From the NCBI RefSeq assembly GCF_003569005.1, contig NZ_BCUR01000004.1, forward strand, positions 1,897,111 through 1,961,110: DNA of 64,000 bases, given 5' to 3'. The notes beneath the pieces were generated by a model that worked only from the letters and a program-made list of their open reading frames with translations, was not told the DNA's origin and searched no databases. The position numbers were made by a program, and so were the translations under genes. This document shows, piece after piece, positions 1 to 64,000 of the stretch; the stretch's first letter is position 1, and every line of letters starts with the position of its first letter. Origin of the DNA: Vibrio superstes (GTDB lineage: Bacteria; Pseudomonadota; Gammaproteobacteria; Enterobacterales; Vibrionaceae).

Positions 1-46
1 CGGCCAACTTAGACATAGCATTACGAAATTCTTGTTGTAGAGACAT
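1..46 (-). CDS. N-terminal fragment, possible flavin reductase
   Basis: An ATG at position 46 on the minus strand, preceded by AGGAATAAA (a plausible ribosome binding site), opens a frame reading MSLQQEFRNAMSKLA before the window ends. This resembles the first residues of HpaC/RutF-type flavin reductases, which start with a similar FRDAM...LAAAV pattern. Fifteen residues are too few to be sure of the family. The start codon and RBS are visible; the function is a guess. Confidence 0.4.
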   Translation of the reverse strand, partial: MSLQQEFRNAMSKLA

Positions 47-171
47 GTTTTATTCCTCGTTAGATGACAATAATTGGGCGTTTTTATAAACGCTCCTTGT
101 TATGTGTCTCTATTGTGGTTCAAAACCCAGATCTCGAACATAGACAGAAACCGCAATCGCTTGCACTTTTC

Positions 172-261
172 ATAGTCTCTCAATCGGGTGCGTTTGACAT
201 CATGCAAGTGATGCCTAAAACAGCATTAGATTGGTACGTTGAATCAATTCTGTCGGTCTAA
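172..261 (+). pseudogene. Degenerate fragment of an MltF-like lytic transglycosylase
   Basis: Positions 198-242 are identical over 45 bp to 10790-10834 in the intact transglycosylase gene at 9759-11228. Weaker similarity extends left to about 174. Translated, the piece reads SQSGAFDIMQVMPKTALD and aligns with SHRGAVGIMQVMPKTALD of the intact protein, part of the SLT core next to the catalytic glutamate. Nothing else of the gene is recognisable around it and the frame stops at 261. It is best read as debris of a second copy or a small duplicated patch. A 65-aa open frame runs through it (from 64) but has no sign of being a real gene. Confidence 0.7.
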
Positions 262-311
262 TTTTTTTTAATAGCTCGCCTGTCTTGAACCCCACCATCA
301 TAGTGCCAGAC

Positions 312-345
312 ACTATAAAGTCCTGATAAATATGGACTTTATAGT
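312..345. terminator. 12-bp perfect inverted repeat after the glutathione synthetase gene
   Basis: ACTATAAAGTCC (312-323) and GGACTTTATAGT (334-345) form a perfect 12-bp stem with a 10-nt loop, 21 bp past the stop of the minus-strand operon. No strong T tract follows on either strand, so it may be a terminator or an mRNA 3'-end stabiliser. Confidence 0.5.
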
Positions 346-365
346 AGTCATACTTTTAGTTGGAA

Positions 366-1841
366 TTAAACATCAATGAGTACCAGTGAGTCTAATATCC
401 CTTGCCCACTATGAATGCCACCTTCATTTTCACTCGCGGGCTTGCTCCGAATAAGGTAACCCGCATAGCCATTTTGTTCTGTTACCGGTTCACCTTGGTA
501 ATGAGCGGTAAACAAACCAATCTCGCTGACAAGGTCCGTTACCAGAGACTGCTTGCCGTCACGAACAGCAATGGTTGGCATATCGCGCTCATGAGGGTAC
601 AGGCGTTGCATCAGTGCCCAGGCATCGTACTCTTCTGGTTTTAACTGGGCTAGAGTCTGGCTAATATCCTCACCAAATACGCAGTGTCCACCACCCTCGC
701 CTTGGTTCTTGAGTACCCATTGTTCCTTATCAGCAGAGGCATTGAACCACTCGATGTTCTGTGTTGATACCGGCTTCATATCCGCAAGCACACTCTTAAC
801 CAGTGCCGCCTCTTCAAGGGACAAACCCCAACGAGCATATTCTTCTGATGGCATCATGGTGAGCAACATCTGCATCGACTTGCTGGTTGCCAGCTGCTGA
901 CTGATGGTGGCATTCATAGCAACAAAATGCTGTTCTATGAACAGGCGAGTTTGGCTTAATGTTTGACAGCAGATGTCTTCGTTAAGATCCGGAGCCCAAT
1001 AATCTGTGTACTGATAGCCAGCGCGCAGATAAACCGTATCGATAGCGCCCACGCCTTGTAAGATCAGGCGCTGGTTATCACCGGTTGAAAGCTGTGCACT
1101 CAGCTGCTCAAAGGTGCGACGCACAGTTTTAATCCCGAGATTTTGCAGTGCAATCTCTAGCAGATGCTGATCATAAACGTTGTCTTCATCTTTTTGTACG
1201 ATCATCAAAAAGGTTGGCTTTTGTTCGAGCGCGCAGTCTCCTAACTCGGCAAAATGCGCTTTCACTTTCTTCGCTGAGGTGGCAATACCCAGTGCAAGCT
1301 GTTCCATACCCTGATTATCCGCTGGCACCGCGGTCTCATCTTCTAGCCAATTACGATAAACCTCGCCCCATTGATTCTCGACATAGCGGTGTAGCTCAGC
1401 TGCTCGTTGACCAAATGGCCCCATTCCTGCTGCAATGCCATTGAATTCGATGACTTTTGCGCCATGCTGACGATCATCCATGAAGTCGGTGCGCATGAGT
1501 AACAAAGGTTGTCTGGCAGGTTGTTGGCGATGACTCGCATCCCCATGTGGCTGCTGATGTAACTCCATTAAACGACCAAAGAAGGGATCCGCTTTTGCCA
1601 TATCGCTCAGCGATGCCTGTAAAAAGTCATGGTCTTCAGACACATTACTCACGAGCTTTGCGATCAATGGTGTCACAGATAACAAATGCTGGTATGCAGA
1701 ACGCTGCATTGTCATTGGTGCAATGCTAAAAGGCACGTGCCTGGCTGTATTGTCTTCTTGACGAAAGGCAACGCCGTGCATGATTTCCCATTCAGTGACA
1801 TCTTCAATAACCTGTTGAGATACTAATTGCTTGTTATTCAT
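366..1841 (-). CDS. Eukaryotic-type glutathione synthetase
   Basis: 491 aa. It aligns along its length with the animal/plant glutathione synthetase family (ATP-dependent joining of gamma-glutamylcysteine and glycine), not with the bacterial GshB fold family member usual in gammaproteobacteria. Recognisable blocks: KVIEFNGIAAG near 129-139, TVYLRAGY near 269-276, QQLATSK at 315-321, the glycine-rich ATP loop NQGEGGGH at 379-386, VSEIGLF at 438-444, and the C-terminal substrate/lid motifs YLIRSK (462-467) and EGGIHSGQGILD (473-484), equivalent to human LLRTK and DGGVAAGVAVLD. It is the last gene of an operon behind an MdlA/MdlB-type exporter (gap 28 bp). No signal peptide, so cytosolic. Probably acquired laterally; the exact product could differ (homoglutathione or another gamma-glutamyl peptide). 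Confidence 0.88.
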   Translation of the reverse strand: MNNKQLVSQQVIEDVTEWEIMHGVAFRQEDNTARHVPFSIAPMTMQRSAYQHLLSVTPLIAKLVSNVSEDHDFLQASLSDMAKADPFFGRLMELHQQPHGDASHRQQPARQPLLLMRTDFMDDRQHGAKVIEFNGIAAGMGPFGQRAAELHRYVENQWGEVYRNWLEDETAVPADNQGMEQLALGIATSAKKVKAHFAELGDCALEQKPTFLMIVQKDEDNVYDQHLLEIALQNLGIKTVRRTFEQLSAQLSTGDNQRLILQGVGAIDTVYLRAGYQYTDYWAPDLNEDICCQTLSQTRLFIEQHFVAMNATISQQLATSKSMQMLLTMMPSEEYARWGLSLEEAALVKSVLADMKPVSTQNIEWFNASADKEQWVLKNQGEGGGHCVFGEDISQTLAQLKPEEYDAWALMQRLYPHERDMPTIAVRDGKQSLVTDLVSEIGLFTAHYQGEPVTEQNGYAGYLIRSKPASENEGGIHSGQGILDSLVLIDV

Positions 1842-1869
1842 ACTCTTAAATTCTTCCTAATACGTTTAA

Positions 1870-3747
1870 TCATGCAACGCTAACAGGCGTTAAACCCAGC
1901 GTACTGTTCTGATGTTCGTCTTCTTCTTGCGCTTTTTGCGCAAGGTATAAATCTCGATAGTCACCTGGCTGTTCAATCAACTGGTGATGGGTACCACTTT
2001 GAACCAATTCACCCTTGTTCATCACCAAGATCTGATCGGCGCTTTTGATCGTCGATAGACGATGTGCCACAGTGATGACAGTGCGACCATCTTGGATACT
2101 TTCGAGTGCTTGTTTCACCGTTTCTTCTGATTCACTGTCAATATTTGCTGTCGCCTCATCCAGCAGGAATACCTTAGGGTCGTGTGAAATAGCGCGCGCC
2201 AAGGCCAACAATTGCCTTTCCCCCACGGACAGTGATGCTCCACCGTTGCGCGGCTGGTGATCGAATCCATCGGAGAGACGATGAACAAAGCGATCCGCTT
2301 TCACCGTCTCCGCTGCTCGTATAGCTTTATCTCGTCTAGCTTCTTGGCTTTGTAACGGAGTTGAGGACTCGTCATCACTAAGAGCTATATTGTCAACGAT
2401 ACTGCCGCTAAATATGGTGGGGTCTTGAGACACCAAGCCAAACAGTTTTCTTAGTTGCGATTCAGGCAAGCTCTGAATAGGCTGCCCGCCAACAAGAATC
2501 TCTCCGTGTTGTTGCTGGTAAAAACGCATCAACAAGTTGATCACCGAGCTTTTACCACTGCCGGTATGCCCCACTACTGCCGTAAATTGGCCGCCTTTAG
2601 CGGTAAAGCTAACGTCTTTAAGTACAGGTTTATCTGCCTCGTATCCCATGGTGACATTACGAAACTCAATGTCATGAGCCGCATCGATTTTCACGTCTGG
2701 CTTGGCGTGATGGTGTGCTTCTGATTCATCATCCAATAATTCAAAAACACGTTTGGATGCCACCGTGGCAACTTGCAGTTTATGCAGCTCCATCGATAGC
2801 TGACGGAATGGGTCAAAGAAGCGTTCGATGTAATTCAAGAACGCATACAGGGTACCAATCTCGACAATGGTTGACATGGATGCACCAGCAAACCATGCCA
2901 CAATACCGGCGGCGGTTAAGGTTGAGATAAGGCGCGTTAACGGCAACAACATCAGGCTATCAATAGCTATCGACTTAGTCCTAAACTTGAACCAGCTGTC
3001 GTTATCTTTCTCAAACTTCGCTTGGAAGGCCTTCTCTTGGCGAAACGCTTGGATTAACGCCATCCCTTGTAAAGACTCGTTGATCTGCCCGTTAATGTTG
3101 CTGACTTGAACTCGGATGCCATCAAACACCGACATAGAGATCTTACGATACAAGTGCATCGTCAATAAAAGGACAGGAATCAAAACCAGGCTCAGTAGCA
3201 TCAAGTGCCAATCCAACAAAGCGATGGCAATGAAGATGGCGGTAATGCGCAGTGCACCTTGGATCACGGTTGGGATCGTCGATACATACATGTTACGCAG
3301 TGCTTCGGTATCATTGGTAATGTAAGAAACCAATTTCCCAGTGGCCAATCGATCAAAGGTCGCAATGGGGAAATTCAATACGTGACGAAATAACTGCTCT
3401 CGTACGTCCTTAACCACCAGCAATGCACTGTGTTTAAAGGTCACCGCTTGCAGGTAACCAAACACGGCAGCGAGTATGTAAAAAAGAAATACTAACCCGG
3501 TAAACATCAACAGTTGTTGCCACTCAAACTGTTGTGGCACGATCACCTCATCGAGTATGATCTTCGCGAGCCACGGAATGGTCATCTCTGCGGCAACCGC
3601 TAGAGCCAGCATCAAGAAGGCAAAAGCGAAACGCGCCTTGTGAGGGAGTGAAAAAGCAAACAAGCGACGATACAGCGCATCATTTTTCATTGGTTCAGGC
3701 TTCTGTGACTCTTTGTTCAATTGACTTTCTGCTTGAGACTTACTCAT
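1870..3747 (-). CDS. mdlB: ABC exporter half-transporter, MdlB-like
   Basis: About 625 aa from the ATG at 3747, which has AAGGGG eight bases upstream; an in-frame ATG at 3774 lies inside the previous gene. An N-terminal six-helix exporter domain is followed by a nucleotide-binding domain with Walker A GHTGSGKSS, signature LSVGERQ, Walker B VFLLDE (with the catalytic glutamate) and H-loop AHRLST. The LSVG-type signature and overall sequence match E. coli MdlB. It overlaps mdlA by 8 bp, the usual arrangement for a heterodimer. Substrate unknown; the downstream glutathione synthetase hints at a thiol or conjugate, but this is inference. Confidence 0.85.
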   Translation of the reverse strand: MSKSQAESQLNKESQKPEPMKNDALYRRLFAFSLPHKARFAFAFLMLALAVAAEMTIPWLAKIILDEVIVPQQFEWQQLLMFTGLVFLFYILAAVFGYLQAVTFKHSALLVVKDVREQLFRHVLNFPIATFDRLATGKLVSYITNDTEALRNMYVSTIPTVIQGALRITAIFIAIALLDWHLMLLSLVLIPVLLLTMHLYRKISMSVFDGIRVQVSNINGQINESLQGMALIQAFRQEKAFQAKFEKDNDSWFKFRTKSIAIDSLMLLPLTRLISTLTAAGIVAWFAGASMSTIVEIGTLYAFLNYIERFFDPFRQLSMELHKLQVATVASKRVFELLDDESEAHHHAKPDVKIDAAHDIEFRNVTMGYEADKPVLKDVSFTAKGGQFTAVVGHTGSGKSSVINLLMRFYQQQHGEILVGGQPIQSLPESQLRKLFGLVSQDPTIFSGSIVDNIALSDDESSTPLQSQEARRDKAIRAAETVKADRFVHRLSDGFDHQPRNGGASLSVGERQLLALARAISHDPKVFLLDEATANIDSESEETVKQALESIQDGRTVITVAHRLSTIKSADQILVMNKGELVQSGTHHQLIEQPGDYRDLYLAQKAQEEDEHQNSTLGLTPVSVA

Positions 3748-5536
3748 GATCAGTCCCCTTAGCACTGGTTTCATTTTCAGTGCTTTTTTCGCCCGTTACT
3801 GACTTCCCTAATTGGCTTTGGCGCTGATACACAGTGGAATACCAACCTTGATGGGCAACCAATTGATGATGTGAGCCTCGTTCTTCCACCTGCCCTTCGT
3901 TTAATACCAAGATATGGTCTGCCTCGATTAAGTTGGTCAAACGCTGCGTCACTAGCAGTATGGTTTTGTGTGAATAGTGAGCTCTTATATTTTGGCGAAC
4001 ACGCACCTCAGTTTTCATGTCCAATGCACTGAAGGGGTCATCTAAAAGAAGGATATCTGCGCCAGAAAGCAGCGCTCTTGCCAGAGTGACGCGCTGTCTT
4101 TGGCCTCCAGATAGATTCGTTCCTCCCTCGCGAAGCTCGGTATCAAACCCGTCAGGCATAGCAAGGATCTCATCTTTGATTCCCGCCATTTCAGCGACAT
4201 GCTCAATCTCTTGATCTGTGGCTTCTGGCTTGGCCAAGGCGATGTTCTCTGTAATGGTGCCTGAAAACAGATGCGGTTTTTGAGGAACCCAGGCCATCTT
4301 GCGTCTGAGTGATTCAAAGGTCAGGCTATCGGTAGAAAACCCAGCTAAGTGAATACTGGATGATGGTTCAAGCTCAAACTGCCTAAGTGCTAAGTGCAAC
4401 AAGGTACTCTTACCGCTACCCGTTGGCCCTGTGATACCAACCAAGCCACCGGCAGGCAGATCAAACTTCACCTTATCTACCGCCTTGCGGTTGCTGTTTT
4501 GATAAGTGAATGACTCAACATTAAATTGCATACTTGAGTCTGCATTGCGGGGTAAGGCCTTGTCACCCTCAACAACCTCAATGTTTTCAGCAAACAACCC
4601 TTCTAGACGACGCCATGAGGTGCTGCCACGTTGAAACACATTAAACTGCCAACCAAACTGCAAGAATGGGCCAAGCAATTGCCCAAGATAAAGAGTGAAG
4701 GTCGTAAACAAGCCCACAGTTATGCTGCCTTGCTCTATCAACCAGGCACCATATCCAAGGGAAATGACAAACGAAAGCCCATAAACCAATTGAATGGTAG
4801 GACTGAATGCCGCATCCACTTTAGCAACGGATAGGTTTGCATCGACCGTTTTTTCGAGGCTGTCTGTAAATAATTTCTGCTGGCGATCGGCTATACCGTG
4901 AGAGCGTACCGCGCGAATGCCCGATACCGTTTCTCGAGTCTCTTCGGTTAAATCTGAAAACGCCGATTGCGCCTGACCAAATGCCTTGTGCAGTTTTATA
5001 CCATATCGACGGGTAATCAGAACCAACAACGGGAACGGCAGTAATGCCACTGCCGTCAACTGCCCACTCACCACAAAGATCATGCCCAAAATTACCGTAA
5101 AACCCGCAATCAAAGAATCCACCAAGGTCATGATGCCCATGCCCATTGTCTCTTCCACTGCATTAAGGTCATTGGTGGCATGCGCCATAAGATCACCAGT
5201 ACTACGGCGAGCATAAAATGCCGGTGATAACTGTGAAAACTTCTGAAATAGTTCACTACGAAGCACACGTGTAATCGCGATAGACGCGCCATACAGCTTG
5301 CTTTGCCATACAAAACGTAAGCCGTACATTGCCACGCCAGCGACTATGATTCCGCTAACATGAAGAATTAGCGCTTGAGAATCTAGAGTCCCCTCGCTGA
5401 TGCCATCTACGATACGACCAATTAACCATGAAGGCACAAGGTTGATCAGCGCAACAACCTGCAACGCCACGAAGGCTATCAAGTATTGGCGACCAAACCT
5501 TTTGAGGTAGTCCTTTAGTTTCCAAAGAATGTTCAT
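3740..5536 (-). CDS. mdlA: ABC exporter half-transporter, MdlA-like
   Basis: 598 aa, inner-membrane exporter domain plus ATPase domain. Walker A GPTGSGKST, signature LSGGQRQR, Walker B ILLLDDPFSALD. The residue after the Walker B aspartate is Asp, not the catalytic Glu, as in the degenerate-site partner of heterodimeric exporters such as MdlA. First gene of the three-gene minus-strand operon mdlA-mdlB-glutathione synthetase. The start ATG has only a weak ribosome binding site (AAGAG about 14 bases upstream). Confidence 0.85.
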   Translation of the reverse strand: MNILWKLKDYLKRFGRQYLIAFVALQVVALINLVPSWLIGRIVDGISEGTLDSQALILHVSGIIVAGVAMYGLRFVWQSKLYGASIAITRVLRSELFQKFSQLSPAFYARRSTGDLMAHATNDLNAVEETMGMGIMTLVDSLIAGFTVILGMIFVVSGQLTAVALLPFPLLVLITRRYGIKLHKAFGQAQSAFSDLTEETRETVSGIRAVRSHGIADRQQKLFTDSLEKTVDANLSVAKVDAAFSPTIQLVYGLSFVISLGYGAWLIEQGSITVGLFTTFTLYLGQLLGPFLQFGWQFNVFQRGSTSWRRLEGLFAENIEVVEGDKALPRNADSSMQFNVESFTYQNSNRKAVDKVKFDLPAGGLVGITGPTGSGKSTLLHLALRQFELEPSSSIHLAGFSTDSLTFESLRRKMAWVPQKPHLFSGTITENIALAKPEATDQEIEHVAEMAGIKDEILAMPDGFDTELREGGTNLSGGQRQRVTLARALLSGADILLLDDPFSALDMKTEVRVRQNIRAHYSHKTILLVTQRLTNLIEADHILVLNEGQVEERGSHHQLVAHQGWYSTVYQRQSQLGKSVTGEKSTENETSAKGTDHE

Positions 5537-5613
5537 AAATACACAGTTCGCTCTTGAGCTTGTTTTTCTAAAAATTAGGCGGAATCATAGCGCAAAGACT
5601 AGGGTTTCGCTCC

Positions 5614-5889
5614 TTGAGATTCAGTGGTTTAAACCACAATAAGACGAGTCACCTATATAAGACGTACAAGCTGGGAAAAAGACGAAAGTTTTTTGAAAAA
5701 AATCATAGAAAGATAATTGCACTACCCTTGTGCGCCTTCGTAGTGCTAGTACTGAACGCCTCTATCTTTTGGGTATATGCCATCACAGTGTTTGAACAGA
5801 TACTTAAAATCATACCTATGCGTTATCAAGCTCGAAAATTCCTAAGAAAGTTTGATAGCAAGAAGGCCAAAGAATTGATGTATGACTGA
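5614..5889 (+). CDS. Doubtful small membrane protein
   Basis: A 91-aa open frame beginning with TTG, in the 416-bp gap between mdlA and the LysR gene. It has a basic N-terminal third and one convincing hydrophobic stretch (about residues 35-58, LPLCAFVVLVLNASIFWVYA). There is no good ribosome binding site and no recognised family. It could be a real single-pass protein or chance; the hydrophobic segment is the only point in its favour. Confidence 0.25.
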   Translation: MRFSGLNHNKTSHLYKTYKLGKRRKFFEKNHRKIIALPLCAFVVLVLNASIFWVYAITVFEQILKIIPMRYQARKFLRKFDSKKAKELMYD

Positions 5890-5952
5890 TGGAATCACTA
5901 TAAATGGTTGGTGGTGCCCATTTTAGCGAACTGAAGCCTCTTCATGATTAGA

Positions 5953-6843
5953 CTACTCAATGTCTAACAATGAAATAACCCACTTTTGTAGTAAGTCGTC
6001 ATTGTATCTTGGGTGCCAAGCGGCAATCACATCAAAACCATCCGGTGATTGTTCAAGGGGTATATTCACCAAGTTTAGGCTTTCTACAGCCCTGGAAGGC
6101 AAGAAAGCGATGGAATCTGTGGTATCCAGGTACATAGGGACGATGGAAAAACACGGCGCAGACACCACGACGTTACGTTTCAATCCAAACTGTGCAAACC
6201 ATTCATCAATCGAGCCCTTAAAATTTGGCCTAGAGGGAGAGGCAATAATCGTAGGGTAATGGGCAACCTCAGCCAAAGATGGTGCTTTATTTGCTATCGA
6301 AGAGTTGGGGGAAGTCACACACAAATGATGCTCTTCAAACAGCTTTAGCGTGCGGTAGCTGCTTGGGATATAGTCAGGAAAAGCGATAGCTAGGTTAACC
6401 CTGCCGCTCTCCATCAATTCATGAAGCGTATCAATCTCAAAGTCCCTCACTATCAGCTTGAGTTCAGGGGCTAGCTCTCTAATTTTGGAGATCAATTTAG
6501 GCAAAATGATCTGCTGAGCATAGTCCGTCGCCGAAATCACAAACGTGCCTTTCACTTTATTTGGCACAAAGCTAGAAGCCGAGATCAGGGAGTTAAAATC
6601 TATCAGCAGTTTATCCACCCCAATGGATAAGTTTTCGGCAAATGGAGTGGGCACAAAGCCATTGGTCTTGCGCACAAATAATCGGTCATCAAATACATCC
6701 CTGAGTTTCTTTAAATGCTCACTCACGGCTTGCTGGGTCAAACCGAGCTGACTGGCGGCTCGCGATGCGTTTTCCTCACGTATCAAGGCTTGGAATACTC
6801 TAAGCTGCTTGATATCCAATCGATCTAATTTATTCACTCGCAC
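5953..6843 (-). CDS. LysR-family transcriptional regulator
   Basis: 296 aa. The N-terminal winged helix (LKQLRVFQALIREENASRAA, then LGLTQQAVSEHLKKLRD) fits LysR regulators and the C-terminal part the periplasmic-binding-like effector domain. It is divergent from the SDR-like gene at 6986, sharing a 142-bp promoter region, the classic layout for a LysR regulator and its target. Effector unknown. Confidence 0.9.
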   Translation of the reverse strand: MRVNKLDRLDIKQLRVFQALIREENASRAASQLGLTQQAVSEHLKKLRDVFDDRLFVRKTNGFVPTPFAENLSIGVDKLLIDFNSLISASSFVPNKVKGTFVISATDYAQQIILPKLISKIRELAPELKLIVRDFEIDTLHELMESGRVNLAIAFPDYIPSSYRTLKLFEEHHLCVTSPNSSIANKAPSLAEVAHYPTIIASPSRPNFKGSIDEWFAQFGLKRNVVVSAPCFSIVPMYLDTTDSIAFLPSRAVESLNLVNIPLEQSPDGFDVIAAWHPRYNDDLLQKWVISLLDIE

Positions 6844-6985
6844 ATCTACTTGTCATCCAAAACCATCAGCCACCCTAACATATAACCAAAATTTCTTGTA
6901 TCACGTACAGAATTACTTTGTTTCCTCTGGTTTTGACTATCTCGTAAAGTACCACCATCAAATCAGAGAGTAGAGAATAGAAGAA

Positions 6986-7591
6986 ATGAAAACAGTAATT
7001 TTAATTGGTGCAAACGGCAAGATGGGTCAAGCTGCATTAACAGGCCTAGGTAATCACAAAGTCATCACTGCAGGACGCTCTGGCAATGTTGACCACTTGG
7101 TGGATATTACCAGCGAGGAATCCATCGAAGCGCTCTATCAATCCGTCGGCCACTTTGACGCTGTGGTAAATACCGTAGGGCTTTGTGAATATGCAACATT
7201 CGAGGATATGACCGAGGCACAGTGGATGACAACCGTCATGAGTAAGATGATGGGGCAGATCAACCTAGTCCGTATTGGTCAAAAATACATTGCTGACGGA
7301 GGTTCATTCACCCTTATCAGTGGCATACTCAATGTGAAACCTATCCCTTTTGCTATTGCCGATGCAACCACTAGCGGTGCCATCGATACCTTTGTAAAAT
7401 GCGTGGCTTTTGAGATGCCAAGAAACACCAGAATCAATGTCATTAACCCAACCGTGCTTGCAGAGGCATGGGAGGTATACGGTGAAATGATGCCAGGCTT
7501 TGAACCGGTATCGAGCAAACTGGTCGGCAAGGCATTTGAGCGTTCGGTTGATGGCTTCATCACTGGAGAGGTTATTTTCGTAGACGCTTAA
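6986..7591 (+). CDS. Short-chain dehydrogenase-like protein lacking the YxxxK motif
   Basis: 201 aa. The N-terminus has an NAD(P)-binding Rossmann motif in compact form (VILIGANGKMGQAAL), with VDITSEESIEAL after the second strand and NTVG as the usual NNAG element. The catalytic region has the Ser (TLISGI) but where YxxxK is expected reads FAIADATTSGA, with no Tyr or Lys. So it is an atypical SDR, perhaps a redox sensor or an enzyme with altered chemistry. Small even for the family. Likely controlled by the divergent LysR gene. Confidence 0.8.
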   Translation: MKTVILIGANGKMGQAALTGLGNHKVITAGRSGNVDHLVDITSEESIEALYQSVGHFDAVVNTVGLCEYATFEDMTEAQWMTTVMSKMMGQINLVRIGQKYIADGGSFTLISGILNVKPIPFAIADATTSGAIDTFVKCVAFEMPRNTRINVINPTVLAEAWEVYGEMMPGFEPVSSKLVGKAFERSVDGFITGEVIFVDA

Positions 7592-8083
7592 CTCGCTTGT
7601 TGAAATCAACGCAGAGATGCTTGGATAGGCCGTCACCCTAAATGCAAAAAGCCCTGACCAATTTCAGTCAGGGCTTACCCAGTAGATTAACTCAAGGCTA
7701 AGCCATAGATACTAATCGCTCCTTTATGACCTATATCTCTGATGGTTACTTTTCATTCAACCCTAGAGAGATTGATTTTGTGACGGTTTAACTGGGACTC
7801 ATGACAATCTATTTTAATTCGTAAATCCGGTGTCAAAATGTTTCAAGATATTTCAGGGCTTTAGGGCGCTCTACCCTAACTTTATGATTTAATAAGATAA
7901 AACCTATAACCCCCAATGATTAATCTCTCGTTAACTGTTCATTAATTCATTCCAATTTATCACCATTCTTCACGCCGATAGACTCCGGCTCCCTTCTGGT
8001 TCAGCTGTGTTTTAAATGCTTTTCTTCGCCCAGCTTGTGATCACGAAGGTGACAAAGATTGCGGACCAACAAATAGGAAAATT
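7592..8083. other. Gene-free stretch
   Basis: About 490 bp between the SDR-like gene and the DUF3332 gene. Apart from the hairpin at 7649-7676 it is AT-rich with no convincing open frame, repeat or RNA gene. It presumably holds the promoter of the lipoprotein gene, but no clear -35/-10 pair stands out. Confidence 0.5.
7649..7676. terminator. Hairpin downstream of the SDR-like gene
   Basis: AAGCCCTGAC (7649-7658) pairs with GTCAGGGCTT (7667-7676) around an 8-nt loop. Five A residues end at the left arm, giving a U tract only for minus-strand transcripts; for the plus-strand SDR gene the U tract is weak. Confidence 0.6.
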
Positions 8084-8614
8084 ATGAATATCAAAATTAA
8101 ACTCGCGCTACTCATAGCATCATCTCTCGCCTTAAGTGGTTGTGTGGGTAGTAACGCGGTGACAGAAAAGCTGATGGGTTTCAACGTTAAGGTGGTAGAC
8201 AATCGCTACGCTCGAGCGGGTGTGAACTTTCTGTTATCTCCCGTGTACGGTTTCACATGGTTAGCCGATGTATTTGTGGTGAACTCCATCGAATTTTGGT
8301 CTGGTACCAACCCGATCAACGGGAAAAATCATATTTTTGATACCAAGCTTAAAACTTATATTGAGATTAATGACAAAATCGACTCTAGCCTCCACGACGC
8401 ACCGATCGATCCCTTAACCAAGGTCGAACCAAATCATGGCACCATTCGCTATCTGGACGAGAACACTATTGAAATGGAAGTGGTATTAAGCGATGGGGGA
8501 ACGTCAAAGGTGACAGCGGTTCAAGACGGCGATTCGATTCTGTATTACATCGAGGACCAATTAGTTTCTGAGACAACACTGAACGCATTGGAAAAAGAAT
8601 TTTCTGCTTCGTAG
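8084..8614 (+). CDS. DUF3332 family lipoprotein
   Basis: 176 aa. The signal peptide ends in a lipobox (ALSGC, Cys about 20), predicting a lipid-anchored envelope protein. The segment VVDNRYARAGVNFLLSPVYG followed by NSIEFWSGTNPINGK and HIFDTK is typical of DUF3332 proteins common in Vibrio. Function of the family is unknown. AGGA lies six bases before the ATG. Stands alone; the following LysR gene is 70 bp downstream on the same strand. Confidence 0.85.
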   Translation: MNIKIKLALLIASSLALSGCVGSNAVTEKLMGFNVKVVDNRYARAGVNFLLSPVYGFTWLADVFVVNSIEFWSGTNPINGKNHIFDTKLKTYIEINDKIDSSLHDAPIDPLTKVEPNHGTIRYLDENTIEMEVVLSDGGTSKVTAVQDGDSILYYIEDQLVSETTLNALEKEFSAS

Positions 8615-8684
8615 AAATGAATACCTATAGTTAATAATATAACCAAGGAAGGTTATCAGCTAATTTACTAAAGATGACCACATT

Positions 8685-9602
8685 ATGTCGCGCGATCACA
8701 ATATTGATTTAAATCTGTTTCGAATTTTTGTTGCTGTATATCAACACCGCTCCGTCAGTCGCGCTTCTGAAGCCCTAGGTGTAACACCTGCCTCTGTGAG
8801 CCAATCAATTAAAAAACTATCAACTGAACTTTGCTTACCGCTTTTTATACGCCAAGGCAGAGGGATTACACCCACTATTCACGCTCAGCAACTCATTGAA
8901 CAGGTATCGCCGCTGGTATCTCAGTTTGATACGATCATTGAAGAGTGCATCTACAGTGGTCATCGAGCCAATGAGAAAACGCTTATCGTACACGCACCTG
9001 AAACGCTGATTTATGACCATATAGCGGATTCAGAAAAGATTAATAATGACCTCACGCGATACAACATCGAATGGGTGGATATATTTTATCGAAGTAGCGA
9101 TAGTTATGAGACGCTAAAGCTTCACAATGCGGATGCACTCATCGATATATTCCAGATCACTGATGTAAACGTATGTAATGATTTCTTATTCGAAGATGAA
9201 ATGGTTGTTGTCTTAGCTAAAGACCATCCCCGAATAAACGATAGCATTACTAAAGAGCAGTACTCGAATGAGTCTCATATCATTCTGAACTACCAGTTTC
9301 GAAATGCATCGCTGTTTGAGATGTTCTACAACCAAGAACCAATTAAACGCAAAATTTTATCAACGCAAAGCTCGTTAACATCCATGTTGTCATTGGTGGC
9401 TCGTTCAGAAGCCCTGTGTCTATGCCCCAAACGATTTGCCATGCAACAAGCAAACATACTTCCTATTAAAACCTTACCCTTCCCTGGGCCCGTTGAGTCT
9501 ATTAGTTATTGGTTAATCTATCCCTCAGAGCAACGGGGATCTGATTCCATCAAGTGGCTTTATCACACGTTAACTGACTGGAAGAAAAATTCCGTCACCT
9601 GA
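8685..9602 (+). CDS. LysR-family transcriptional regulator
   Basis: 305 aa, with a LysR helix-turn-helix (IDLNLFRIFVAVYQHRSVSR, then LGVTPASVSQSIKKL) and an effector-binding C-terminal half. The LNLFRIF opening is of the type seen in LeuO/NodD-like members. It has no divergent neighbour, so its target is not obvious; it may act on the lipoprotein gene upstream or the transglycosylase gene downstream. Confidence 0.88.
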   Translation: MSRDHNIDLNLFRIFVAVYQHRSVSRASEALGVTPASVSQSIKKLSTELCLPLFIRQGRGITPTIHAQQLIEQVSPLVSQFDTIIEECIYSGHRANEKTLIVHAPETLIYDHIADSEKINNDLTRYNIEWVDIFYRSSDSYETLKLHNADALIDIFQITDVNVCNDFLFEDEMVVVLAKDHPRINDSITKEQYSNESHIILNYQFRNASLFEMFYNQEPIKRKILSTQSSLTSMLSLVARSEALCLCPKRFAMQQANILPIKTLPFPGPVESISYWLIYPSEQRGSDSIKWLYHTLTDWKKNSVT

Positions 9603-9758
9603 CCAACATCCATTCTAAATCTCAAAGCCGGTAATTGTATTGCTATGAAGCCTTCATAGCAGAGTACTTTGCGCCCGCTTTTTATCTCACCTTGCCGCGC
9701 TTTGTTTATGACAAAGGCCAAGCATTAACGATCGTTAAACAACAGAGGTACTTTGTAC

Positions 9759-11228
9759 GTGTCTAACCCATTTAAATTACTGGTATTTTTGAGTATGAAT
9801 GCACTCGTGTTGTGTATTACATCATTCGCGTATGCGCTTGAACTCCCAACCTCGAGAGCAAACACTTACGTCGGTGATTTTGATGCATTACACAGCAAGG
9901 GAGTAATCCGAATATTGGTCTCGCCCGATCTGGGTTTCTATCATATGGAAAATGGACGACCCAAAGGGATTGCTGCGGAACACATCCAACACTTTGAGGA
10001 TGCCCTCAAAGAAAGTCATCCCTTGCTACGGGTTATTGTTTTTCCAGTAGATCGCTCAGACATCATCGAAAAAGTCGAACAAGGGTTTGGCGATATTGGC
10101 ATCGCAAACTTAACGATCACGGAAAAACGTCTCCAAAAAATCGATTTCACCCAGCCTCTTCGTCAAGATATTGTCGAGTATTTGGTTACTTCCGCATCGG
10201 CTCCTGCCTTAACAGAAATTGAACAACTCGCAGGAAAAAAAGTATGGGTCAAAGTTGCATCAAGTCATTTAGATAGCGTACTTCAATTAAATGAAGAATT
10301 AACGAGTACTGGCCATAAACCAATAGAGATTCAATTAGTTGGTGATGATTTGCAAGATTTAGACCTATTAGCTTTGCTCGAGTCGAATGAAATCTCCGCG
10401 ACAATAGTAGATAGTCATAAACTCAAACTATGGACTCAATTAAGCGATAAAATACAAATCCACGAGGACATAACCCTCCGTAATAAGGGAGAAGTAGCCT
10501 GGGCGATCAGAAAAAATAGCCCTCTCTTGAACAAGGAAATCAACGATTACTTAGCATCATCAAAACAAGGTACTCTGCTTGGTAATATCATTGATAATCG
10601 CTACTTAAAACGCACTAAGTGGATGAGCCGAGCATCTGACGCAGCGAAAAACGAAGAGCGCGCACAACTAAAAGTGATCTTTGGTCTATATGGTGACATG
10701 TATGATATTGATTGGATGATTTTACTGGCCCAAGCCTTCCAAGAGTCCACTCTCGATCATTCCAGAGTCTCTCATCGAGGTGCGGTGGGCATCATGCAAG
10801 TGATGCCTAAAACAGCATTAGATTGGTACGTTGATATCAACAACGTTTATGACTTAGAAAATAACATCCATGCTGGAGCTAAGTATCTTAGGTTTATACA
10901 TGACCGTTACTTCGATAAGCCAGAGATATCAAAGGAAAATAAGGTGTACTTTAGCCTAGCGGCTTATAATGCAGGCCCCGCTAAAATCCGTCGCATGAGG
11001 GCCATTGCAAAGGAGCTAGGCTACAACCACAATAAATGGTTCAACAACGTAGAGATTGTCGCGAAAGCCAATATCAGTAATGAACCCGTCACCTACGTCG
11101 CAAACATCAAGCGCTACTTTACTATTTACAAACGACTAGACGCTTTTCAACATGAAAGAGAAGCGCAATACAGTGAAAGTACCATGGCATTAAACATAAA
11201 AGCACTTTCACCTTATTTTGCTTACTAG
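9759..11228 (+). CDS. MltF-like lytic transglycosylase with solute-binding domain
   Basis: About 489 aa from a GTG at 9759, chosen because AGAGGT sits nine bases upstream; the in-frame TTG at 9753 is too close to it. A signal peptide ends near AYA (residue ~26) with no lipobox Cys, so secreted to the periplasm rather than lipid-anchored as in E. coli MltF. Residues ~45-280 look like a type-3 solute-binding domain (GDIGIANLTITEKR); the C-terminal part is an SLT domain with catalytic Glu in AFQES (~329), GIMQVMP and AYNAGP. It cleaves peptidoglycan glycan strands. A 45-bp stretch of this gene is duplicated at 198-242. Confidence 0.88.
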   Translation: MSNPFKLLVFLSMNALVLCITSFAYALELPTSRANTYVGDFDALHSKGVIRILVSPDLGFYHMENGRPKGIAAEHIQHFEDALKESHPLLRVIVFPVDRSDIIEKVEQGFGDIGIANLTITEKRLQKIDFTQPLRQDIVEYLVTSASAPALTEIEQLAGKKVWVKVASSHLDSVLQLNEELTSTGHKPIEIQLVGDDLQDLDLLALLESNEISATIVDSHKLKLWTQLSDKIQIHEDITLRNKGEVAWAIRKNSPLLNKEINDYLASSKQGTLLGNIIDNRYLKRTKWMSRASDAAKNEERAQLKVIFGLYGDMYDIDWMILLAQAFQESTLDHSRVSHRGAVGIMQVMPKTALDWYVDINNVYDLENNIHAGAKYLRFIHDRYFDKPEISKENKVYFSLAAYNAGPAKIRRMRAIAKELGYNHNKWFNNVEIVAKANISNEPVTYVANIKRYFTIYKRLDAFQHEREAQYSESTMALNIKALSPYFAY

Positions 11229-11535
11229 CGAAACAAACACAACCGCGTTTCCGCATTCGATTGCACCCCGCTACTGTATAGAAACAATGAATACAAAGAG
11301 AGTGATCTAATTTTATACAAACCGTCACTCTAAAGCGCTGAAATAACGGGTTTTCTTACTTCAAGGGAACTAGACAAAACAGGAAGTACATTGATGATAG
11401 ATAATTAAAAATTACTTGAAACTGTATATCGTTGCCGAACGGAATGATTAAGCTAAACAGTTATCTATACATTCAATTCCAAACTCTACCGACTTATGTA
11501 GGCGTGATTGAAGAATAAGATATTGATTAGAAACG
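11229..11535. other. Gene-free stretch
   Basis: About 300 bp between the transglycosylase gene and the tRNA terminator. No open frame, repeat or hairpin of note was seen. Confidence 0.5.
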
Positions 11536-11563
11536 AAAAAAGACGCCCTAGGACGTCTTTTTT
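11536..11563 (-). terminator. Terminator of the tRNA-Ser gene
   Basis: AAAAAAGACG (11536-11545) pairs with CGTCTTTTTT (11554-11563); short loop with a further C-G pair or two. It lies 8 bp past the tRNA 3' end on the minus strand and carries A/T tracts on both sides. Confidence 0.85.
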
Positions 11564-11571
11564 CTATAATG

Positions 11572-11659
11572 TGGCGGTGAGTGAGAGATTCGAACTCTCG
11601 AAGGGTTGCCCCTTACACACTTTCCAGGCGTGCTCCTTCAGCCACTCGGACAACTCACC
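11572..11659 (-). tRNA. tRNA-Ser (anticodon GGA)
   Basis: 88 nt with CCA encoded. On the minus strand the acceptor stem GGTGAGT pairs with ACTCACC, the discriminator is G, the anticodon loop is CTGGAAA, a long variable arm follows (GGGGCAACCCTT region), and the T loop is GTTCGAATC. The long variable arm and GGA anticodon identify a serine tRNA reading UCC/UCU. Confidence 0.96.
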
Positions 11660-11877
11660 GAATTTGATTGCGTTAACTGTGTCAGTCAACGAGGCGCTAA
11701 TTTAATGATTTGTCGGCAATTGGTCAAGTAGAAATCAGGGCTTTTTGCCTAGTTTGCGGTTGTTTGGACAATTATTGTGTAGTTCGATGAAAATTGAGGC
11801 ATTTAGGGTAATTTAGCAGTGCAGTTGGATTTAAAGGCTTGCTACACTAGGCAAAACCTTTTTTACGGATAGCCATT

Positions 11878-12447
11878 TTGGATTTAGCACAAATTATTGC
11901 TCAACCTGAGCTGGAAGATCGTCTTCTTCCTTATCATCAAACCCTTGGATTTATTACTGCAATGGCGGCTGCACCGAACGTGCTTGATCCAGCAGAATGG
12001 ATTGCGTACCTGTGGGGTGGTGAAGAGAGCGCTCCGTTCACGGATGGAGAACAATTAGAGTCTTATTTAGAGGCTGTCATCAACGCGTGGAATGCGGCGC
12101 GCCCTGCCTTGTTTGAAGGCAGCTGGCAATGGCCTATCGAATGTGACCTAAGTGACTCTGAGATTGTTACCGAAGCCACGAAAGAGTTCTGCGAGGGTCT
12201 ATTGCAGGGTTGGCAGCTTGCGCAAGACGACTGGCAGACTCTAATGCCTCAAGATAGTCAAGACAACGCACTTCTGGGCGGTGTTCTTCTGTCTATCAGC
12301 ATGCTTTATGATCCTGAGACCTCATTGGCGACGCTTTCTGAGGAAGGCGTGAATGGTCTTGATCAGTTCGTTGAGATCTTTAATGCTATGCCTGCAATGC
12401 TGTGCGGATTGACTCAGCGCGGTGCTAGTTTGGCGGAAGCGCAGTAA
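11878..12447 (+). CDS. UPF0149 (YecA/YgfB) family protein
   Basis: 189 aa, starting at TTG (LDLAQIIAQ), with only GGAT as a weak RBS. Strongly acidic and rich in Trp and Leu. The pattern TLGFITAMAAAPNVLDPAEWIAYLWGG and the later FCEGLLQGW block are characteristic of the UPF0149 family. It lacks a C-terminal SEC-C zinc motif, so is closer in layout to YgfB than YecA. Molecular role not established here. Followed by a strong terminator. Confidence 0.82.
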   Translation: MDLAQIIAQPELEDRLLPYHQTLGFITAMAAAPNVLDPAEWIAYLWGGEESAPFTDGEQLESYLEAVINAWNAARPALFEGSWQWPIECDLSDSEIVTEATKEFCEGLLQGWQLAQDDWQTLMPQDSQDNALLGGVLLSISMLYDPETSLATLSEEGVNGLDQFVEIFNAMPAMLCGLTQRGASLAEAQ

Positions 12448-12480
12448 AGATTAGCGGCAAGCTATTAGCTGTCAGAAATA

Positions 12481-12509
12481 AAAAAGCTCGGCATTTGCCG
12501 AGCTTTTTT
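12481..12509. terminator. Bidirectional terminator between UPF0149 gene and nadA
   Basis: AAAAAGCTCGGC (12481-12492) and GCCGAGCTTTTT (12497-12508) with an ATTT loop. T tracts serve both the plus-strand UPF0149 gene and the minus-strand nadA gene. Confidence 0.92.
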
Positions 12510-12527
12510 GTAGGTGCCACATTGTGG

Positions 12528-13589
12528 TTAGGCGTTGCCTTTGACCTTGATGTTTAACTGCTCTGCGAAATCTAGCATACGATTTAACGGAATAAGAGAT
12601 TTCACACGCACGGCTTCGTCTACGAATATCTCGTGCTCTGCACCACCCTCTTTTAGTGCTGATTCAACCGCTTTAAGACCATTCATTGCCATCCAAGGAC
12701 AATGGGCACAGCTGCGGCATGTTGCGCCTGCACCTGCTGTTGGTGCTTCGATAAGCTCTTTCTCTGGCACCAGCTGTTGCATCTTAAAGAAGATACCTTT
12801 GTCTGTGGCCACAATCAGCTGCTTGTTAGGTAGCTCTTTTGCGGCTTTGATCAGCTGGCTAGTTGAACCAACGGCATCGGCTAACTCTACAACGCTTGCT
12901 GGAGACTCTGGGTGCACCAAAATAGCAGCCTCTGAATAGACTGCCTTCATGTCTCTTAGTGCTTTTGCTGAGAACTCATCGTGGACAACACATTCACCAT
13001 TCCACAGCAGCATCTCTGCGCCGGTTTGGTTGGCAATGTAAGAACCAAGGTGACGGTCTGGGCCCCAAATAATTGGCGTGCCTTCAGCGTCTAGGTGCTC
13101 AACGATCTCTAATGCAATACTTGATGTTACCACCCAGTCAGCGCGCGCTTTAACCGCCGCAGAAGTGTTAGCGTACACAACTACTGTATGATCAGGGTGC
13201 TCATCACAGAACTTAGAGAATGCGTCTTCTGGGCAACCTAAGTCTAGAGAACATTCTGCTTCTAGTGTTGGCATTAAGATGGTCTTTTCTGGGGTCAGGA
13301 TCTTCGCTGACTCACCCATAAAGCGCACGCCTGCAATGATCAATGTTTTTGCTGAATGACGGTTACCAAACTTGGCCATCTCTAGAGAATCGCCGACAAA
13401 GCCGCCGGTTTCTTCTGCCAGGGCTTGGATCTCAGGATCGGTGTAGTAATGGGCAATCAATACCGCATCTTTCTGTCGAAGAAGGGTCTTAATGCTCTCC
13501 TTGTACGCCTGCTTCTGATCTTCGTTCAGAGGTACTGGCTTAGGAGGAAATGGATAAATTGTTGGTGCTGTTTCTAATATTTGGCTCAT
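12528..13589 (-). CDS. nadA: Quinolinate synthase
   Basis: About 353 aa from the ATG at 13589 ([18 protein letters not shown]); an ATG at 13625 would add 12 residues but family members start at MSxIL. NadA condenses iminoaspartate with dihydroxyacetone phosphate to quinolinate in NAD synthesis. Visible: [17 protein letters not shown], the cysteines of the 4Fe-4S cluster (ECSLDLGCP near the middle, GECVVH, and the C-terminal [13 protein letters not shown]). It is separated from the tol-pal genes by a terminator, so is transcribed on its own. Confidence 0.96.
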
Positions 13590-13661
13590 TGCAATGCTCG
13601 GGCAACTTCCTTTAACTTCGGGCATTGTACACTGCTTTGAGTGTGCTTGCCAAAAGCAAAA

Positions 13662-13687
13662 AAGCTCAGCAAATAAATGCTGAGCTT
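13662..13687 (-). terminator. Terminator of the tol-pal operon
   Basis: AAGCTCAGCA (13662-13671) pairs with TGCTGAGCTT (13678-13687); on the minus strand it is followed by TTTTTTGCTTTT, a good rho-independent terminator after cpoB and before nadA. Confidence 0.85.
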
Positions 13688-13705
13688 AAAGATTATTAAT
13701 TGAGG

Positions 13706-14485
13706 TTATTTCAAGTTAGACAGTTTCTTCTTAGCCGAATTAGCCGAGGAGGTATTCGGGTATTCATCAACCGCTTGCTGATAGTATTTTTTCGCTGCAC
13801 TAGTGCTGTTATTTCTGGTAGCAATATCCCCTAACTTAACCAATGCATCGGCACGTTTGTTAGAGTCTTTATAGGCAACGACAGCAGCAAATGCTTTCGC
13901 TGAATCTACGTCTTTCTTCTTCGAAAAGTAGAGTTGTCCTAACCAGTAGTTCGCGTTAGGCGAATACACTGATTCAGGGAAATCTTTCTTAAACTGCTCC
14001 AATGCAACGGTCGCTGCGTCATAGTCTTTATTCTTCAAGATCAGGTCAACGGCGCTTTGATACGCTTTTTGTTCGTCTTGGTTTGAAGAGTATTTACCGG
14101 CTGGGGCTGACTCGGCAGATTGTGCTGGGGCTTGTTTGGTTTTGGCAAGTTCAGAACGAACTTTGTCTAACTCTATAAACAACTCTCGCTGTCTATCGAT
14201 AAGCTGGCGCATTTCGTGGTTGTTACGTTCTAATTCACCACGCAACTCACTCATATCAAGTGACATCTCGTCTACTTGCTGCTGTAAGTTGGCTTGTACT
14301 CGGTTGCTGTTTCGTAGCAGACGCTCCAAACGCTCTGTCTCGGTTTCTTTAGCGCTAGATGACGACTTAGATGTCGACGCACTGCTAGAGTTGAGATCAG
14401 AAACGGGAGCCGGTGCGGCGAATGAAACACTCGCCGCACTTGCTAGTAACGTAAGCGCAACTGCTCGCTTGTAGTTACTGATCAT
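13706..14485 (-). CDS. cpoB: Cell division coordinator CpoB (YbgF)
   Basis: 259 aa, periplasmic. A signal peptide ends near SFAAP (residue ~24). Residues ~45-110 form a coiled coil (trimerisation), and the C-terminal half has TPR-like repeats (YQSAVDLILKNKDYDAATVALEQF, SPNANYWLGQLYF, RADALVKLGDIA). CpoB links the Tol system to PBP1B during septation. Last gene of the tol-pal operon, 15 bp after pal. Confidence 0.93.
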   Translation of the reverse strand: MISNYKRAVALTLLASAASVSFAAPAPVSDLNSSSASTSKSSSSAKETETERLERLLRNSNRVQANLQQQVDEMSLDMSELRGELERNNHEMRQLIDRQRELFIELDKVRSELAKTKQAPAQSAESAPAGKYSSNQDEQKAYQSAVDLILKNKDYDAATVALEQFKKDFPESVYSPNANYWLGQLYFSKKKDVDSAKAFAAVVAYKDSNKRADALVKLGDIATRNNSTSAAKKYYQQAVDEYPNTSSANSAKKKLSNLK

Positions 14486-14500
14486 GTTTACTTCCTAAGA

Positions 14501-15049
14501 TTAGTAAACTAGAACCGCACGACGGTTTTTCGCGTACGCTTCTTCAGATTGACCAAGCTCTAGAGGCTTCTCTTCACCGTAGCTTACGATAGAAAGTTGG
14601 TCTGCTTGAACGCCTGATGCTTGAAGGTAATTAGAAACTGCGTTAGCACGACGCTCGCCTAGTGCGATGTTGTACTCAGGAGTACCGCGCTCATCAGCGT
14701 GACCTTCGATAGTTACTTTAACGTCTGGGTTTTCGCTTAGGAAAAGAGCGTGTGCAGATAGCATCTCTTCGTACTCAGAGCTGATAGTAGAGTTATCGTA
14801 TGGGAAGTAAAGTGTAGTGTTTTCGCGTAGTGCTTTCTCAGCCATTTCACGCTCTTCAGCTAGCTTCTCTTCTTCAGTCATTGGAGAAACAACAGTTGTG
14901 TCTGTAGTTTCAGTTGCGTTCGCTTGAGCTTCTTGGTTAGTAGTTTGTGCATCAGAAGCGTCAGTTGCTTCATCAGTAGAACTACAAGCTGTAACAGCTA
15001 GAACAGGTAGTGCGATTAGCAGCCCTTTAAAAACCTTGTTAAGTTGCAT
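14501..15049 (-). CDS. pal: Peptidoglycan-associated lipoprotein Pal
   Basis: 182 aa. Lipobox AVTACS with Cys about 22 gives an outer-membrane lipoprotein. A Thr/Asn/Ala-rich linker (~23-60) precedes an OmpA-like domain with the peptidoglycan-binding pattern [27 protein letters not shown]. Binds peptidoglycan and TolB. Confidence 0.96.
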
Positions 15050-15084
15050 GTTAAGTTTTCCTTATTGTATAAAAAGTAACGTCG

Positions 15085-16434
15085 TTACAAAAACGGTGAC
15101 CAGGCGGGTGCTCTTACACGCCCATTGGTTGCTGGTAGTCTGGCTTTAAACCGTCCATCAATTGAAACCATCGATAGCACATTGTTTTTATTATACATTG
15201 AGCTGTATATCACCATTCCTCCATTTGGAGCTATGCTCGGAGACTCGTCGAGTAGTGTTTTTGTTAACACTTGAACGGCTCCGGTCTCCAAATCCTGTTT
15301 TGCCAAATTGAAACCTGAAGAAGACTGATTCACCATAATCATGAAACGTCCATCAGGAGTAATCTGGCCTCCCAAATTTTGGCTACCCTGCCAAGTCAAT
15401 CTCTTCGATGCCCCGTTATCTAAATTTACTTGATAAATCTGAGGCTTACCACCTCTATCAGAGGTGAATATAAGAGATTGACCATCTGGATGCCAAAATG
15501 GTTCTGTATTATTTGATCTACCACGAGTTATCTGCTTCAACTTACGTGATTTCAAGTCCATGGTGTAAACCTGAAGTGCACCGGTCTTTGACAATACCAG
15601 TGCGATTGACTTCCCATCAGGAGAGAATCGAGGTGCACCATTGTGACGAGGGAACGAGGTAAGTTTCTCGCGCTTGCCCGTGTAGATGTTCATTAAGAAA
15701 ATTTCAGCTTGGCCATTTTGGAAGCTTACATAAGCAAGCTCTCTTCCGTCTGGTGACCATGCTGGAGACATTAGTGGTTGCTTAGAACGCAATACTAGGC
15801 GCTCGTTGTAGCCGTCATAGTCAGCAATACGCAATTGGTACGGGTAGTTGTCTTTATCGTTAACCACAACATAAGCAATACGCGTCAGGAATGCACCGCG
15901 ATCGCCAGTTAACTGCTCGTACACTAGGTCAGAGATACGGTGAGCGTATTCGCGTAAGCGAGGGCCAGGAACAGTCGCTTGTTTGTTGAACAGGATATGG
16001 TCTTTAGACAGTACCAAGGTACCGTCTTGTAGCGATTTAGCCTGACCATCTGTTAATGCGCCGCGCACTACATCAATAAGCTTGTACTGTACCTTGTACT
16101 TGCCATCACCCGCGTCAGTAATAGTACCGGTTAACAGCGCATCGACACCCATTGATGTCCATGCCGAATAATTTACATCCTTATCTTCATAAGGCGTCTG
16201 TGGCATTTGATTGGTCGCAACAGGGCTGAACTTGCCACTGCGCTGCAGATCCGAGGCAATAACCGCAGACACATCGTGTGGCAGTTTACCCGGGCCGTCC
16301 CATTTAAATGGCACAATACCAATTGGACGTGCAGAGTTGACGCCCTCTGTAATAACTAACTCAAGTGAGGCATGGGCAACAGATAGCCCCATACTGCACA
16401 TCATCAATAGACTTACAAATAATCGTTTAATCAC
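15085..16434 (-). CDS. tolB: Tol-Pal translocation protein TolB
   Basis: 449 aa from the GTG at 16434 (VIKRLFVS), which has AAGGA eight bases upstream; a longer in-frame ATG at 16458 would place extra residues before the signal peptide. The signal peptide ends at AHA. An N-terminal domain ([10 protein letters not shown]) precedes a six-bladed beta-propeller with repeated SPDG and DG motifs ([43 protein letters not shown]). Periplasmic partner of Pal. Confidence 0.95.
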
Positions 16435-16447
16435 CAGGTTTTCCTTC

Positions 16448-17479
16448 TTAAGGTGCAACGGTTAAGTTAATGCTCTTCAATTTATCTATAGCAGCCTTGT
16501 CGCTTGGCAGTGGGAAACTCCCTACTTTTGAAACTGCTACTTGTGCTGCGCGACAAAGTCCTGAATCTCCAGACAGAGTTCTTAGGTCGCTTACAATGAA
16601 GTTAGAGCCTGTGTTGAGCAATCGCAAATTCACTCGACACTCTTTTCCTCTAAAGGAGTCATCTAGCAATAATTCTCGTTGAATCATTTGCTTATAGATC
16701 TCACCCATTCGGGTGACTTCATCGGTTATGGCTCTACTGCGAGCGGTTGAATTCGTTTGCTGTTCCGCCTCAAGACCAGAGAATATATCGCTCAGTGCCG
16801 CTTCTTGTTCTTTACGTTCACGCTCAAGTTGCGCCAGGCGAGCTTGTTCTTTCTTGGCTTTCTCAGCGGCTTCTTTAGCGGCTTTCTCTTGAGCCAGCTT
16901 TTCTTGTTCCGCTTTGCGTGCTTTTTCAGTAGCTTCTTTGGCTGCCTTCTCTTTAGCTACCCTGTCCGCCTCTGCCTTCGCCGCTTTCTTGCTCGCTTCT
17001 TCAGCGGCTTTCAGCTTAGCTAAACGCTCTGCTTCTGCCTTTTTGGTGGCTTGTTCTTTTTTCTTACGCTCAGCTTCGGCAACCTTAGTGCGCTGCTCTT
17101 CTTCCTTGCGTTGTTTCTCTTTTAACTGACGCTGCTTTTCAGCTTCACGTGTTTTTTTCTCTGATTCTGCTTTCTCTTGGGCTAGACGACGAATGCGCTC
17201 TTCTTCAGCCTTTCGATTCTTCTCAAGTTGCTTGCTTTGCTCTTTCAGTTTGCGAATACGCTCTTGCTCAGCCTTTGAGGCAGCCTCACGCTGTTGGCGA
17301 ATCTGCTGAGCCTGCTTTTGAATAGCATTGGGGTCAATAACCACCGCCTCCACCATATTGGGTGTAGGTTCTGGCTTCGACATATTGAAGTTAGTTCCCC
17401 AGATCAAAGCTATCACCAGAAGCAAGTGTACTGCTGCTGAAATGATGAGCGATCTGGTGAACTTTTTATCTTGTTTCAT
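16448..17479 (-). CDS. tolA: Inner-membrane protein TolA
   Basis: 343 aa. One transmembrane helix (residues ~10-28), then a long Lys/Ala/Glu-rich helical region (~50-225, many KAEAER/KAAKEA repeats), then a globular C-terminal domain with the conserved KECRVNLRL. TolA spans the periplasm and uses the proton motive force through TolQR to contact TolB/Pal. Stop lies 13 bp before the tolB start. Confidence 0.94.
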
Positions 17480-17492
17480 CGTTTACTGGAAT

Positions 17493-17936
17493 CTATCCCT
17501 TGATGTCTGTCAGCAAGCCAACCTTGGCTATACCTGCTTGTCCCAATTCATCGAGAACCAGAACTACTTCAGCGTATGGCGTTGAAGCGTCACCCCCCAC
17601 CGCTACGGGTGCGTCAGGTGAAATGGCGCGCTCTGCTTTGACTCGAACAATCACCTCGTCAAGGCTCATGCCACGTTGTACTTCTTCGTCATTGACACTA
17701 AGGCCTAATTCACCGTCAGCTGTGATCTCAATAATGATAAAGCTAGCTTCGCTGTCTCCAGCAAGTTCTGATGCAGGTGTTGCGCTGTGCGTTTTAGGCA
17801 GCTCAACATCCACGCCCTGTGTGACAAACGGCGAGGTCACCATAAAGATAATCAGCAACACCAGCATGACATCAATGTAGGGAACTACGTTGATTTCTGC
17901 GGTGAGTTTGCGTTTTTTAGGTTGATAACCCGCCAT
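17493..17936 (-). CDS. tolR: Tol energising protein TolR
   Basis: 147 aa, ExbD/TolR family. KRKLTAEINVVPYIDVMLVLLIIFMV is the single membrane helix with the functional Asp (YIDVMLVL). A periplasmic domain follows. With TolQ it forms the proton-driven motor. Three bp after tolQ. Confidence 0.95.
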   Translation of the reverse strand: MAGYQPKKRKLTAEINVVPYIDVMLVLLIIFMVTSPFVTQGVDVELPKTHSATPASELAGDSEASFIIIEITADGELGLSVNDEEVQRGMSLDEVIVRVKAERAISPDAPVAVGGDASTPYAEVVLVLDELGQAGIAKVGLLTDIKG

Positions 17937-17939
17937 TGA

Positions 17940-18623
17940 TTAGTTCCTTTCGCTCATCGCTTGACGGTGTAAGATAGCGTGAAACTCTTCAGAGAAGGTG
18001 GCGTATGAGTGCTCAAGCTTACCAACGCGGTTGCTAAGGCGGTTGTAGAACATCACCGCTGGAATCGCAGCAAATAGGCCCATAGCCGTTGCAATCAAGG
18101 CCTCTGCAATACCAGGGGCTACCATAGCTAGCGTAGCTTGCTTTACCTGACCTAGTGCGATAAACGCATGCATGATGCCCCATACCGTACCAAACAGGCC
18201 AATGTATGGGCTGATAGAACCTACCGTTGCCAAAAATGGCAGGTTGGTTTCTAGATTGTCGACTTCTCTTGCCACTGATACACGCATCGCTCTTCCAGTA
18301 CCTTCCATAATGAAGTCTGGTGAGCCAGCGTTAGTGCGGCGAAGACGAGCAAACTCGGTAAAGCCTGAGTAAAAGATTTCTTCTATACCTGATAAGCGGT
18401 CTTTACGCGCTTTCACTTCTTGGTATAGCTTGCCAAGATCTTTGCCTGACCAAAATTTATCTTCGAAACGATCTGTATGAGCATAAGCCTCGGAGATAAC
18501 CTTACTGCGACTGATAATCATTGCCCATGAGGCTACCGACATGCCAACCAAAGTGAGCATCACCAGCTGAACTAATAGGCTTGCTTCTAGGATAAGATCA
18601 ATAAAATTGATTTCTGCGGACAC
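17940..18623 (-). CDS. tolQ: Tol energising protein TolQ
   Basis: 227 aa, ExbB/TolQ family with three membrane helices (about 15-38, 135-160, 170-195). The conserved [18 protein letters not shown] and [22 protein letters not shown] blocks are present. It starts one base after the ybgC stop, first of the tolQRA motor genes. Confidence 0.95.
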
Positions 18624-18624
18624 T

Positions 18625-19035
18625 TTACGATAACTCCGTGATCATGAAACTGGGTATGGCCTGAGGCCTCATATTGGCGGTATTAATACATGCTACCTTA
18701 ACCATAGCTTTGCACAATACTCTGCCTTCTAGATTGACTATCTCCTGACAAAAATCGAGAGATACGCGCTTTAATTGAGCAGTATGTGTTTGGACCGTCA
18801 ATTCTTGGTCGAGTTTCGCACCTTGCAAAAAATCGATATCCATATGTCGGACCACAAAACCTAAATTCTCTTGCAACAACACTTCTTGCGATACGCCAAT
18901 GCTTCTTAGCATTTCAGTTCGTGCGCGCTCGAAGTACTTCAAATAATTGGAGTGATAAACAATACCACCCGCATCCGTATCTTCGTAGTAGATTCGTATC
19001 GGCCAAGTGAACGGCGCTTTATCGATAGACGACAT
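18625..19035 (-). CDS. ybgC: Acyl-CoA thioesterase YbgC (Tol-Pal operon)
   Basis: 136 aa, 4-hydroxybenzoyl-CoA-thioesterase-like hot-dog fold. The active-site region [28 protein letters not shown] has the catalytic Asp. First gene of the ybgC-tolQRAB-pal-cpoB operon, in the standard order. Confidence 0.94.
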
Positions 19036-19285
19036 GCCCTAGGTCCCTGATTTCTTTGCCTGTAATATACACAATGTAACTTTTTATTTTTTAGGCAACA
19101 CGTTTTTTTTGATGGATGCACGGCTTTCGTGAGCTAAGTGGCCAAAATTTGACTAATGTCGCAATATTTCGAAACATTCTTGGGGGGTAAGATTGGTGAT
19201 CGGCTGGGCTGCGTGCGAGCTAAGGTCCTAACTTTTGTCAGGATGACGTTTGTTTACTTCAACATCCGAAATCGAAAATCTATAT
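19036..19285. other. Upstream region of the tol-pal operon; no ybgE
   Basis: The 250 bp between ybgC and the cyd terminator contain no ybgE-like coding sequence, although many gammaproteobacteria have ybgE between cydX and ybgC. The strip must hold the tol-pal promoter; none was assigned with confidence. Confidence 0.5.
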
Positions 19286-19322
19286 AAAAAGGCCAGAGCT
19301 GAATATCAACTCTGGCCTTTTT
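19286..19322 (-). terminator. Terminator of the cydABX operon
   Basis: AAAAAGGCCAGAG (19286-19298) pairs with CTCTGGCCTTTTT (19310-19322), a 13-bp stem with T tracts on both strands, 15 bp past the cydX stop. It separates cydABX from the tol-pal genes on the same strand. Confidence 0.93.
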
Positions 19323-19337
19323 GGATATCAGTTAAGC

Positions 19338-19448
19338 TTAGTCTTGCTTATCTTTATCCATCATTTCTGTGTGCTCTAGCCACAGAGCATTGATGATGCC
19401 GAAAGCACAAGCTAGCAACACACCCAAAATCCAAGCGAAATACCACAT
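19338..19448 (-). CDS. cydX: Cytochrome bd oxidase small subunit CydX
   Basis: 36 aa: MWYFAWILGVLLACAFGIIN opens it, one membrane helix, then an acidic tail ending DKDKQD. AAGAAGGGA lies seven bases upstream of the ATG. The MWYFAWILG start is diagnostic of CydX (YbgT), which stabilises the cytochrome bd-I complex. It lies 13 bp after cydB. Confidence 0.96.
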   Translation of the reverse strand: MWYFAWILGVLLACAFGIINALWLEHTEMMDKDKQD

Positions 19449-19461
19449 ATCTTGTCCCTTC

Positions 19462-20598
19462 TTAATAAAGTGAATTCTTGTTTTCTTCGATGAACTTGTC
19501 ATCTAGACGACCAAACATCTTGTAGTAGGTCCAACTGGTGTAAGCTAGGATTACTGGAACCATAACAAAGGCTACTGCCGTCATAAGATTAAGAGTCAGT
19601 TCACTAGAGGTTGAATCCCACATCGTTAAGCTGTGTGCCGGGTTAAGGCTTGATGGCATAACGAACGGGAACATCGCAAGACCTGCAGTAAAGATTACGC
19701 CAGCATTGCCCAAGCTTGAGAACAAGAATGCAAAACCACCCTTCTCAGCGCGTGACGCAAGTAGTGCAAGCAATGGCATCGCCACGCCTAGTGCGGGCGC
19801 TAACCAAAACGCAGGGTACTCAGCAAAGTTCTTCATCCAAGCACCTGCTTCTACTACGACATCTTTCGCAAGAGGATTCGATGCGCCATTGTGATCCATT
19901 TGACTTGTAATCACATAGCCGTCCATGCCTTGAACCCAGAAACCACCAAGAACAAACAGCACTGCTGTAGCAATACCCGCAATTTGAGCGAGATTACGAG
20001 CACGGGCATGAATGTCCGATGTGGTTTTCATCTGCAGCCAGGTTGCGCCTTGTAGCAGTATCATCGACAGACTTACTAGACCACATAGCAGTGCAAATGG
20101 ATTCAGTAGCCCGAAGAAGCTGCCGTGGTAGCTAGACATCATGAACTCGTTCAGCTGGAACGGTACACCCTGTAACAGGTTACCGAAGGCGACACCGAAG
20201 ATAACCGGTGGCACAAAGCCACTGATAGAGATACAGATATCCCAAGTCTTACGCCATTTTGGCTCTTCTATTTTAGAACGGTAATCCAAACCAATTGGAC
20301 GAAGCCACAATGCAGCTAGGGTTACGATCATCGCGAAATAAAAACCAGAGAATGACGTTGCGTACACTAGAGGCCATGCAGCAAATAGAGCACCACCTGC
20401 TGTAATTAACCAAACTTGGTTGCCATCCCAGTGGGGAGCAATAGAGTTAATCATTACACGACGTTCTGTGTCAGTTTTACCAAGGATAGGTACAACCGCA
20501 CATACGCCCATATCAAAGCCGTCAGTGACCGCAAACCCGACGAATAACACGCCGATCAGCACCCACCATATAAATCTTAAAACTTCGTAATCAAACAT
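19462..20598 (-). CDS. cydB: Cytochrome bd ubiquinol oxidase subunit II
   Basis: 378 aa, multi-spanning inner-membrane protein starting MFDYEVLRFIWWVLIGVLFVGFAVTDGFDMG, the standard CydB N-terminus, with the conserved HWDGNQVWLITAGGA block. Partner of CydA in high-affinity oxygen reduction. Confidence 0.97.
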   Translation of the reverse strand: MFDYEVLRFIWWVLIGVLFVGFAVTDGFDMGVCAVVPILGKTDTERRVMINSIAPHWDGNQVWLITAGGALFAAWPLVYATSFSGFYFAMIVTLAALWLRPIGLDYRSKIEEPKWRKTWDICISISGFVPPVIFGVAFGNLLQGVPFQLNEFMMSSYHGSFFGLLNPFALLCGLVSLSMILLQGATWLQMKTTSDIHARARNLAQIAGIATAVLFVLGGFWVQGMDGYVITSQMDHNGASNPLAKDVVVEAGAWMKNFAEYPAFWLAPALGVAMPLLALLASRAEKGGFAFLFSSLGNAGVIFTAGLAMFPFVMPSSLNPAHSLTMWDSTSSELTLNLMTAVAFVMVPVILAYTSWTYYKMFGRLDDKFIEENKNSLY

Positions 20599-20613
20599 AA
20601 TGACACTCCCTTA

Positions 20614-22203
20614 TTATGCTTCAACTTGACGACCGATCTTCGCTTTCGCTTCATCGTCGTTGTCTTGTTCAAAATGGTAGCGACCTGTTTTCAGGCTACT
20701 CGGTCCCTTACGCGCAAACTTCACCATTAGATAAACTTCTGCAATCAAGAACACAGTGTAAAGTGCCAGAATAGCGGCTAGTGATGCCCATAGCTGACCA
20801 AGGGTCAGTGCCGATGCAGCGACGTGTACTGGCAGGATCTCACCCACCGCCCATGGCTGACGACCAAACTCGGCTACAAACCAACCTGCTTCAATCGCAA
20901 TCCACGGAAGTGGCATGCTGAACAATGCAGCTTTAAGTAACCAAGGTTTTTGTTCAATCTTCTGACGACAGGTCTGGTAGAACGCCATACCAAAGACAAA
21001 TAGCATGATGAAACCACACGCAACCATGATGCGGAAAGACCAGAATAGAGGCCAAACCGTAGGGATTGAATCATCAGCTGCCGCTTGGATTTGTGTCTCT
21101 GTAGCGTCTACTACGTTGTCGGTGTAACGCTTAAGCAGCAAGCCATAACCAAGGTCGTCTTTCACCTCATCAAAGGCTGCCACATTGGCGTCAGACTTGT
21201 CGCCTGCGCGCAGCTTTTCAAGAAGGTCATAAGCGTACATACCGTTACGGATACGATCGACGTGCTCTTCACGAAGGTCGCGAAGGCCTGTCACTTGCTT
21301 ATCAACTGAACGTGTTGCGATGATGCCCATGACATAAGGGATCTTAATCGCGTAGTCAGTTTCCATTGTCTCTTGATTTGGAATACCAAATGCAGTGAAG
21401 GCTGCTGGTGCTGGCTCGGTATGCCATTCAGCTTCAATAGCCGCAAGCTTTACTTTCTGTACGTCACCAAGCTCATAGCCTGACTCATCGCCAAGAACGA
21501 TTACAGATAGAATCGCTGCCATACCGAAAGAAGCGGCAATAGCAAATGAACGGCGAGCAAAAGCAACATCTCGTCCCTTCAGTAGGTAGTAGGAACTGAT
21601 ACCAAGAACGAACATTGCGCCAGTGGTATAACCTGATGCTACGGTGTGAACGAATTTCACCTGAGCAACTGGGTTAAACACCACTTCAGAGAAGCTGACC
21701 ATCTCCATTCGCATGGTTTCAAAGTTGAACTCAGCGCCCACAGGGTGTTGCATCCAGCCGTTTGCGATAAGGATCCACAGTGCAGAGAAGTTTGAGCCCA
21801 ATGCAACTAGCCAAGTTACCGCCAAGTGTTGACGCTTAGACAGTCTGTCCCAACCAAAGAAGAATAAACCAACAAACGTGGATTCTAAGAAGAAGGCTAC
21901 CAAGGCTTCAATGGCAAGAGGAGCACCAAAGATATCGCCTACATAGTGAGAATAGTAAGACCAGTTTGTTCCGAACTGGAACTCCATGGTAAGGCCTGTA
22001 GCTACACCTAGAGCAAAGTTAATACCGAATAACTTACCCCAGAACTTGGTCATATCTTTATAAATCTGCTTGCCTGTCATCACGTAAACGGATTCCATAA
22101 TCGCAAGCAAGAAAGCAAGACCTAAAGTTAATGGTACAAACAGGAAGTGGTACATTGCTGTCAACGCGAATTGTAATCGCGACAGATCAACGACATCTAT
22201 CAT
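20614..22203 (-). CDS. cydA: Cytochrome bd ubiquinol oxidase subunit I
   Basis: 529 aa with the heme b595 His ([11 protein letters not shown], His ~19), a heme b558 His ([10 protein letters not shown]) and its Met (GFIMLF), and the [12 protein letters not shown] sequence of the quinol-binding region. The Q loop (about residues 250-390) is long, as in CydA-L forms. First gene of cydABX; a consensus FNR site lies about 206 bp upstream. Confidence 0.97.
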
Positions 22204-22545
22204 AAGAACTCCTTGGGTGTCTTCCTAGACACTGGTTCAACCTAAAGCGCAAAGTTAAAAATTAACAGGAGCTGTTAAATAACTGTATCAAACATTAATT
22301 CCCTGAAAACTAACAGTTAAACAGTTGTTAAGCATCCTCTAATATATCTGTGGGCTATATTATCGGTTTAGTTTGTTGGTTTCAAAGGCTTTATTTCAGA
22401 AAGTTTCCTTGATTTGAATCAAGAATAATGAATTGAGATGGGTTATTTATTAGGCGGAAAGAGGTTGATATGTGACCAAGGTTAATAATTTGGAAGGGTT
22501 ATTGTCTGACAAATAAAAGGGGCATTACACCCCTGTAACTATTCA
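22204..22545. other. cydA promoter region
   Basis: 342 bp between cydA and ruvB. Contains AT-rich direct repeats of the type AACTGTTTAACTGTTA on the minus strand (around 22305-22330), similar to ArcA-type repeats, and the FNR box at 22409-22422. No coding sequence seen. A promoter for cydA is expected here. Confidence 0.55.
22409..22422. promoter_or_regulatory. FNR binding site upstream of cydABX
   Basis: TTGATTTGAATCAA is a perfect match to the FNR consensus TTGAT-N4-ATCAA. It fits oxygen control of cytochrome bd; distance to the cydA start is about 206 bp. Confidence 0.75.
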
Positions 22546-23556
22546 TCAATCTTTTATATCAAATCCAAAATGTAAGTAGGCACGGTCTGTAACAATTCGA
22601 CCTCGAGGGGTTCTTTGCAGATAGCCCTGCTGAATTAAATACGGCTCTAGTACATCTTCAATGGTATCTTTTTCTTCACCGATGGCAGCGGCCATATTAT
22701 CGAGGCCAACCGGGCCACCGTTAAATTTCTCAATAATAGCCAGCAATAATTTGCGGTCCATGTAATCAAAACCAAGGCTATCAACATCTAACATGTCCAA
22801 GGCTTTGTCTGCGATACCCGAATCGATATGTCCATCACCCTTCACTTCGGCATAATCGCGCACACGCCTTAGTAAACGGTTAGCAATACGCGGAGTACCT
22901 CGAGCACGTCTTGCGACTTCAAGAGCGCCCTCCTCTTCCATCGACAAATTCAAGCAATCTGCACTGCGCTGAACAATGTGTTGCAGATCTTCAATCTTGT
23001 AATATTCAAGACGCTGAGTAATGCCGAATCGATCGCGCAGTGGCGAGGTTAAAGAACCCGCTCGTGTGGTGGCGCCAATCAATGTGAAGGGTGGTAGGTC
23101 AATCTTGATAGAACGAGCAGCAGGCCCCTCGCCTATCATGATGTCTAATTGATAATCTTCCATCGCAGGATAAAGGACCTCTTCAACCATAGGGCTCAAG
23201 CGGTGTATTTCATCAATAAACAACACATCGTTTTCTTCTAAGTTGGTTAGAAGCGCCGCCAAGTCACCAGCTTTTTCTAGCACAGGACCTGAAGTGGTGC
23301 GGATGTTAACACCCATCTCATTGGCAACAATGTTAGCAAGTGTGGTTTTACCCAAACCAGGAGGCCCGAAGATAAGCAGGTGATCCAAAGCTTCATTGCG
23401 CATTTGAGCCGCTTTGATGAAAATCTCCATCTGACCACGCACGTGGTCTTGGCCTCGATAATCTTCAAGCTTTTTAGGACGAATCGCGCGATCAATCGCT
23501 TCTTCGTCTCTAAAGGTAGGGTTTTCAGGTGCAATGAGTCGGTCAGCTTCAATCAT
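22546..23556 (-). CDS. ruvB: Holliday junction branch-migration helicase RuvB
   Basis: 336 aa. AAA+ motor: Walker [10 protein letters not shown], Walker B DEIHRL, sensor GATTRAGSL and arginine finger region RDRFG; C-terminal winged helix with [11 protein letters not shown]. Drives branch migration with RuvA. Starts three bases after the ruvA stop. Confidence 0.98.
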
Positions 23557-23559
23557 CTA

Positions 23560-24174
23560 TTATACCATCGCTCGTAGAGCTTCTTTGATCAGGGATTCGC
23601 TGGTCATATCAGGCTTGGCAATCTGCGAGATAGCTTTTGAAGCCAATTGCGGTTTGTAACCCAATGCCAGTAATGCACTCACCGCTTCGTCAATGGCACT
23701 TTCGTCGCTAGACAGACCTTTATCCATTGGCGCTGCGTCAGTGGCAGGCGTAAAGAGATCACCTGCACCCCAGCCTTTAAGTCGGTCTTTCATCTCGACT
23801 ACCAAACGCTCGGCGGTTTTCTTACCCACGCCTGGCAGTTTAACCAGAGTAGAGATATCTTCGTTCTCAACACAGCTAACAAACTGACCCGCCGTCATGC
23901 CCGACAAAATACCCAAGCCCAGTTTAGGACCCACGCCATTAGCTTTAATCACTTCACGGAATAGAGCTCGCTCATTCACACTGTTGAAACCATACAAAAG
24001 CTGCGCGTCTTCTCGCACCACGAAGTGAGTATAAATAATCGCTTCTTGGCCAATTTCTGGCAGCTCATAAAAACAGCTCATCGGCATCTGAACTTCATAG
24101 CCAATCCCACCCACTTCAATTAAAAGTTCTGGGGGCTGTTTTTCGATAAGGGTTCCACGTAAGCGTCCAATCAC
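23560..24174 (-). CDS. ruvA: Holliday junction DNA-binding protein RuvA
   Basis: 204 aa. N-terminal OB fold ([31 protein letters not shown]), helix-hairpin-helix motifs ([28 protein letters not shown]) and a C-terminal domain III that binds RuvB. Separated from ruvC by about 2 kb of repeats and an insertion element rather than being adjacent. Confidence 0.98.
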
Positions 24175-24311
24175 TGTCTATTTCCAATCGCTGTTTACAA
24201 TGTTATTGATGATAATAAATAACTGGACGGATAGCCAGTACTCCGAGTAAATAGCGGGGACTGAGCTGGCAGCTTTAAGCTGTCAGCTGACAGATAACAG
24301 CCGTGAAAACA

Positions 24312-24696
24312 TCATTCTTGCGGTGATTATCGGGGAACCCTATAAGCTTTAGGTCCCCGATAGAAGCACTCGGGGACGACGGGGGTTGGCTTGAAAGCTA
24401 ATAGCTGCAAAAATGTCATTCCCGCATGCTGTTAGCGGGAATCTGGGAACGTACTCATTTATAGATTGCCGATTGGAGACTTCGGCAATGACGGGCTTGG
24501 GCTTCGAGCCTCAATCTGTCAGCTGACCGATATTAGCTAAAAACTGTAAAACATCATTCCCGCATGCTGTTAGCGGGAATCTTAGAACGCACTCTCTGAA
24601 GATTGCCGATAAGGGACCTCGGCAATGACTGGGGGTTGGATCGAAGCCTCAAGCTGCCAGCCGTCAGCTAATAGATAACAGCTGTAAAATCGTCAT
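24312..24696. repeat. Cluster of REP-like palindromic units
   Basis: Successive units, about 138 bp apart from 24416 on, each have a hairpin of the type TCATTCCCGC...GCGGGAATCT followed by an opposed hairpin such as TTGCCGA...TCGGCAATGACGGG and a CAGCT-rich linker. Units begin near 24312 (diverged), 24416, 24554 and 24693; the last is interrupted by the insertion element. Stem sequences vary between units but pairing is kept. The 137 bp from the ruvA stop to 24312 hold no gene. Confidence 0.8.
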
Positions 24697-24698
24697 AT

Positions 24699-24710
24699 AT
24701 GGACCCACCC
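24699..24710 (+). repeat. Inverted repeat of the insertion element, ruvA side
   Basis: ATGGACCCACCC, the perfect reverse complement of 26070-26081. Confidence 0.88.
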
Positions 24711-24981
24711 AGTTTGCAAGTCATTTTACATTCTTGGTTATTGAGTCATTGTCGTTCATATATTCGGCCTGTTTACTGAGCTCTATCGTGCTCATGGCCT
24801 TGATGTAATCTGCACCCAATGCTCTTTATCATTCCCACGGCTTCTGATGAGCCAATGACGGTGTCAGAGTTTCACTGGGGCGGGATGACCGCTAACCATC
24901 GATGTAAAATGTATCGCAACTGACGATGAGTGTTGTTTAACTGGTTAATTCCCTACTGTTTAGAGCGTTAGCATTATCAAG
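24711..24981 (-). ncRNA. Candidate bridge RNA region of the insertion element
   Basis: Non-coding 271 bp following the transposase stop. In IS1111-type elements the bridge RNA is encoded on this side. The strip holds ATCATTCCC (24828-24836), identical to the head of the REP target flanking the element, next to a GGCT/AGCC stem-loop (24839-24853), and CCGCTAAC (24889-24896), complementary to GTTAGCGG in the same REP. Extent, structure and strand are inferred. Confidence 0.5.
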
Positions 24982-26001
24982 TTATGCTTCTTTAAGTTGG
25001 TACGGTTTGTTGTGTGTAATCACAGCCCAGACAATGCGTGCCAACTTATTCGCTAACGCTACACAGGCTTTGTTAAAGCTTTTCTCATGCTTCAGCTTAG
25101 TTGCCCAGACGCTCACCTTGTCTTCTTTCCTATCTGCATATTGGAGTACACTCCTCGCTCCGTGTATCAGAAGCGCTCTGAGTACGACGTTACCTTTCTT
25201 GGTGATGCCATACAGTTGAGATTTCCCTCCAGTTGAGAACTGTCTCGGAACCAGACCACACCAAGCAGAGAAGTGTCGACCACTCTTAAACTGTGTCCCT
25301 TTCCCAATGGCTGCATACAACGCTAGCGCGGTGATAGGTCCGATACCCACGACACTTTGCGCTATCTGACAGACATAATTTTCTTTAGCAAAAGCCTTTA
25401 GCTTGCTCTCGACCTGTTCAATACGGTCGTTTAAGGACAAGAACTCCTGGTACAGTTCATTGAACAAATCTCTAGCGACCCAGGTCAGTTCGTTACCTGG
25501 GTCTTCTAAGAACTCTGGAACGGACCTACGCAAGGCTGAGATACCTCGATTCATACAGAGCCCATACTCAAGCAGTAATCCTCGTATCTGGTTCATTAGT
25601 TGAGTGCGTTGCTTAATCAAGCGTTGCCTAATACGCAGGTACATTTGAGCGTCTTGTTGGTCAATGGTTTTTATCGGTACAAACGTCATATTGTCACGTT
25701 GTGCGGCTTCCGCTATCGCTTCTGCGTCGTTGTAGTCATTCTTATTTTTACGACGATATGAAGTGACATGTTGCGGAGGGACGAGTTTAACCTCATGCCC
25801 AAGCTTGATGAGCTCCCGAGCCAAGTGATTAGAGGCACCACAGGCTTCAATGGCAATTGTTTGAGGAGCTAACTTAGCAAAGTATGAGAGTGTAGCCGCG
25901 CGCTTAAGCTGCTTCTTATATGTGATTTTTCCGCGTGATGTGACGAACACTGCATGAAAAACATTCTTGGCAATATCTAATCCGACCGTTACATTTGTCA
26001 T
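24982..26001 (-). CDS. IS110-family DEDD transposase
   Basis: 339 aa. RuvC-like N-terminal domain with acidic residues D9 (VGLDIAKN), E52 (AIEACG), D89 and D92 (NDYNDAEA); C-terminal Transposase_20 domain (VVGIGPITALALYAAIG) with the serine-containing FSTGGKSQLYGITKKGN that supplies the catalytic Ser. AAGGGTAGG lies just upstream of the ATG. Intact, no frameshift. It acts as an RNA-guided recombinase in well-studied family members. Confidence 0.95.
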   Translation of the reverse strand: MTNVTVGLDIAKNVFHAVFVTSRGKITYKKQLKRAATLSYFAKLAPQTIAIEACGASNHLARELIKLGHEVKLVPPQHVTSYRRKNKNDYNDAEAIAEAAQRDNMTFVPIKTIDQQDAQMYLRIRQRLIKQRTQLMNQIRGLLLEYGLCMNRGISALRRSVPEFLEDPGNELTWVARDLFNELYQEFLSLNDRIEQVESKLKAFAKENYVCQIAQSVVGIGPITALALYAAIGKGTQFKSGRHFSAWCGLVPRQFSTGGKSQLYGITKKGNVVLRALLIHGARSVLQYADRKEDKVSVWATKLKHEKSFNKACVALANKLARIVWAVITHNKPYQLKEA

Positions 26002-26069
26002 GTGGACCTACCCTTATTTAGATGCTTGTTTGTTCAACTTCATCTTGGCGCATTGTGACGCCGTGTAAA

Positions 26070-26081
26070 GGGTGGGTCCAT
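26070..26081 (-). repeat. Inverted repeat of the insertion element, ruvC side
   Basis: GGGTGGGTCCAT, the reverse complement of the left repeat at 24699-24710, 69 bp upstream of the transposase start. Confidence 0.88.
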
Positions 26082-26083
26082 TT

Positions 26084-26215
26084 CATTATTCCCGCGTGCT
26101 GTTAGCGGGAATCTGGGAGCGCACTCTTTGAAGATTGCCGATAAGAGACCTCGGCAATGACGGGAGTTGGACTGATAGCTTCAAGCTGCCAACTGTCAGC
26201 TAACAGCTATTAACT
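26084..26215. repeat. REP-like unit continuing past the insertion element
   Basis: TTCCCGCGTGCTGTTAGCGGG hairpin, then TTGCCGATAAGAGACCTCGG, then the CAGCT-rich linker: the rest of the unit begun at 24693. It ends a few bases before the ruvC stop. Confidence 0.8.
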
Positions 26216-26228
26216 AACGGCTCAAAAG

Positions 26229-26750
26229 TTAGCGATATCGGCCGCGTCTTGCAGAGGTTGCCTTGCCTGCTAGGGCCACCAGCGTTTTGTTGGTGTTGGC
26301 GTGGCATATTGCGACACCTAGTGCATCGGCGGCATCGGCCTGCGGTTTTGCGGGCAGCTTCAGCATTTGTTGAACCATATGTTGTACTTGGGCTTTGTCT
26401 GCACCACCAGTACCTACTACCGCTTGTTTGATAAGCCTCGCCGCATACTCATGAACCTCTAGGTCAGCATTTACCGCAGCGACAATGGCACTGCCCCTCG
26501 CCTGCCCTAGCTTTAACGCAGAGTCGGCATTTTTCGACATGAAGACTTGCTCGATAGCAAATACATCAGGCTGAAACTGAGTGATGATTTCGCTCACGCC
26601 TGCATAAATTTGCTTTAGCCTACCCGGCAGTTCCTTCTCTGACATGCGGATACAGCCACTACCTAGGTAATACAAGTGCCTACCGTTTTGACGAATAACC
26701 CCATACCCGGTAATTCTAGAGCCAGGATCTATTCCTAAAATAATCGTCAT
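26229..26750 (-). CDS. ruvC: Holliday junction resolvase RuvC
   Basis: 173 aa. Catalytic acidic residues visible in [12 protein letters not shown] (Asp7), FAIEQVF (Glu) and [14 protein letters not shown] (two Asp). Resolves Holliday junctions made by RuvAB. Its normal downstream neighbour ruvA now lies 2 kb away beyond REP units and the insertion element. Upstream, a terminator divides it from aspS. Confidence 0.97.
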
Positions 26751-26776
26751 TGATGTTTTCTATCCCTCAAACAAAA

Positions 26777-26800
26777 ACTCCCGCGATATAAGCGGGAGTT
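26777..26800 (-). terminator. Terminator of aspS
   Basis: AACTCCCGC (26777-26785) pairs with GCGGGAGTT (26792-26800); on the minus strand TTTTTGTTTG follows. It lies just after aspS and before ruvC, so ruvC needs its own promoter or readthrough. Confidence 0.85.
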
Positions 26801-26821
26801 TAGACTAGTTAAACGCGAGTG

Positions 26822-28597
26822 TTATTCGCCTTCTTTCTTCGCAATTTTCACTGCAATAGAAAGCTCTTCTAGTGCGGCTGGGTTTGCAAGGCTAGGTGCG
26901 TTTGTTAGTAGACAAGATGCATTGGTCGTTTTAGGGAATGCAATCACGTCACGGATGTTCTCTGTACCACATAGCAACATCACTAGGCGGTCAAGACCGA
27001 ATGCTAAGCCTGCGTGTGGAGGCGTGCCGTACTTAAGGGCTTCTAGTAAGAAACCAAACTTAAGTTGCTGTTCTTCTGCATCAATGCCTAGGATGTCAAA
27101 CACTGCTGCTTGCATCTCTGCGTTGTGAATACGTACGGAACCGCCGCCCACTTCGTAGCCGTTGATAACCATGTCGTATGCATTAGAGTTTGCAGCCGCA
27201 GGGTTCGCTTTTAGCTCTTCTGCTGTTACGCCAAGAGGAGAAGTGAATGGGTGGTGCATCGCGTGCAGGTTGCCTTCACCGTCTTCTTCAAACATTGGGA
27301 AATCAACAACCCAAAGTGGTTTCCATGCTGCTAGGTCTGTTAGTTCTAGATCAGTACCTACTTTAAGACGCAGTGCGCCCATCGCTTCTGAAACAACGTT
27401 CGCTTTATCAGCACCAAATAGGATGATATCGCCAGATTCTGCGCCAGTGCGCTCAAGAATACCGTTGATCACTTCCTCATTTAGGAATTTAGCTACTGGA
27501 GATTGGATACCTTCCATGCCAGCTGCACGGTCGTTCACCTTCATCCAAGCCAAACCTTTCGCACCGTAGATACCAACGAACTCAGCGTAGCCATCGATTT
27601 GCTTACGAGTCAGCTTAGCGCCACCTGGTACACGAAGTACTGCTACACGACCTTTCTCGTCGTTTGCAGGGCCAGCGAATACTTTGAATTCAACATCTTT
27701 AAGAATGTCAGCAACATCAACAAGCTCAAGAGGGTTACGTAGATCTGGCTTATCAGAACCAAAGCGACGAATAGCTTCTGCAAATGGCATTACAGGGAAC
27801 TCACCAAGGTCAACGTTCAGTAGTTCTTGCCACATGTCGTGAACCATTTTCTCTGTGGTTGCACGCACTTGGTCTGCTGACATGAATGAGGTCTCAATAT
27901 CAATCTGAGTAAATTCAGGTTGACGGTCCGCACGCAAGTCTTCATCACGGAAACACTTCACAATTTGGTAGTAACGATCAAAGCCAGACATCATCAACAG
28001 CTGTTTGAACAACTGAGGAGATTGTGGAAGCGCGTAGAAGTTGCCTTTGTGAACACGGCTTGGCACCAAGTAATCACGTGCGCCTTCTGGCGTTGCTTTA
28101 GTCAGAACAGGGGTTTCGATATCTAGGAAATCGTTGTCATCTAGGAAACGACGCACAAAGCTTGACGCTTTAGCACGCAGCTTAATACGGTCACTCATTT
28201 CAGGGCGGCGTAGGTCGATGTAACGATACTTAAGACGCTGCTCTTCAGAGTTGTTTTGGTTGAAATCCAGTGGCAACACATCTGAACGGTTGATGATTTC
28301 TAGGCCTTTAGCGATGATTTCAACTTCACCAGTCGCCATGTCTTTGTTTACTTGGCTGTCAGGACGAACGCGAACTTCACCCGTTAGCTTAATGCAGAAT
28401 TCGTTACGTAATTGGCTTGCTACAGCAGTAGCTTCTGCCATATCTGGGTCAACAACTACTTGAACGATACCTTCACGATCTCGCATATCGATAAAAATAA
28501 GGCCGCCTAGATCACGACGACGGTTTACCCAACCGCAAAGTTCTACAGTTTGTCCTGCTAGGGACTTGTTCAGTTGACCACAATAATGGCTACGCAT
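26822..28597 (-). CDS. aspS: Aspartyl-tRNA synthetase
   Basis: 591 aa, bacterial class IIb form. N-terminal anticodon-binding OB fold ([23 protein letters not shown]), class II motif 2 ([21 protein letters not shown]), an inserted GAD domain (about 290-420), and motif 3 ([15 protein letters not shown]). Charges tRNA-Asp. Divergent from cmoA. Confidence 0.98.
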
Positions 28598-28828
28598 ATT
28601 GAATTTCCCGACTCTTTTCTAATAACTAATAAGGTTCTATCGAGACAATAAGATCTCGACGCAATTAACCGATATTTATACTCGGAAATAGCCTTAAAAT
28701 CGACAGGCAAAGCAACTTTTTCTGCATGAAAGGTGGGCTTTGCTCTGTTTTTGAGCAAACAAAGGGAAAAACAACAAGCTTTAACGCAATTGAGCTAGAT
28801 TAATGACAGCTCGGTGCCTTTTCTCTAA

Positions 28829-29590
<762 letters not shown>

Positions 29591-29651
29591 ATCCGACGTT
29601 ACACGGTAATCGCTCTATAATTTGAAGATCAAGTTGATGGAGCGACTGCCG

Positions 29652-30647
29652 ATGCGAACAATTGGTATTTTTATATTAGCGCTATTTTGTATAGTTCCTA
29701 CTACCCTCGCCTCAAAGGGCCTACCGCCCGGTGATCTGCCCCTAAGAATAAACACTGCGCTATTTGTTGCTGACGTAGATGGTATTGACACCTCGTCACA
29801 AAGTTTTGATATTCGTCTTTTTTATCGCATAAGTTGGCTGGACAGTCGCGAAGCTCACCCCGGTCCAGAGCCTATTACAAAAGACTTGGATGAGGTTTGG
29901 CACCCTCAGTTCCAGATCGTCAGTCAGCAAAAGATCTTCTTTCACAATAAAGACAGCGTCACTATTACCCCTGAAGGTCAGGTATCCTTCTTGGTGGCCA
30001 GCTGGGGCAGTTACTCGCAAGCCATGCGCCTAAACCGTTTCCCTTTTGATATACAGGATTTCAATTTCCATCTGGTTGCTCCTGGGTATAATCCAGCTGA
30101 AATTGAGATGATTGATATTGAAGAGTTCTCTGGGATCGCCAGCAGCTTGTCCCTTGCGGACTGGCGCATTCTAGACTGGTTTGCCGAAACAAAAGCCTAT
30201 CGCCCTTATCAAAATGACACCATCAATGTCGCGGGTATCAATTACGGCTTTGTTGCAGAGCGGCTCAGCAGTTATTACATCCTGAAGATGATCTTGCCGT
30301 TAGCCTTGATTGTTGCCATGTCTTGGGCTGTGTTTTGGATGGACCCACTCAATGTCGCCAGTAACGTAGGTATTGCGATAACCTCAATGTTAACCTTGAT
30401 TGCTTATCGTTTTTCGGCTGACACCATCTTGCCTCGCCTGCCTTATTTAACCAGCTTAGATTATTTTATCTTGGCATCGACTATTTTGGTGTTCGCCAGC
30501 CTACTGCAATGTATTGCAACGTCAGCCTTAGCCAAGGAAGGCAAGCTGGGGCTAGCCCACAGGTTGGATATCATTTCTAGAATCACCTTCCCTGCCCTGT
30601 TCGGGATTGTCGCACTTGAAACCTTGGTATTTAGGTTCTTTGTTTAA
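29652..30647 (+). CDS. Pentameric ligand-gated ion channel (Cys-loop receptor homologue)
   Basis: 331 aa from the ATG at 29652 (TGGAG nine bases upstream); in-frame TTG at 29622 and ATG at 29637 lack this. Signal peptide ~1-20 (MRTIGIFILALFCIVPTTLA). Extracellular beta-sandwich with RFPFDIQDF (129-137) in place of the Cys loop. Four membrane helices: M1 ~209-229, pore-lining M2 ~236-258 (VGIAITSMLTLIAYRFSADT), M2-M3 loop ILPRLPYLT typical of ELIC-like channels, M3 ~267-290, M4 ~309-329. Ligand and ion selectivity are not readable. Lies between cmoA and the Qrr sRNA. Confidence 0.88.
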   Translation: MRTIGIFILALFCIVPTTLASKGLPPGDLPLRINTALFVADVDGIDTSSQSFDIRLFYRISWLDSREAHPGPEPITKDLDEVWHPQFQIVSQQKIFFHNKDSVTITPEGQVSFLVASWGSYSQAMRLNRFPFDIQDFNFHLVAPGYNPAEIEMIDIEEFSGIASSLSLADWRILDWFAETKAYRPYQNDTINVAGINYGFVAERLSSYYILKMILPLALIVAMSWAVFWMDPLNVASNVGIAITSMLTLIAYRFSADTILPRLPYLTSLDYFILASTILVFASLLQCIATSALAKEGKLGLAHRLDIISRITFPALFGIVALETLVFRFFV

Positions 30648-30727
30648 TTTCTGTAGATGATTGCGGATGCATCCGAACCATATGCCTAAAATATGCACAA
30701 GCACACATATGCAAAAATCTAAAATGC

Positions 30728-30748
30728 ATTGCATTATGAAAATGCAAT
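30728..30748 (+). promoter_or_regulatory. Possible LuxO-type activator site
   Basis: Inverted repeat ATTGCAT...ATGCAAT with a 7-bp spacer, about 70 bp upstream of the sigma-54 promoter. Further TGCA-containing half sites lie at 30667-30715. LuxO sites are described as TTGCA/TGCAA palindromes, so this is a plausible enhancer for the Qrr gene. Confidence 0.5.
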
Positions 30749-30816
30749 TTGCTAAACAAGTTAATTTTTAAAGTTTAATCCTTATATAACAAAGGTTTAA
30801 TAAATAATTTTAAAAG

Positions 30817-30834
30817 TTGGCACGTATAGTGCAT
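30817..30834 (+). promoter_or_regulatory. Sigma-54 promoter of the Qrr sRNA
   Basis: TTGGCACGTATAGTGCAT: GG (-24) and GC (-12) elements with the required 10-bp gap. It predicts transcription starting near 30844, exactly where the sRNA begins. Confidence 0.88.
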
Positions 30835-30843
30835 TAGAGAAAG

Positions 30844-30954
30844 TGATCCTTTTAAGCCAAGGATCACCTAGCCAACTGACGTTGTTAGTGAACGTAGTTA
30901 TTGTTCACAAGAATACAAGCCGATCGCACGTTTTTTCGTGGTCGGCTTTTTTTT
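30844..30954 (+). ncRNA. qrr: Quorum-regulatory small RNA (Qrr)
   Basis: About 111 nt. Stem-loop 1 TGATCCTTTTAAGCCAAGGATCA, then the conserved Qrr core CCTAGCCAACTGACGTTGTT, then a TTGTTCAC stem and a terminator (30917-30954: AAGCCGATCGCACG, loop T6, CGTGGTCGGCTT, T tract). Made under LuxO-P with sigma-54 at low cell density; with Hfq it controls the LuxR/HapR master regulator and others. Which of the qrr copies it is cannot be told from here. Confidence 0.95.
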
Positions 30955-30986
30955 GCTTGTCATTTAACTTCAAGAGTAGCAGAGAC

Positions 30987-31018
30987 AAAAAAGCCACCAA
31001 ACTTAAGTTGGTGGCCTT
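30987..31018 (-). terminator. Terminator of the glycine-zipper lipoprotein gene
   Basis: GCCACCAA (30993-31000) pairs with TTGGTGGC (31008-31015). On the minus strand the stem is followed by TTTTTTG, a good terminator 44 bp after the stop. Confidence 0.8.
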
Positions 31019-31061
31019 AGAATTAAGACTATTTTATTAAAGGAGCCTTTGGCTCAAAGCA

Positions 31062-31490
31062 CTAGCTCGCTGGTAACTCTTCTATTTCATCGTGGTCTGC
31101 CAACTCTGCTTCCTCATATTCAGCCAATTTTGCCTCTAGCTGTTTAATTCGGACTTCAGCTTCCAGCTCAGCAAGTCTCTTCTCTGCATCGCTACGGTTG
31201 TCCTGACTGATGCCATCAGCAAGCACTTCATTTCGATCTGCTGAGCGAGAGTCTTCTAAGTCTTTCATAGAACCGGCAACACCACCGGTCACGCCACCAG
31301 CAACAGCCCCCATGACTGCCAATTCTGGTTCGCCAGTCAGCGCTCCTAATGTTGCACCAACAAGGGCACCGCCTGCCGCACCTCGGTTACGGGCAGCATT
31401 TTCATTCTCAGCATCAAAAGCAGGTGATGAGCACCCTACTAACATCGCGATACTTAATACACTGCTCATTTTCATTAGGCTTGATTTCAT
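31062..31490 (-). CDS. Glycine-zipper lipoprotein
   Basis: 142 aa. Lipobox MLVGCS (Cys ~20), then a Gly-rich zipper (GAAGGALVGATLGALTGEPE, AVMGAVAGGVTGGVAGS, ~37-74) of the kind seen in SlyB/Rcs-type outer-membrane lipoproteins, then an acidic coiled coil (~95-135, KRLAELEAEVRIKQLEAKLAEYEE). Function unknown; the layout suggests an envelope-anchored structural protein. Confidence 0.78.
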   Translation of the reverse strand: MKSSLMKMSSVLSIAMLVGCSSPAFDAENENAARNRGAAGGALVGATLGALTGEPELAVMGAVAGGVTGGVAGSMKDLEDSRSADRNEVLADGISQDNRSDAEKRLAELEAEVRIKQLEAKLAEYEEAELADHDEIEELPAS

Positions 31491-31620
31491 TTTCTGGTCT
31501 CATCAACAATTAAATTGCACGTAAGATACAGCTAGCCAAAGCTATAGAAAAATTAGCTCTAATTATTGCAACCATAAGTAAAACAAATCACACGAACAGA
31601 CCCTAGTAATTAGACATAAA

Positions 31621-31648
31621 AAAACCACCGAATTTAATCGGTGGTTTT
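31621..31648 (-). terminator. Terminator of the torECA operon
   Basis: AAAACCACCGA (31621-31631) pairs with TCGGTGGTTTT (31638-31648), with more A residues on the left giving a minus-strand U tract. It lies 19 bp past the torA stop. Confidence 0.88.
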
Positions 31649-31667
31649 AGTTTCAATAATTAAAAGG

Positions 31668-34133
31668 TTAAGAAACCTCTAGTGGTCCACCAAAGGCAGT
31701 CACTGGAGGTACCTCGCCTTTGAACTTCTCGATATTCACCAAGCAGGTATTGGCAGATGTTGCCTGTGCCAACTCTGATGATGGAATGTCTTGAGTTAGG
31801 GTGTTGGGATCGCCATAGGTATCTATTGCGCCAATTTTCTCATTGAGTGGTCCGTACCATGCACCCTCTTCAATTCGAATCACACCCTCTGGGTAATGGT
31901 CACTCACTACGGCCCCGGCTAAAAGCTGTCCGCGATCATTAAACACGCGAATCAAATCCCCATCTTTAATCCCTTTGGCTTTCGCATCTTTAGGGTTTAG
32001 GTAGCAAGGCTCACGTCCCTGAACCGCATAAGTTGCGCGGAATTCTTCTGATTCACACATTTGTGAGTGGAGGCGCTTGTCTGGGTGACAAGACTGGAGC
32101 CAGTACGGGTGTTTATCCGAGCCTGGACCGCCGTGGGAGCGCTCTGACTTTTCAAACCACATTGGGTGCTCTTGGCAATGCTCGTAACCGTAGCGCCCGA
32201 TAGTACGACTGGTGATCTCGATAAAGCCTGATGGTGTTCCTAAGGCACTGATCTCGGGATCTTCACGGAAATCTGCGTGACGCGTCCAAGGTTGACCCTT
32301 ACCAAAGTCTAGGAAGCCTTTCTCCCAGAACTCTTCAAACTCTGGCAGATTAAACTTAGGGTTAGATGCCTTACAGCCATCGTATAGACTCTTCACCCAC
32401 TCCATTTCAGACATGCCACGAGTGTAGTCTTTGTCACGGCCCCAGCGAGCGGTAAGCTCAGTCATGATGTCAAAGTCAGTTTTAGATTGGAACAGCGGGT
32501 CGACAAGCTTATGCATCGCAACGAGACCACGACCTGAGTATGCGCCATAGCCATCAATATCGTTACGCTCAAACTGAGTACACGCTGGCAAAACGATATC
32601 TGAGAAACGACACGTAGCAGTCCAAGCAAAATCGATAGTCACCATGGTTTGAAGGTTTTTGAACGCCTTCTTCATGTTGTTGCGATCTTGGTGATGGTGC
32701 CAAGGGTTGTTGCCACTAATCACCATCATTTTGTAGGCAGGAAGTGTTACTTCACTGCCATTCGCTTGAATTTTCTTACCGGGCTCTAGAAGACAGTCAA
32801 TCCAACGAGCCACAGGAATAACGCTGCTGTAGCCGTTGTAGTCCTTGTTGGTGTACTTAGGCTCTTGACCTGTATCGATATTCAGAGGATATGAACCCGG
32901 CGCACCGAAGCCTGTAGAGGAGACGCCGATACCAGAGTAATGGTGACCATAAGATACACCACCGCCCGGCAAGCCAATTTGACCAATCATTGAAGCCAGT
33001 ACAGCACCCATCCAGTATGGCTGTTCACCGTGCTCTTGACGTTGTATACACCAACCAAACATGATCTGAGTGCGACCGCTCACTAGCATGCGAGCAAATT
33101 CACGAATCTTATCCGCTGGAACGCCACAGATTTCCGCAGCCCATTCTGGCGTTTTTTCTACCTTATCTTTGGTTTCACCCATCATATAAGGAACAAACTC
33201 TTTGAAGCCAAGACAGTACAGCTCGATAAATTTCTTATCGTACAGATCTTCTGTATACAGCGTATGTGCCATACCTAGCATGAAGGCTACGTCAGTTTGT
33301 GGATTCACATACAAGTGTTCGTTGCCAAGGTATTGCTGAGTCTTGTTCTTAACTGGATCCACCGAGATCACATTGATCTCTTTCTTAGCGACTTTCTCTT
33401 TCAGTTGCTCAAGATACTCAAACGACTCATGGGTTTCACACGTCCAACCTACCTGAAGGTTCTTAACCGGATCGTTTGCCCAGATAATGATGTTGTCACT
33501 GTTCTCTAGGATAAGCTCCCAAGACGTGCCTTGCGCGTACACCTCGGTAGAGCCAAGTACATACGGCAATATGGTTTGACCTGCACCGGTAGAGTAATCC
33601 CCTACCTTCTTCACCGAGTAACCGTGCAAGCCGATAGCGCGCTGCATATGGTTATTACAGCTGTGCATTTGGCCTGTTTGACGCCAGCCTGTTTGACCCG
33701 CATGCAGTGCCCAAGGACCGTAGTCTTTTTGAACACGCTCAAGCTCTCGATAGAAGAGATCAAGCGCCTCATCCCAAGTGACACGAACAAAGCGATTGTT
33801 ACCACGTGTATCTGTGGCGTACTTGTGCTTCTTCAACCAATCCAAACGAACCATAGGGTAGCGGATACGTGAGGGGCTATAGATAATACCCTTGATACCG
33901 TTTAGCATCTCGGTTGGGTATTTATCCACTTCTAGCGGTTTTATCTCTTGAACCTTACCGGCCCACACTCGAGCGCGAAAAGCGCCCCAGTGGGATCCTG
34001 AAGTCTTCCACACACCTTCTGTTTCTGAAGCGGCGTTAGCAGAGCTTGATACTAATAAGCTTGGACCAATCACGGATGCTGCAGCACCTGTTGCGCCTAA
34101 ACCTTTCAGAAAGCTTCTTCTTGATAATGACAT
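31668..34133 (-). CDS. torA: Trimethylamine-N-oxide reductase TorA
   Basis: About 821 aa from the ATG at 34133 (GGAG eight bases upstream); ATG at 34166 overlaps torC. A twin-arginine signal [10 protein letters not shown] opens it, so folded molybdoenzyme is exported to the periplasm. Molybdopterin oxidoreductase of the DMSO reductase family ([33 protein letters not shown]). Terminal reductase for TMAO, fed by TorC. Confidence 0.95.
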
Positions 34134-34152
34134 TATTTCTCTCCGTCCAGAA

Positions 34153-35337
34153 TTAGTGATGCTCATCTGAGAAATCAGATGAATGTTTCTGTAGGTATTT
34201 CAATACCAAGGCTTCACTATCAGTATCTAGGTTTACGAATGCTGACATACCGTTGAACATGCCCGGCCATGCATTAGCACTGAAGTGTGCAGGTGCTGGC
34301 TGTGTATGACAGGTTGAGCAGTTTACGGTGTATGACTCACCCGCACGCTCCCAAATTGGATCGTAACTTTCTACTAGTGCTTCTGGTTTCATCCAAACTG
34401 TTGCGATAACTCGGCTCCAAGGCAAACCGGTTAGCTCATCTTCTTTCTCTTCAAAGCTTTGCACGATAGCATCGCTTTGTGCCGCTTCTTTAAGTAGAGA
34501 GCCCACCGCGATATTCATACCAAAGTCTTCTTGAATTACTCGCCCAAAGCCTTTGTCTTTACGCCAGCCACTAATTTCAACTTGTAGAGCTTTGTCTGTG
34601 ACCTGAAGAACCTTAATTTGAGACGCTGGGTTCAATAGACCAGCTTCAACAGAAAGGTCTTTGTCTTCGTATAGAGGAAGGTGACGAACAGACACATAAG
34701 AGGAGTCTTTAGAGTAAGAGGTTGAGTGTGCAATCTGTTCTAGCTCACCGACCATACCACCTGAGGTATCCATATTTTCAGGCAGTTTATGAGCAATACC
34801 TTTGTGACAATCCAAACAGCTTTGATCTCGCTCTGCCGCTTGCTTCATTTGAATTCGAGCCGTTGGAGACATTAACTCATAATCCATTGATTCGTAGTTG
34901 TGACAGTTTTTACATTCCAGAGACTTGTTGGCTGAAAAACGGTCCCACTCATGACGAGCCAGCTCAAAGCGACGCGCTTCAAATTTTTCTGGGGTATCTA
35001 AGTCTCCAAAGATCTGAGCATACACTTCTTTAGAAGCTTGTATCTTACGCGCTATCTTAGCGGTCCACTCATGAGGAACGTGACAATCTGGGCAGGTTGC
35101 ACGAACACCCGAATGGTTTTTCCAGTGAACCGTTGTTTGAAGCTCTTCGTATACGTTATCACGCATGGTGTGACAGCTTATACAAAACTCCTCAGTGTTG
35201 GTGGCTTCTAGTGCAGTATTAAATCCGCCCCAAAAGATAACCCCGGCCAAAAAGCCGCCTAGGGTGAGAACGCCTAAACTTATATGTTTAGCTGGGCGCC
35301 CCATCGTTTTCCATAGTTTCACGATTAGTGACTTCAT
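34153..35337 (-). CDS. torC: Pentaheme c-type cytochrome TorC
   Basis: 394 aa. N-terminal membrane anchor (~18-40, [20 protein letters not shown]), then four NapC/NirT-type hemes at CISCH (52-56), CPDCH (82-86), CKNCH (142-146), CLDCH (174-178), and a fifth CSTCH (340-344) in the C-terminal TorA-binding part. Passes electrons from menaquinol to TorA. Stop is 19 bp before torA. Confidence 0.96.
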
Positions 35338-35379
35338 CTTACTCTCGCTCTTAAATCAGTTTTCTTAGTTGCATCTTGC

Positions 35380-35556
35380 TTAACCATGAATGCCGGGTGG
35401 GCCCCATACAAAAACTTGAAGCATCCAGACCACAAAACCATACCCGCCTACTAACACCACACTTAGAACCGGGAATAGAACGACTGCGATAAAAAGAAAG
35501 GCTTTCCACTCAAGTGAGCTTTTCTCTTCTTCTTGGATATTATTCATATCACTCAT
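35380..35556 (-). CDS. torE: TorE (NapE family) small membrane protein
   Basis: 58 aa: acidic N-terminus (EEEKSSLEWKAF), one membrane helix (LFIAVVLFPVLSVVLVGGYG), then VVWMLQVFVWGPPGIHG. The WMxQxxxGPPG-type C-terminus is typical of NapE/TorE proteins. First gene of torECA, 42 bp before torC. Its role in TMAO respiration is not well defined. Confidence 0.93.
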   Translation of the reverse strand: MSDMNNIQEEEKSSLEWKAFLFIAVVLFPVLSVVLVGGYGFVVWMLQVFVWGPPGIHG

Positions 35557-36085
35557 ACACGTTGCCTTGATTGTTGTTATTCATTCACCACGGTAATACC
35601 GCGGCGAGCCAATACTAAAAATTTAGACCATATCCCTGATCTATCCAGTTGTTGCGATTGATATTTCCTATCAACAAGAGTTATTCACAGCTTGAATAAG
35701 CAACAGGATCAATAATGAAATTTTTAAAGCGCGCAATTTGACGCAACTTAAATTGAAAGTAAATGTAAATGGCTAATTTAATTTACTTTACTCTGCTGTT
35801 TGATGGTTTTTTGAACATCGGTCTTTTTGGATTTCTAGAGCGGTTATCCACAATAATTGTGGATAAAAAGTGTAAAGTCTTGTCCAGTCTGGGCTGACAG
35901 AGAGTCAATGTTAAATTTGACTTTTTTTACGCTACAATGACAAATCTTTTAAATTTCCTTCAGAAGCCCCTTTAGTGATGAACAATTGAGCGGGCGTAGG
36001 ATATAGATAACGTTTTTTACTGTTTGTTGTTGATTCAGTGCTATTCCAGTCCTACTGTGGAAGAAAGTATCAAAAAGGAATAATC
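35557..36085. other. Intergenic region with three DnaA boxes
   Basis: 529 bp between torE and the TIGR02647 gene, AT-rich. Consensus TTATNCACA DnaA boxes at 35681-35689, 35844-35852 and, inverted, 35858-35866. Presumed to hold the torE promoter on the minus strand and that of the TIGR02647 gene on the plus strand. Confidence 0.6.
35844..35866. promoter_or_regulatory. Pair of inverted DnaA boxes
   Basis: TTATCCACA and TGTGGATAA separated by ATAAT, each a perfect match to the strong DnaA box. A third (TTATTCACA) lies at 35681-35689. Suggests DnaA binding; whether for gene control or DnaA titration/recharging is open. The palindrome could also act as an mRNA hairpin. Confidence 0.6.
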
Positions 36086-36319
36086 ATGAAATTCAATCAA
36101 CTATTGACCGATGAACTAAATCTACTTCTTCAATTCGATTTAAACAGTGCTGCAACCGGTATCAAAGTACACAGCGACGCAGAAGAACATGTACAACTGG
36201 CAGTCAGAAGACTTTTCGATAAGGGTTTATGTACTCTAAATGATGGTGGCTATCTAACGGATGAAGGCATTGAAATCGCTGAGCACGCCGAAAAAGTATT
36301 GAGAGCCCTTAGTCACTAA
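36086..36319 (+). CDS. TIGR02647 family protein
   Basis: 77 aa from the ATG at 36086 (AAGGA seven bases upstream), MKFNQLLTDELNLLLQFDLNS; an in-frame ATG at 36038 lacks an RBS. The patterns GIKVHSDA, RLFDKGL and GGYLTDEG(x)E match the small TIGR02647 family of gammaproteobacteria. Helical, possibly DNA-binding; role unknown. Co-transcribed with the next gene (2-bp gap). Confidence 0.82.
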   Translation: MKFNQLLTDELNLLLQFDLNSAATGIKVHSDAEEHVQLAVRRLFDKGLCTLNDGGYLTDEGIEIAEHAEKVLRALSH

Positions 36320-36321
36320 AT

Positions 36322-37155
36322 ATGACTGCAGTCTTAATTATAGGCGCAGGTTGGCTTGGTCGCCCATTAGCCAAACAACTTAGCGCCTCAAACCACACTG
36401 TTCACGTGACAAATTCGAGTCATGAGAACACCGAAGAAAGCCTTGAATTCGGTTTATCGGCTCATCAATTACAACTCCCCCTACCTTGCATACAACCTCT
36501 AGCATCGCTCATTGAGCAATTGAAAATTGAGGTGGTTATTGGGTGTATTACCCCAGGCTTCAGGCGCAGTGCAACTCCCGATTGGGACAGTTATGCCAAT
36601 AACTGGCAGCAAATCTGTGACGCAGCAAAGCAAGGTGGCGCCCGTAAAGTCATAATGATTAGCTCTACCGCGGTTTACCCTTCTGTATCGAAAGATATGA
36701 AAGAGGATGACGCGAGCCTAGAGTTAGCCCTTGGCAGTAATGATTTTTCCAAAAAAAGCCTCGCTCTGTTGCAAGCTGAGCAAAAAATTATAGAGAGTGG
36801 GATGGATTATGTGGTGATCCGCTGCAGTGGATTGGTGGATGAGATTCGCCATCCCTCTCGCTTTGCTATGCGATTACGCTCAGTGAGTCGCAATGCTCCT
36901 GCAAACATGCTGCATAGGGTGGATGCTGTTGGTATGGTTGAGTATGCTATGACTCATATTGGGCATGACATCATTAATGCCTCCACGCCAAATACCTGTG
37001 ATAAAGCGCAGTTTTATCAAGCGGCGATAGACGCTCGATCCCTCAACATTTCCTTGCCTGAAGTGGTTGATACTCCAGACAAGCAAATCGATAGCTCAAA
37101 ATCCGTCAAACTTGGATATCAGTACCATTTCCAACATACGTTAGATTTGTTGTAA
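36322..37155 (+). CDS. YeeZ-like NAD(P)-binding epimerase family protein
   Basis: 277 aa, extended SDR. Dinucleotide motif IIGAGWLGRPLAKQL at the N-terminus, ISSTAVYP in the active-site region, and LLQAEQKI in place of a clear YxxxK. Similar to E. coli YeeZ and other epimerases of unknown substrate. Starts two bases after the TIGR02647 stop. Confidence 0.75.
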   Translation: MTAVLIIGAGWLGRPLAKQLSASNHTVHVTNSSHENTEESLEFGLSAHQLQLPLPCIQPLASLIEQLKIEVVIGCITPGFRRSATPDWDSYANNWQQICDAAKQGGARKVIMISSTAVYPSVSKDMKEDDASLELALGSNDFSKKSLALLQAEQKIIESGMDYVVIRCSGLVDEIRHPSRFAMRLRSVSRNAPANMLHRVDAVGMVEYAMTHIGHDIINASTPNTCDKAQFYQAAIDARSLNISLPEVVDTPDKQIDSSKSVKLGYQYHFQHTLDLL

Positions 37156-37224
37156 GAGATGGGGATTAACTGGCTTACTACTTACCCAAACTAGGCATCA
37201 TATCTGCGTTCTTTTTCGAGCAAC

Positions 37225-37395
37225 TGAAGAATAAGGCTGGCAAATAGATTCCCACTAACAACAGTGGGAATGACTCTGCTTTTAGTGTGTTACTATTGAT
37301 ATAAAGATAGGCGTCATGTCCGAGGGTTTTCTGGGCCGGCACTCCGGTCGGGCATCTCTGAAATTCAGCGGAAAGGTAGATCCCCACTAACCACT
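37225..37395. repeat. Three REP-like units between the YeeZ-like gene and mukB
   Basis: On the minus strand: GTCATTTCCACAG...GTGGGGATCTA (right), CATGTCCGA...TCGGGCATCTC (middle, on the plus strand), and GTCATTCCCACTGTTG...GTGGGAATCTA (left). Same head/stem/tail design as the units near ruvA and purR. The rest of this 325-bp gap shows nothing else. Confidence 0.75.
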
Positions 37396-37480
37396 GTGGA
37401 AATGACTTTGCTGTTAGTCTGTCACTTGATTCCTCAGATAAAACGCTATGTACTGCGTTTTATCTGATATCTTGAACTGA

Positions 37481-40400
37481 CTAAACCACCTCAGCCTCAT
37501 CAATCGTCTCTGAGCCCACCGATTGTTGACCAAAGCCACGCAAGCCAACCACATGCACGTGCTCGTGGTCTTTGAAGACCTTACGCACTAGCTTGTAGGT
37601 GGTTCCCTTCTCAGGGCTGATGTTTTCAGGAGCGGCAATCAACAATTGCATATTCAAGCGATCACACAGCTCAAACAGGGTCGCAATGGATTTTGCATCA
37701 AGACGCGCTGCCTCATCTAAGAATAACAAGCGACAAGGAACAATATCCTTACTGCGTAAGCGACGTGATTCTTCTTCCCAGCTCTGAACTACCATCAACA
37801 AGATAGATTGACCAGTACCGATCGCCTCACCTGTAGAAAGTGCGCCAGATTCCGCCTGTAGCCAACCCTCTGAGCCACGGTTTACCTCAACACCCATTTC
37901 TAGGTAGTTGCGGTAATCCAACAGTTCTTCACCCATCACCTGCGGCGAGCGTTGTCCCATGTCGATATGAGGATTCACACGCTGGAATAACTTAGCCATG
38001 GCCTCGGAGAAGGTCAGTCTTGAGTTATCAAACAATTGCTGATGAGTCTTGTCTGGACAAGCCAAACTATCCAACAAAATTTGATGACTCTCACGGATCT
38101 GCACATTCAATCGCACACCCTTAACCTGACCAAAGTGAATGTTGGACAAGCCTTGGTTCAAGATACGAATACGGTTTTGCTCACGCTGAATGGTTTTCTT
38201 GATAATGCTCGATACCGATTCTGAGCTAATCGCCAAGCGGTTCTCACGCTGATTCAGCTCTTCAGTCAGACGGGCAAGCTCTACCTCCATCTCTTCGATA
38301 GCTTCTACAGGATCATCGGTGTGGATAATGTCCTGACGAATACGCTCTCTTAGGTATTGGTAGACCGCAATGTAAAACAGCACCTTACGCTCAGGATATG
38401 CGGTATCTTCCGATGCGCGCAGTGAATCACGCAAGTCATCTTCATTAGCAACAGCCAAGCGAAGCGCACCCAAAGACTTATCCGACATAGAGCGAAGCTC
38501 GCCCTCTGAAAGATACGCCAGTTCACGCTTGTGCAGTCTGCGTTCTACATCATGCTCTCTTGCAAGCTTAAGCACTGAACACCAGCCGGCTTTTGCCGTT
38601 ACAACAAAGGTACGCAGCTCTGAGTACTCTTTCTGCTGCTTCTTAAGCGCTTTGGTAGAACTGCGAAGCTCCATCTCAGTCGCTGTCAGTGTTTTTTGCA
38701 TCTGCGCTTGAGCAGTGCGAGAGGTTTCAATGCGTTGATGCAGGCTTTCTTTGCGCGTTTGTGCACGCTCTAGGATGCCCTCATCTAGCGTAATGCCCGC
38801 ATCCGTCAACTCTTGGCGGAACTCTTGAACGGTTTCCGATTTCGCTTGATGCGAGCTTTTCAGCGTTGCCAGTAGCTGATTGTATTGCTGGAACTGTTGC
38901 TGAGCCTGTTTGGAGCCCTCACGGGCACGATCTTTCTCTTGCTCTGCAGTCGCAAGCTTCAGCTTCAGCTGTTCGCTTAGCTCACTGCTTTTATCAAGAA
39001 GCTTCACCGAGTCTGCATAGGCAAAGTGCGCTTTGCGCCCCAGTACATTCGACAATGCAAAGGTCTTTTGTTTGTTGAACTGTAGTGCTTGGTCTAAGGC
39101 TTCATATTCCGCCTGAATAGCATCAAATTGCTCAGGATCCGCCTCAAGGGCATTCGCAATCGGCTCAAGCTTTTGTAGCGTCTGACCGAACTGGTCTAGG
39201 TATCGCTTGCTCTCAGACAATAGCTCTAGTTTTTGCAGAACTTCTTCTAAACGCTCGCTTAAGGACTCGTCTTCAAGCAGGTGCAGAGACGGCGCAATCT
39301 TATCAAGCGCTGACAGCGCCTTCTTAGCTTTAGCTAGTGCCGCCTTGTGCTCTGCTTCTGCAGATTGCAGCGCTGATAGTTTTTCAATTAGTGCACTGCG
39401 CTGGCTTCGCAATGAGTTAATGCTTTGCTCAGGATCATCCTCGAATGCGACTTGGGCATGGTGTGCCACAAAGTCATTGTATGCTTGGTACAGACGCTGT
39501 GCTTTTTGCGCATCAAAAGAGGCTTTAGCGTAGTCTTCGATTAATTGGTCGCGCTCTTCACGAAGCGTCTCCAAACGAGATTCACGTGCCGCTCGACCAA
39601 ACAGAGGCACTTTAGGGAAGCGTGAGAAACGCAGTTGCTGTTCGCTAACTTGAACACACACTGCACCTTCAAACTCTTCTACCTCAAATTGGCTATCATC
39701 GAAGGCATCTACATCACCCTCTAGGATATAAACGTCATCAGGGCAGTCATCAAACTCGACTAGACGCTCCTTCACACCGCTCATGTCCGATACTACGATA
39801 GCGTGACGAGCCGGACCATACATAGCGCTAAAGTACGGAGCATCTTCTAGGGTGATGTCGTCATAGATTTCAGAAAGAAGCACACCGCCTAAGCTATCAG
39901 CTAGAGCCTTAAGTCGAGCGTCATTGGCGCCGCCTGGTGCACCTAATGCTTCAATCTCTTTTTCAACTTGAGTGCGGCGAATCGCCAGCGCATCCTTACT
40001 TGATAGCAAGGCTTTCTCAGATTCCAATACTGATTGCATTGAAGCCATCACTGACTGCGCACTGTTCAGCTCAGCATCCGTTTGGTCACTTAGCTGAGTG
40101 AGTGCATCGCTCGCCTTGATCCAGCGAGGCGCTATGGATTCAAAGCGTTGAATCTCAGAATTGATTTGCTGTTCATTGCGACGCATCTCTATCAGGTTTT
40201 CACGATCCGATTCAATGCCCATCTCCGCCGTCTCAATGGCCCCAGATTGGCGCTCATATTCCACTTCAAGGTCGGCTTCATCAACCAACAACGTAGCAAA
40301 TTGCTGCTGATATTCACTCACCAATGTGCGAGCGGCTTGCTGCTTCGCGACGGCTTTGGTCAAGTCTTGTTTCTGTGACTGCCAGTGAGAAAGTTGCTGC

Positions 40401-41935
40401 ACATCATTATTCGCACTCACCGCTTTTGCCAATGCATTCTTCGCAAAGCTGGCAGCGCCACTGCGTTCACAACCTGCGTCAAGACGCTTAACCAACTCAA
40501 AGGCCTTATTGAACTGCTCAACACCCGCTGAATTAATATCTAGTTTATGTTTTAGCGATAAAATCTGCTGCGTTTGTGCTTGTTGCTGCGCCGTTAGCTC
40601 TGCAATTAATGCTGGGATCTGCTCAACAGACTCAATCTCTAAATCACAAAGCGTGCGTGTTTCTTCAAGGGCTTTTATGGCTTGTTGATATTGCAATGCG
40701 CGTGTCTGCTGAACATCAAGGGCTTGTTGGTAATCAGCAAGTTGAGACTTAAGGCTATCCACCTCTTGCTCTGTCAGTTCGCTTTGCTCTTCGGCGGTGA
40801 TAAGGGCTTCTTGAGCCTCTTCCACGACCATGATTTGCTCTTCAAGACGCTCACTAAGCTCGATCAAGTCTTCTTCATAGCGCGCTATTTTTTGCTGTTG
40901 CTGAAGCGCGTTTTGAACCAGTTGCAGATAATCAATAGCCGACTGATGGTCTTGCTCTAGTGCTGAGTGCTCTTCTAGCACCGCCTCAAGCTGCTGTTGA
41001 GTGCTATTAAGCAGTGCATTGTTGTCAATGATCTGCTGACGGTTGCTAAACAGCTCAGCGCGTAAACCCAAAGTGGCTTCTAGCTTTGAACGACGCTGAT
41101 TAGCATGGCGCATGTAATCTGCTGCCACGTAGTTGGTCGACTCGGTTAATAGATGCTTAAACAGGTCACGATCCGCTTGAGTATTCTTGATCGCTTCAAG
41201 GGTGATGCGGTTCTCACGCAGCGCTGATTCCATATCTTGGAATGCTTTCTTAACGCCGCCATTTTGTGGCAACAAGTAGTCACGCAAAGAACGCGTAATG
41301 GTGCTTGAGATACCACCGTATAGTGATGCTTCAATTAAGCGATAGAACTTCGAACGGTCACTTGAGTTACGCAGTTTCTTTGGCACAACGCCAAAATCAA
41401 ACATCTGAGCATGGTAATCAGTAATCGAGTTGAAGGCCTTAAATTGAGCACCCTCTATTTGAGCGACACGCTCTTTCACCTCATTTAACTGACACACCTT
41501 TGCCTGAGTCTCATTGACTGTCTCAATAAACAGCTGTGCTGCTTTAATTGAGCTTGGCAGTCCTTGGATCACGAACGGCTTGATATCTACTTTCTTGTCA
41601 CGGCCGGCTATCTGCTGCAACTTAACCGCAAATACCAAGCGCTGATTACGTGAGTTGACAACCTCTAGAGCGGAGTAACAGACACCGGGCTGCAACTTAC
41701 CGTATAAGCCTTTGTCTCGAGAGGCTTGCGAGCTACCCGCTTCCGTGGTGTTTCTAAAGTGCAGTAGGCTTTGATCTGGGATCAAGGTGGTAATAAACGC
41801 CGCCATAGTGGTCGACTTACCCGCACCGTTACCACCAGAAAGTGTGGTCACAAGACCATCGATGTCAAAGGTACGCGCGAAGAAGCCGTTCCAGTTAACC
41901 ATCGTCAGTGATTGATATTTTCCTCTTTCAATCAT
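37481..41935 (-). CDS. mukB: Chromosome partition protein MukB
   Basis: 1484 aa SMC-like condensin. N-terminal Walker [17 protein letters not shown], two long coiled coils (about 250-650 and 830-1220) around a hinge (~650-780), and a C-terminal head with [14 protein letters not shown] signature and [10 protein letters not shown] Walker B. Starts inside the end of mukE (ATGA overlap). Folds and segregates the chromosome with MukEF. Confidence 0.98.
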
Positions 41936-42624
41936 GCTTGTTCCTCACTCTCAGACTCATCTAGCAGGGTTCCTTGCTGTACTTCTTCTGAAGGTACGGC
42001 CTCACCATCTCTAATTAAACGCATTTGTGCTTGCTGAACATCGTCACCAACACGAACATCAGCGCCAAAACGGAACACCGCTTCACTGATACGGAATTTA
42101 TCACCCTCGCCCATCGGCAGAAGCATCCCAAGACGCTTCAAACGACGCAGTGACGTACGAACCTTGTCGTACAGCTTTTCTTTATCCAGATCGGTACCTG
42201 TTGCCTTGTTGGTCACAAACTTCATTAGTGTCTTGTGATCGGCAATAGACAGCAGTTCTTCAAACATCTCTTGATTGCTAAAGATACCCTCTTGAGCCAA
42301 GCGCTCAGGGCTTAGGTATAAGAAACACAACACCTTGCCCACCAGCATATCCAATTCAGATAGCACGCTGCGGTTAATCAATGTTGTTGAGCGGGGCCGT
42401 AAGTAGAAAAAGCCTTCTGGGGCGCGAACCAGCTCTGTGTTGTAGCGTTGATAGAACAGCATCAGATCCGTTTCGAAGTCGCACAAAAGCGCGTGGTTAT
42501 CCATATCGTCTTGAGTAATGTGACGACCAGAGCGAAGCAGGCTATCCAATACTGGAAACAGCGGATTTGCAATCGCTCGTACCAGGTTCTCTGGCATATA
42601 CAGTTCAGAATTTGTTGATGACAT
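41932..42624 (-). CDS. mukE: Chromosome partition protein MukE
   Basis: About 230 aa from the ATG at 42624 ([28 protein letters not shown] nine bases upstream); a further upstream in-frame ATG at 42645 is less likely. Winged-helix protein that binds MukF. Overlaps the mukF stop by 20 bp and the mukB start by 4 bp. Confidence 0.96.
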
Positions 42625-43957
42625 TTGCTTGTACCTTTGCACCATATTCGTTAATCGACTGCCAATCTGGTTGAATGGCCGCGTAGTCTTGTTCTGAGTA
42701 ACCCAAGCGTACTGCTTGGTCGACTACCATTCGGGCCAAATCAAAATGGCTCGCTTGTGGGTGAGTGGCAAGATAGTTGCGCAGTACCTCACCGAGGTCG
42801 ATTCTCGCTCCCTGGTTTTTATGATTTTTCAGCATACCTTTAACCTGCTCAGCTAACTCATTGGTTACCTGTAGCATCTCTTGGTACTCGACCTCTGGCG
42901 GCAGTTCTCCTAACGCTTCATCGTTCTTGAGCACCATAGATTCATCTCTTAGGTCTCGTAGACGCTCAGCATCCGCAAAGGTCAGCAGCCATGCGTTCGC
43001 TCCAAAGTCTTGAATAGACTGGCGAAGTCGTTGGCTAAAGGCGCGGTTTTTATCCATATCGATAGCGGTACGAATAAATTTATGTACGTGGCGGTCATAC
43101 CCAATCCATAGATCAATGGATTGCTGACCCCAACTAATAATTCGGTCAAGTTTTACCTGCAAGCTAAACAATACTGCATCGATATAGTCCAGCTCTTCAT
43201 TGCCATACACGATTTGTTGCAGGGTCAATAGCTGAGACTGCAACTCATCGCCAGCAGCCTGCAAGGATGATTGCAGCTCGGTAAGGGTATTTGAGGTTGC
43301 CGATAGCAAGGTCTCACATTGACTGATGGCCTCGCGCCAATCTTGATTCAATAGCTCTGCTATTTGCGTTTTTACTTGGCCTTGCTCTTCATCCATGACC
43401 CTTTGATTAAGGTCAATCTGATCAAAGATCTCAGCTACCGAAAACTTAAGCGTGCCGTAGATATCTCGTCGCCAGCCTTCAGAGCTCGGTTCGTCTTCGG
43501 CAATGGTAACTGCATTGGTGAGCTCTTTACCGGCTAAGGTTAGTTGAATGGATAACTTAAGCTTAGAAAATTGGCGATGCCTCAAGTAATACTCAGAAAT
43601 ACCCACGGCCAAAGGAGACAGGCGATAAATGCTGCTGCCTTCTTGTCCTTCGCTGGTAAATCGACTGAGTAGTCGTTGTGCCACCAAACTGTTAATCGCG
43701 TTATTGGCTTTGAATGCTGCGTTGCCAGAGCTTTCAGTACCATTAAACTCGCGCTGAACAATGGCAAATGCGTCGTGCAGTTCGCCTTCACCCAGCTCTT
43801 CATCAAAACGCTCTTGACTCAACAAGGCGATACCGACCAAAAAGCTTAAGTGTTCGCTGGTTAAATTAAGGGAGAAATCGTGTTGTTTAACCCACCCGAC
43901 CAACTCATCTACTGTGACTTGGTCGTTTTGTTGCCCTTCTTGGGAGAGTTGACTCAT
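42605..43957 (-). CDS. mukF: Chromosome partition protein MukF (kleisin)
   Basis: 450 aa from the ATG at 43957 ([10 protein letters not shown]); GGGAA sits just upstream, and an in-frame ATG at 43990 would overlap cmoM. N-terminal winged helix ([17 protein letters not shown]), [11 protein letters not shown] and [38 protein letters not shown]-type conserved blocks, C-terminal head-binding domain. Kleisin bridging MukB heads and MukE. Confidence 0.96.
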
Positions 43958-43965
43958 CCAGTTCC

Positions 43966-44799
43966 CTACTGTTGTTCCTTCTGAACCCATACATGAATGT
44001 ATCTTCCTAATGAAAGGTAGGGTTCAGTTCTGCATAATTGCTGTTCAAGTTGCATCAGATCTTCTTGACTGTAATCACCCACATACTGAGTAAATCCAAT
44101 ATAGTCATGAAAAGACCGGATCCCAGATTTACCACAAATGCGCAAATCGCACTGTTGTAGCCATTGGTATACGTCTTCTGGTAACAACCCTTTCTGAGGT
44201 TGCAACTTAAACCGTTTACGATGGGGCATTCCCTGCAATACATGAGGTATATTGCCGCAAATTACGTTTTTCATCACCAATCCGTGGTGGTTATAAAACA
44301 TAATCGAAGCCATGCCGCCTGGGGCTACATGGCTCATTAATTTTTGAAGCGCTTGCTTTGGATCTGCTAGCCATTCCATTACCGCATGAAACAGTACTAA
44401 ATCTACTGGCTGTTCAAGATGTTGATCCAACTCTTGAACCGGCGCATGAATAAACTGATACTGCTCTAGCAAGCCCTTTTGCGCAATATCTTGCTTAGCT
44501 AACGAAAGCATTTCGTTAGACACATCACACAAAATAATTTTGTGGCCTTGCTGCGCCAACTTTTGTGACATTTGAGCTAACCCACCTCCCGCATCAAGTA
44601 CGGTAAGGGGTTTCGAGTCGCCACCAATCTGGGTTATGATTTGCTGCAAATCCTCCCAGACGATAGTCTGACGTATATTGCCTTTGTCCGAGCCATAAAT
44701 ATTTTCGGCAAATTTGTGGGCAATATCGTCGAAATTACGATCTTGTGTCACTTTTAATTGAGGTATGATGTTATTTAAGAGTGTTTCGTATTGTGTCAC
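43966..44799 (-). CDS. cmoM: tRNA 5-carboxymethoxyuridine methyltransferase CmoM (SmtA)
   Basis: 277 aa from GTG 44799, but homology to E. coli CmoM begins at TQDRNFDDIAHKFAENIYG, so a GTG at 44751 (261 aa) may be the real start; neither has a strong RBS. SAM-binding motif VLDAGGGLAQMSQ, LILFHAVMEW-like VLFHAVMEWLADP. Methylates cmo5U34 to mcmo5U34 in some tRNAs. Leads the cmoM-mukFEB operon, the same order as in E. coli. Confidence 0.93.
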   Translation of the reverse strand: MTQYETLLNNIIPQLKVTQDRNFDDIAHKFAENIYGSDKGNIRQTIVWEDLQQIITQIGGDSKPLTVLDAGGGLAQMSQKLAQQGHKIILCDVSNEMLSLAKQDIAQKGLLEQYQFIHAPVQELDQHLEQPVDLVLFHAVMEWLADPKQALQKLMSHVAPGGMASIMFYNHHGLVMKNVICGNIPHVLQGMPHRKRFKLQPQKGLLPEDVYQWLQQCDLRICGKSGIRSFHDYIGFTQYVGDYSQEDLMQLEQQLCRTEPYLSLGRYIHVWVQKEQQ

Positions 44800-44930
44800 A
44801 AGGACGTCAAGAATAAAGCGCTGTCGTTGATTTGACTCTTCGATCGACTAAAAAAACGACCAAATGCGGGGCATTTATTCCCGTGACACATTTTTTGCCC
44901 CACCTAACCTAGGAATTGGTTTATCCCAAC

Positions 44931-45698
44931 ATGTTTGAACTGAAAAAAATCATCACTGCTTTTCTTATGCCACTGCCTGCAATGTTGCTGGTTGGCTTCG
45001 TAGGATTGGCACTCGTTATGTTTACCCGAAGGCATAAAGCTGGCTGTATTTTCATCTTTATCTCACTGATATCGATCTTTACTATTTCATTCCAACCCGT
45101 TTCAACCTCTCTTCTTAAGCCTTTAGAACGAAAATACACCGCCTTTTTACCACCGTCAGAGAGCCTAGATTATGTCATGGTCCTTGGCAGTGGGCATGTG
45201 GTTGACGCTGAGATTCCTCCTACCTCAGAATTAAGCCGAACCGCATTGATGCGCCTAAGCGAAGGCATTCGTATTTTGCGTATGTACCCTGGAGCGAAAC
45301 TCATTTTATCTGGCTATGACGGAGGCTCAGAAATGAGCCAAGCGCGCATGATGGCAACGGTCGCTTTAGCATTGGGCGTGGCAAAATCCGACATCATTCT
45401 ATTAGAGACCGCCCAAGATACCTGGGAAGAAGCAAGACAAGCTGCTGGGTTTGTGGGTCAAAAGAGCCTAGCCCTTGTGACTTCAGCTAGTCATATGCAC
45501 AGAGCATTAGGAGAGTTCCATAGCGCCGGCCTTGAGCCGCTGCCTGCACCTACCAATTACTTGGCACAGTCGAATATCAATCAAGCCTGGGTCAAATACA
45601 CGCCACAGGCTCGATATCTCGAGCAAACTGAGCGCTATTGGCATGAAACCATGGGAATTTGGTGGCAGAAGATACGAGATCTTGTCAGCTCCAACTAA
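44931..45698 (+). CDS. elyC: Envelope biogenesis factor ElyC
   Basis: 255 aa from the ATG at 44931 (MFELKKIITAFLMPLPAML). Two membrane helices at the N-terminus (~8-30, 38-58), then a DUF218 domain (VMVLGSGHVVDAEIPPTSELSRTALMRLSEGI, LSGYDGG, LVTSASHMHRA). Needed for peptidoglycan and lipid-carrier handling at low temperature in E. coli. Divergent from cmoM, as in other enterics and vibrios. Confidence 0.93.
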   Translation: MFELKKIITAFLMPLPAMLLVGFVGLALVMFTRRHKAGCIFIFISLISIFTISFQPVSTSLLKPLERKYTAFLPPSESLDYVMVLGSGHVVDAEIPPTSELSRTALMRLSEGIRILRMYPGAKLILSGYDGGSEMSQARMMATVALALGVAKSDIILLETAQDTWEEARQAAGFVGQKSLALVTSASHMHRALGEFHSAGLEPLPAPTNYLAQSNINQAWVKYTPQARYLEQTERYWHETMGIWWQKIRDLVSSN

Positions 45699-45732
45699 CT
45701 GATTCATAATTTAAGATACTATTTAACACGAT

Positions 45733-45758
45733 AAGGCTATCTATACAGATAGCCTTTT
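45733..45758 (+). terminator. Terminator of elyC
   Basis: AAGGCTATCT (45733-45742) pairs with AGATAGCCTT (45747-45756), followed by TT. 35 bp past the elyC stop. Confidence 0.85.
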
Positions 45759-45786
45759 CATTTGTGTCAAAGAAACGGATTTATCT

Positions 45787-46434
45787 ATGCAAGAACTAAA
45801 ACAGTTCAACGAACAACGCGCTGAAATCTACTGGTGGTTTTCAAGCCTGTTCTCTAAAGAACTGACAGAAGAAGATTTGAAGGCCTATCAATCTGCCGAA
45901 GTACGTGGATTTCTAGGCGGGTTGGCTGAAAATGAAGAACTGGTTAAGTCTGTAGAACGCGTTGTTGACGCGCTCAACCGTCTTCAAGATAGAGAAGATG
46001 CTCAGCTCGAACTCGCTGCAGATTTTTGTGACCTATTCTTAACGTCAGACAAGTATGCTGCACTGCCCTACGCCTCTATCTATCTGGATGACAGTAAATT
46101 GCTCAATGGCAAGCCTGCTCAAGATATGGCGCAGTTAATGTTGGAGAAAGGCATTGAAGTGGATAAGAACTTCAACGAACCTGCTGACCACCTCGCCTTA
46201 GAATTGGATTTCCTTGGTAACCTGATTATTCGCTCCAATGAGCTAGAACAAGAGTCTCACCTTGAACAAGCACTAGCGGAACAAAAGGCGTTAATAGAAG
46301 AGCACATCCTTTCTTGGGTACCGCAATTTTCTGAAAACTGCACTCAATATGATGAGTTTGGTTTTTATTCTTCCGTCGCTGAATTGCTCGTTAACTTCTG
46401 TGAATTAGATTGCCGCTATCTGGGCAATGAGTAA
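45787..46434 (+). CDS. torD: TMAO reductase chaperone TorD
   Basis: 215 aa, all-helical TorD/DmsD family: [17 protein letters not shown] at the start and [35 protein letters not shown] in the middle. Binds the TorA signal and core for molybdenum cofactor loading. It lies 10 kb from torECA, across the muk operon. Confidence 0.95.
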
Positions 46435-46449
46435 TAGATTCACATTATG

Positions 46450-46484
46450 GCCATAAATGCATTGTCAGCACTTGCATTTATGGC
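46450..46484 (+). terminator. Hairpin downstream of torD
   Basis: GCCATAAATGCA (46450-46461) and TGCATTTATGGC (46473-46484), a perfect 12-bp stem, 16 bp after the torD stop. No T tract, so its terminator role is uncertain. Confidence 0.55.
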
Positions 46485-46495
46485 TAGACTGCCCG

Positions 46496-46511
46496 GCGCA
46501 ATCGTTTGCAG
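46496..46511 (+). promoter_or_regulatory. PUR box upstream of purR
   Basis: GCGCAATCGTTTGCAG fits the PurR operator consensus (ANGCAANCGNTTNCNT). It lies 75 bp before the purR start and suggests autoregulation. Confidence 0.78.
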
Positions 46512-46585
46512 TATAGGCTAAGAGTGCTAACCTCTTCCTAACTTTCCATTTTCAATAACCCTCAGTTTTCTTTACAAGGTATAGC

Positions 46586-47602
46586 ATGGCAACCATTAAA
46601 GACGTCGCAAAGCTAGCTGGTGTGTCCACTACCACTGTTTCCCACGTGATTAACAAAACTCGTTTTGTTGCAGAAGCAACGCAAGAACGTGTAATGGACG
46701 CAGTAAAAGAGCTTAACTATGCACCAAGTGCAGTAGCTCGTAGTCTTAAATGTAACACCACTCGCACCATTGGCATGTTGGTAACTCAGTCGACGAACCC
46801 ATTCTTTGCAGAAGTGGTCGACGGCGTAGAAAGCTACTGCTATCGCCAAGGCTATACCCTAATCCTATGTAACACTGGTGGGTTATATGAGAAGCAACGT
46901 GACTACATTCGCATGCTTGCAGAGAAGCGCGTTGACGGTATTTTAGTCATGTGTTCTGATCTGACTGAAGAATTGCGTGAAATGTTAGATTCTCACCCAG
47001 GTATCCCGAAAGTAGTGATGGACTGGGGCCCTGAGTCTTCATCTGCAGACAAGATCATCGATAACTCAGAGGAAGGTGGCTATCTAGCGACTAAATACCT
47101 TGTTAAAAATGGTCATAAGCGAATTGCTTGTCTGACAGGTCAAGCTGAGAAACTGGCGTGCATCGAGCGTATTTCCGGTTATAAGCGTGCTCTAAAAGAA
47201 GCGAACATCGATTTTGACGAGAAACGTATTTTTGAAGGCAACTTCGAATGCGATACCGCTGTTGAAACTGCTGACAAGCTGTTTGCTATTCCAGAAGAGC
47301 AGCGTCCTACTGCTGTGTTCTGTTTTAACGACATTATGGCATTAGGCCTGATCAGTCGCCTACGCCAACATGGTCTGTTGGTTCCTGAAGATATTTCGAT
47401 CATTGGCTATGACAATATCGACCTTGCAGCCTACTTTGCTCCGCCACTGACTACGGTTCACCAACCTAAGCGTCGTGTGGGCAAGACTGCATTTGAGATC
47501 CTTCTTGAGCGAATCAAAGATAAAGAGCACGACCGCCGTGTCTTTGAAATGCACCCAGAGCTGATTGAACGTGCGAGCGTTCGTAATCTTAATGCTGGGT
47601 AA
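46586..47602 (+). CDS. purR: Purine repressor PurR
   Basis: 338 aa LacI family. Helix-turn-helix [30 protein letters not shown] with hinge helix SAVARSLK, then a purine-binding core ([39 protein letters not shown]). Represses purine genes with hypoxanthine/guanine. Own operator candidate upstream. Confidence 0.97.
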
Positions 47603-47619
47603 GTTGTAAAATATTTGAG

Positions 47620-47646
47620 AACGGCAGCCCTAGGGCTGCCGTTTTT
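47620..47646 (+). terminator. Terminator of purR
   Basis: ACGGCAGCCC / GGGCTGCCGT around TA, 18 bp after the purR stop, followed by TTTT. Confidence 0.9.
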
Positions 47647-47726
47647 GTTTACTAGGCTAAACCCTTACCCATAGCAAACGTCACCCTTGATGATTCCAAA
47701 CGTATCACCCTAGAGCTTCCAACCCC

Positions 47727-49084
47727 GTCCTCGAGCGCTTCTATCTAGGGTCTACTACCTTTGGAGCTCTTTAGGTTCCCGATAAAAGCACTCGGGAACG
47801 ACGGTGTGTTTTGGTTGGTGCGTTTATGGTGTAATTTGAGTTCGAACAGTATCAAAACGGAGCGCCCAAGGGCTCCCAACACCGTCACCCTCGATCGCTT
47901 CTATCGAGGGTCTACTACCTTTGAAGCTCTTTAGGTTCCCGATAAAAGCACTCGGGAACGACGGTGTGTTTTAGTTGCTTCGCTTATGCTGTAATTTGGG
48001 TCCGTTCAGTATCAAAAAGGAACGCCCAAGATCTCCCAAACACGTCACCCTCGAGCGCTCCTATCGAGGGTCTACTACCTCTGAAGCTCTTTAGGTTCCC
48101 GATAAAAGCACTCGGGAACGACGCTGTGTTTTGGTTGATTCGTTCATAGTGGAATTTGGGCCCGTTCAGTATCAAAACAGAACGCCCAAGATCTCCCAAA
48201 ACGCGTCACCCTCGAGCGCTCCTATCGAGGGTCTACTACCTTTAGAGCTCCTTAGGTTCCCGATAAAAGCACTCGGGAACGACGGTGTGTTTTGGTTGAT
48301 TCGTTCATAGTGGAATTTGGGCCCGTTCAGTATCAAAAAGGAACGCCCAAGATCTCCCAAACACGTCACCCTCGAGCGCTCCTATCGAGGGTCTACTACC
48401 TTTGGAGCTCCTTAGGTTCCCGATAAAAGCACTCGGGAACGACGGTGTGTTTTGGTTGGTTCATTTATGCTGTAATTTGAGTTCGAACAGTATCAAAAAG
48501 GAGCGCACAAGATCTCCCAAAACGCGTCACCCTCGAGTGCTTCTATCGAGGGTCTATTACCTCTGGAGCTCTCTAGGTTCCCGATAAAAGCACTCGGGAA
48601 CAACGGTGTGTTTTGGTTGGTTCGTTTATGCAGTAATTTGAGTCAACCCAACATTAAAATAGAGAACACAGTGCCCCAAAACACATCACCCTCGAGCGCT
48701 TCTATCGAGGGTCTACTGCCTTTGGAACTCTTTAGGTTCCCGATAAAAGCACTCGGGAACGACGGTGTGTTTTGGTTGCTTCGTTTATGGTGTAATTTGG
48801 GTCCGTTCAGTATCAAAACAGACGCCCAAGATCTCCCAACACCGTCACCCTCGAGTGCTTCTATCGATGGTCTACTGTCTTTGTAACTCTCTAGGTTCCC
48901 GATAAAAGCACTCGGGAACGACGGTGTGTTTTGGTTATTTCGTTTATGGTGTAATTTGGGTCCGTTCAGTATCAAAACAGAACGCCCAAGATCTCCCAAA
49001 CCCGTCACCCTCGAGCGCTCCTATCGAGGGTCTATTACCTCTGGAGCTCTTTAGGTTCCCGATAAAGGCACTCGGGAACGACGG
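47727..49084. repeat. Tandem array of about 8.5 units of 160 bp, each a pair of opposed REP-like hairpins
   Basis: Unit starts (GTCACCCTCGA or close) at about 47727, 47884, 48044, 48205, 48365, 48526, 48685, 48844 and 49004 (last unit half). Each unit holds CCCTCGA...TCGAGGG, then TTCCCGATAAAAGCACTCGG with GAACGACGG (its own hairpin), then a 60-bp linker with TTCAGTATCAAAA. Short open frames inside it are an effect of the repeats. The array starts about 80 bp past the purR terminator; the 47649-47726 strip holds partial units, and the 180 bp to 49269 only the promoter region of the next gene. Confidence 0.93.
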
Positions 49085-49268
49085 GGGAGGTACACTAAAA
49101 AACGACGGGAGTGTGACTTAAGAGAGATTGGCGTGTTCACTCGCGAACAACGAGCATGCGCACACGACTTGATACAAGCTTAACCATCTCACCTTAAAAT
49201 AATTAATTTGAAAGTTTTTTATTGCTTGTCGTGTCTCTATACTTACTCAGGATGATAAGGGCAGAATC

Positions 49269-49955
49269 ATGAATAAGAAATTGATAATCGGGCTAATTTT
49301 AGTGGTTGCTATCGTGCTACTCGGTGCGAATTTTGGTCAATATCTAACCCTAGAAAATGCCAAGGCACAGCAACTGGCATTGAATGCTCAGATCGAAGAA
49401 AACTTCGTGCTTTCTGCTGCTCTGTATTTTATTGGGTATGTATTCATTACCGCTTTTTCTATTCCTGGTGCTGCGGTGGTTACGCTGTTAGGTGCTGCCC
49501 TGTTTGGCTTTTGGAGTAGCTTATTGTTGGTGTCTTTCGCAAGTACCATTGGCGCTACCTTGGCGTTTTTGAGTAGCCGTTACTTACTACGTGATTGGGT
49601 TCAAGCGAAGTTTGGCTCTAAGCTAGAGACCATCAACAAAGGGGTCGAAAAAGATGGCGCATTTTATCTCTTCTCTTTGCGTCTTATCCCTGTATTCCCA
49701 TTCTTCTTGATCAATTTGCTTATGGGACTTACTCCCATTTCTATCGCCAAGTTTTATCTATTCAGCCAGTTAGGCATGCTTGCAGGGACTATGGTGTATC
49801 TAAATGCGGGCACACAATTAGCAGAGATAGACAGCTTATCAGGCATCGTATCACCTACTGTATTAGCTTCATTCGCTTTGTTAGGACTGTTCCCGCTGAT
49901 TGCCAAATGGGTAATGGGCAAAATCCGCCCGCAGAACGGCTCAAGCGCGGCATAA
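49269..49955 (+). CDS. TVP38/TMEM64 family membrane protein
   Basis: 228 aa, about five membrane helices, SNARE-associated/DedA-like domain. Conserved FSIPGAAVVTLLGAALFG and RLIPVFPFFLINLLMG are the paired re-entrant motifs of the family. Probably an inner-membrane lipid or small-molecule handling protein; substrate unknown. RBS AAGGGCAG eight bases upstream. Confidence 0.88.
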   Translation: MNKKLIIGLILVVAIVLLGANFGQYLTLENAKAQQLALNAQIEENFVLSAALYFIGYVFITAFSIPGAAVVTLLGAALFGFWSSLLLVSFASTIGATLAFLSSRYLLRDWVQAKFGSKLETINKGVEKDGAFYLFSLRLIPVFPFFLINLLMGLTPISIAKFYLFSQLGMLAGTMVYLNAGTQLAEIDSLSGIVSPTVLASFALLGLFPLIAKWVMGKIRPQNGSSAA

Positions 49956-49967
49956 CTGAGGGTCACA

Positions 49968-50282
49968 ATGAAACTATTTGTCGCGCAAAATCCCCCACAA
50001 GCTCACATACTTTGTGAGCTTTTGCTTAGTCACAACATTCAAGTTGAAGTACGTGGTGAAGGTATGTTTGGCCTGCAGGGAGAGCTTCCAATGGACGATT
50101 CTAGCCTGCCCTATCTTTGGCTTATTGACCATCATAAGCAGGAACAAGCTAAAGCGATCATTGCGGAGTTTGAACGTAATGGCAGTCATTTAGCAAATAG
50201 CGAATGGCGCTGCGCTGAGTGTGGGGAAACCAACGAGGGTCAGTTTGCTCTGTGTTGGCAATGTGGTAGCAGTTCGAGTTAG
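49968..50282 (+). CDS. DUF2007 protein with C-terminal zinc ribbon
   Basis: 104 aa. N-terminal signal-transducing-type DUF2007 domain (MKLFVAQNPPQAHILCELLLSHNIQVEVRG) and a C-terminal CAECGETN...CWQCG zinc ribbon (four Cys). Twelve bases after the TVP38 gene, probably co-transcribed. Function unknown. Confidence 0.82.
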   Translation: MKLFVAQNPPQAHILCELLLSHNIQVEVRGEGMFGLQGELPMDDSSLPYLWLIDHHKQEQAKAIIAEFERNGSHLANSEWRCAECGETNEGQFALCWQCGSSSS

Positions 50283-50293
50283 CGAGCGTTTAT

Positions 50294-50451
50294 ACCAGTC
50301 GTACTAAATAACTGGTCATCCTAGCTTGTTAAAATGCTCGATGACTGCGTTAGAATTTTTGATTGTAGAATAACTACTTATCGAAAAATTCTGCCTTGTC
50401 CTCGAGAATTTTTCCTACGCTATTTCTGATCACTTACTTAGTGTGATTGGT
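50294..50451. mobile_element. MITE-like palindromic element (158 bp)
   Basis: Ends are 25-bp inverted repeats (50294-50318 and 50427-50451) matching at 19 of 25 positions, starting ACCAGTC/ACCAATC. The interior also folds on itself around GTAG-AATAA-CTAC, with AGAATTTTT arms, so the whole piece is one long imperfect hairpin. No coding capacity. Its right end forms the last 22 bp of the LysR gene. Confidence 0.65.
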
Positions 50452-51329
50452 CTTACTTTATAATGCTTAACAAACTCTATAAATAACTTCACCCGCGCAG
50501 GCAATAGATCTCGGTTAAGGTAAACCATGAAGATGGGGCGAACCATTCTCTGCTCTGCTTCTAATATTTGAATGAGATCCTTATTCGCAATATCTTCTGC
50601 CACTAGTGCCTGTGGCTGCAGGATAATCCCTGTCCCTAGTTTCGCTAACATTCGTAAGCTGTTGCCATTATTGCAACTGACAGGGGCAGAGCTTAGATTC
50701 AGGGGCTTAATGTTGTAATGGTCTGCAAACGAGGAGCTTGTTCCCCAAGGGGAAAAGGCTAGTACCTTGTGCTTGGCTAGATCGTCTAAACATCTTGGTG
50801 TTCCATATTCTTCAAGGTATTGGGGAGAGGCGCAAAACACCATTACCTGCTCATCGACTCGCATGCTGATGAATCCGGAATCCGCTAACTGCCCTACTCT
50901 AAAATAAAAATCGAACTTATCATCGATAATGTCAGAAAGCTCATCTGACAGAGTGAGCGCAATCTGTATTTCTGGGTAGTGTAGATTGAACTGGTGAATG
51001 AGCGGGCATAATTCGTAGGTACCATAGTTGGTAGGCGCACACACCCGAATAAGGCCGTCAGCATCCGTTGATTGGTGGTTAAGCTCCTGCTCAACCGCTG
51101 ACAGCTCACTCAGAATATTTCGGCAACTCTTTAAGTAAAGTTCACCCGCCTCTGTAAGGGTTTGCTTGCGAGTATTTCGATTGAGTAGCTTTAGTTTAAG
51201 CTCTGCCTCTAGCTGGGAAATAGACTTACTCACCATAGCCACTGAGATGCTCAGTCTATCAGCCGCCTTAGTGAAACTGCCTTCGTCACATACACTGATA
51301 AAGGTTTCGATAGCCTTAAACTTGTCCAT
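50430..51329 (-). CDS. LysR-family transcriptional regulator
   Basis: 299 aa: FKAIETFISVCDEGSFTKAADRLSISVAMVSKSISQLEAEL gives the winged helix, CAPTNYGTYELCPLIHQF the effector domain. Divergent from the LysE-type exporter gene (122-bp gap), so probably its regulator. The last six residues (PITLSK) and the stop codon come from the palindromic element at 50294-50451. Confidence 0.9.
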   Translation of the reverse strand: MDKFKAIETFISVCDEGSFTKAADRLSISVAMVSKSISQLEAELKLKLLNRNTRKQTLTEAGELYLKSCRNILSELSAVEQELNHQSTDADGLIRVCAPTNYGTYELCPLIHQFNLHYPEIQIALTLSDELSDIIDDKFDFYFRVGQLADSGFISMRVDEQVMVFCASPQYLEEYGTPRCLDDLAKHKVLAFSPWGTSSSFADHYNIKPLNLSSAPVSCNNGNSLRMLAKLGTGIILQPQALVAEDIANKDLIQILEAEQRMVRPIFMVYLNRDLLPARVKLFIEFVKHYKVRPITLSK

Positions 51330-51450
51330 AAGTCCTCTGCAGTGCCTTATTATTAACTGATAGTAAAAAGTCTTTGAATTGTACTGAGCTTACTCTGAAT
51401 TCGACCCATTGTTAGTCTTATGACTCTTCAATAGCAAAGGTCTTTTATCA

Positions 51451-52053
51451 ATGAGCTCAATATCAACCTACTACATCATATCTGCACTTACGGTTGCAAG
51501 CCCCGGAGCAGCCGTAATATTCACGATTACCAACACGTTAAGTAAAGGATATAGGTCAGCCATTCGAGGCTACCTAGGCGTTGCTATTGGCATTTTAATC
51601 GTAGGGTTTATTGCTCATGAGTTACTAGTGCGGGTTGGTGAAAAGCTTCCTGGAGGCGTTGCCACCGTGACAGTGTTTGGAGGTTGTTACTTCTTGTGGC
51701 TGGCTTTATCGAACCTTAGAAGACAGCCGGTAAAAGAAACGAGAGTGAAAAAATCAGAGACAGAATTGCTGTCCGGGGTATTGATTAGCTTAACCAACCC
51801 TAAGGCACTGCTTTTCTTTACCTCAGTCTTTCCCGTTTACATGAAGGGTAGCGTAGAATATCCGCTGCTAATTGGCATATTTGCCATCAATGTGCTGCTC
51901 ATACATTCGGCTTACACCTATTTCACCTCGCGAGCACAAAAGAAACTGTCCCTAGGCAATCACCACTGGGAAAAAATCACAGTATTACTGTATCTATTCT
52001 TATCTGGGTCTTGTTTTATGTATGCTTTCGAAACGCTGAGGTCAACAGGCTAA
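51451..52053 (+). CDS. LysE-family amino-acid exporter
   Basis: 200 aa, six membrane helices predicted. SALTVASPGAAVIFTITNTLSKGYRSAIRGYLGVAIG has the family's SPGP-like motif near residue 17 (SPGA here), and ISLTNPKALLFF matches the RhtB/LysE NPKA block. Exports a small amino acid or related compound; substrate not readable. Confidence 0.9.
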   Translation: MSSISTYYIISALTVASPGAAVIFTITNTLSKGYRSAIRGYLGVAIGILIVGFIAHELLVRVGEKLPGGVATVTVFGGCYFLWLALSNLRRQPVKETRVKKSETELLSGVLISLTNPKALLFFTSVFPVYMKGSVEYPLLIGIFAINVLLIHSAYTYFTSRAQKKLSLGNHHWEKITVLLYLFLSGSCFMYAFETLRSTG

Positions 52054-52056
52054 CTG

Positions 52057-52887
52057 CTAAGCCATCTTGCTGTCGGTGTTAACCATAGATTGGATAAAGG
52101 CAATAGACTTCTGATTAAACTCTTGAGGACGCTCCACATTACACACATGGCCGCAGTCCTCTATTTCAACCAATTGGCTGTTTTGATGAACAGACACCAT
52201 CTCTTTAACCGGCTTAATGAACATGTAGTCCTTATCGCCCATCAAATAAAGTGTAGGGATATCGAGTTCTTTATCTTTGAAATAGCGCATGATCGGGTTA
52301 ACGTCAGCCGCAAGCTTAAACCAACGTTTAAACTCTTTTTGGCATAACTTTCTTGCTTCACGAACAAACATTAAGCGAGATTCAACCTGACCTTTCTGTG
52401 GCATCACGATCCAGGCAAACAGGCTGTACAGCCACATATAAGGGATGATGTTCTTAAACAAGCCCCCTAGCTTTACCAAAATCTGTGAACGAGTATCAAA
52501 GCGTGTTACCGCGCCACCCAGCACCATAGACTTAACGCGCTCTGACGCCATCTCGGCCAAGGTACGCACAATAATGGTCCCTAGCGACATACCAACAAAG
52601 TGTGCAGACTTAATCTTCAAATGATCCAAGACATTCACAATGTCTTTAGTCACAGTCTCGAAGGTGTAGCGCTTGCTAATGATGTCTTGAAATAGGGTAT
52701 TGGATTTGCCATGACCACGAAGGTCAATAAGCAGAATGTTGAAGTGCTCTTTGTAGGCTTTGATTTGCTTAAACCAAATAGAAGAACTGCCACCTGCGCC
52801 ATGCACAAACACCACCCATTCCTTAGACTCAGGATGGTGGTACGTTTTATGGAATAAGAGTGGGTTAGTTTCAGCTATTGCAGTCAT
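52057..52887 (-). CDS. Alpha/beta hydrolase
   Basis: 276 aa. Oxyanion HGAGGSS, LIDLRGHGKS, nucleophile elbow GMSLG, acid in GDKDYMF and His in CGHVCNVERP. The strand, elbow and C-terminal HxxNxE-like end are as in the MenH/carboxylesterase group. Substrate unknown. Tail-to-tail with the LysE gene, stops 3 bp apart. Confidence 0.88.
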   Translation of the reverse strand: MTAIAETNPLLFHKTYHHPESKEWVVFVHGAGGSSSIWFKQIKAYKEHFNILLIDLRGHGKSNTLFQDIISKRYTFETVTKDIVNVLDHLKIKSAHFVGMSLGTIIVRTLAEMASERVKSMVLGGAVTRFDTRSQILVKLGGLFKNIIPYMWLYSLFAWIVMPQKGQVESRLMFVREARKLCQKEFKRWFKLAADVNPIMRYFKDKELDIPTLYLMGDKDYMFIKPVKEMVSVHQNSQLVEIEDCGHVCNVERPQEFNQKSIAFIQSMVNTDSKMA

Positions 52888-53002
52888 TAATCACTTTGTA
52901 AATAAAGCCTATAGTGGCTCGATAGTATCATAATCAGACGCGACACAGACGCATCAGCCGATGCAATTTGTAACAAACGGTGATCTGCTGCACAAGTTAA
53001 GG

Positions 53003-53539
53003 CTAATCATTGCGTTGGAAAAAGAGCGTTAGCGTGCCGAACTCAATACCGAATTTCCTGATGGAAGTTAAATTAAACAGATGCTTCTCATCTTGACGGT
53101 AAAGCCAATCATCGAACCCCACCACAACCGTTGAATCGCCGCGAGGTAGCTCAAAGTCATAAGTCCAGCGAAGCGCGTTGCCCACCTCTTCACCGCTAGC
53201 GACCCCTATGATGTCGTCAGCCCTGCCTTCATAGGTCCCATCCTCTAACCGAGTAATGACCCACACCCGAGTCGATTCTTCGCCATCGTCAAACACAAAA
53301 TCTTCGTTAAGAGTTAACACGTTGCCATCAACGCTTCCGCTCAAATCAACTTCAAAACGACGAGTTTGCTTGCCACTGCGGTCTTGCACCATTCCCCAAG
53401 CAGTAACGCTTCCTTCAAAATAACCAAACAGATCGAATTTAGGGCCATCCTGCTGGTAATCACTTAGATCAGCACTGCACCCCATGATATGAAGAACACC
53501 TATGAGTGCTAAAAACGCTTTAATCTTTCGAGAGATCAT
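53003..53539 (-). CDS. DUF3833 lipoprotein
   Basis: 178 aa. Lipobox HIMGCS (Cys ~21). The FDLFGYFEGSVTAWGMVQDRSGKQTRRF and DDWLYRQDE sequences are typical of DUF3833. Last gene of an eight-gene operon, overlapping its neighbour by ATGA. Function unknown. Confidence 0.85.
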   Translation of the reverse strand: MISRKIKAFLALIGVLHIMGCSADLSDYQQDGPKFDLFGYFEGSVTAWGMVQDRSGKQTRRFEVDLSGSVDGNVLTLNEDFVFDDGEESTRVWVITRLEDGTYEGRADDIIGVASGEEVGNALRWTYDFELPRGDSTVVVGFDDWLYRQDEKHLFNLTSIRKFGIEFGTLTLFFQRND

Positions 53540-54108
53540 CGTTGATTCATCCCTATCAGTTGCTGGCGATGCTTAGGATATTCGGTATTTGGAGATAGCC
53601 AGATAGCAAGAAAGGCATCATTCAAAGCCTCATCAGTAATAGTGCCGCGAAGCTGAGTTGAACCGTCTTGCGTAATGTACAAAAACGAACCTGTTTGACC
53701 GTCTGTGATATAAACCAGTTGCTCTCCTGTAGCCACATCCGTATAGATCGCATCTAGCCTCTGGGTCCATTGCTCAGACTCCGTTGGAGAATAACCAAGA
53801 TGAAGCCATTGTTTCTTCGTTTCTTTGAGAAGATGCTTTTTAGAAATATTTCGCTCGTAGGTTATGGCCAATGCAACAGGGTGAGGCGTAATGTCATTGT
53901 CTACGGTATAAACACCGTCTGGTGCACGAAGCTCCGAGGTATACACATCAAAGAACATGAAGTTAAGGTCAGCTGAACCCACAGTTGGCCAATGAGTCCA
54001 TCTATCGACTACGTCAACGTTGTTAGAGCTGTCTTGTACCTCTGAGGCTACTGCTCCAAATGACGATAAACTGGCCAGTAACAAGGCTTTAAGTGTGATG
54101 AGTCTCAT
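53536..54108 (-). CDS. Chalcone-isomerase-like periplasmic protein
   Basis: 190 aa with a signal peptide ending near VAS (~22). VGSADLNFMFFDVYTSELRAPDG and PVALAITYERNISKKHL match the bacterial chalcone-isomerase-like domain. Starts inside the end of the DUF2878 gene. Its role in the lipid operon is not known. Confidence 0.8.
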   Translation of the reverse strand: MRLITLKALLLASLSSFGAVASEVQDSSNNVDVVDRWTHWPTVGSADLNFMFFDVYTSELRAPDGVYTVDNDITPHPVALAITYERNISKKHLLKETKKQWLHLGYSPTESEQWTQRLDAIYTDVATGEQLVYITDGQTGSFLYITQDGSTQLRGTITDEALNDAFLAIWLSPNTEYPKHRQQLIGMNQR

Positions 54109-54622
54109 GATGGTTATGTCCCTTTCCTCGTTTGTCCAACGCTTTAAGGGAGTAGATGATCAGTGCAAAAATTAGGAACCATTCTACGGTCAGAACAACA
54201 AAAGTCAGTCCGTCAGAATATGGCCATTGCACCGCACCTAGTTTCAGCCCTGCAAAATAACTGCCGGCTGCTCCAAGCGCTCCTACCATACTTACGATAG
54301 GGAGAGGAAAACGGGTCAAAACTGTTTTCATTTGGTAGGCATACCATATAAAAATCACCCACAACAACACCAGCCAGGCTGGTATCCATGGCTGTGGAAA
54401 CAGGAACAAGCCAATAAGGCCATGAAAGGTATCCAAGACGATGCCGGTAATAACAAACGCTGATAACCAAGCAAGGTTGATCTCTTGTTTCTTGATTGAA
54501 TAAACAAGCGTTGCCCCCACAGAGAGGAGCAATAGAAAAAAGGTGTTTTCTCTGCCAATGACGGCAAGGAACCACAGGCTTTGAAACCATATGGATTTAA
54601 TCAGCAGCCCCTTATCCATCAT
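54089..54622 (-). CDS. DUF2878 membrane protein
   Basis: About 177 aa from the ATG at 54622 (a TTG one codon earlier is possible). Five to six membrane helices, with WFQSLWFLAVIGRE and TFHGLIGLFLFP. A His-rich end (GHNHHETHH). Follows the CFA-synthase-like gene by three bases. Confidence 0.82.
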   Translation of the reverse strand: MMDKGLLIKSIWFQSLWFLAVIGRENTFFLLLLSVGATLVYSIKKQEINLAWLSAFVITGIVLDTFHGLIGLFLFPQPWIPAWLVLLWVIFIWYAYQMKTVLTRFPLPIVSMVGALGAAGSYFAGLKLGAVQWPYSDGLTFVVLTVEWFLIFALIIYSLKALDKRGKGHNHHETHHT

Positions 54623-54625
54623 CAA

Positions 54626-55870
54626 TTACTTTGGATTGCGAAATGTTAAGTGGACGGTACTGATGCGTTGAGCAAGAAAGCCGCCCTCACAGTAGCATAG
54701 GTAGTAGCGCCACATACGCATGAAGCGTTCATCATAACCAAAGGTCTCTAACTCTTTTTCAGAGAGGTTAAAGCGATGCAGCCACTCGCGAAGGGTCTTG
54801 GCATAATCCATCCCTATGTCATGCAGATCGTGCAAAATAAGCTGGCTATGTTCGGTGGTTTGTTGCAATAAGTGTGTGACAGAAGGAAGGAAGCCCCCAG
54901 GGAAGATGTATTTTTGGATAAAATCAACGCCCTTGCTGTACGATTCAAAACGTTGATCGGCAATCGTAATAGCCTGAATCGCCATAAGACCACCAGGTTT
55001 AAGAAGACTCTGGCACTTTTCGATGTAAGAAGGTAAAAACTCTTGCCCCACCGCTTCTATCATCTCAATGGACACGAGTTTATCGAACTGGCCCTCAAGG
55101 TCTCTGTAATCCTGCTTCAAAAGAGTAACTTGATCAGAAAGTCCTTGCTCCTGCACTTTTTGTGCTGCGTAGGCAAACTGTTCTTCTGAAATGGTAGTAG
55201 TAGTGACATGACAGCCATAGGCTTTGGCCATGTATATTGCCATGCCGCCCCAACCTGTACCAATTTCAATGACCGAATCACCCGGCTGCAACCTCAGTTG
55301 CTGACAAAGCCGGTCCATCTTATTGATTTGAGCTTGCTCTAAGGTGTCTGAACTATTGTTGTAAACCGCTGCAGAGTAGAGCATGTTACTGTCAAGAAAA
55401 CGAGTGTATAGCTCATTACCCAAGTCGTAATGTGCTCCAATATTTTTTTTTGAATTACTGAGGGTATTTCTGTTTAGCCAGTGACCCACCTTGTACGCCG
55501 CTCTTTTGATGAGGCTTTGCTTACTGTTCATATTATCAAGAGAATTGAGGTTCAATGCCATCAACTTCATCACTGCGGTCAGGTCGCTACTGTCCCACCA
55601 GCCATCCATATACGCTTCTGCCGCAGCAATGCTGCCACCACTTAGCATTCGAGAATAAAAGTCTGGATGGGATATTTCTATAGAGGCATGAAAACTCTCA
55701 GTTGCACAGCCAAACTCTAAAGACTCTGAAACCGATTGCGATTCGAAGCGTTCGATGATGGTTAGCCTGCCATGTTGCAGTTTTTGCAGATGGTTAAGAA
55801 GAAGCGCGCGAGCGGAACGCTGTAGAGGCGAAAGTTCCTTTCCAATAACCAGAGATTGTGAATCGTACAT
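54626..55870 (-). CDS. Cyclopropane-fatty-acid-synthase-like methyltransferase
   Basis: 414 aa. SAM motif VIEIGTGWGGMAIYMA, substrate-region IGAHYDLGNELYTRFLDSNMLYSAA, LVSIEMIEAVGQE and FIQKYIFPGGFLPS are as in CfaA-type enzymes. Uses SAM to methylate or cyclopropanate unsaturated acyl chains in membrane phospholipids; in this operon context a methylated or furan fatty-acid product is possible. AGGAGG precedes the ATG. Confidence 0.9.
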   Translation of the reverse strand: MYDSQSLVIGKELSPLQRSARALLLNHLQKLQHGRLTIIERFESQSVSESLEFGCATESFHASIEISHPDFYSRMLSGGSIAAAEAYMDGWWDSSDLTAVMKLMALNLNSLDNMNSKQSLIKRAAYKVGHWLNRNTLSNSKKNIGAHYDLGNELYTRFLDSNMLYSAAVYNNSSDTLEQAQINKMDRLCQQLRLQPGDSVIEIGTGWGGMAIYMAKAYGCHVTTTTISEEQFAYAAQKVQEQGLSDQVTLLKQDYRDLEGQFDKLVSIEMIEAVGQEFLPSYIEKCQSLLKPGGLMAIQAITIADQRFESYSKGVDFIQKYIFPGGFLPSVTHLLQQTTEHSQLILHDLHDIGMDYAKTLREWLHRFNLSEKELETFGYDERFMRMWRYYLCYCEGGFLAQRISTVHLTFRNPK

Positions 55871-55894
55871 TGTGAAAAGCCTCCTGCTTTCTCA

Positions 55895-56629
55895 TTATTT
55901 ATTCTTTGCTGGATGCGGGTAGATGGGTACTTTCTTAATCCACAACTTCAATGCGTGCCAGTAAATGCCTGTGAGTACTTTTACTGTCAAAATCGGGGTA
56001 CAGATCAACTGTTTAAGAAGATTTCTACTATTAAAGGCTCTCGCCTTCATTGACAGAGTAGCGTCAAACTCTTTGTTCTCTCTATGGCACTCTAGATGAA
56101 CCATCAGCTTTTCTGACAGAGGTTTGAGTCGCCACACATATTGCTGCTCTACAGGATTAAAAGGCGATACATGAAACGCCTTATCATGTTTCCAGTTTTC
56201 TCCATTTTCTCCCTCAAAGGCATCAATGGCATAGTAGTGTCGCTCGTTCCATGGCGTGTTACTCACCTCAGCCAACAGCATCTGCCACTGCCCTTTACTA
56301 TCATAAACATAGTAGAAATTGACGGGACTGAAGTAGAGGCCTAGATAACGAAGGTGGACAACGGCGACGACTTTACCGCTAAAGCGTTTTCCTGTTAGCT
56401 CAAATACTTTATCTTGAACGGCTGATTTTAGGCATCCTTCTCCCACGTAATCGCTACGATTAAAACGAGCCCAGTGCCACCATTTTTCGCCAAAACCCCA
56501 TACCGATTTTTTCAGTGATTGGAATTCATCGACATCGATGCTAGGCATAAACAGTGGGTAGTTAAGGGCATGTTCTGTGGGAGAGAAACGTCTGTGCCTC
56601 ACCGTGCCCACTAAGATTGCGCTATTCAT
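55895..56629 (-). CDS. DUF1365 protein
   Basis: 244 aa. GTVRHRRFSPTEHALNYPLFM near the start, VVHLRYLGLYFSPVNFYYVYD and SNTPWNERHYYAID are the DUF1365 signatures. The family occurs next to FAD oxidoreductases and Cfa-like enzymes. Overlaps the oxidoreductase gene by ATGA. Function unknown. Confidence 0.87.
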   Translation of the reverse strand: MNSAILVGTVRHRRFSPTEHALNYPLFMPSIDVDEFQSLKKSVWGFGEKWWHWARFNRSDYVGEGCLKSAVQDKVFELTGKRFSGKVVAVVHLRYLGLYFSPVNFYYVYDSKGQWQMLLAEVSNTPWNERHYYAIDAFEGENGENWKHDKAFHVSPFNPVEQQYVWRLKPLSEKLMVHLECHRENKEFDATLSMKARAFNSRNLLKQLICTPILTVKVLTGIYWHALKLWIKKVPIYPHPAKNK

Positions 56630-57909
56630 GCTGCGCCTTTCTCTTGCGCATTTTCTTGCAACGCTTCAATACCTTTCACTACCTGCAATGCACTATGCAC
56701 GCCATCTTCATGGAAGCCATTTCGCCAATATGCGCCGCAGAACCACGTAGAATTATTGCCTTGAAGCTCATCGCTGCGCCCCTGCGCGGCAATTGATTCC
56801 CGAGTAAATACTGGGTGGTGATAGATGAAGCTGCGTAGAACTTTATTCTCATCAATATTCGGGCTGTTATTCAGAGATACGCAGAATGTGTGCTCTGACT
56901 GAATGTGCTGCAAGATATTCATATCATAGGTCAGGGTCGGTAATCGGTTCTCTTGATCTTGGTCACCAGACAAATAATAGTTCCACGAAGCCCAAGCTTT
57001 ACTTCGTTTCGGTAGTAGGTTGGTATCAGTATGCAAAACCACTTCATTGGCTTGATAACGCATCTCCCCCAGCACATCAGTCTCTAGCTGTGTTTGCTCC
57101 TCTCCAAGGATCTTCAGAGCCTGATCGCTGTGGCAAGCAAAGATCACCTGATCAAATTGCAACCATTCACCGTTCACCAACAATCGAACACCCACCGGTG
57201 TTCTTTGCACTTTTTCGACAGGCGAATTGAGCAAAATCTTATCTGAAAACCCTTGAGTTAACGGTTCAATATAGGCTCTTGAGCCCCCGTCTATCACGTA
57301 CCATTGCGGTCTATTTTTGATGTCAAGCAGGCCGTGGTTGAGGAAAAATCGCAGGAAGAAAGAAAGAGGAAATAGGCGCATGTCTGCAAGGGTGGATGAC
57401 CAAATTGCCGCGCCCATTGGCAAGATATAGTTTTCACTGAAATAGTCACTAAAATCATGTTCTTCAAGAAAAGAGCCGAGAGTTTGCTCTTCTGGTGAAT
57501 CATCACCCGCTAAGGACTTTGCAAGTTTATTAAAGCGAAGGATCTCAGCAATAAACGAGTAAAACTTGGGATTAAACCAGTTTCGCTTTTGAGCAAACAG
57601 TGTAGATAAAGCATGACCGTTGTATTCCAGCCCATTGCCGTCGTTGCGTACGCTAAAACTCATCTCTGTTGGGTTTCCACGTACGCCTATTTCATTCATC
57701 ATCTCGATGAAATTAGGGTAGGTACGGTCATTGTAAACGATGAAGCCGGTGTCAACAGTGTAGGGCTTTCCTTCAACCTCAACGTCCACCGTCGCCGTAT
57801 GGCCACCAATGTAGTCATTCGCTTCAAATAAGGTTAGGTCGTGGTTTTTATGTAGGCGGTATCCACAAGTGAGTCCGGATATCCCTGTGCCTATGATCGC
57901 TATCTTCAT
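56626..57909 (-). CDS. FAD-dependent amine-oxidase-like oxidoreductase
   Basis: 427 aa. Dinucleotide motif AIIGTGISGLTCGYRLH, FEANDYIGGHTATVDV and DTGFIVYNDRTYPNF are typical of this NAD(P)/FAD family, similar to desaturase/isomerase flavoproteins. A likely role is oxidation or desaturation of acyl chains with the Cfa-like enzyme. Start overlaps the SDR stop (TAATG). Confidence 0.87.
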   Translation of the reverse strand: MKIAIIGTGISGLTCGYRLHKNHDLTLFEANDYIGGHTATVDVEVEGKPYTVDTGFIVYNDRTYPNFIEMMNEIGVRGNPTEMSFSVRNDGNGLEYNGHALSTLFAQKRNWFNPKFYSFIAEILRFNKLAKSLAGDDSPEEQTLGSFLEEHDFSDYFSENYILPMGAAIWSSTLADMRLFPLSFFLRFFLNHGLLDIKNRPQWYVIDGGSRAYIEPLTQGFSDKILLNSPVEKVQRTPVGVRLLVNGEWLQFDQVIFACHSDQALKILGEEQTQLETDVLGEMRYQANEVVLHTDTNLLPKRSKAWASWNYYLSGDQDQENRLPTLTYDMNILQHIQSEHTFCVSLNNSPNIDENKVLRSFIYHHPVFTRESIAAQGRSDELQGNNSTWFCGAYWRNGFHEDGVHSALQVVKGIEALQENAQEKGAA

Positions 57910-58640
57910 TACTGTTTGTCCTTAATCAGTTTCTTGGCAAGATGATGCTGTACTGAATACGGCAAGCTTCCCAAAATCCTCAATATCCATGTAAAACGCT
58001 TAGGAAAATAGATGTTGGTTTTACCCGACTCTATGCCTTCTCGTATCGCCTTTGCCGCCTCGTCTACTTCAATCATCATCGGCATTGGAAAATCGTTTTT
58101 ATCGGTTAGTGGGGTTTTCACAAAGCCCGGAAAAACCGTGCTTACCTTGATGCCTTTGGGCGCAAGGTCAACCCCGAGTGTACGAGACAAGTAGCTCACC
58201 GCCGCTTTTGACGCACCGTAGGCTTCGGCGCGAGGTAGTGCCATCTCGCTAGCGATAGAGCCCACAATCACTAAATGATGCCCTGTAGCAAAATGATGCT
58301 GGGCGCCTTCGATGGCATTGGCCAGTCCGACGACATTTATCGTGAATACGCGCTTTATTAGGGCTGCATCCATTGCCCCATCGTCAATGTATTCGCAGTC
58401 TCCAGCATTGAGAACCCAAGTATGTGGAACAGGATCCAAATCGTGAAGGGCTTTCTTGCACGAACTAAGGTCGGTAAGATCAAATTGAAGTGGTTTTACG
58501 TGACTGCCTAGAGAGGAGAGCTCCTGCAGTTTTTCAGCGTTTCGTCCGCAGACATAAACCGTCTGCCCGGATTGCGCATAATCTATGGCAAGCTGCTGCC
58601 CTATCCCAGAGGTGGCTCCGGTAATCAAGATTGGGTTCAT
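57909..58640 (-). CDS. Short-chain dehydrogenase/reductase
   Basis: 243 aa classical SDR. TGATSGIGQQLA, LNAGDCEYI (NAG), IVGSIAS (Ser), YGASKAAVSYLS (Tyr and Lys). Second gene of the lipid operon; start overlaps the upstream stop by ATGA. Substrate unknown. Confidence 0.9.
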   Translation of the reverse strand: MNPILITGATSGIGQQLAIDYAQSGQTVYVCGRNAEKLQELSSLGSHVKPLQFDLTDLSSCKKALHDLDPVPHTWVLNAGDCEYIDDGAMDAALIKRVFTINVVGLANAIEGAQHHFATGHHLVIVGSIASEMALPRAEAYGASKAAVSYLSRTLGVDLAPKGIKVSTVFPGFVKTPLTDKNDFPMPMMIEVDEAAKAIREGIESGKTNIYFPKRFTWILRILGSLPYSVQHHLAKKLIKDKQ

Positions 58641-59059
58641 GATTGCCCCAACCTTTTCTTGATGGTCTTAATCACTGAACCCAGCACAGGAAGGTTCTCA
58701 TAGAGCATCTCTCCCATATCAAAATAATCACGATGATGTATCACCTTGCCATCGCGAAACTCTAGGTGACTAATTCCTTGTACTGAGACCTCACTGCCTC
58801 CCTTTAGTTTTGGGTGGCGCAAACGCATAGTCCAAATGATGAAACCCGCATCGCCCGCTTGATGCTTACTCAGAATATCGAAACGGCAATCAATCACGTT
58901 CTGATACAAGTTATCAAAATACGACGAGAGCTCATCCCAGCCATTTAATTTATGAGCGGAGTCCTCAAAAATCACGTCTTGATGATAGATTCGAGTAAGG
59001 CTGTGAAGAGTGTCTTTACTCAGGCTTTGATATACATCTGCAACAGTATCAATGTTCAT
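58637..59059 (-). CDS. SnoaL/NTF2-like protein
   Basis: 140 aa from the ATG at 59059 (AGGAAA nine bases upstream); an in-frame ATG at 59113 lacks an RBS. Cone-shaped NTF2 fold pattern: SLTRIYHQDVIFEDSAHKLNG, then FRDGKVIHHRDYFDMGEMLY at the end. First gene of the lipid operon; role unknown. Confidence 0.82.
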   Translation of the reverse strand: MNIDTVADVYQSLSKDTLHSLTRIYHQDVIFEDSAHKLNGWDELSSYFDNLYQNVIDCRFDILSKHQAGDAGFIIWTMRLRHPKLKGGSEVSVQGISHLEFRDGKVIHHRDYFDMGEMLYENLPVLGSVIKTIKKRLGQS

Positions 59060-59206
59060 CGTCCATTTCCTAATGGCTATGACAGAGCATCCCTCCCCGT
59101 CTGGTTTATTCAACCTTTTTGACCTTATAGTTACTGGGTCTAGTTAAAGGTAGTGTATTTTTCAAAAACTTACCTTAACTACGTGTTTTACAAAGCAATA
59201 GATCAA

Positions 59207-59237
59207 AAAAAAGCTTGGTTTTTACACCAAGCTTTTT
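59207..59237 (-). terminator. Terminator of htpX
   Basis: AAGCTTGG (59211-59218) pairs with CCAAGCTT (59227-59234), with A and T tracts on both sides; on the minus strand it follows the htpX stop by about 23 bp and precedes the lipid operon. Confidence 0.82.
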
Positions 59238-59259
59238 AATCAATATTCTTGCTAACAAA

Positions 59260-60135
59260 TTAGAATTGCTGAGTGTTTCTCAACGCTTCAATTCGCTTGT
59301 CTAATGGGGGATGGGACATAAGCAACTCTGTTAGAGAGCTTTTACCGTTAATACCAAAGGCCATCATTGAGCCCTCAAGCTGAGGTTCATGGCTTGTTTT
59401 AAGACGCTCAAGAGCGGCGATCATCTTATGCTTACCCACTAAGTGCGCTGCACCTGCATCCGCATGAAACTCACGCTTACGGCTATACCACATGGTAATG
59501 AAGCTTGCCAAGAAACCAAACACTAACTCCAAAACCATAGACACACCGAAGTACACCATCATGTTAGTGCCACCTTCTCCCTCATCGTTGTTGTTATTGG
59601 CAACCATGTTGGCAATAAAGCGAGATAGGAAGATAACAAAGGTATTCACCACACCTTGCATTAGCGTCATAGTGACCATGTCACCGTTAGCAATATGGCT
59701 TACTTCATGCGCCAGTACCGCTTCAGCTTCGTCTTGAGTCATGCTATTTAGCAGTCCCGTAGACACCGCAACTAATGAATCGTCACGCTTAGCACCGGTT
59801 GCAAATGCATTAATGTCTGCAGAATCATAGACGGCTACGGTAGGCATACCGATACCTGCCTGCTGTGCTTGACGAGAAACTGTCTCCAATAGCCAGTGTT
59901 CTGTTTGGTTGCGTGGGCTTTCTATCACCTGTCCACCCACCGAACGCAGCGCCATGCTCTTTGACATCATCAATGAAATGAAAGAGCCACCAAAACCAAA
60001 GACTGCGGCCAACACTAGTAGACCAGAAAGGCTACCGGATTGTATGCCAGTAAAAGCATAAACAAGGTTCAACACCACACTCAATACTGCAATTACAGCA
60101 AGGTTGGTCAGTAAAAATAACGCTACGCGCTTCAT
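59260..60135 (-). CDS. htpX: Membrane metalloprotease HtpX
   Basis: 291 aa. Zinc motif [10 protein letters not shown] (His-Glu-xx-His) in the middle, four membrane helices (~4-24, 34-55, ~155-175, ~190-212) and FHADAGAA with the third ligand Glu. Degrades damaged membrane proteins. The C-terminal part has the usual [12 protein letters not shown]. Confidence 0.97.
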
Positions 60136-60445
60136 TCATTTTCTCCAAAGTAAGAAGCTAGAACTATGTAATTATGGTTCCAATTCAAGACAGTAGACAA
60201 AGAAAGAGTATCTTTGTTCCCAGAGGGGTATCTCGATTAGATTTGCAAGTTTCTGCTACCACATTCTATATATGTGGACGCGAAGCGAAAACTCAATAGC
60301 AGTAACAATTTGCTACAAAATGAGAGTTCTGATCGCAATTGACGATTTTTTTAGCAAAGTGTCTTGCGTTAAATCAATGAATGGGTATAAATGTTAGCCA
60401 AGATATTTATTTTTTAACCAAGCATTAACAAAAAAGGAGTGAGTT
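60136..60445. other. Gene-free stretch between htpX and the 53-aa gene
   Basis: 310 bp, AT-rich. It must contain promoters for htpX and the small protein; no clear consensus site was assigned. Confidence 0.5.
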
Positions 60446-60607
60446 ATGGCTGATGGTACTAATCATGAAATGGCGTTGGACATACTTCGTTGTCACCTTG
60501 GAATGAGCAAAGAAGAAGCCCTCGAAGAGTTAGGCATTTCCGATGCTGAATCTGTAGAGCAACAAGTGCTAAACGCGCAATCGAAACTAGCTCGCGACAC
60601 TAAATAG
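60446..60607 (+). CDS. Small protein of unknown function (53 aa)
   Basis: 53 aa, MADGTNHEMALDILRCHLGM then an acidic helical stretch (SKEEALEELGISDAESVEQQ) and a basic end. AAGGAG seven bases before the ATG and a strong terminator 18 bp after the stop support a real gene. No known family recognised; likely soluble and helical. Confidence 0.75.
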   Translation: MADGTNHEMALDILRCHLGMSKEEALEELGISDAESVEQQVLNAQSKLARDTK

Positions 60608-60625
60608 CTGAATATGAATAGAAAA

Positions 60626-60650
60626 AACGCCCTCTTTTTAAGAGGGCGTT
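60626..60650 (+). terminator. Terminator of the small protein gene and bioD
   Basis: AACGCCCTCT (60626-60635) pairs with AGAGGGCGTT (60641-60650), with A tracts on the left and TTG on the right; serves the plus-strand small gene and probably the minus-strand bioD. Confidence 0.85.
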
Positions 60651-60676
60651 TTGTTATTCAATTATCACAAATGCAT

Positions 60677-61354
60677 TTATATGATCGAATCAAGATTGAT
60701 GTATTTGCTGAGATCTTTTTTCTTAACCCCACGCATGTACGGAATTTCACCAATCTTAGGCGCGCCAATCTGCGACTCTAAGAACGTAATAATGTCGCGG
60801 TAGTGCTCTTCACATGGGTTTACTCTGTTGGCCACCCAGCCCACAACCTCTAGGCCATCATTTTTGATTGCTTCTGCAGTCAAAATAGCATGACTTAAAC
60901 AGCCTAGCTTCACGCCTACTACTAAGATTACAGGTAGCTTCTCATCTGCAACCCATTCAGATAGATAACCATCATCTGTAATAGGCACTCGCCAACCACC
61001 AGCACCCTCAACCAATACAAAATCGGCATTTTCCTGATGCTGATGCAGTTTTTCAGAAAGGGGCGCTGTGTCGATTGGTTTATCATCGATTTTCGCTGCT
61101 ATATGTGGAGATGCAGGTGTCATTAACGCGACTGGATTCACTTCATCGTAAGCAAGCTCAATACTAGCCGCCGCTTGTAGATACAAGGCATCAGAATTGC
61201 GAGCACCCTCAGCGGTCATCTCACAGCCTGCAGCAACGGGCTTAAAGCCGATCGTCGACAGCCCTCTTGCATTAAATGCTTGTAACAAAGCTCGTGAAAC
61301 AACCGTTTTTCCTACATCAGTGTCCGTTCCAGCAATGAAAATTGTCTTGTTCAT
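60677..61354 (-). CDS. bioD: Dethiobiotin synthetase
   Basis: 225 aa from the ATG at 61354, which overlaps the bioC stop (ATGA); an in-frame TTG at 61375 is less likely. P-loop [20 protein letters not shown] and AANRVNP-like VANRVNP. Makes the ureido ring of dethiobiotin. Last gene of bioBFCD. Confidence 0.96.
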
Positions 61355-62145
61355 TTCTTTATTAGCCCTAGGCAAACTTGGTAAGTTGCCGGTAATTTGA
61401 GATTGCTCTGAAATAATTGTTGATAGACCTGCTCTAGCTTAACCAATGAACTTTTTTTGGTTAATCCTTGTGAGCGTCCACCTATTTGAGTCGCACCTAT
61501 GCCTTTTAGATCTTTCATTAGCTCAAAGGCACTATGGTACCAATAGGTCATTTTTGCCAAGTCTACTTGAGAGCCATCACACTTCGATTGAGCCAACGCA
61601 ATTTTTATAGCCTTTTCAGACACGAACTGCTTCACATGTTGATACTGATCAACATAGCTCCACGCCTGTTTTAGTTCATCCAACGATCCCTCAGCCAATG
61701 TGGAGAACAAGACATGCCCTCCCACTTTACATACACGTGTTGATTCTCGGATAGGAACACTCAAATCCTCACACCACTGCAAAGCTAAACTCGAGACAAC
61801 ATAATCAAAGCTATCATCAGCAAAGGGAAGAGCTTCAGCATCACCTAAATAATAGTTAGCCTGCTTTCCACAACGTAGTCTGGCCTGATCTAACATTTTG
61901 TCCGATAGATCTAACGCCACAACCTCAGCCCCTCGCCGCAGTAGTTTTTCTGTGAGATAACCTGTACCGCAGCCTACATCCAGAATCTGTTTACCTATCA
62001 GGCTTGCCGGCAGTCTTTCGAGTAACTTCTCTACTACGTCTCTTTGAAATCGTGCGTGCTGGTCATAGTTGGAAGCTGCACGACCAAATGCGCTGGCAAT
62101 GGCCTGTTTTTCTGGCGTAGCAATCAACACTCCATTTGATCCCAT
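61351..62145 (-). CDS. bioC: Malonyl-ACP O-methyltransferase BioC
   Basis: 264 aa from the ATG at 62145, with AAGGAGGG ten bases upstream; an ATG at 62175 lies inside bio[16 protein letters not shown] and the SAM motif [16 protein letters not shown] are typical. Methylates malonyl-ACP to start pimelate synthesis. Confidence 0.95.
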
Positions 62146-62147
62146 GA

Positions 62148-63314
62148 CTAACAACCCTCCTTGGGATACTGACATTCAAACTGCTTTAGCGATTGAGCAA
62201 GATGGCTGATCTCTTCAAGTTGATGATTGGCCGATAATGTCACTCGAATTCTAGCCTTCCCTCTAGATACAGTGGGCGGTCTAATTGCCGTCGCCCAAAG
62301 CCCTTGCTGGCGCAAGTGACTTGCCATCGACATGGCTCGGTCTGCAGAGCCTGCTAAGTAGGGTTTGATTGGCGTTTGTGTCTCTATAAAACCCGGCAAT
62401 TCCCCAAGCAGGCTCGAGTAGGCATGTTGTAACTCAGATAATTGATCACGACGCCATTGCTGAGTGCGAGTAATCTGAATTGCTTTGGTCACTGTAACGG
62501 CCTGTGCCGGTGGCATCGCCGTTGAATACACAAAGTGACGAGCATACTGACGTAGATATTCGGCTATGGATGAGCTGCACAAGATCGCTGCGCCTTGCAC
62601 GCCTAGAGCCTTGCCAAAGGTCACCACCAGCAATTGAGGCTTTATCGAAGACTCTGCGCAGCTGCCTTTGCCTTCCTGCCCTAAAACCCCTATGCCATGC
62701 GCATCGTCAACCATCAGCCAGCAGTTTTGTTTTTGGCTCTGGATTTGAATATCAACCAGTGGGGCTTTATCCCCATCCATACTAAACACCCCTTCAGTGA
62801 CCACTAAACCTGAGCCATTGCGCTCAATCAGCTCACTCAATCGCTGAGTACTGTTATGAGGGAACCGGTATTGGTGCGCGGGGCTTAGCATGCCAGCCTC
62901 AATCAGTGATGCGTGATTAAGTTTGTCTTGGTATAAGCAATCACCCTTTTCAAGCAGAGCAAAAAGAGCGGCTTGATTGGCACTAAACCCTGAACTAAAC
63001 AATACCGCCTGTTCATATCCAAGCCAGTCACATAAGGCGTCTTGCAGTTGCTGATGAGCGTGCGAAAACCCTGTCACCATAGGTGAGGCGGCGCTGCCTA
63101 CACCATGACGATCCACCGCTGTTTTCCACGCCTCTTTCAATGTGTTGTCATTGGCAAGCCCTAGGTAATCATTACTAGAAAAATTAACGAAGCCTTGCTC
63201 AGCTATTTTAACCTGCGCTTTATTTCCGCCATGAACAGGGGTTAGGGTTCTAAGTAGCCCTTGTTCAGTTCTTTGTTGCAGTGCACTTGTGATGCGCGAT
63301 TCAAACAGTGGCAT
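62148..63314 (-). CDS. bioF: 8-amino-7-oxononanoate synthase
   Basis: 388 aa from the ATG at 63314 (MPLFESRI), which overlaps the bioB end by 14 bp; an ORF from 63380 is longer than the family. PLP-dependent alpha-oxoamine synthase: [22 protein letters not shown] and [11 protein letters not shown] with the PLP lysine (GKALG). Confidence 0.96.
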
Positions 63315-64000
63315 CGTAGAACAGGTCATCTTTTGTTGGTCTTGCAGCCACTCTTTCATTGACCTGTTCGAGCAGTTCATGCTCTTGGATCTGATCAGGT
63401 TTCTGGCTGGTTGCTAGGGTATTGATACCCAACTTTTTAAATAGCTGCATATCGCTGTCTTCATCTGGATTAGGTGTTGTCAGGAGCTTGCAACCATAGA
63501 AAATGGAGTTAGCGCCAGCCATAAAACACAGTGCCTGCATTTGCTCGTTCATATTCTCTCGACCTGCAGACAAACGCACAGCCGATTCAGGCATCATTAT
63601 GCGAGCAATGGCAATCAGTTTGATGAACTCAAATGGGTCGACATCGTCAACATCTTGCAGTGGTGTCCCCTTTACTTTCACCAGCATATTAATGGGAACG
63701 CTCTCAGGATGAACCGGCAAGTTCGCTAATTCAGCCAATAGACCCGCGCGATCTGCGGTGCCCTCGCCCATGCCAATAATCCCTCCAGAACAGATTTTCA
63801 TTCCGGCTTCGCGCACATGCGACAAGGTATTTAAGCGGTCTTGGTAGGTTCTGGTGGTGATGATGTTGCCATAATATTCTGGCGAGGTGTCTAGGTTGTG
63901 GTTGTAATAATCAAGCCCTGCTGTAGAGAGCTCTGATGCTTGCTCAGGTGTTAACATACCTAAGGTCATGCAGGTTTCTAAACCTAAAGACTTCACACCC
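63301..64000 (-). CDS. bioB: Biotin synthase (C-terminal part)
   Basis: Partial: the N-terminus with the radical-SAM CxxxCxxC is beyond the window edge. About 233 residues remain, starting at [46 protein letters not shown] and SAGRENM are BioB signatures. First gene of bioBFCD on the minus strand. Confidence 0.96.

What the first reader, a model, noticed from the sequence alone, without database searches (positions are those of the whole stretch)
47727..49084. 160-bp tandem array of opposed REP pairs after purR
Eight and a half units in a row with spacing of 157-161 bp, each with two conserved opposed hairpins. Most unit differences are outside the stems or compensated. The array is long for a REP cluster, not coding (160 is not a multiple of 3 and stops occur), and lacks CRISPR spacers or attC sites. 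Possible roles: gyrase or NAP binding, transcription stop, or a target for mobile units.
Basis: seen in the sequence. Interest (0 to 1): 0.6.

Follow-up and report, generated by a model that had tools for sequence, protein, structure and literature searches.

The report
Tandem array of CGTC-tagged REP pairs
In a marine Vibrio, a run of nine near-identical pairs of short DNA hairpins lies behind a gene; it is one of many such arrays of a known class of small repeats, differs in copy number between related species, and belongs to a repeat family into which RNA-guided jumping genes insert.

Summary
The array is real: nine inverted REP pairs (about 80 bp each) separated by eight spacers of about 80 bp, period 159-161, between purR and a VTT-domain gene. 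Each REP is a CGTC tag plus 8-bp stem and 9-nt loop, placing it in the CGTC-tagged REP superfamily (Di Nocera 2013). The genome has 212 such motifs (control 0), and 13 of 16 chosen REP-rich regions are also tandem arrays. V. breoganii FF50 has three pairs at this site; V. comitans and V. inusitatus carry another CGTC-REP there; three sister species have short gaps and no hits to either REP motif. Stems covary genome-wide; this array's spacers had no hit at the other loci examined. Best reading: dispersed REP pairs trapped a spacer, then the unit expanded and contracted by recombination or slippage (inferred). Two IS110 elements sit in such REPs in 8 of 8 and 9 of 9 copies, one in this window, so the REP family is a landing site; three other IS110 hits do not show this. 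No tyrosine transposase flanked by these REPs was found; what disperses them is open. Gyrase/NAP, termination and sRNA roles are untested. New member of a known kind.

The parts
46586..47602 (+). purR-like LacI-family repressor gene upstream of the array
   Evidence: NCBIfam best hit PurR NF007979, 476.7 bits against cut-off 501, i.e. just under it; Pfam LacI and Peripla_BP_3
47620..47649 (+). GC-rich perfect palindrome followed by a T-run just after purR, a likely intrinsic terminator that separates purR from the array
   Evidence: read directly in the sequence; the consensus scan did not list it
47726..47803 (.). REP pair 1 (left REP degenerate)
47883..47963 (.). REP pair 2: CGTC-tagged hairpin on + starting 47883, CGTC-tagged hairpin on - ending 47963, tags outward
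47964..48042 (.). spacer between pairs 2 and 3 (one of eight, about 80 bp); no marked structure
48043..48123 (.). REP pair 3
48204..48284 (.). REP pair 4
48364..48444 (.). REP pair 5
48525..48605 (.). REP pair 6 (right tag changed)
48684..48764 (.). REP pair 7 (left tag CATC)
48843..48923 (.). REP pair 8 (one stem mismatch in the left REP)
49003..49083 (.). REP pair 9, last
49269..49955 (+). VTT-domain (DedA-like) membrane protein gene downstream
   Evidence: Pfam PF09335, E 2e-21
24349..26162 (.). second CGTC-REP cluster in the same window, interrupted by an IS110 element
   Evidence: tagged hairpins at 24381, 24414, 24493, 24630, 26162; TRF 138 bp x 2.0
24692..26114 (-). IS110 stretch shared between copies (1423 bp, includes part of the target REP), inserted at the hairpin/tag junction of a REP; transposase ORF 24982-26001
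   Evidence: NF033542 343.7 bits against cut-off 140

Best explanation
The array is a tandem (BIME-2/REPIN-cluster-like) array of CGTC-tagged REP heterodimers. Shown: each 80-bp pair is two different REPs with tags outward; this kind of pair is scattered through the genome, while the spacers of this array were found at none of the other loci examined; copy number at this site differs between closely related species; stems are kept paired by compensatory change across arrays. Inferred: two REP pairs came to flank a piece of ordinary intergenic DNA, and recombination or replication slippage between the near-identical pairs then multiplied pair plus spacer, giving n pairs and n-1 spacers. The REPs themselves behave as small dispersed elements; IS110 elements of the RNA-guided type use them as intergenic landing sites. 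At the purR site the array sits behind a likely terminator and most likely has no dedicated regulatory job.
For: Array anatomy. 212 motif hits in this genome against 0 for the reversed pattern. The 53 non-self matches listed for the array in the genome lie mainly (at least 74% of each) on the REP pair; the eight spacers give 0 BLAST hits (E<=1e-3) in 24 other fetched stretches of this genome, some of which overlap each other, while the pairs give 766 hits in 21 of them. 13 of 16 other regions, chosen for clustered REP hits, are tandem arrays with periods 79-214. Outer five stem pairs 95.8% paired in 125 distinct REPs against 75.1 +/- 1.0% when right arms are shuffled, maximum of 500 shuffles 78.6%. 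TRF copies here v V. breoganii FF50: 8.5 v 2.6 (this site), 2.9 v 6.3, 3.7 v 4.7, 5.9 v 2.8. Between the two species REP pairs keep 78-91% identity, spacers only 56-76%. V. halioticoli, V. ezurae and Vibrio sp. UCD-FRSSP16_30 have 158-202 bp gaps there and no hit to either REP motif in the genome.
Against: The amplification step is not observed, only inferred from between-species counts; no strains of one species were compared. 'n pairs, n-1 spacers' was counted at this site in two species only. Spacers are not always private to one locus: arrays L171 and L172, 15 kb apart, share 86 bp at 87% outside masked hairpins, and L169 and L175 share a spacer. After masking, 19 of 91 pairs of arrays still show short matches; apart from L171/L172 (up to 86 bp) those printed are 19-42 bp, probably unmasked degenerate REPs. 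The shuffle control for covariation does not remove relatedness among array copies, though only distinct 33-mers were used. The fourth copy-number comparison is weak: FF50 lacks that spacer, the two flanks map 41 kb apart in this genome, and the G000 array runs into N. A regulatory or nucleoid role cannot be excluded.
Confidence: 0.75

Rival explanations
1. A functional gyrase/nucleoid-protein binding array like E. coli BIME-2, kept by selection to absorb supercoils behind purR.
For: Nunvar 2010 passage: BIME-2, tandem BIME-1-like units, strongly binds gyrase. The array has the same layout of alternating REPs, and stems are conserved.
Against: Copy number falls to three in V. breoganii, three sisters have only a short gap at this site, and two relatives have a different REP there, so this array is not needed in the clade. 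No binding data either way.
Confidence: 0.12
2. RAYT-mobilised REPIN cluster: the tandem structure is the direct product of a REP-associated tyrosine transposase acting on single-stranded REP pairs.
For: Bertels and Rainey 2011 passages: REPINs as replicative units and tandem REPIN clusters. This genome has one 324-aa HuH protein with 45.2 bits on NF047646 (cut-off 80) and 22.6 bits on PF01797 (cut-off 23). FF50 has eight PF01797 matches.
Against: The 324-aa protein's 3.2-kb locus shows no REP of this family, only one unrelated tagged palindrome; two of the FF50 PF01797 loci show none (the other six were not examined). The genome search with PF01797 found nothing at E<=0.001 in this genome, V. 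inusitatus or V. comitans, and of 148 genus genomes neither G144 (V. inusitatus) nor G107 (V. comitans by identical hit coordinates) is among the 75 with an NF047646 match. These searches can miss divergent proteins, as the 324-aa case shows for PF01797. Di Nocera 2013 found no CGTC-flanked transposase.
Confidence: 0.12
3. A transcribed element: hairpins acting as terminators, mRNA stabilisers or a small RNA.
For: The array lies between two genes on the same strand; the pair's hairpins are strong.
Against: A likely terminator precedes the array; no promoter-like site was found in 47500-49400 and terminator-like sites do not exceed shuffles (3 v mean 2.0); no Rfam family matches here at the gathering score.
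Confidence: 0.1

Closest known systems
CGTC-tagged REP superfamily (Di Nocera, De Gregorio, Rocco 2013, PMC3733652)
   Same: CGTC tag at one end, 8-bp stem with mostly A-T and T-A at the first two pairs, heterodimers, no dedicated flanking transposase found
   Different: 9-nt loop instead of mostly 4-5, tail CTN instead of mostly CCA; regular tandem arrays common, whereas grouped elements are called rare there outside Neisseriae and Wolbachia. The word Vibrio has 0 occurrences in the text held, but the figures that list the species are not held, so it may be listed there
Neisserial intergenic mosaic elements (NIMEs: dRS3 plus RS units)
   Same: short inverted repeats of the CGTC-1 type (dRS3) together with longer units in intergenic arrays of 200-2700 bp; also a landing site for a mobile element, a filamentous phage
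   Different: the Vibrio arrays are regular head-to-tail repeats of a REP pair plus spacer, and the mobile elements seen in the REPs are IS110
E. coli BIME-2 and Pseudomonas REPIN/REP tandem arrays
   Same: tandem units of opposed REPs plus linker; P. fluorescens SBW25 has 16 ordered REPIN clusters and tandem arrays of up to 12 GI/GIII REPs
   Different: the REP families of SBW25 lie beside RAYT genes; the largest SBW25 REPIN cluster has four REPINs plus one REP, here nine pairs. That these are GTAG-type is from PMC3733652 passages for Pseudomonas and enterobacteria
REP-targeting IS110 elements (IS621, ISPpu9, ISPpu10, ISPa11, ISRm19)
   Same: IS110 transposase, every copy inside a REP
   Different: the two Vibrio elements hit CGTC-type REPs at two different points: hairpin/tag junction in one, untagged stem arm in the other

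Membership tests
CGTC-tagged REP superfamily | unpaired CGTC tetranucleotide (often TGTC) at one end of a short palindrome | tested here: met
   tag CGTC in 77 of 125 distinct REPs, TGTC 18, GGTC 11, AGTC 10, other 9 (the search motif itself contains CGTC, with up to 5 mismatches allowed in all)
CGTC-tagged REP superfamily | 8-9 bp stem, mostly A-T/T-A at the first two pairs | tested here: met
   A-T at the first pair 93 of 125, T-A at the second 97 of 125, 96% of cells paired over eight pairs
CGTC-tagged REP superfamily | high genomic copy number, mainly intergenic | tested here: met
   212 hits in 4.7 Mb; 20 of 21 tagged hairpins in the window lie outside ORFs of 150 aa or more (window only)
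CGTC-1 to CGTC-4 families | loop of 4-5 nt and CCA tail (the paper states exceptions to both) | tested here: not met
   loop fixed at 9 nt by the search motif; 10-11 nt between 7-bp arms for all but one hairpin in the window scan; tail CT followed by any base. Hence treated as a separate family
RAYT-mobilised REPIN | RAYT gene flanked by the same REPs | tested here: not met
   one sub-threshold HuH protein without REPs of this family in its 3.2-kb locus
RAYT-mobilised REPIN | two REPs in inverted orientation as the dispersed unit | tested here: met
   the 53 listed non-self matches fall mainly on the pair, many on one half of it only
BIME-2 | gyrase binding and cleavage | not testable with these tools
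   no binding data
CRISPR array | short repeats with unique spacers | tested here: not met
   the eight spacers are 66-94% identical to each other
Integron attC array | paired RYYYAAC / GTTRRRY boxes around cassettes with ORFs | tested here: not met
   0 box pairs on either strand of the array, shuffle mean 0.1 (simple box scan); only short ORFs
REP-targeting IS110 (for the elements, not the array) | all copies of the element inside REPs at a fixed point | tested here: met
   8 of 8 copies here with 7-8 of 8 arm pairs beside the junction, 9 of 9 in FF50 with 7-8 of 8 pairs across the insertion

The most novel reading that the evidence does not exclude
CGTC-REP pairs in this Vibrio clade are dispersed by an enzyme that is neither a REP-flanked RAYT nor IS110, and their arrays act as recombination joints and RNA-guided IS110 docking sites through which genome segments are gained or lost. 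Four REP-rich species beside three relatives without these REPs would let the unknown mobiliser be found by gene presence.
Probability: 0.15. Interest if true: 0.65.

Novelty: new member of a known kind. Interest (0 to 1): 0.38.

Why it matters
CGTC-tagged REPs are described as lacking a dedicated transposase, and what mobilises them is left open (PMC3733652 abstract and passages). This clade offers relatives rich in such REPs (this genome, V. breoganii, V. inusitatus, V. comitans) and relatives without hits to either motif (V. halioticoli, V. ezurae, Vibrio sp. UCD-FRSSP16_30), an array that changes length at one orthologous site, and two natural IS110 elements each fixed on CGTC-type REPs at a different point, which is useful for bridge-RNA target work. 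The array itself is an ordinary member of a genome-wide set.

Tried and rejected
Coding array: period not a multiple of 3, only short chance ORFs. CRISPR: spacers are repeated. attC array: first pattern failed on syntax; a box scan in a script found none. Rfam element: only Qrr in the window at gathering score. tRNA: none in 46000-50500.

'No tyrosine transposase at all' was my first reading; searches show one divergent HuH protein that itself scores 22.6 bits on PF01797 (cut-off 23), so the claim was narrowed to 'none found flanked by these REPs'. IS110 as the disperser of REPs: V. comitans has 46 hits of the second REP motif but no PF01548 match. IS110 always in REPs: not universal; the two V. 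inusitatus copies have no tagged hairpin in 4.4 kb, and the single 348-aa FF50 copy has two nearby but its ends were not mapped. 'Every array has its own spacer': not upheld; L171/L172 and L169/L175 share spacer sequence. My notebook count of '14 of 16' tandem regions was wrong: one search shows 13 of 16 (L181, L182, L184 without). The 41-kb segment between two arrays was first read as three pieces; one piece is a run of N.

Literature: nine searches listed no paper that I recognised as describing these Vibrio arrays. This is at the level of listings, some cut (15 of 594 shown, 12 of 28, 10 of 38, 8 of 10), in an open-licence library only. Papers opened: PMC3733652 (abstract, passages, sections 6, 7, 14), and passages only of PMC12306157, PMC3116915, PMC1525189, PMC2817692, PMC3898611, PMC11208160, PMC6006769.

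Full report
What is there. The window comes from a Vibrio close to V. breoganii: purR is 94.7% and the VTT gene 92.7% identical in DNA to V. breoganii FF50 (locus), and the sRNA Qrr lies in the window. Between purR (46586-47602) and the VTT gene (49269-49955) stands a tandem array at 47729-49084, period 160, 8.5 copies. Hairpin-to-hairpin distances are 159-161. Each unit has a left REP on the + strand and a right REP on the - strand, CGTC tags pointing outward, followed by a spacer of about 80 bp; there are nine pairs and eight spacers. A DNA fold of one pair gives two separate hairpins as the minimum-energy structure, better than all 200 shuffles; one spacer has no marked fold.

What family. 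The two REPs of a pair share the tag and a loop of the form GYGCTTYTA but have different stems. From 17 places (16 fetched regions and this array) 171 REPs, 125 distinct, were collected with a motif that does not cover the outer right arm; the outer five pairs are 95.8% paired against 75.1 +/- 1.0% with right arms shuffled (500 shuffles, maximum 78.6%), through many compensated stem types. This meets the tag and stem description of the CGTC superfamily (PMC3733652: abstract, passages and sections 6, 7, 14 seen) but not its usual loop and tail, so I treat it as a separate family in that superfamily. Its figures, which list species, are not held, so I cannot say that Vibrio is absent from it; the text held has no occurrence of the word.

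How widespread. The motif with up to 3 mismatches gives 212 hits in this genome and 0 for the reversed pattern. Of 148 genus genomes 22 have any hit; only this one and G144 have more than three, and the reversed control gives 0 or 1 per listed genome. FF50 has 113, V. comitans 3, and V. halioticoli, V. ezurae and Vibrio sp. UCD-FRSSP16_30 have 0. A second CGTC-REP motif, taken from the V. comitans site, gives 5, 19, 59, 46, 0, 0, 0 hits in G000, V. inusitatus, FF50, V. comitans and the three others. Other REP types were not sought, so the three are free of these two motifs, not proven free of all REPs. Of regions chosen for clustered hits, 13 of 16 in this genome and 4 of 4 in V. inusitatus hold tandem arrays with periods 79-214, and 16 of 20 in FF50 hold tandem repeats with a period above 60.

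How it formed. Pairs recur widely while the spacers of this array do not: the 53 listed non-self matches fall mainly on the pair (at least 74% of each match), and the eight spacers have 0 hits in 24 other fetched stretches of this genome, against 766 hits for the pairs, in 21 of the 24 (some stretches overlap). Among 14 arrays compared after masking hairpins, L171 and L172 (15 kb apart) share 86 bp at 87%; the other matches printed are 42 bp or less. L169 and L175 share a 24-base spacer stretch. At the purR site FF50 has three pairs spaced 158-160 bp. V. comitans has four copies of the second motif 143-144 bp apart there and V. inusitatus two, 143 bp apart (coordinates within the loci; sequences). 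Three relatives have gaps of 158-202 bp. TRF copies here v FF50 at arrays with shared flanks: 8.5 v 2.6, 2.9 v 6.3, 3.7 v 4.7, 5.9 v 2.8; in the last, FF50 lacks the spacer, the flanks map 41 kb apart in this genome, and the array here runs into 1108 N. Between the species, pairs keep 78-91% identity and spacers 56-76%. I infer recombination or slippage between pairs; this was not observed.

Mobile elements. PF01548 gives eight IS110 matches here, ten in FF50, two in V. inusitatus, none in V. comitans, and seven, three and one in V. halioticoli, V. ezurae and Vibrio sp. UCD-FRSSP16_30, which lack these REPs. The eight copies here all sit at the junction between a REP hairpin (7-8 of 8 arm pairs) and its tag (CGTC in five, TGTC in three). 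Nine FF50 copies of another IS110 all sit in the untagged arm of a tagged REP (7-8 of 8 pairs across the insertion; tag CGTC in eight, TGTC in one). One copy is in this window at 24692-26114, inside another REP cluster; the FF50 counterpart of that place carries REPs without the element. The transposase scores 343.7 bits on NF033542, 'IS110 family RNA-guided transposase'. The other three IS110 hits in FF50 and V. inusitatus do not clearly follow the rule. REP-targeting by IS110 is established (PMC1525189 passages; PMC11208160 passages). Tyrosine transposases: the genome search with PF01797 finds none at E<=0.001 in this genome, V. inusitatus or V. comitans and eight matches in FF50; the two FF50 loci returned show no tagged hairpin, the other six were not examined. 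One divergent 324-aa HuH protein here (45.2 bits on NF047646, cut-off 80; 22.6 bits on PF01797, cut-off 23) has no REP of this family in its 3.2-kb locus. PMC6006769 (passages) describes a subclass of about 325 aa not flanked by REPs, which it may resemble; I did not test this.

Function. A GC-rich palindrome plus T-run follows purR and the array lies behind it. No promoter-like site and no excess of terminator-like sites was found. Because the array shrinks to three pairs, is replaced by another REP or is missing in relatives, a required role at purR is unlikely; gyrase or nucleoid roles stay open.

Verdict. A real, well-formed array, ordinary for this genome, belonging to a known superfamily, in a clade for which I saw no report (nine searches, listings only). 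Most worth following: the undetermined disperser of CGTC-REPs and the two IS110 elements that use them.

Noticed in passing
window 24692-26114: IS110 element (RNA-guided type by NCBIfam name) inserted at the hairpin/tag junction of a REP in a second REP cluster; FF50 has REPs at the corresponding place without the element.
   Followed up: yes
L250-L252 (G000:C1:607100-649200): About 41 kb with metabolic genes (sulfatase, GH94, GH32, PTS, nucleoside transporter and others) lies between two REP arrays, with one more REP unit inside, all sharing one spacer; the flanks are joined by a single array in FF50 (L206). 20 of 38 listed ORFs were scanned with Pfam (two lie outside the segment, one spans N) and none gave a mobile-element domain. 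Gain or loss through REP arrays is possible; direction unknown.
   Followed up: partly
G000:C1:607753-608860 (in L169 and L250): A run of 1108 N inside a REP array: assembly gap or masked stretch.
   Followed up: partly
window 30844-30955: Qrr small RNA, 96.1 bits.
   Followed up: no
L089, L090 after purR: V. inusitatus and V. comitans carry another CGTC-REP type at the same intergenic site, two copies 143 bp apart and four copies 143-144 bp apart, which looks like a recurrent REP site.
   Followed up: partly
L189:1138-2112: Divergent 324-aa HuH tyrosine-transposase-like protein, sub-threshold NF047646 and PF01797 matches, no REP of this family nearby.
   Followed up: partly
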